A DNA stretch of 11,417 bases from Promethearchaeota archaeon (GTDB lineage: Archaea; Asgardarchaeota; Lokiarchaeia; Sigynarchaeales; SOKP01). The notes under the pieces were generated by a model. The model was not told the origin of the DNA and ran no database searches. It worked only from the letters and a program-made list of their open reading frames with translations. The stretch lies in contig JAEOTL010000473.1 in assembly GCA_016839845.1 (NCBI GenBank), positions 1 through 11,417 of the forward strand, given 5' to 3'. Both the position numbers and the translations under genes were made by a program. Shown piece after piece: positions 1 to 11,417 of this stretch; the stretch's first letter is position 1; the number at the start of each line of letters is the position of its first letter.

Positions 1-116
1 AATACTGGGATATAATATTTGATCAACCTACGAATGTAGTACCAATTGAGACCCCTCTTACAGGTGGGCTATTATGTACATTTGCTGTTCAAATTCCAAA
101 AGAGTTCCTAAAATAA
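1..116 (+). CDS. 3' end of an unidentified protein (partial)
   Basis: An open frame enters the window at base 3 and runs for 37 codons to a TAA at 114-116. The visible C-terminus ends in the residues CTFAVQIPKEFLK. It has a plausible alternation of hydrophobic and polar residues, but I recognise no family motif. The only support is the open frame, its position directly upstream of and co-oriented with the next gene, and the TAA stop that most genes here use. It could be a chance open frame because only 37 codons are visible. Confidence 0.4.
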   Translation, partial: YWDIIFDQPTNVVPIETPLTGGLLCTFAVQIPKEFLK

Positions 117-160
117 GGAGTGGGAAGTTTTAAGGACAGCTAATCAGTTAAGAAAATTGG

Positions 161-171
161 AAAAATATAAA
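161..171 (+). promoter_or_regulatory. Putative TATA box/BRE of the longin-like gene
   Basis: A purine run GGAAAAA followed by TATAAA (166-171) resembles an archaeal BRE-TATA pair. Transcription would be expected to start about 25 bases downstream, near 192-196, giving a short leader of roughly 12-16 nt before the ATG at 208. No clear Shine-Dalgarno is present, which fits a short-leader archaeal transcript. The assignment rests on motif and spacing in AT-rich DNA. Confidence 0.45.
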
Positions 172-207
172 TTTAAGTCGGTATTGTAATAATATTGGCG
201 ATTCAAT

Positions 208-1053
208 ATGGATTTTTTTATCGTTTTATCGTTTTTTGATACAAAAATTGGTCCCTCAATTTTTGAATCTTATCCAATTATCTATATAGAAGAAGAATTG
301 GTCGATGCAATTTCAAGTATCATGGATCTTATTCTAAGTGAAGGATATGTGACTTACTCATTCGATAAATATTTCTCATTAAACTACCATTTTGAAATTA
401 ATTCATCTTGGGCTCGAGGACGTAAAGAAACTCTATTACTTTCAGCTATTTTTGACGAAAGGGTTTCAATTGAAACTGAAAAAGTGATATTAACTCTGTG
501 TATCGAATTTTCGGAATGGCTAAAAAATCAAGAAGATATTTTTAAAGGGTTTTACATTAAGGATGGAACATATTATAAAAGTCAAAAAAATAGGAAGATT
601 ATAGATGATAATTCATTAGTTATTAGATCTTGGGTAGAGGAGTTTTATAAAGCAATATCAGAGGTGATTCAAGAAAAAATTGTAAAAGAAAATATTACTT
701 CTCTCATAGAAAAAAAAAATGTTCTTATGACTTTGCAATTTTTATCTTTTGGACCGATTAGTTTAGAAAAACTAAGAGAATGGTATTCTACAAAATTTCC
801 TGATAATAATTTTTATAATCTGATGATAAAATTGATAAGAAATCAACTGATCACCGTCCCTAGTGTTGGTGAAAGCAAAAAACCCCCTTACACTGTTTAT
901 GTAACAGAAGATATTAAAAAAATAATTAAATTAATTGATTTGAAGAATAGGTTGTTGAAAAATTTTATAGAGAACCATCAAAAAGAAAAGTCTGGGGAAA
1001 TTGAAAAAAGATCGAAAGAACTTGAAAATATTTTAGAAAAATCTTTTCTATAA
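208..1053 (+). CDS. Longin-like/winged-helix protein of unknown function
   Basis: A 281-residue soluble protein with no signal peptide or membrane segment. Residues 1-115 look like a longin/roadblock-type alpha-beta fold. The start reads FIVLSFFDTKIGPSIFESYP, where a beta strand leads into 'F-D-x-x-x-G-P', as in longin-like domains linked to small GTPases; a helix and further strands follow. Residues about 165-245 look like a winged helix (LMTLQFLSFGPISLEKLREW, then a basic helix and a strand around VPSVGESKKPPYTVYVTED). The last 40 residues are a charged helix, possibly coiled coil. Proteins with this kind of N-terminus are common in Asgard archaea, but I cannot name a family and the domain calls are from sequence feel only. 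It starts at an ATG behind a TATA-like element, ends with TAA, and is convergent with the redox operon. Confidence 0.75.
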   Translation: MDFFIVLSFFDTKIGPSIFESYPIIYIEEELVDAISSIMDLILSEGYVTYSFDKYFSLNYHFEINSSWARGRKETLLLSAIFDERVSIETEKVILTLCIEFSEWLKNQEDIFKGFYIKDGTYYKSQKNRKIIDDNSLVIRSWVEEFYKAISEVIQEKIVKENITSLIEKKNVLMTLQFLSFGPISLEKLREWYSTKFPDNNFYNLMIKLIRNQLITVPSVGESKKPPYTVYVTEDIKKIIKLIDLKNRLLKNFIENHQKEKSGEIEKRSKELENILEKSFL

Positions 1054-1247
1054 GCATAGAGACATTTTTAATAGGAGCATGCCTAGGCTATTCTGTAATC
1101 TTTTTTCATTGAATTTTCAGTATATTCAAACGAGGAATTTACCTTCCCATCCTAATTTCAAAGGAATTTCATTTCAATCTTTCTAGTTTAAAGACTACAG
1201 GTCTCATTCAGTCAGAACAGGACGTATAGGTAACATCTGATAATTAA

Positions 1248-1269
1248 AAATCTCTCATATTAGAGATTT
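1248..1269. terminator. Inverted repeat between convergent genes, possible terminator
   Basis: AAATCTCT, six-base spacer CATATT, then AGAGATTT form a perfect 8-bp hairpin. It lies between the 3' ends of the longin-like gene (stop at 1053) and the FrhB-like gene (stop at 1328). On the minus strand the hairpin is followed by TTAATTA, so it could reinforce termination of the redox operon or block convergent transcription. The rest of 1054-1327 shows no gene, only AT-rich sequence with a six-T run at 1101-1106 that could end the plus-strand transcript. Confidence 0.4.
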
Positions 1270-1305
1270 CATAACTAAAAATAGCGACTATACTGAGTGG
1301 TAATA

Positions 1306-1327
1306 ATAAAAAATGAAAGAAAAAAAA
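1306..1327 (-). terminator. Oligo-T terminator after the FrhB-like gene
   Basis: Read on the minus strand, the stop codon is followed at once by seven Ts, then TCTTTCA and a run of six Ts. T-rich tracts without a strong hairpin are the usual archaeal intrinsic termination signal. It would end the hdrA-vhuD-frhB transcript. Confidence 0.55.
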
Positions 1328-2476
1328 TTAAGTTTTTTCCAATTCCATCTCGGATATTGCTTTTCCAGACCGAAATGGGGTGTCTTCTATAGACATTCCT
1401 GCATCGTAATCAAATTTTTCTTTAAACGCATCGTTAAGCGACTGGAAATAAAGCGAAAGAGGTAAATTTTGAGGACAATTGTTGTCACAGTTTCCACATT
1501 CCACACATCTGTCAGCATCATGTGCAATTCGTGTTAGTTGATACGTTACCTTATCTATCGTTTTATCCTTTCTTTTCTTCTGTAATATGCAGTCAACACA
1601 GTAGCATACGGGACAACCTCTAATACATGTATTACACATAGTACATTTGAGTAGTTCTGCTATTTTTTCTTCTTGAGAAAGTTTATCCCATTCTTCCAAA
1701 TCCTTTACTCGCTTCTCTTTAGCATTCTCAATGATACTGGTAAACTTATCTTCATGAACTTTCTTAATATCAGCGGGTAATGCCTTTGTAGTGACTCCTG
1801 ATTTCTCCAGTAATTCTATTCCCTTATCAGAGTACGCCTTTAAAATTATCTCCTCAGAATCAATCGGAATTCCTAGATCACTTATTGTAAGATCAGCAAT
1901 TACAGGGATCTTGCGATAACATCTTAAACAATTTTCAGAAACTGTTAAATTAAGTTCTTTCGTATTCCCATCCTCCATTTTAACAATGAGACCCGAATCT
2001 CCTACTTTTTCCTTAACGATTTTGGTTGCATCAACGTCTTTAATCGACCTCATTTCTCGTCCTGCTTTCGGAAGCATGCCTCTATCTTCAATGCCAATAA
2101 TAAAGAGATTATCTAACTTAATTTGCCTAATTTTTGCTAATTCTATTATTGCTCGTGTATCACAGGGACGTGCGATTAGGCCTACTTTTTCGTTCATCGC
2201 ACCAGCAACAGATTTATGTAGATATTTGGAAGCAGAATCAGTTCTTGCATATCCAAATGCCATCAGAGGAAACAACGGAAAGTAACCAAGATCCTCTTCT
2301 TTTTCTACTAATTTCGGTTGAACTGTAAATCTGTCTGGATTTCCCGATTTTTTATCAACTCTTAGCTGAGCACCGATAATCTTATTGACTACCTTTTCCT
2401 TCAACAACGCTTTTAGAATTTTGGAGAAGTCTTCACTTTTAATTAGATATTCTGCCATTGCATCCATGTGTTTCAA
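1328..2476 (-). CDS. FrhB/FdhB-family iron-sulfur flavoprotein subunit with two C-terminal [4Fe-4S] sites
   Basis: Related to the beta subunits of F420-reducing hydrogenase and formate dehydrogenase. The FrhB/FdhB-type core includes VGLIARPCDTRAIIELAK (C105, numbered from the TTG at 2476) and the NCLRC pair (C183, C186). The C-terminus carries a dicluster ferredoxin domain: C278-x2-C281-x2-C284-x3-C288, extra cysteines at 291, 293 and 296 (CPVCYCVDC), and C324-x2-C327-x2-C330-x3-C334. In known relatives this subunit passes electrons between F420 or NAD(P) via flavin and an iron-sulfur chain. The nucleotide used here cannot be read from sequence. It is third in line after hdrA and vhuD, so it probably feeds or drains HdrA. 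The start is uncertain: TTG at 2476, ATG at 2467 or ATG at 2458, none with a good Shine-Dalgarno; ATG at 2467 looks most natural. The stop is TAA and no in-frame TGA is present. Confidence 0.85.
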   Translation of the reverse strand: MKHMDAMAEYLIKSEDFSKILKALLKEKVVNKIIGAQLRVDKKSGNPDRFTVQPKLVEKEEDLGYFPLFPLMAFGYARTDSASKYLHKSVAGAMNEKVGLIARPCDTRAIIELAKIRQIKLDNLFIIGIEDRGMLPKAGREMRSIKDVDATKIVKEKVGDSGLIVKMEDGNTKELNLTVSENCLRCYRKIPVIADLTISDLGIPIDSEEIILKAYSDKGIELLEKSGVTTKALPADIKKVHEDKFTSIIENAKEKRVKDLEEWDKLSQEEKIAELLKCTMCNTCIRGCPVCYCVDCILQKKRKDKTIDKVTYQLTRIAHDADRCVECGNCDNNCPQNLPLSLYFQSLNDAFKEKFDYDAGMSIEDTPFRSGKAISEMELEKT

Positions 2477-2599
2477 CTCTATATTTTGTTACTTGAAAAA
2501 TTACAAACTCCTTTTTGCAATAAATTGTCAAATACTTATTTCAAATATTTTTGTATTATTTTCTAAAACTTCTATTAATTTTTTGTTTTAAAACCTTTT

Positions 2600-2672
2600 A
2601 TGTGTCATATGGTGCACCCATTTCCTCAACTGAGCTCTCGTTTTTTTAGCTCAGCTTCATCAGTAAACACAT
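2600..2672 (-). ncRNA. Selenocysteine insertion element (SECIS) in the vhuD 3' UTR, kink-turn type
   Basis: The element begins 8 nt after the vhuD stop. The outer helix is AUGUGU (2672-2667) with ACACAU (2605-2600), 6 bp. The inner helix is AGCUGAGCU (2656-2648) with AGCUCAGUU (2636-2628), 9 bp with one G-U, capped by an 11-nt A-rich loop (seven As, then CGAG). Below it, G2658-A2626 and A2657-G2627 form tandem sheared G-A pairs, and G-A-U (2661-2659) is a 3-nt bulge over CU/GG pairing. That is the layout of a kink-turn, the core that L7Ae/L30/SBP2-type proteins bind in eukaryotic SECIS elements. A small AUGG/CCAU hairpin (2621-2609) branches from the 3' side and makes a three-way junction. 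The GAA 5' of the upper stem also fits archaeal SECIS elements. It should direct Sec insertion at the UGAs of vhuD and possibly hdrA. The fold was done by hand. Confidence 0.85.
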
Positions 2673-2679
2673 TAAATTT

Positions 2680-3141
2680 TTAAGCCTTTGCTTTCGCATC
2701 AGCTTTTCCTTTTTTCGGTGTGTCGCCTTTTGGTCGTAGCGGACTTGGTCCTAATTTGCGAATAATCCCGTCTATTTCTGTCGCGTCTTTTTGAAATTTT
2801 TGACCTTCAGCTGCGGTACAGTAAATAATTCTAATCCGTTCTGGACTGACTCCGACGGCCTTCAGAATTTCTTTTGTGTATTCGACTTGGCGATATGCAT
2901 GGTAGTTTCCAGTCTCATAGTCACACTCTCCTGGGTATCAAGCGTTTATGACTACTCCGTCAGCTCCCCTTCCAAATGCTCGCATAATTAAGTCAGAGCC
3001 AACACGTCCAGTGCATGGGACTAACACATTACGAATTGATTCCGGATATTGGGCACGAATAGTTCCTGCCATATCTGCAGAACCGTATCCTCATTTCCAG
3101 CAAGCATATACAATGATCTTAATATCGTTTTCTTCTGCCAT
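2680..3141 (-). CDS. vhuD: VhuD/MvhD selenoprotein: [2Fe-2S] electron-transfer subunit linking to HdrA, two Sec codons
   Basis: Reading two TGA codons as selenocysteine gives 153 residues from ATG at 3141 to TAA at 2680-2682. The sequence follows MvhD/VhuD throughout: YACWKUGYGSADMAG (C14, Sec17) replaces the family's C-N-W-C motif; VPCTGRV (C43) matches the MCSGRV-like strand; NAUYPGECDY (Sec68, C73) matches the GCHPGDCHY motif; then CTAAEGQKF and LGPSPLRP near the end. In methanogens this subunit binds a [2Fe-2S] cluster and passes electrons from hydrogenase or formate dehydrogenase to HdrA. VhuD is a known selenoprotein in Methanococcus relatives. The C-terminus is lysine-rich. The gene starts 13 nt after the hdrA stop, with GAGGTG overlapping that region as Shine-Dalgarno, so the two are translationally linked. 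Conventional gene finders will miss it because of the TGAs. Confidence 0.93.
2938..2940 (-). other. Selenocysteine codon (UGA), VhuD residue 68
   Basis: TGA in frame 51 codons after the first VhuD TGA. It lies in NAUYPGECDY, where MvhD proteins have the first cysteine of G-C-H-P-G-D-C-H-Y. The matching sequence continues on both sides. Confidence 0.92.
3091..3093 (-). other. Selenocysteine codon (UGA), VhuD residue 17
   Basis: TGA in frame 16 codons after the vhuD ATG, at the second cysteine of the family C-N-W-C motif (here C-W-K-U). The downstream GYGSADMAG matches the family's YGGADLAG, so the frame is intact. Confidence 0.92.
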
Positions 3142-3144
3142 TTT

Positions 3145-3152
3145 AGACACCT
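3145..3152 (-). promoter_or_regulatory. Shine-Dalgarno of vhuD
   Basis: AGAGGTGT lies between the hdrA stop (TAG, 3155-3157) and the vhuD ATG at 3141. GAGGTG matches the archaeal anti-SD and fixes this ATG as the start of a gene otherwise hidden by in-frame TGAs. Confidence 0.65.
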
Positions 3153-3154
3153 CT

Positions 3155-5131
3155 CTATTCCCCCATTGGTAGTAATTCGTCTACTAATGCCATAAATTGA
3201 TCATCTCTGAAATAGGTTAATTCAATTGCCTTTGATGGGCAAATAGCAGCACAAGTTCCACATCCACGACATTTAATTAAATCCACGACAATATTCCCTG
3301 TCTCGTTTACGGAAATCGCACTATATGGGCATGATTCTATGCATTTGTAACACTTAGCGCACCTTTCATCTGAAGGGGTAGCACGTATTAATTCCATAGT
3401 GTATTCTCCTTTACCCATAGGTATTCCTGCTGTAGATGCTGCTCCTTTTGCTTGACTTACTGCCTTGTCGATTTCTTTCTGGCCTTGAGCAGAGCCTGCA
3501 AGGTAGATTCCCATTACTTTCGTACTAATTGGATCAAGACGAGCATGGAATTCTTTTAAGAATCCATCTGGACTTTTCTCCATATTTAGTACTCTGGCAA
3601 TTTCTCGAGTTCCTTTTGATGGGAGAGATGCTGGTGATAATACAACCATGTGAACTTCCATCGTGACGACCGAATCAGTTCCTACAGGTTCATATTGAAC
3701 AATTAGGTTTTTCGTCAAGGGGTCTTCTTTTATGCTTCCAACGAGTCCTTTAACAAACAAAATTCCCGCATCACGAGATCTTCTGTAATATTCTTCATAG
3801 TCTTTTCCAGCACATCTCATATCGATGTAATTGACAACAATCTCGGAATCTGGATATTCTGATTTGATAAGCTTTGAATTCTTAAGAGATAAATTGCAAC
3901 AAATAACACTACAATGAGCGTTTTTATTAATGTCTCTTGAACCAACGCAATTGATAAACAATATCTTCGAGGGTCGCTTTCCGTCAGATGGTCGTTTTAA
4001 GTGACCAAACGTAGGACCATTTGGAGCAAGAATTCTCTCAAGTTCTATTTGGTTAATAACGTTATCAAAGATACCATAACCATAATCGTCACCTTCGTAG
4101 AGGTCCCAACCTGTAGCAACTATTATTGTTCCTATATCGAGCTCTATAATTTCATCTTGTTGGCTAAAATCGATTGCTGATTGTTCACAAGCATCAACAC
4201 AAGCAAAACATTCTACGCAAATATCTCTATCGAGTTGAGACACTGCTGGTACAGCTTGAGCAAAAGCAATGCCAATTGCCTTCCGAGCAGATAAATGTTC
4301 ATCGAAGTAATTACTAGTGTACACTGGACAGACTTCTGTACACGTTCCACACCCAGTACATTTATCTTCAAGAACAAAACGGGCTTTTCTTTTTACCTGT
4401 ACTCGAAAATTCCCGATGTAACCATCTACATTAACAACTTCACTGTAGGATAAAATTTCGATATTAGGATGACGATTTGTTTCTAACATCTTCGGGCCGA
4501 GAATTCAGATGGAGCAATCATCCGTTGGGAAAGTCCTGTCAAGTTGCGACATTCTTCCTCCAATAGTAGTATTCTTTTCCACGAGATATACTTTGTAGCC
4601 TGCATCACCAAGATCGACTGCGGCAGATAAACCTGCAATTCCCCCGCCAATAACCAAAGCTACTGGATTAACGGGAACTGTTTTAGTAGGTACATCTTCA
4701 AGCAATCGTGATCTAGAAATTCCCGCTCTGATAAGTTCAATCGCTTTTTTATTAGCTTTATCTCGGACATCTAGAGCTTGGTGAACAAAACTACAATGCT
4801 CTCTGATGTTGACGAATTCTAAATATCGTGGAGGGATCCCCGCTTCTGATAAGATTGCATGAAAGACTGGTTGATGGGTTTTAGGAGTACATGCTGCGAC
4901 AACGATTCTTTCTAATTTATTTTCAACGATTTGTTCTTTTATATAGCCAGATCCGCCTTCAGTTCACATACTAAGATATTCAAATGCTTTTACGCCTTCA
5001 AGTTTATTTAATTCTTCAACGATTCCTGGAACGTCCAGTATTCCTGCGATATTAATACCTCACCGACACACAAACACACCGACTATTGATTTTTCAGCTT
5101 CGTTACTTTCTTTGGTCTGTTTTCCAGACAA
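3155..5131 (-). CDS. hdrA: HdrA selenoprotein, FAD/[4Fe-4S] subunit of a heterodisulfide-reductase-type complex, three Sec codons
   Basis: With three TGAs read as selenocysteine this is one 658-residue HdrA, the normal family length. The N-terminal Fe-S domain has VFVCRUGINIAG (Sec24) in place of C-x-C-G-x-N-I, EYLSMUTEGG (Sec56) in place of Y-M-C-S-x-P-G, and AACTPKTHQPVF and EHCSFVH as in known HdrA. The FAD site is VIGGGIAGLSAA (GGG about 162-164), and DDCSIUILGPK (Sec209) follows the flavin domain's first lobe. An inserted dicluster ferredoxin has C258/261/264/268 and C305/308/311/315; the C-terminal one has C591/594/597/601 and C621/624/627/631. HdrA is the flavin-based electron-bifurcating hub of Hdr complexes in the cytoplasm. 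The start is TTG at 5131 with AAGGTGA ideally placed; GTG at 5140 is the alternative (661 residues). The stop is TAG. HdrB and HdrC are not nearby. The Sec reading is strongly supported; the reaction is inferred from the family. Confidence 0.95.
4505..4507 (-). other. Selenocysteine codon (UGA), HdrA residue 209
   Basis: TGA within FPTDDCSIUILGPK, at the second cysteine of the family's D-C-S-x-C motif. Reading stays in frame into the ferredoxin part. A standard reading wrongly ends a 66-residue fragment here. Confidence 0.95.
4964..4966 (-). other. Selenocysteine codon (UGA), HdrA residue 56
   Basis: TGA within EYLSMUTEGGSGYI, where HdrA proteins have Y-M-C-S-x-P-G-Q-x-L-I. The frame is continuous with the other two TGAs: 32 codons from the first and 153 from the third. 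Confidence 0.92.
5060..5062 (-). other. Selenocysteine codon (UGA), HdrA residue 24
   Basis: TGA within VFVCRUGINIAG, replacing the second cysteine of the HdrA N-terminal C-H-C-G-x-N-I motif that ligates a [4Fe-4S] cluster. GINIAG directly after it matches the family. Confidence 0.93.
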
Positions 5132-5141
5132 ATATTTCACC

Positions 5142-5155
5142 TTAGGTTAACCTAA
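5142..5155. repeat. Perfect 14-bp palindrome in the hdrA leader
   Basis: TTAGGTTAACCTAA is its own reverse complement. It lies between a GGAGG (5156-5160) and the hdrA start codons (GTG 5140, TTG 5131). As RNA it could form a 5-bp hairpin with a UUAA loop, which would bring GGAGG close to the start. As DNA it could be an operator for a dimeric regulator. No function can be proven from sequence. Confidence 0.6.
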
Positions 5156-5170
5156 CCTCCTAATTTTTAA

Positions 5171-5190
5171 CCATATATGATGTGTATATT
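5171..5190 (-). promoter_or_regulatory. Candidate hdrA promoter (TATA-like elements)
   Basis: On the minus strand AATATACA (5190-5183) and ATATATGG (5178-5171) are TATA-like. Use of the first would place the start of transcription near 5160-5165, just at the GGAGG, giving a leader of about 30 nt to the TTG start. The hairpin at 5197-5217 lies immediately upstream, where a regulator could contact BRE/TFB. This is weak motif evidence in AT-rich DNA. Confidence 0.35.
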
Positions 5191-5196
5191 GACTCA

Positions 5197-5217
5197 ATTC
5201 TTAGTTATTCTAAGAAT
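5197..5217. repeat. Inverted repeat upstream of the hdrA TATA-like element
   Basis: ATTCTTAG, spacer TTATT, CTAAGAAT: perfect 8-bp arms. It is placed 7 bp upstream of the candidate TATA sequence, a typical site for an archaeal activator or repressor. Confidence 0.5.
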
Positions 5218-5268
5218 GGTGTTTGATATTGTAAATTGTTTATGGTATTAAAATTAATTTATTATGAA

Positions 5269-5292
5269 ATTTTAGTCCAATCCGACTAAAAT
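5269..5292. repeat. Inverted repeat, 9-bp arms
   Basis: ATTTTAGTC, spacer CAATCC, GACTAAAAT: perfect 9-bp arms. It could be an operator for hdrA or a late hairpin terminator of the tannase-like transcript. On the minus strand it is followed by AT-rich sequence without a pure T run. Confidence 0.5.
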
Positions 5293-5370
5293 CTGATATT
5301 TTGCATAATTTTTTTTATTTACATTTCATGAAAAAATATAAAATGACGAATTTCAGATAAAATTTTTTAC

Positions 5371-5388
5371 TCAAAATATCTATTTTGA
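5371..5388. repeat. Short palindrome, 8-bp arms
   Basis: TCAAAATA, TC, TATTTTGA: perfect arms with a 2-bp spacer, 74 bases downstream of the tannase-like stop. Being pure AT except for two base pairs per arm pair, it may be chance. Confidence 0.35.
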
Positions 5389-5461
5389 ATAATAATATCG
5401 GCATTTTTATCAATTTGAGCAGTATTTACATTTTGATCTCAATGCGATTTAGTCTTGTCTT

Positions 5462-7378
5462 TTATGATACTATCACTCGAACTCGAGATTGATTTATTAT
5501 GTGATGTATTATATCTTTCTTATCACCATTACGCTCTATAGTTACTCGGAAAGTCACAAAATAAGTCCCAGGTTTACTAAATTCATGCGAAATAGTTGAT
5601 TTTATTTTACTTTCGGTTCCACTTAGTTCTTCTTTATGTATAAATGTACCTGAGCCATCAAAATCCCATGCTATCCTTATAAAGTAACCAATATTCGGTG
5701 GTGCTTCTGCTTCGCCGTTTAGTACTATTGTTTCCTTAACTTTTACTAGAACACTTTTTTTACCATTAATCCTCAAATTGACAGTCGGTTGAATGCCCTT
5801 CCTTTCAGTGGCGTCCATTGGAAGCTGAAGGGCTGAATCAACATCAAATGTATAATTGGTACTGGGTGGTGGTGATGTACCTTCCTCTATCCATTTAATA
5901 AGATCATTCATTGCCTGAGAGACTATAGTACCCCATCGAATATACCTAGTTGATTCAGCAGAGGTTACTGGTTGAATATGACATGCATTTTCAGTCCAGT
6001 AGATACGAAAATACTCATCTAAATTATCTACTAATCGATCTTTCACGGATCTGATATAAGCGCGAGCATTGCTAGGACATGCATCACAGTCTTGTGCATT
6101 TTGGAGAATAATCATTTTTCCCTGGAAATTTCCAGAGGGCACTGGAATATAGTCTAGTGAACGAGAGGATGGTTTGTAAATGGGGATACCATCAACAAAG
6201 AATTGATTCATTTCTGGATATCGACTACTAACAAAATGTCGATGATGATGACTAAATGCTACAAGTCGGCGATTATCAATATGTATTTTGGCCCCTATCT
6301 CTACATCATCGAGTCTGTGCCGAGAAAATAAGGCAACTAAAACGTTATCTATATTATGGGTGCAGTACATTTTACGCCCATTAGGTAACTTCATTGTACA
6401 ACCCACATATCTTCCTGGGTTTTCATATTTTACCCTAATCCCAACGTTATCCTCGTTTGAGAACCGAAGATCATCTAATAACCCCTCATCTAATTGGTTT
6501 TCTACAATCAAAGATCGAATTTGATTTAAGGTAAGTACTTCTTCTACTTCAACATCTTCTTTTATAAGTAGAGCTTTTACAGTAGGATCTTGGTCATGTC
6601 CTTCAAATCCAGGTTCTTCCCAAAATGTATCCCAATGTTTTGGATCAGGAAGAATTTGCATTGCATATGGCCAGAACGGGTTTGGACCTAGTTGTGCTTC
6701 TGCTCCTCGGGGAAATCCTGATTTGTAGAGTCTTGCTAAAGCTTCCTTCTGTAAATTAGTATCCAAGGTGCCAATAGGATCTCCACTCCCCCCAGGATCA
6801 GTAGCATCTACAACATCTTTAATTTTATCTCCTAAGATTAGAACCGTTAATGCAATTAAAGAATCATAAAATGTAAAAAAACTGGGATATGACATGATCA
6901 TTGGCATAAACGCATCCCACGCTTTAACTGGAGCTTCTGCACATTTGATACATCTATACCCTCCTCCACTACCACCATAGAGATACCCGTGATGAGGTTC
7001 TTCCCCATACATCTTCTTGGCAAACTCTCGACCATATTGAGCTGTTGCCACACTTGCTCCCCAATCGAATACTGAACCACGATTACGTAATACCGACAAA
7101 TCACCAGTATGCCCCTGATTTGATTCAACATAGTACGCATTATTCCTAAGTGCGAGATAAAGACCTCCACTGTAATAACCTGTATATTCATTTCCCCCTA
7201 AACCCCCTTGTAAGTGCTGAATAAAGCGCCCTCCATAGTTATCATCTTTGGGAAAGCATAGAATGAAGCGAGTGTGAGTATTTTGAAAAGATCCATGCAC
7301 AAATCGATGTTCTATAGGTTTTTTTCTTACTTCGTCCATATCAATAACAGCTGGACCAAAATAATCATCTAGAACCAT
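5462..7378 (-). CDS. Tannase-like alpha/beta hydrolase with C-terminal PKD-like domain
   Basis: A 638-residue protein that looks like a tannase/feruloyl-esterase-type alpha/beta hydrolase. The nucleophile elbow is YLYGGSGGGYR with Ser137. Asp430 or Asp432 (AQDCDACP) and His467 (NACHIQP) are the likely other triad members. A long insertion, residues about 180-420, forms a lid region with many acidic stretches. Residues about 530-635 resemble a PKD/Ig-like beta sandwich: WDFDGSGTF at 571-579, then HEFSKPGTYFVTFRV. There is no signal peptide or membrane segment, although PKD domains are usually extracellular. Function: hydrolysis of an ester of unknown kind. The gene starts at ATG 7378, 32 bases after the serine hydrolase gene, and is probably co-transcribed with it. 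No strong Shine-Dalgarno is visible. The stop is TAA. Family level is fairly secure; substrate unknown. Confidence 0.75.
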   Translation of the reverse strand: MVLDDYFGPAVIDMDEVRKKPIEHRFVHGSFQNTHTRFILCFPKDDNYGGRFIQHLQGGLGGNEYTGYYSGGLYLALRNNAYYVESNQGHTGDLSVLRNRGSVFDWGASVATAQYGREFAKKMYGEEPHHGYLYGGSGGGYRCIKCAEAPVKAWDAFMPMIMSYPSFFTFYDSLIALTVLILGDKIKDVVDATDPGGSGDPIGTLDTNLQKEALARLYKSGFPRGAEAQLGPNPFWPYAMQILPDPKHWDTFWEEPGFEGHDQDPTVKALLIKEDVEVEEVLTLNQIRSLIVENQLDEGLLDDLRFSNEDNVGIRVKYENPGRYVGCTMKLPNGRKMYCTHNIDNVLVALFSRHRLDDVEIGAKIHIDNRRLVAFSHHHRHFVSSRYPEMNQFFVDGIPIYKPSSRSLDYIPVPSGNFQGKMIILQNAQDCDACPSNARAYIRSVKDRLVDNLDEYFRIYWTENACHIQPVTSAESTRYIRWGTIVSQAMNDLIKWIEEGTSPPPSTNYTFDVDSALQLPMDATERKGIQPTVNLRINGKKSVLVKVKETIVLNGEAEAPPNIGYFIRIAWDFDGSGTFIHKEELSGTESKIKSTISHEFSKPGTYFVTFRVTIERNGDKKDIIHHIINQSRVRVIVS

Positions 7379-7410
7379 AATCCAATAATTTATCCGCTTT
7401 TTTAGATTAA

Positions 7411-8547
7411 TTATAAAGAATCATAGAATGCTTTTATAGGTCTTGCACTTCGTGGATCAGCTGTAAGTGTTTGTACCATCTTATTCATAACGTAAACGAT
7501 GCTAACCTTAGCATCAAGATCCATTATACAGGTTGAACCACCCCATCCTCCCCAATATAGAACACGTTCATTTGGTCCCAATGGGAATTCTTTATTTTGT
7601 AGTCCGAACCCTAAACCAAAACGGATCGGTACCATCAGAACCAAATCAGTTCCATATGATTGTTCTTCTAACGCTTTTTCAATGGTATCTAAGGACATTA
7701 AACGAACACCATCAACTTCACCACCACATGCCAAAGCTGATGCTATCCTAGCGACAGAATGCGCATTTCCTTGTCCATTTATAGCAGGAACTTCAGCTCC
7801 AAGCCATTCACGAGTTTTAGTATCTTTAGGATCAACTGCAGCACTTACAAACGTTTTCATTGCGATAGGGTTTGGTTTGAAGTCTCCTACCTGACTTTCA
7901 TCCATTTGGGGGGGTGGGATTAATTCACCAACACGATAATCTTGGTCTTCTGGAAGTCCAATGTGAAAATCTGCTCCAAGAGGACTCGCTACTTCTTCTT
8001 TAAAAAAAGTTCCAATCGTACGACCAGAAACACGTCGAACTAACTCGCCTAAAAGATGACCAAAGGTGACCGCATGATAACCACTTTTAGTTCCCGGTTC
8101 CCACCAAGGCTCTTGAGCAGCCAACATATTTACAGATTTTTCCCAATCATACAACGTTTCTGGTTGAATTGGTTTTTCCCATCCAGAAAGCCCTGATGTA
8201 TGACTTAAAAGATTTTTTACTGGTATCTTCTCTTTCCCTGCTTGAGCAAACTCTGGCCAATATTTTGCGACAGGAGCATCAAGATCCAACAATCCTCGAT
8301 CAACACACATTAGTGTGCATATTGCTGTCATTATTTTTGTTGTTGAATACACTGTGACTATAGTATCTTCTTCCCAAGGTTCAGTTTGAGCAGCATCACG
8401 ATACCCTCCCCACATGTCTATAACAAACTTCCCATTTACGGTTGCTGCGAACGAAGCTCCAACATCTAATCCTTCGTCAAAATTTTTAGCAAAGGCGTCT
8501 TTAACTGAAGCAAATTGCTCGTTACAAAATCCATTTATTTCAACCAA
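7411..8547 (-). CDS. Class C beta-lactamase-family serine hydrolase (esterase-like)
   Basis: A 378-residue penicillin-binding-protein-like serine hydrolase (EstB/LACTB group). S68-T-T-K71 in VYSTTKIMTA is the catalytic SxxK motif. KNLLSHTSGLSGW (111-123) is the family's hallmark. Y157 in KSGYHAVTFGHLLGELVRR supplies the second-motif tyrosine. YWGGWGGST (331-339) stands for the third K/H-x-G motif. ANxHSxAR is present near 261-267. Such proteins are mostly esterases or peptidases of unknown substrate; antibiotic resistance should not be assumed. There is no signal peptide, so it is probably cytoplasmic. The start is TTG at 8547, backed by AGGGG (8555-8559) six to seven bases upstream; the first in-frame ATG would cut into the fold. 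It is followed 32 bases later by the tannase-like gene, suggesting a two-hydrolase operon. The stop is TAA. Confidence 0.88.
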   Translation of the reverse strand: MVEINGFCNEQFASVKDAFAKNFDEGLDVGASFAATVNGKFVIDMWGGYRDAAQTEPWEEDTIVTVYSTTKIMTAICTLMCVDRGLLDLDAPVAKYWPEFAQAGKEKIPVKNLLSHTSGLSGWEKPIQPETLYDWEKSVNMLAAQEPWWEPGTKSGYHAVTFGHLLGELVRRVSGRTIGTFFKEEVASPLGADFHIGLPEDQDYRVGELIPPPQMDESQVGDFKPNPIAMKTFVSAAVDPKDTKTREWLGAEVPAINGQGNAHSVARIASALACGGEVDGVRLMSLDTIEKALEEQSYGTDLVLMVPIRFGLGFGLQNKEFPLGPNERVLYWGGWGGSTCIMDLDAKVSIVYVMNKMVQTLTADPRSARPIKAFYDSL

Positions 8548-8553
8548 TATTTT

Positions 8554-8559
8554 TCCCCT
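8554..8559 (-). promoter_or_regulatory. Shine-Dalgarno fixing a TTG start of the serine hydrolase
   Basis: AGGGGA on the minus strand, six bases before TTG at 8547. No in-frame ATG occurs near the N-terminus, so this site decides the start. Confidence 0.5.
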
Positions 8560-8595
8560 ATTTCCTAATTTAATCTAAGATAATTAATTTCTGAT

Positions 8596-8622
8596 AAATA
8601 AAATAAAAAAAGATAAAAAAAA
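8596..8622 (-). terminator. T-rich terminator of the aldehyde oxidoreductase operon
   Basis: On the minus strand, eight bases after the ferredoxin stop, come eight Ts, ATC, seven Ts, A, four Ts and another T-rich stretch. This is the common form of an archaeal intrinsic terminator. It separates the oxidoreductase pair from the hydrolase pair. Confidence 0.6.
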
Positions 8623-8630
8623 GTTTAGAT

Positions 8631-9185
8631 TTATCCTTCGGATTCAGAAAGAATATCGCCAAAAAGTCGCTTAACAGCGTCAATACGCTTTTCTTCGCCG
8701 ATTTGTTCAACATCCTTTAATGATATCGCTTCTTTTGGGCATAAGTCAATACAAGCGGGATATTTTTCTCCCCGTTCCTCATTGATATAATCTTCTTTCA
8801 TAGTTTCGCAGAGATCGCAAATAAGGGCTTTTTGAGACTGAATGTGTAAATTAAGAACACCAAAATCGCATGCTCGTATACAGAAAGCACATCCATTACA
8901 CTTTTCATCATCAACAATTATTGAGCCTGTCTCTTTATTCTGTTCTAACGCCTTTTCTGGGCAACTCCTCACGCATGGTGCATCGTCACATTTTTGACAG
9001 GCTAAGGCCACGTTTAATACGGGTTCAATTCTGACTCTGTGAATTCTGGTGTTAATTGGATTAAATTCACCATCGTGAACAAAGGAACACACTGATTCGC
9101 ATGTTTCGCATCCCGTACACAAGTTAGGATCAACAATAATAAATTGATGGATTACCCCACCACGTTTTTTCGTTGCTTTTGACAT
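8631..9185 (-). CDS. Four-cluster ferredoxin-like subunit of aldehyde oxidoreductase (AorA-like)
   Basis: A 184-residue iron-sulfur protein of the HycB/CooF/AorA type. Sixteen cysteines make four [4Fe-4S] sites: C23/26/29/33, C63/66/71/75, C96/99/102/106, and C123/126 with C145/149. The order is the typical one: LCTGCETCESVC, ACQKCDDAPCVRSCP, KCNGCAFCIRAC, and ICDLC with ACIDLCP. It should carry electrons from the tungsten enzyme encoded just upstream to ferredoxin or another acceptor, as AorA does in bacterial AorABC. The ATG directly follows the oxidoreductase TAG with no gap, and its Shine-Dalgarno GGAGGG (9195-9200) lies inside the upstream gene, so the pair is translationally coupled. 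The FAD subunit (AorC) found in some bacteria is absent. The stop is TAA, followed by a T-rich terminator. Confidence 0.92.
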   Translation of the reverse strand: MSKATKKRGGVIHQFIIVDPNLCTGCETCESVCSFVHDGEFNPINTRIHRVRIEPVLNVALACQKCDDAPCVRSCPEKALEQNKETGSIIVDDEKCNGCAFCIRACDFGVLNLHIQSQKALICDLCETMKEDYINEERGEKYPACIDLCPKEAISLKDVEQIGEEKRIDAVKRLFGDILSESEG

Positions 9186-11111
9186 CTATTTTTTCCCTCC
9201 AGCTGGATTCATTTTACCGATAACGAAATCTAATCCTAGATTCTTAAGTGTTTCATCCGTTGGAATTCCTGTCTTAGTATCCCACCCTCGTGCTTCATAA
9301 TACCCGCTTAAAACTTTCTGATAGCCATCTTCTTTTAAGACTACTCCTTTCGCAGGTCCTTTTGTATGAGGTTGTTTGAAGAATCGCTCTGGTGGTCTTT
9401 CAATGTCTCGTGTCCATCCTTCTCTAACGTTAAAAGCCTTTGAAAGATTGACAATCGCTTCACCTCTATGTTGTATAAATTTTTCTGTCACTGGAATTCC
9501 TGTTGTTAATTCAAAGACTTTAGCCATCTCAGCATCATTTTCATAAATCCCTCGAGTGAATTTGCATACAATATAGGAGTCGATAATGCCGTAAATATCT
9601 TCCAAATCCTTAATGGACTTTCCTCTCTCAACCGGTTTGTCATATCCGAATCTATCAAACTTTCCTTTGGCGTCAAGACCGTATGAGCCGTTCCTCAAAT
9701 GACAAGCGCCACGAACAGAAACGCTCATACCAACTGCGAATGAGCTCATGCCATGTACATCAAAAGCAGGAATTTCTAAGCCTTTTACATGCATTGCATA
9801 ATAACTTGCATTCTTCCTACCCATTTCTTCTAGTCGCTTTCCCGCTTCTCTGACACCGTCTCCGAATATTTTACCAGCAAATCCTTCTCCCATAATCATT
9901 TCTTCGGTAAACTTTACGAGATTAACAGTTGATCCAAAAGGTAGTTCATACCCTAAATCTTCTTTTGTGATAATGCCTTCTTCGAAACATTCACAAGCCA
10001 TTGCTGCAGTAGCACCACCACTGATAGCGTCAATGCCTAAATCATCTGTAAGTGAAACGCATTTAAAGACAGATGGCCAATCAGAATTACCGCAGGCACT
10101 ACCGAAGCTATAGCATAATTCTTGATCGATGCTTGAATAAAGATTTGGCCAGTGTGGATGATCTTTAGGTACTTTTGTAATATGATCACATCCAATTGAG
10201 CATTGAGAACAAGCGACCTTTTTTACAACCCAATCTTGATTAAGAATATCACCAGTAAAAGTTCCGTCATCAATCTTATCCCAGGTTCCTTCCCTGTGGT
10301 TGAATGTAGGCATCATCCCAAGCTTGTTGTAGCTCGTGATGCCTGCAGGTGTACCTAAATCACGGTATTTAGCTGTAGCAGGACCATTTGCGACTTTTAT
10401 TAGCTTTTTAGCTAATTTGAAAAATTCAACTGGTTGAGCTACACTAATCCCTTTAGTACCTCTGAACGCAATTGCCTTGAGGTTTTTTGAGCCCATAACT
10501 GCGCCCATCCCTGTTCTACCTGCTTGACGGTTTCTATCATTAGTGATACATCCCATAAAGCCACCCCGTTCTCCTCCAGGACCGATTGTCATTATTCCGA
10601 GGCGTTGGTCTTGAAATTCTTCTCTCAAGAGTTCTTCAGTTTCCCAGCAGCCCTTTCCCCATAAAGTGTCTTTACAAGGTGTTAAATAATAATCATCGTC
10701 ATCAACGACCATATATACTGGTTCTGCAGCTTTACCTTTAACTACTATCATGTTGATTCCAGCACGTCGAGCTTGAGCAGCAACAGATCCAGAAGATATT
10801 GCCATTCCAAATTGACCGGTTAATGGTGACTTAGCGAAAACACCATATTTTGAACTTGTAGGTAATATCGTTCCCGGAAATGGTCCATGAGCATACACAA
10901 ACACATTCTCAGGGCTTAATGGGTCTACTCCTGCAGGACACTCGTCCCAGAGGACTTTAGCACCGAATCCATATCCACCAATCCAATCACGGCAAAATTC
11001 ATTAGAAAGCGTTGATTTACTGATTTTCCCGTCTGTCAAATTAACGTCAAGTCGTACTTGGGTAAAACCCTCAACCTTATCAGGAACAGGTACTTCCTTA
11101 GTCTTACTCAT
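9186..11111 (-). CDS. aor: Tungsten-dependent aldehyde:ferredoxin oxidoreductase
   Basis: A full-length AOR-family enzyme, 641 residues from ATG at 11111 (644 from GTG at 11120), against about 605-620 for Pyrococcus AOR. Numbered from the GTG: the N-terminal pterin-binding domain includes SSKYGVFAKSPLTGQFGMAI (89-108) and GRTGMGAVMGSKNLKAIAFR (201-220). The [4Fe-4S] ligands are C304-x2-C307-x3-C311 and a distant C519 (DSYIVCKFTRG), matching the family spacing. KGLEIPAFDVHG (446-457) and GACHLRNGSY (471-480) are active-site and pterin motifs. It oxidises aldehydes to carboxylic acids with ferredoxin-level electrons via tungsten-bispterin; the subtype (AOR, FOR, WOR) cannot be told by eye. It is in an operon with the four-cluster ferredoxin subunit. 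No Shine-Dalgarno is seen at either start; ATG is preferred. The stop is TAG. No in-frame TGA. Confidence 0.93.
   Translation of the reverse strand: MSKTKEVPVPDKVEGFTQVRLDVNLTDGKISKSTLSNEFCRDWIGGYGFGAKVLWDECPAGVDPLSPENVFVYAHGPFPGTILPTSSKYGVFAKSPLTGQFGMAISSGSVAAQARRAGINMIVVKGKAAEPVYMVVDDDDYYLTPCKDTLWGKGCWETEELLREEFQDQRLGIMTIGPGGERGGFMGCITNDRNRQAGRTGMGAVMGSKNLKAIAFRGTKGISVAQPVEFFKLAKKLIKVANGPATAKYRDLGTPAGITSYNKLGMMPTFNHREGTWDKIDDGTFTGDILNQDWVVKKVACSQCSIGCDHITKVPKDHPHWPNLYSSIDQELCYSFGSACGNSDWPSVFKCVSLTDDLGIDAISGGATAAMACECFEEGIITKEDLGYELPFGSTVNLVKFTEEMIMGEGFAGKIFGDGVREAGKRLEEMGRKNASYYAMHVKGLEIPAFDVHGMSSFAVGMSVSVRGACHLRNGSYGLDAKGKFDRFGYDKPVERGKSIKDLEDIYGIIDSYIVCKFTRGIYENDAEMAKVFELTTGIPVTEKFIQHRGEAIVNLSKAFNVREGWTRDIERPPERFFKQPHTKGPAKGVVLKEDGYQKVLSGYYEARGWDTKTGIPTDETLKNLGLDFVIGKMNPAGGKK
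9195..9200 (-). promoter_or_regulatory. Shine-Dalgarno of the ferredoxin subunit within the oxidoreductase gene
   Basis: GGAGGG nine bases before the ATG at 9185, inside the last codons of the oxidoreductase gene (AGGKK end). This indicates coupled translation of the two subunits. Confidence 0.7.
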
Positions 11112-11309
11112 TTTTTTCACTATTATATTTCGTTTTTACATTTTGAATTAAATGTAGATATTTATGATAAATAACTAAAATTTTAAAGGTTACTTGTTAA
11201 CTCTGAAAATGATTTGGTATTAAATAACGAGGTACTATAATTGATCCCATTAAATTAGGTGATAATTCGATGGTAATAGCTCCTTGTCAAATTGGAAGTG
11301 AATATGGAG

Positions 11310-11417
11310 TTACGAATTTTTTACAATCGTACCACACTGAGGGCAAAATTTCGCTGTCTTATTTAGTTTCATCCCACAGAATTTGCAGAATATTGGTATT
11401 TTCTTTGGGCTCTCAAC
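11310..11417 (-). CDS. C-terminal zinc ribbon of an unidentified protein (partial)
   Basis: The last 35 residues of a gene that begins beyond the window. FCKFCGMKLNKTAKFCPQCG is a double C-x2-C zinc ribbon, the C-terminal form seen on many archaeal proteins (GTPase-, ATPase- or membrane-linked). The frame ends in TAA at 11310-11312. The rest of the protein is unseen, so no function can be given. The 190 bases between it and the AOR gene are AT-rich and hold the AOR promoter, which I cannot place with confidence. Confidence 0.8.
   Translation of the reverse strand, partial: VESPKKIPIFCKFCGMKLNKTAKFCPQCGTIVKNS

What the first reader, a model, noticed from the sequence alone, without database searches (positions are those of the whole stretch)
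2600..2672. SECIS with eukaryote-like kink-turn and a branched outer stem
Seen: an outer 6-bp helix, an inner 9-bp helix, tandem G-A pairs with a 3-nt GAU bulge (kink-turn), an A-rich 11-nt apical loop, and an extra AUGG/CCAU hairpin forming a three-way junction. Established: eukaryotic SECIS elements have a UGAN/NGAN kink-turn bound by SBP2 and unpaired As in the apical loop; classic archaeal SECIS elements have a GAA/A internal loop. This element shows features of both, which fits the idea that Asgard Sec encoding is intermediate. The side hairpin is, to my knowledge, not part of the standard SECIS.
Basis: partly seen in the sequence, partly recalled or inferred. Interest (0 to 1): 0.87.

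Follow-up and report, generated by a model that had tools for sequence, protein, structure and literature searches.

The report
Branched selenocysteine signal in Asgard archaea
The RNA signal that makes ribosomes read a stop codon as selenocysteine in these archaea carries a kink-turn arm like the one in eukaryotes plus a second small hairpin with a conserved loop, and that second hairpin recurs in the signals of several unrelated genes, so it is probably a working part.

Summary
The element is real, at the stated coordinates, on the MINUS strand, behind a vhuD gene with two in-frame UGAs and an hdrA gene with three. Eukaryote-like SECIS elements in Asgard archaea are already published (PMC11227280; Mariotti 2016, not readable here). 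The side hairpin is not in the published models I could read; a review citing Mariotti says the Loki SECIS has one apical loop. Of 178 three-prime flanks of Sec-type vhuD, vhuU and selD genes, 159 hold core, outer helix and side hairpin together (a 160th is a tRNA), against 2 and 3 of 178 shuffled flanks and 0 of 20 Cys-vhuD flanks. The side loop holds GC or GU in all 159. The first pair beyond the kink-turn bulge, not required by my search, forms in 158 of 159 with many compensatory changes. So the Asgard SECIS looks like a three-way junction: outer helix, kink-turn arm, GY-loop hairpin. Inferred: the kink-turn binds an L7Ae-type protein and the side loop is a second contact. 'Features of both domains' is not supported: there is no GAA/A loop.

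The parts
2600..2672 (-). whole branched SECIS element, 73 nt, three-way junction
   Evidence: fold z -2.96, 0/200 shuffles; three orthologues very similar
2666..2672 (-). outer helix, 5' strand AUGUGUU
   Evidence: an outer helix is present in the 159 accepted elements by construction, with differing sequences
2600..2606 (-). outer helix, 3' strand GACACAU
2657..2663 (-). kink-turn 5' strand CU-GAU-GA: C-stem CU, 3-nt bulge GAU, then GA
   Evidence: -1 pair formed in 158/159 and -2 pair in 117/159 elements, neither required by the search
2624..2627 (-). kink-turn 3' strand GA-GG (partners of the GA, then of CU: U-G and C-G)
2648..2656 (-). inner (upper) helix 5' strand AGCUGAGCU
   Evidence: helix covaries in A3, which does not contain the window
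2628..2636 (-). inner (upper) helix 3' strand AGCUCAGUU
2637..2647 (-). A-rich apical loop AAAAAAACGAG
   Evidence: loops begin AAAAA in 67 and GAAAA in 21 of 160
2609..2621 (-). side hairpin AUGG-GUGCA-CCAU
   Evidence: identical in window and L001-L003; other sequences in the same place in other clades and genes
2613..2617 (-). side-hairpin loop GUGCA with conserved G-Y (here GC)
   Evidence: GC or GU in 159/159 elements
2680..3141 (-). vhuD (FlpD/MvhD family), in-frame TGA as residues 17 (3091-3093) and 68 (2938-2940)
   Evidence: PF02662 E 1.6e-40; F420_non_VhuD is the best NCBIfam hit, below its cut-off
3155..5140 (-). hdrA, in-frame TGA as residues 27 (5060-5062), 59 (4964-4966) and 212 (4505-4507); presumably served by the same SECIS; start codon not certain
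   Evidence: HdrA2 family E 8.7e-226, below its cut-off

Best explanation
A selenocysteine insertion element of the Asgard, eukaryote-like kind, built as a three-way junction: an outer helix; an arm holding a canonical kink-turn (3-nt bulge, tandem G-A/A-G, and a C-stem of one or two pairs, in some selD three) with a helix and an A-rich loop; and a side hairpin with a G-Y loop. It lies in the 3' UTR behind hdrA and vhuD and directs selenocysteine at up to five UGAs. Shown here: position, architecture, and recurrence behind unrelated selenoprotein genes. Inferred: the kink-turn is bound by an L7Ae/L30e-type protein; the side hairpin's G-Y loop is a second contact for a recoding factor or the ribosome; one element serves both genes.
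For: Joint descriptor with energy cut: 160/178 flanks (159 after dropping a tRNA) against 2/178 and 3/178 shuffled flanks and 0/20 Cys-vhuD flanks; without the cut 165/178 against 11/178, 16/178 and 1/20. With the core chosen without outer or side helix, 147/150 have a hairpin of at least 4 bp in the next 26 nt; 200 shuffles average 65.2, maximum 80; the -1 pair forms in 144/150. Loops hold GC in 148/160 against 50.2 expected; in 85 representatives GC in 79, GC or GU in 85, permutation mean 27.8, maximum 40. Kink-turn C-stem pair 158/159, shuffled maximum 99. Sequence-only alignment of 42 elements (without the window clade and selD): 83.3% of cells paired, covariation 0.588 against 0.196 shuffled and at most 0.154 slid; side helix alone 0.328 against 0.162 and at most 0.153. 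Covariance model R1 hits 23 of 24 genomes that I took as Sec users (many hits are its own training elements); of 40 hits read, 17 follow genes I recognise as VhuD-like, HdrA-like, Prx-like or VhuU.
Against: No experiment. Sequences are related, so counts are not independent events. Taken singly, the short segment between core and outer strand beats its own shuffles at p<0.05 in only 89 of 160 (median p 0.043). Two side-helix measures are weak (16/500 and 36/500 shuffles reach them). R1 recognises none of 11 window-clade sources and 2 of 15 selD loci, so a sequence-and-structure model does not by itself unite the subtypes. 18 of 178 flanks failed the descriptor. PF01248 (L7Ae/L30e) shows mostly two copies per genome, in Sec users and others alike by reading the table, so no dedicated binder is visible. 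A Loki SECIS did not work in a methanogen (PMC11881835, passage).
Confidence: 0.78

Rival explanations
1. The side hairpin is only a structural spacer that closes the junction and sets the arm geometry; its loop is not read by anything.
For: Its stem sequence is free (AUGG/CCAU, CCAU/AUGG, CCCC/GGGG, GCCGC/GCGGC) and its distance to the outer strand is short, 0-3 nt in 152 of 159.
Against: A pure spacer does not explain G-Y in all 159 loops and GC in 79 of 85 representatives against 27.8 expected.
Confidence: 0.3
2. The side hairpin is a tertiary partner within the SECIS (a contact with the kink-turn arm), not a protein or ribosome site.
For: A conserved loop beside a kink-turn that folds arms together; some loops read CGCAA or UGCGA, close to GNRA shapes (the likeness to GNRA is from memory).
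Against: I saw no conserved complement of GC in the apical loops (by eye); loop length varies from 4 to 7. No 3D model was made.
Confidence: 0.2
3. The hairpin is an unrelated 3'-end feature (terminator or mRNA stabiliser) that happens to sit there.
For: It lies in a 3' UTR.
Against: It lies inside the element, between core and outer 3' strand, behind vhuD, vhuU and selD genes; none of 20 Cys-vhuD flanks passes the descriptor, one of 20 meets it without the energy cut.
Confidence: 0.03
4. The whole element is a kink-turn regulator of the hydrogenase operon (L7Ae-type control), not a SECIS.
For: The core is a canonical kink-turn; L7Ae control of translation in archaea is the subject of a paper I saw only as a reference title.
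Against: It follows genes of different function whose common trait is in-frame UGA (vhuD, vhuU, selD, Prx-like, HdrA-like). In four genomes without a SelD match at E<=1e-40, R1 hits none in three and one marginally (E 0.008) in the fourth.
Confidence: 0.04

Closest known systems
Asgard eSECIS-like element, type I (Huang, Xiao, Zhang 2024, PMC11227280)
   Same: AUGA...GA core, upper helix of 7-15 bp, A-rich apical loop, 3' UTR position, shared by neighbouring hdrA and frhD (vhuD).
   Different: The published model covers core, upper stem and apical loop. The section read reports no highly conserved nucleotides for internal loop and lower stem beyond family-specific lower-stem pairs in frhA and selD, and names no side hairpin or C-stem.
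Lokiarchaeota SECIS (Mariotti et al. 2016, not held, not read)
   Same: Eukaryote-like SECIS in Loki selenoprotein genes, as retold by later papers.
   Different: A review citing it (PMC9499178, passage) says it has only one apical loop; here there are two hairpin loops. The paper's own figures could not be checked.
Eukaryotic SECIS (types I and II)
   Same: Kink-turn quartet preceded by AU, A-rich apical loop.
   Different: As described in PMC11227280 it has two stems and one internal loop, no side hairpin. Rfam gave no SECIS match for the window (E<=5) or 20 sampled loci (E<=1).
Methanogen (eaSECIS) element
   Same: Archaeal, 3' UTR, kink-turn-like motif.
   Different: GAA/A internal loop with G-C clamps (PMC9622424 and PMC11881835, passages); none here. 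No methanogen genome was reachable for a direct comparison.

Membership tests
Asgard eSECIS-like element | 5'-[A/G]UGA ... [G/A]A-3' core at base of upper helix | tested here: met
Asgard eSECIS-like element | upper helix 7-15 bp, apical loop 8-20 nt beginning with adenines (type I) | tested here: met
   9 bp, 11 nt AAAAAAACGAG
Asgard eSECIS-like element | 3' UTR of a gene with in-frame UGA | tested here: met
   vhuD U17, U68; hdrA U27, U59, U212; three orthologues keep both vhuD TGAs
Asgard eSECIS-like element | directs Sec insertion | not testable with these tools
   needs expression or proteomics
Canonical kink-turn | 3-nt bulge, tandem G-A/A-G, C-stem pair next to bulge | tested here: met
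   -1 pair 158/159, shuffled maximum 99; -2 pair 117/159, shuffled maximum 85; third pair at chance, 64/159
Canonical kink-turn | binds L7Ae-family protein | not testable with these tools
   needs a binding assay
Rfam SECIS families | match to a family model | tested here: not met
   no SECIS match for the window at E<=5 or for 20 loci at E<=1
Methanogen eaSECIS | GAA/A internal loop with G-C clamps | tested here: not met
   the fold has no such loop

The most novel reading that the evidence does not exclude
Asgard SECIS elements carry two recognition sites: a kink-turn arm inherited by eukaryotes, and a GY-loop side hairpin read by an unknown Asgard recoding factor (or by the ribosome) that eukaryotes lost when SBP2 took over. 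The side hairpin would then be the handle for finding the missing archaeal SECIS-binding factor.
Probability: 0.35. Interest if true: 0.82.

Novelty: new variant of a known kind. Interest (0 to 1): 0.66.

Why it matters
[quoted passage not shown] A second hairpin whose loop keeps G-Y in 159 of 159 elements, across three unrelated gene families, gives a specific bait and specific mutations to test. It would also change the published picture of the Asgard SECIS as a single-loop forerunner: the eukaryotic form would be a simplified version of it.

Tried and rejected
Rfam scans gave no SECIS hit. R1 was built without the window clade and without selD; it finds none of 11 window-clade sources (apart from one chance-like hit at E 0.44, elsewhere in L002), 2 of 15 selD loci and 0 of 20 Cys controls. 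I built no model for the window clade. The wider sequence-only alignment A2 does not register the side hairpin between the window clade and the others, so covariation was counted on A3 only. PF00374 at E 1e-30 gave 4 of 227 genomes, with no stop codon inside those matches; a looser search of 28 genomes led to the small vhuU ORFs. An extra L7Ae/L30e paralogue in Sec users was looked for as an SBP2-like binder and not seen; copies were read from the table, not tested formally, and a diverged binder could be missed. Methanogen SECIS elements could not be fetched. Mariotti 2016 is not held, nor Liu 2018. 'Side hairpin as terminator' is rejected, see rivals.

Selection and dropped rows: the match list is capped; I took listed hits with TGA and left out three with other stops (G077:C86, G190:C510, G177:C4) and the further TGA-bearing paralogues seen. 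vhuD_L125 (no stop, runs of N) was dropped before the 130; vhuD_L129 (a tRNA) after the 160. Of the TGA-bearing selD places listed only 24 with loci were parsed, with 4 more, second copies included. Of 30 hydrogenase loci, 20 gave a vhuU ORF. The 18 of 178 flanks failing the descriptor are named; some lack a plausible core, some are near misses.

Full report
What is there. The finding lies on the minus strand. Minus-strand 2672→2600 follows the TAA of a gene at 3141-2680 that reads through two TGAs (residues 17 and 68) and matches FlpD/MvhD (PF02662, E 1.6e-40); its best NCBIfam hit is VhuD, below that model's cut-off. Thirteen bases upstream of it ends an hdrA-like gene with three TGAs (HdrA2 family, E 8.7e-226, below its cut-off). 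So five UGAs precede one element; the furthest lies about 2.4 kb away. Huang et al. 2024 (section 14) already state that hdrA and frhD are neighbours and that almost all share one element.

The 73-nt RNA folds at -19.5 kcal/mol, z -2.96, with 0 of 200 shuffles as stable, and the minimum-energy fold itself shows all three helices including AUGG-GUGCA-CCAU. The other strand folds less well (z -2.32, 6 of 200). The kink-turn letters fit: C-stem CU with GG, bulge GAU, then GA opposite GA.

Close relatives. Three Lokiarchaeota MAG contigs carry orthologues (86-88% identity) with the same element; the side hairpin is identical in all four while the inner helix varies. VhuD paralogues in these genomes (56-59% identity) have the same architecture with different letters.

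Survey. A VhuD search of 227 Asgard genomes matched in 207 at E 1e-25. I took 3' flanks of listed TGA-bearing hits (130 with a stop, window included), of 20 small vhuU ORFs and of 28 selD loci: 178 flanks. The descriptor asks for [AG]UGA, upper helix, GA or AA, an outer helix of at least 4 bp and a side hairpin of at least 3 bp. It is met by 165; shuffled sets give 11 and 16 of 178, Cys-type vhuD flanks 1 of 20. With energy at most -9 and a gain of at least 1 kcal/mol from the side hairpin it is met by 160 (vhuD 117/130, vhuU 18/20, selD 25/28), against 2 and 3 of 178 and 0 of 20 (all). One vhuD hit, L129, is a tRNA and was dropped (159 left).

Checks on what the descriptor did not demand. (a) The pair just outside the kink-turn bulge forms in 158/159; shuffling partners gives a mean of 76.5 and a maximum of 99. 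It is U-A (35) or U-G (5) in the 40 window-clade elements, G-C in 70 of 76 other vhuD and 18 of 18 vhuU, C-G in 14 of 25 selD. The next pair forms in 117/159 (shuffled maximum 85); the third is at chance, 64. So the core is a canonical kink-turn with a C-stem of one or two pairs. (b) With the core chosen by upper helix alone, 147/150 flanks have a hairpin of at least 4 bp in the next 26 nt; 200 shuffles average 65.2, maximum 80. (c) Side-hairpin loops contain GC in 148/160 against 50.2 expected from permuting loop letters. The eleven true elements without GC all have GU. In 85 representatives GC is in 79, GC or GU in 85; permutation mean 27.8, maximum 40; the median GC content of these flanks is 32%. 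A weaker result: each short segment between core and outer strand, compared with its own mononucleotide shuffles, reaches p<0.05 in 89 of 160 (median p 0.043).

Covariation on a sequence-only alignment of 42 elements (A3; it holds neither the window clade nor selD) is 0.588 against 0.196 shuffled and at most 0.154 when slid. For the side helix alone it is 0.328 against 0.162 and at most 0.153; all six pairs change on both sides, but the counts of such pairs and of pair types are reached by 16 and 36 of 500 shuffles. Relatedness inflates such figures. Between clades the side-stem letters differ throughout (AUGG/CCAU, CCAU/AUGG, CCUAU/AUAGG, CCCC/GGGG, GCCGC/GCGGC).

Generality. A covariance model from A3 (R1) hits 24 of 28 chosen genomes: 23 of the 24 that I took as Sec users because they carry a TGA-bearing vhuD, vhuU or selD (G080 is missed), and one of four without a SelD match at E 1e-40, marginally (G010, E 0.008). 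Many hits are training elements. Of 40 hits whose upstream DNA I read, 17 follow genes I recognise by eye as VhuD-like, HdrA-like, Prx-like or VhuU (8 of 20, 9 of 20). Others follow short ORFs with a TGA; a few have no clear ORF. Three weaker hits (L266, L270, L273) have the core but at most a minimal side hairpin. R1 finds none of 11 window-clade sources and 2 of 15 selD loci: the window clade is a diverged subtype in sequence.

What is known. The eukaryote-like core and A-rich loop of Asgard SECIS elements are published (PMC11227280: abstract, passages, sections 14 and 16 seen). Its model covers core, upper stem and apical loop; for internal loop and lower stem it reports no highly conserved nucleotides, apart from family-specific lower-stem pairs in frhA and selD. 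PMC9499178 (passages) says the Loki SECIS has only one apical loop, citing Mariotti 2016, which I could not read. The passages I saw of PMC13188914, PMC11881835, PMC9622424, PMC8211752, PMC9312934, PMC9723677 and PMC2746813 name no side hairpin in an Asgard SECIS. The listings of seven searches show no title or abstract start that names it. Rfam has no matching family for what I scanned. The claim of novelty goes no further than these sources; supplements were not open to me.

How it probably works. Shown: a three-way junction made of outer helix, kink-turn arm and GY-loop hairpin, tied to UGA-bearing genes. Inferred: the kink-turn is bound by an L7Ae/L30e-type protein. PF01248 members are mostly two per genome throughout the phylum (226 of 227 genomes have a match), so either a ribosomal protein doubles as binder or the binder is of another family or too diverged to see. 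Inferred: the GY loop is a second contact. A plain spacer role is the main rival; loop conservation speaks against it, but no experiment does.

The core is eukaryote-like and I see no methanogen GAA/A loop, so 'features of both' is not supported. The side hairpin is, on present evidence, an Asgard trait; whether methanogens or eukaryotes have it was not tested here.

Noticed in passing
L276, L295, L298 (upstream of R1 hits): Small CxxC-rich ORFs ending ...FK-TGA followed at once by TAA or TAG, 25-36 nt before a SECIS-like element: possible proteins with selenocysteine as last residue, or plain double stops.
   Followed up: partly
L261, L265, L275, L290, L299-L301, L302, L304: Short ORFs with a hydrophobic stretch (by eye) and an in-frame TGA (L302 two) before SECIS-like elements, e.g. 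...DDDCF-TGA in L275 and DDDDCF-TGA in L290; three such elements lie within 1.3 kb of G002:C99. Candidate new small selenoproteins.
   Followed up: partly
L273: ORF with two adjacent in-frame TGAs (...HAD-TGA-TGA-ADVM...) before a weaker, short SECIS-like hit; whether other weak hits belong to the same gene was not checked.
   Followed up: no
L001-L003 hdrA: The hdrA orthologue has three TGAs in the window and L001 but two in L002 and L003, which lack the middle one.
   Followed up: no
window 5142-5155: TTAGGTTAACCTAA palindrome just upstream of the presumed hdrA start, a possible regulator site (read).
   Followed up: no
159 parsed elements: In 45 of 159 the TGA of the SECIS core is itself the first stop codon met in frame after the gene match.
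   Followed up: partly
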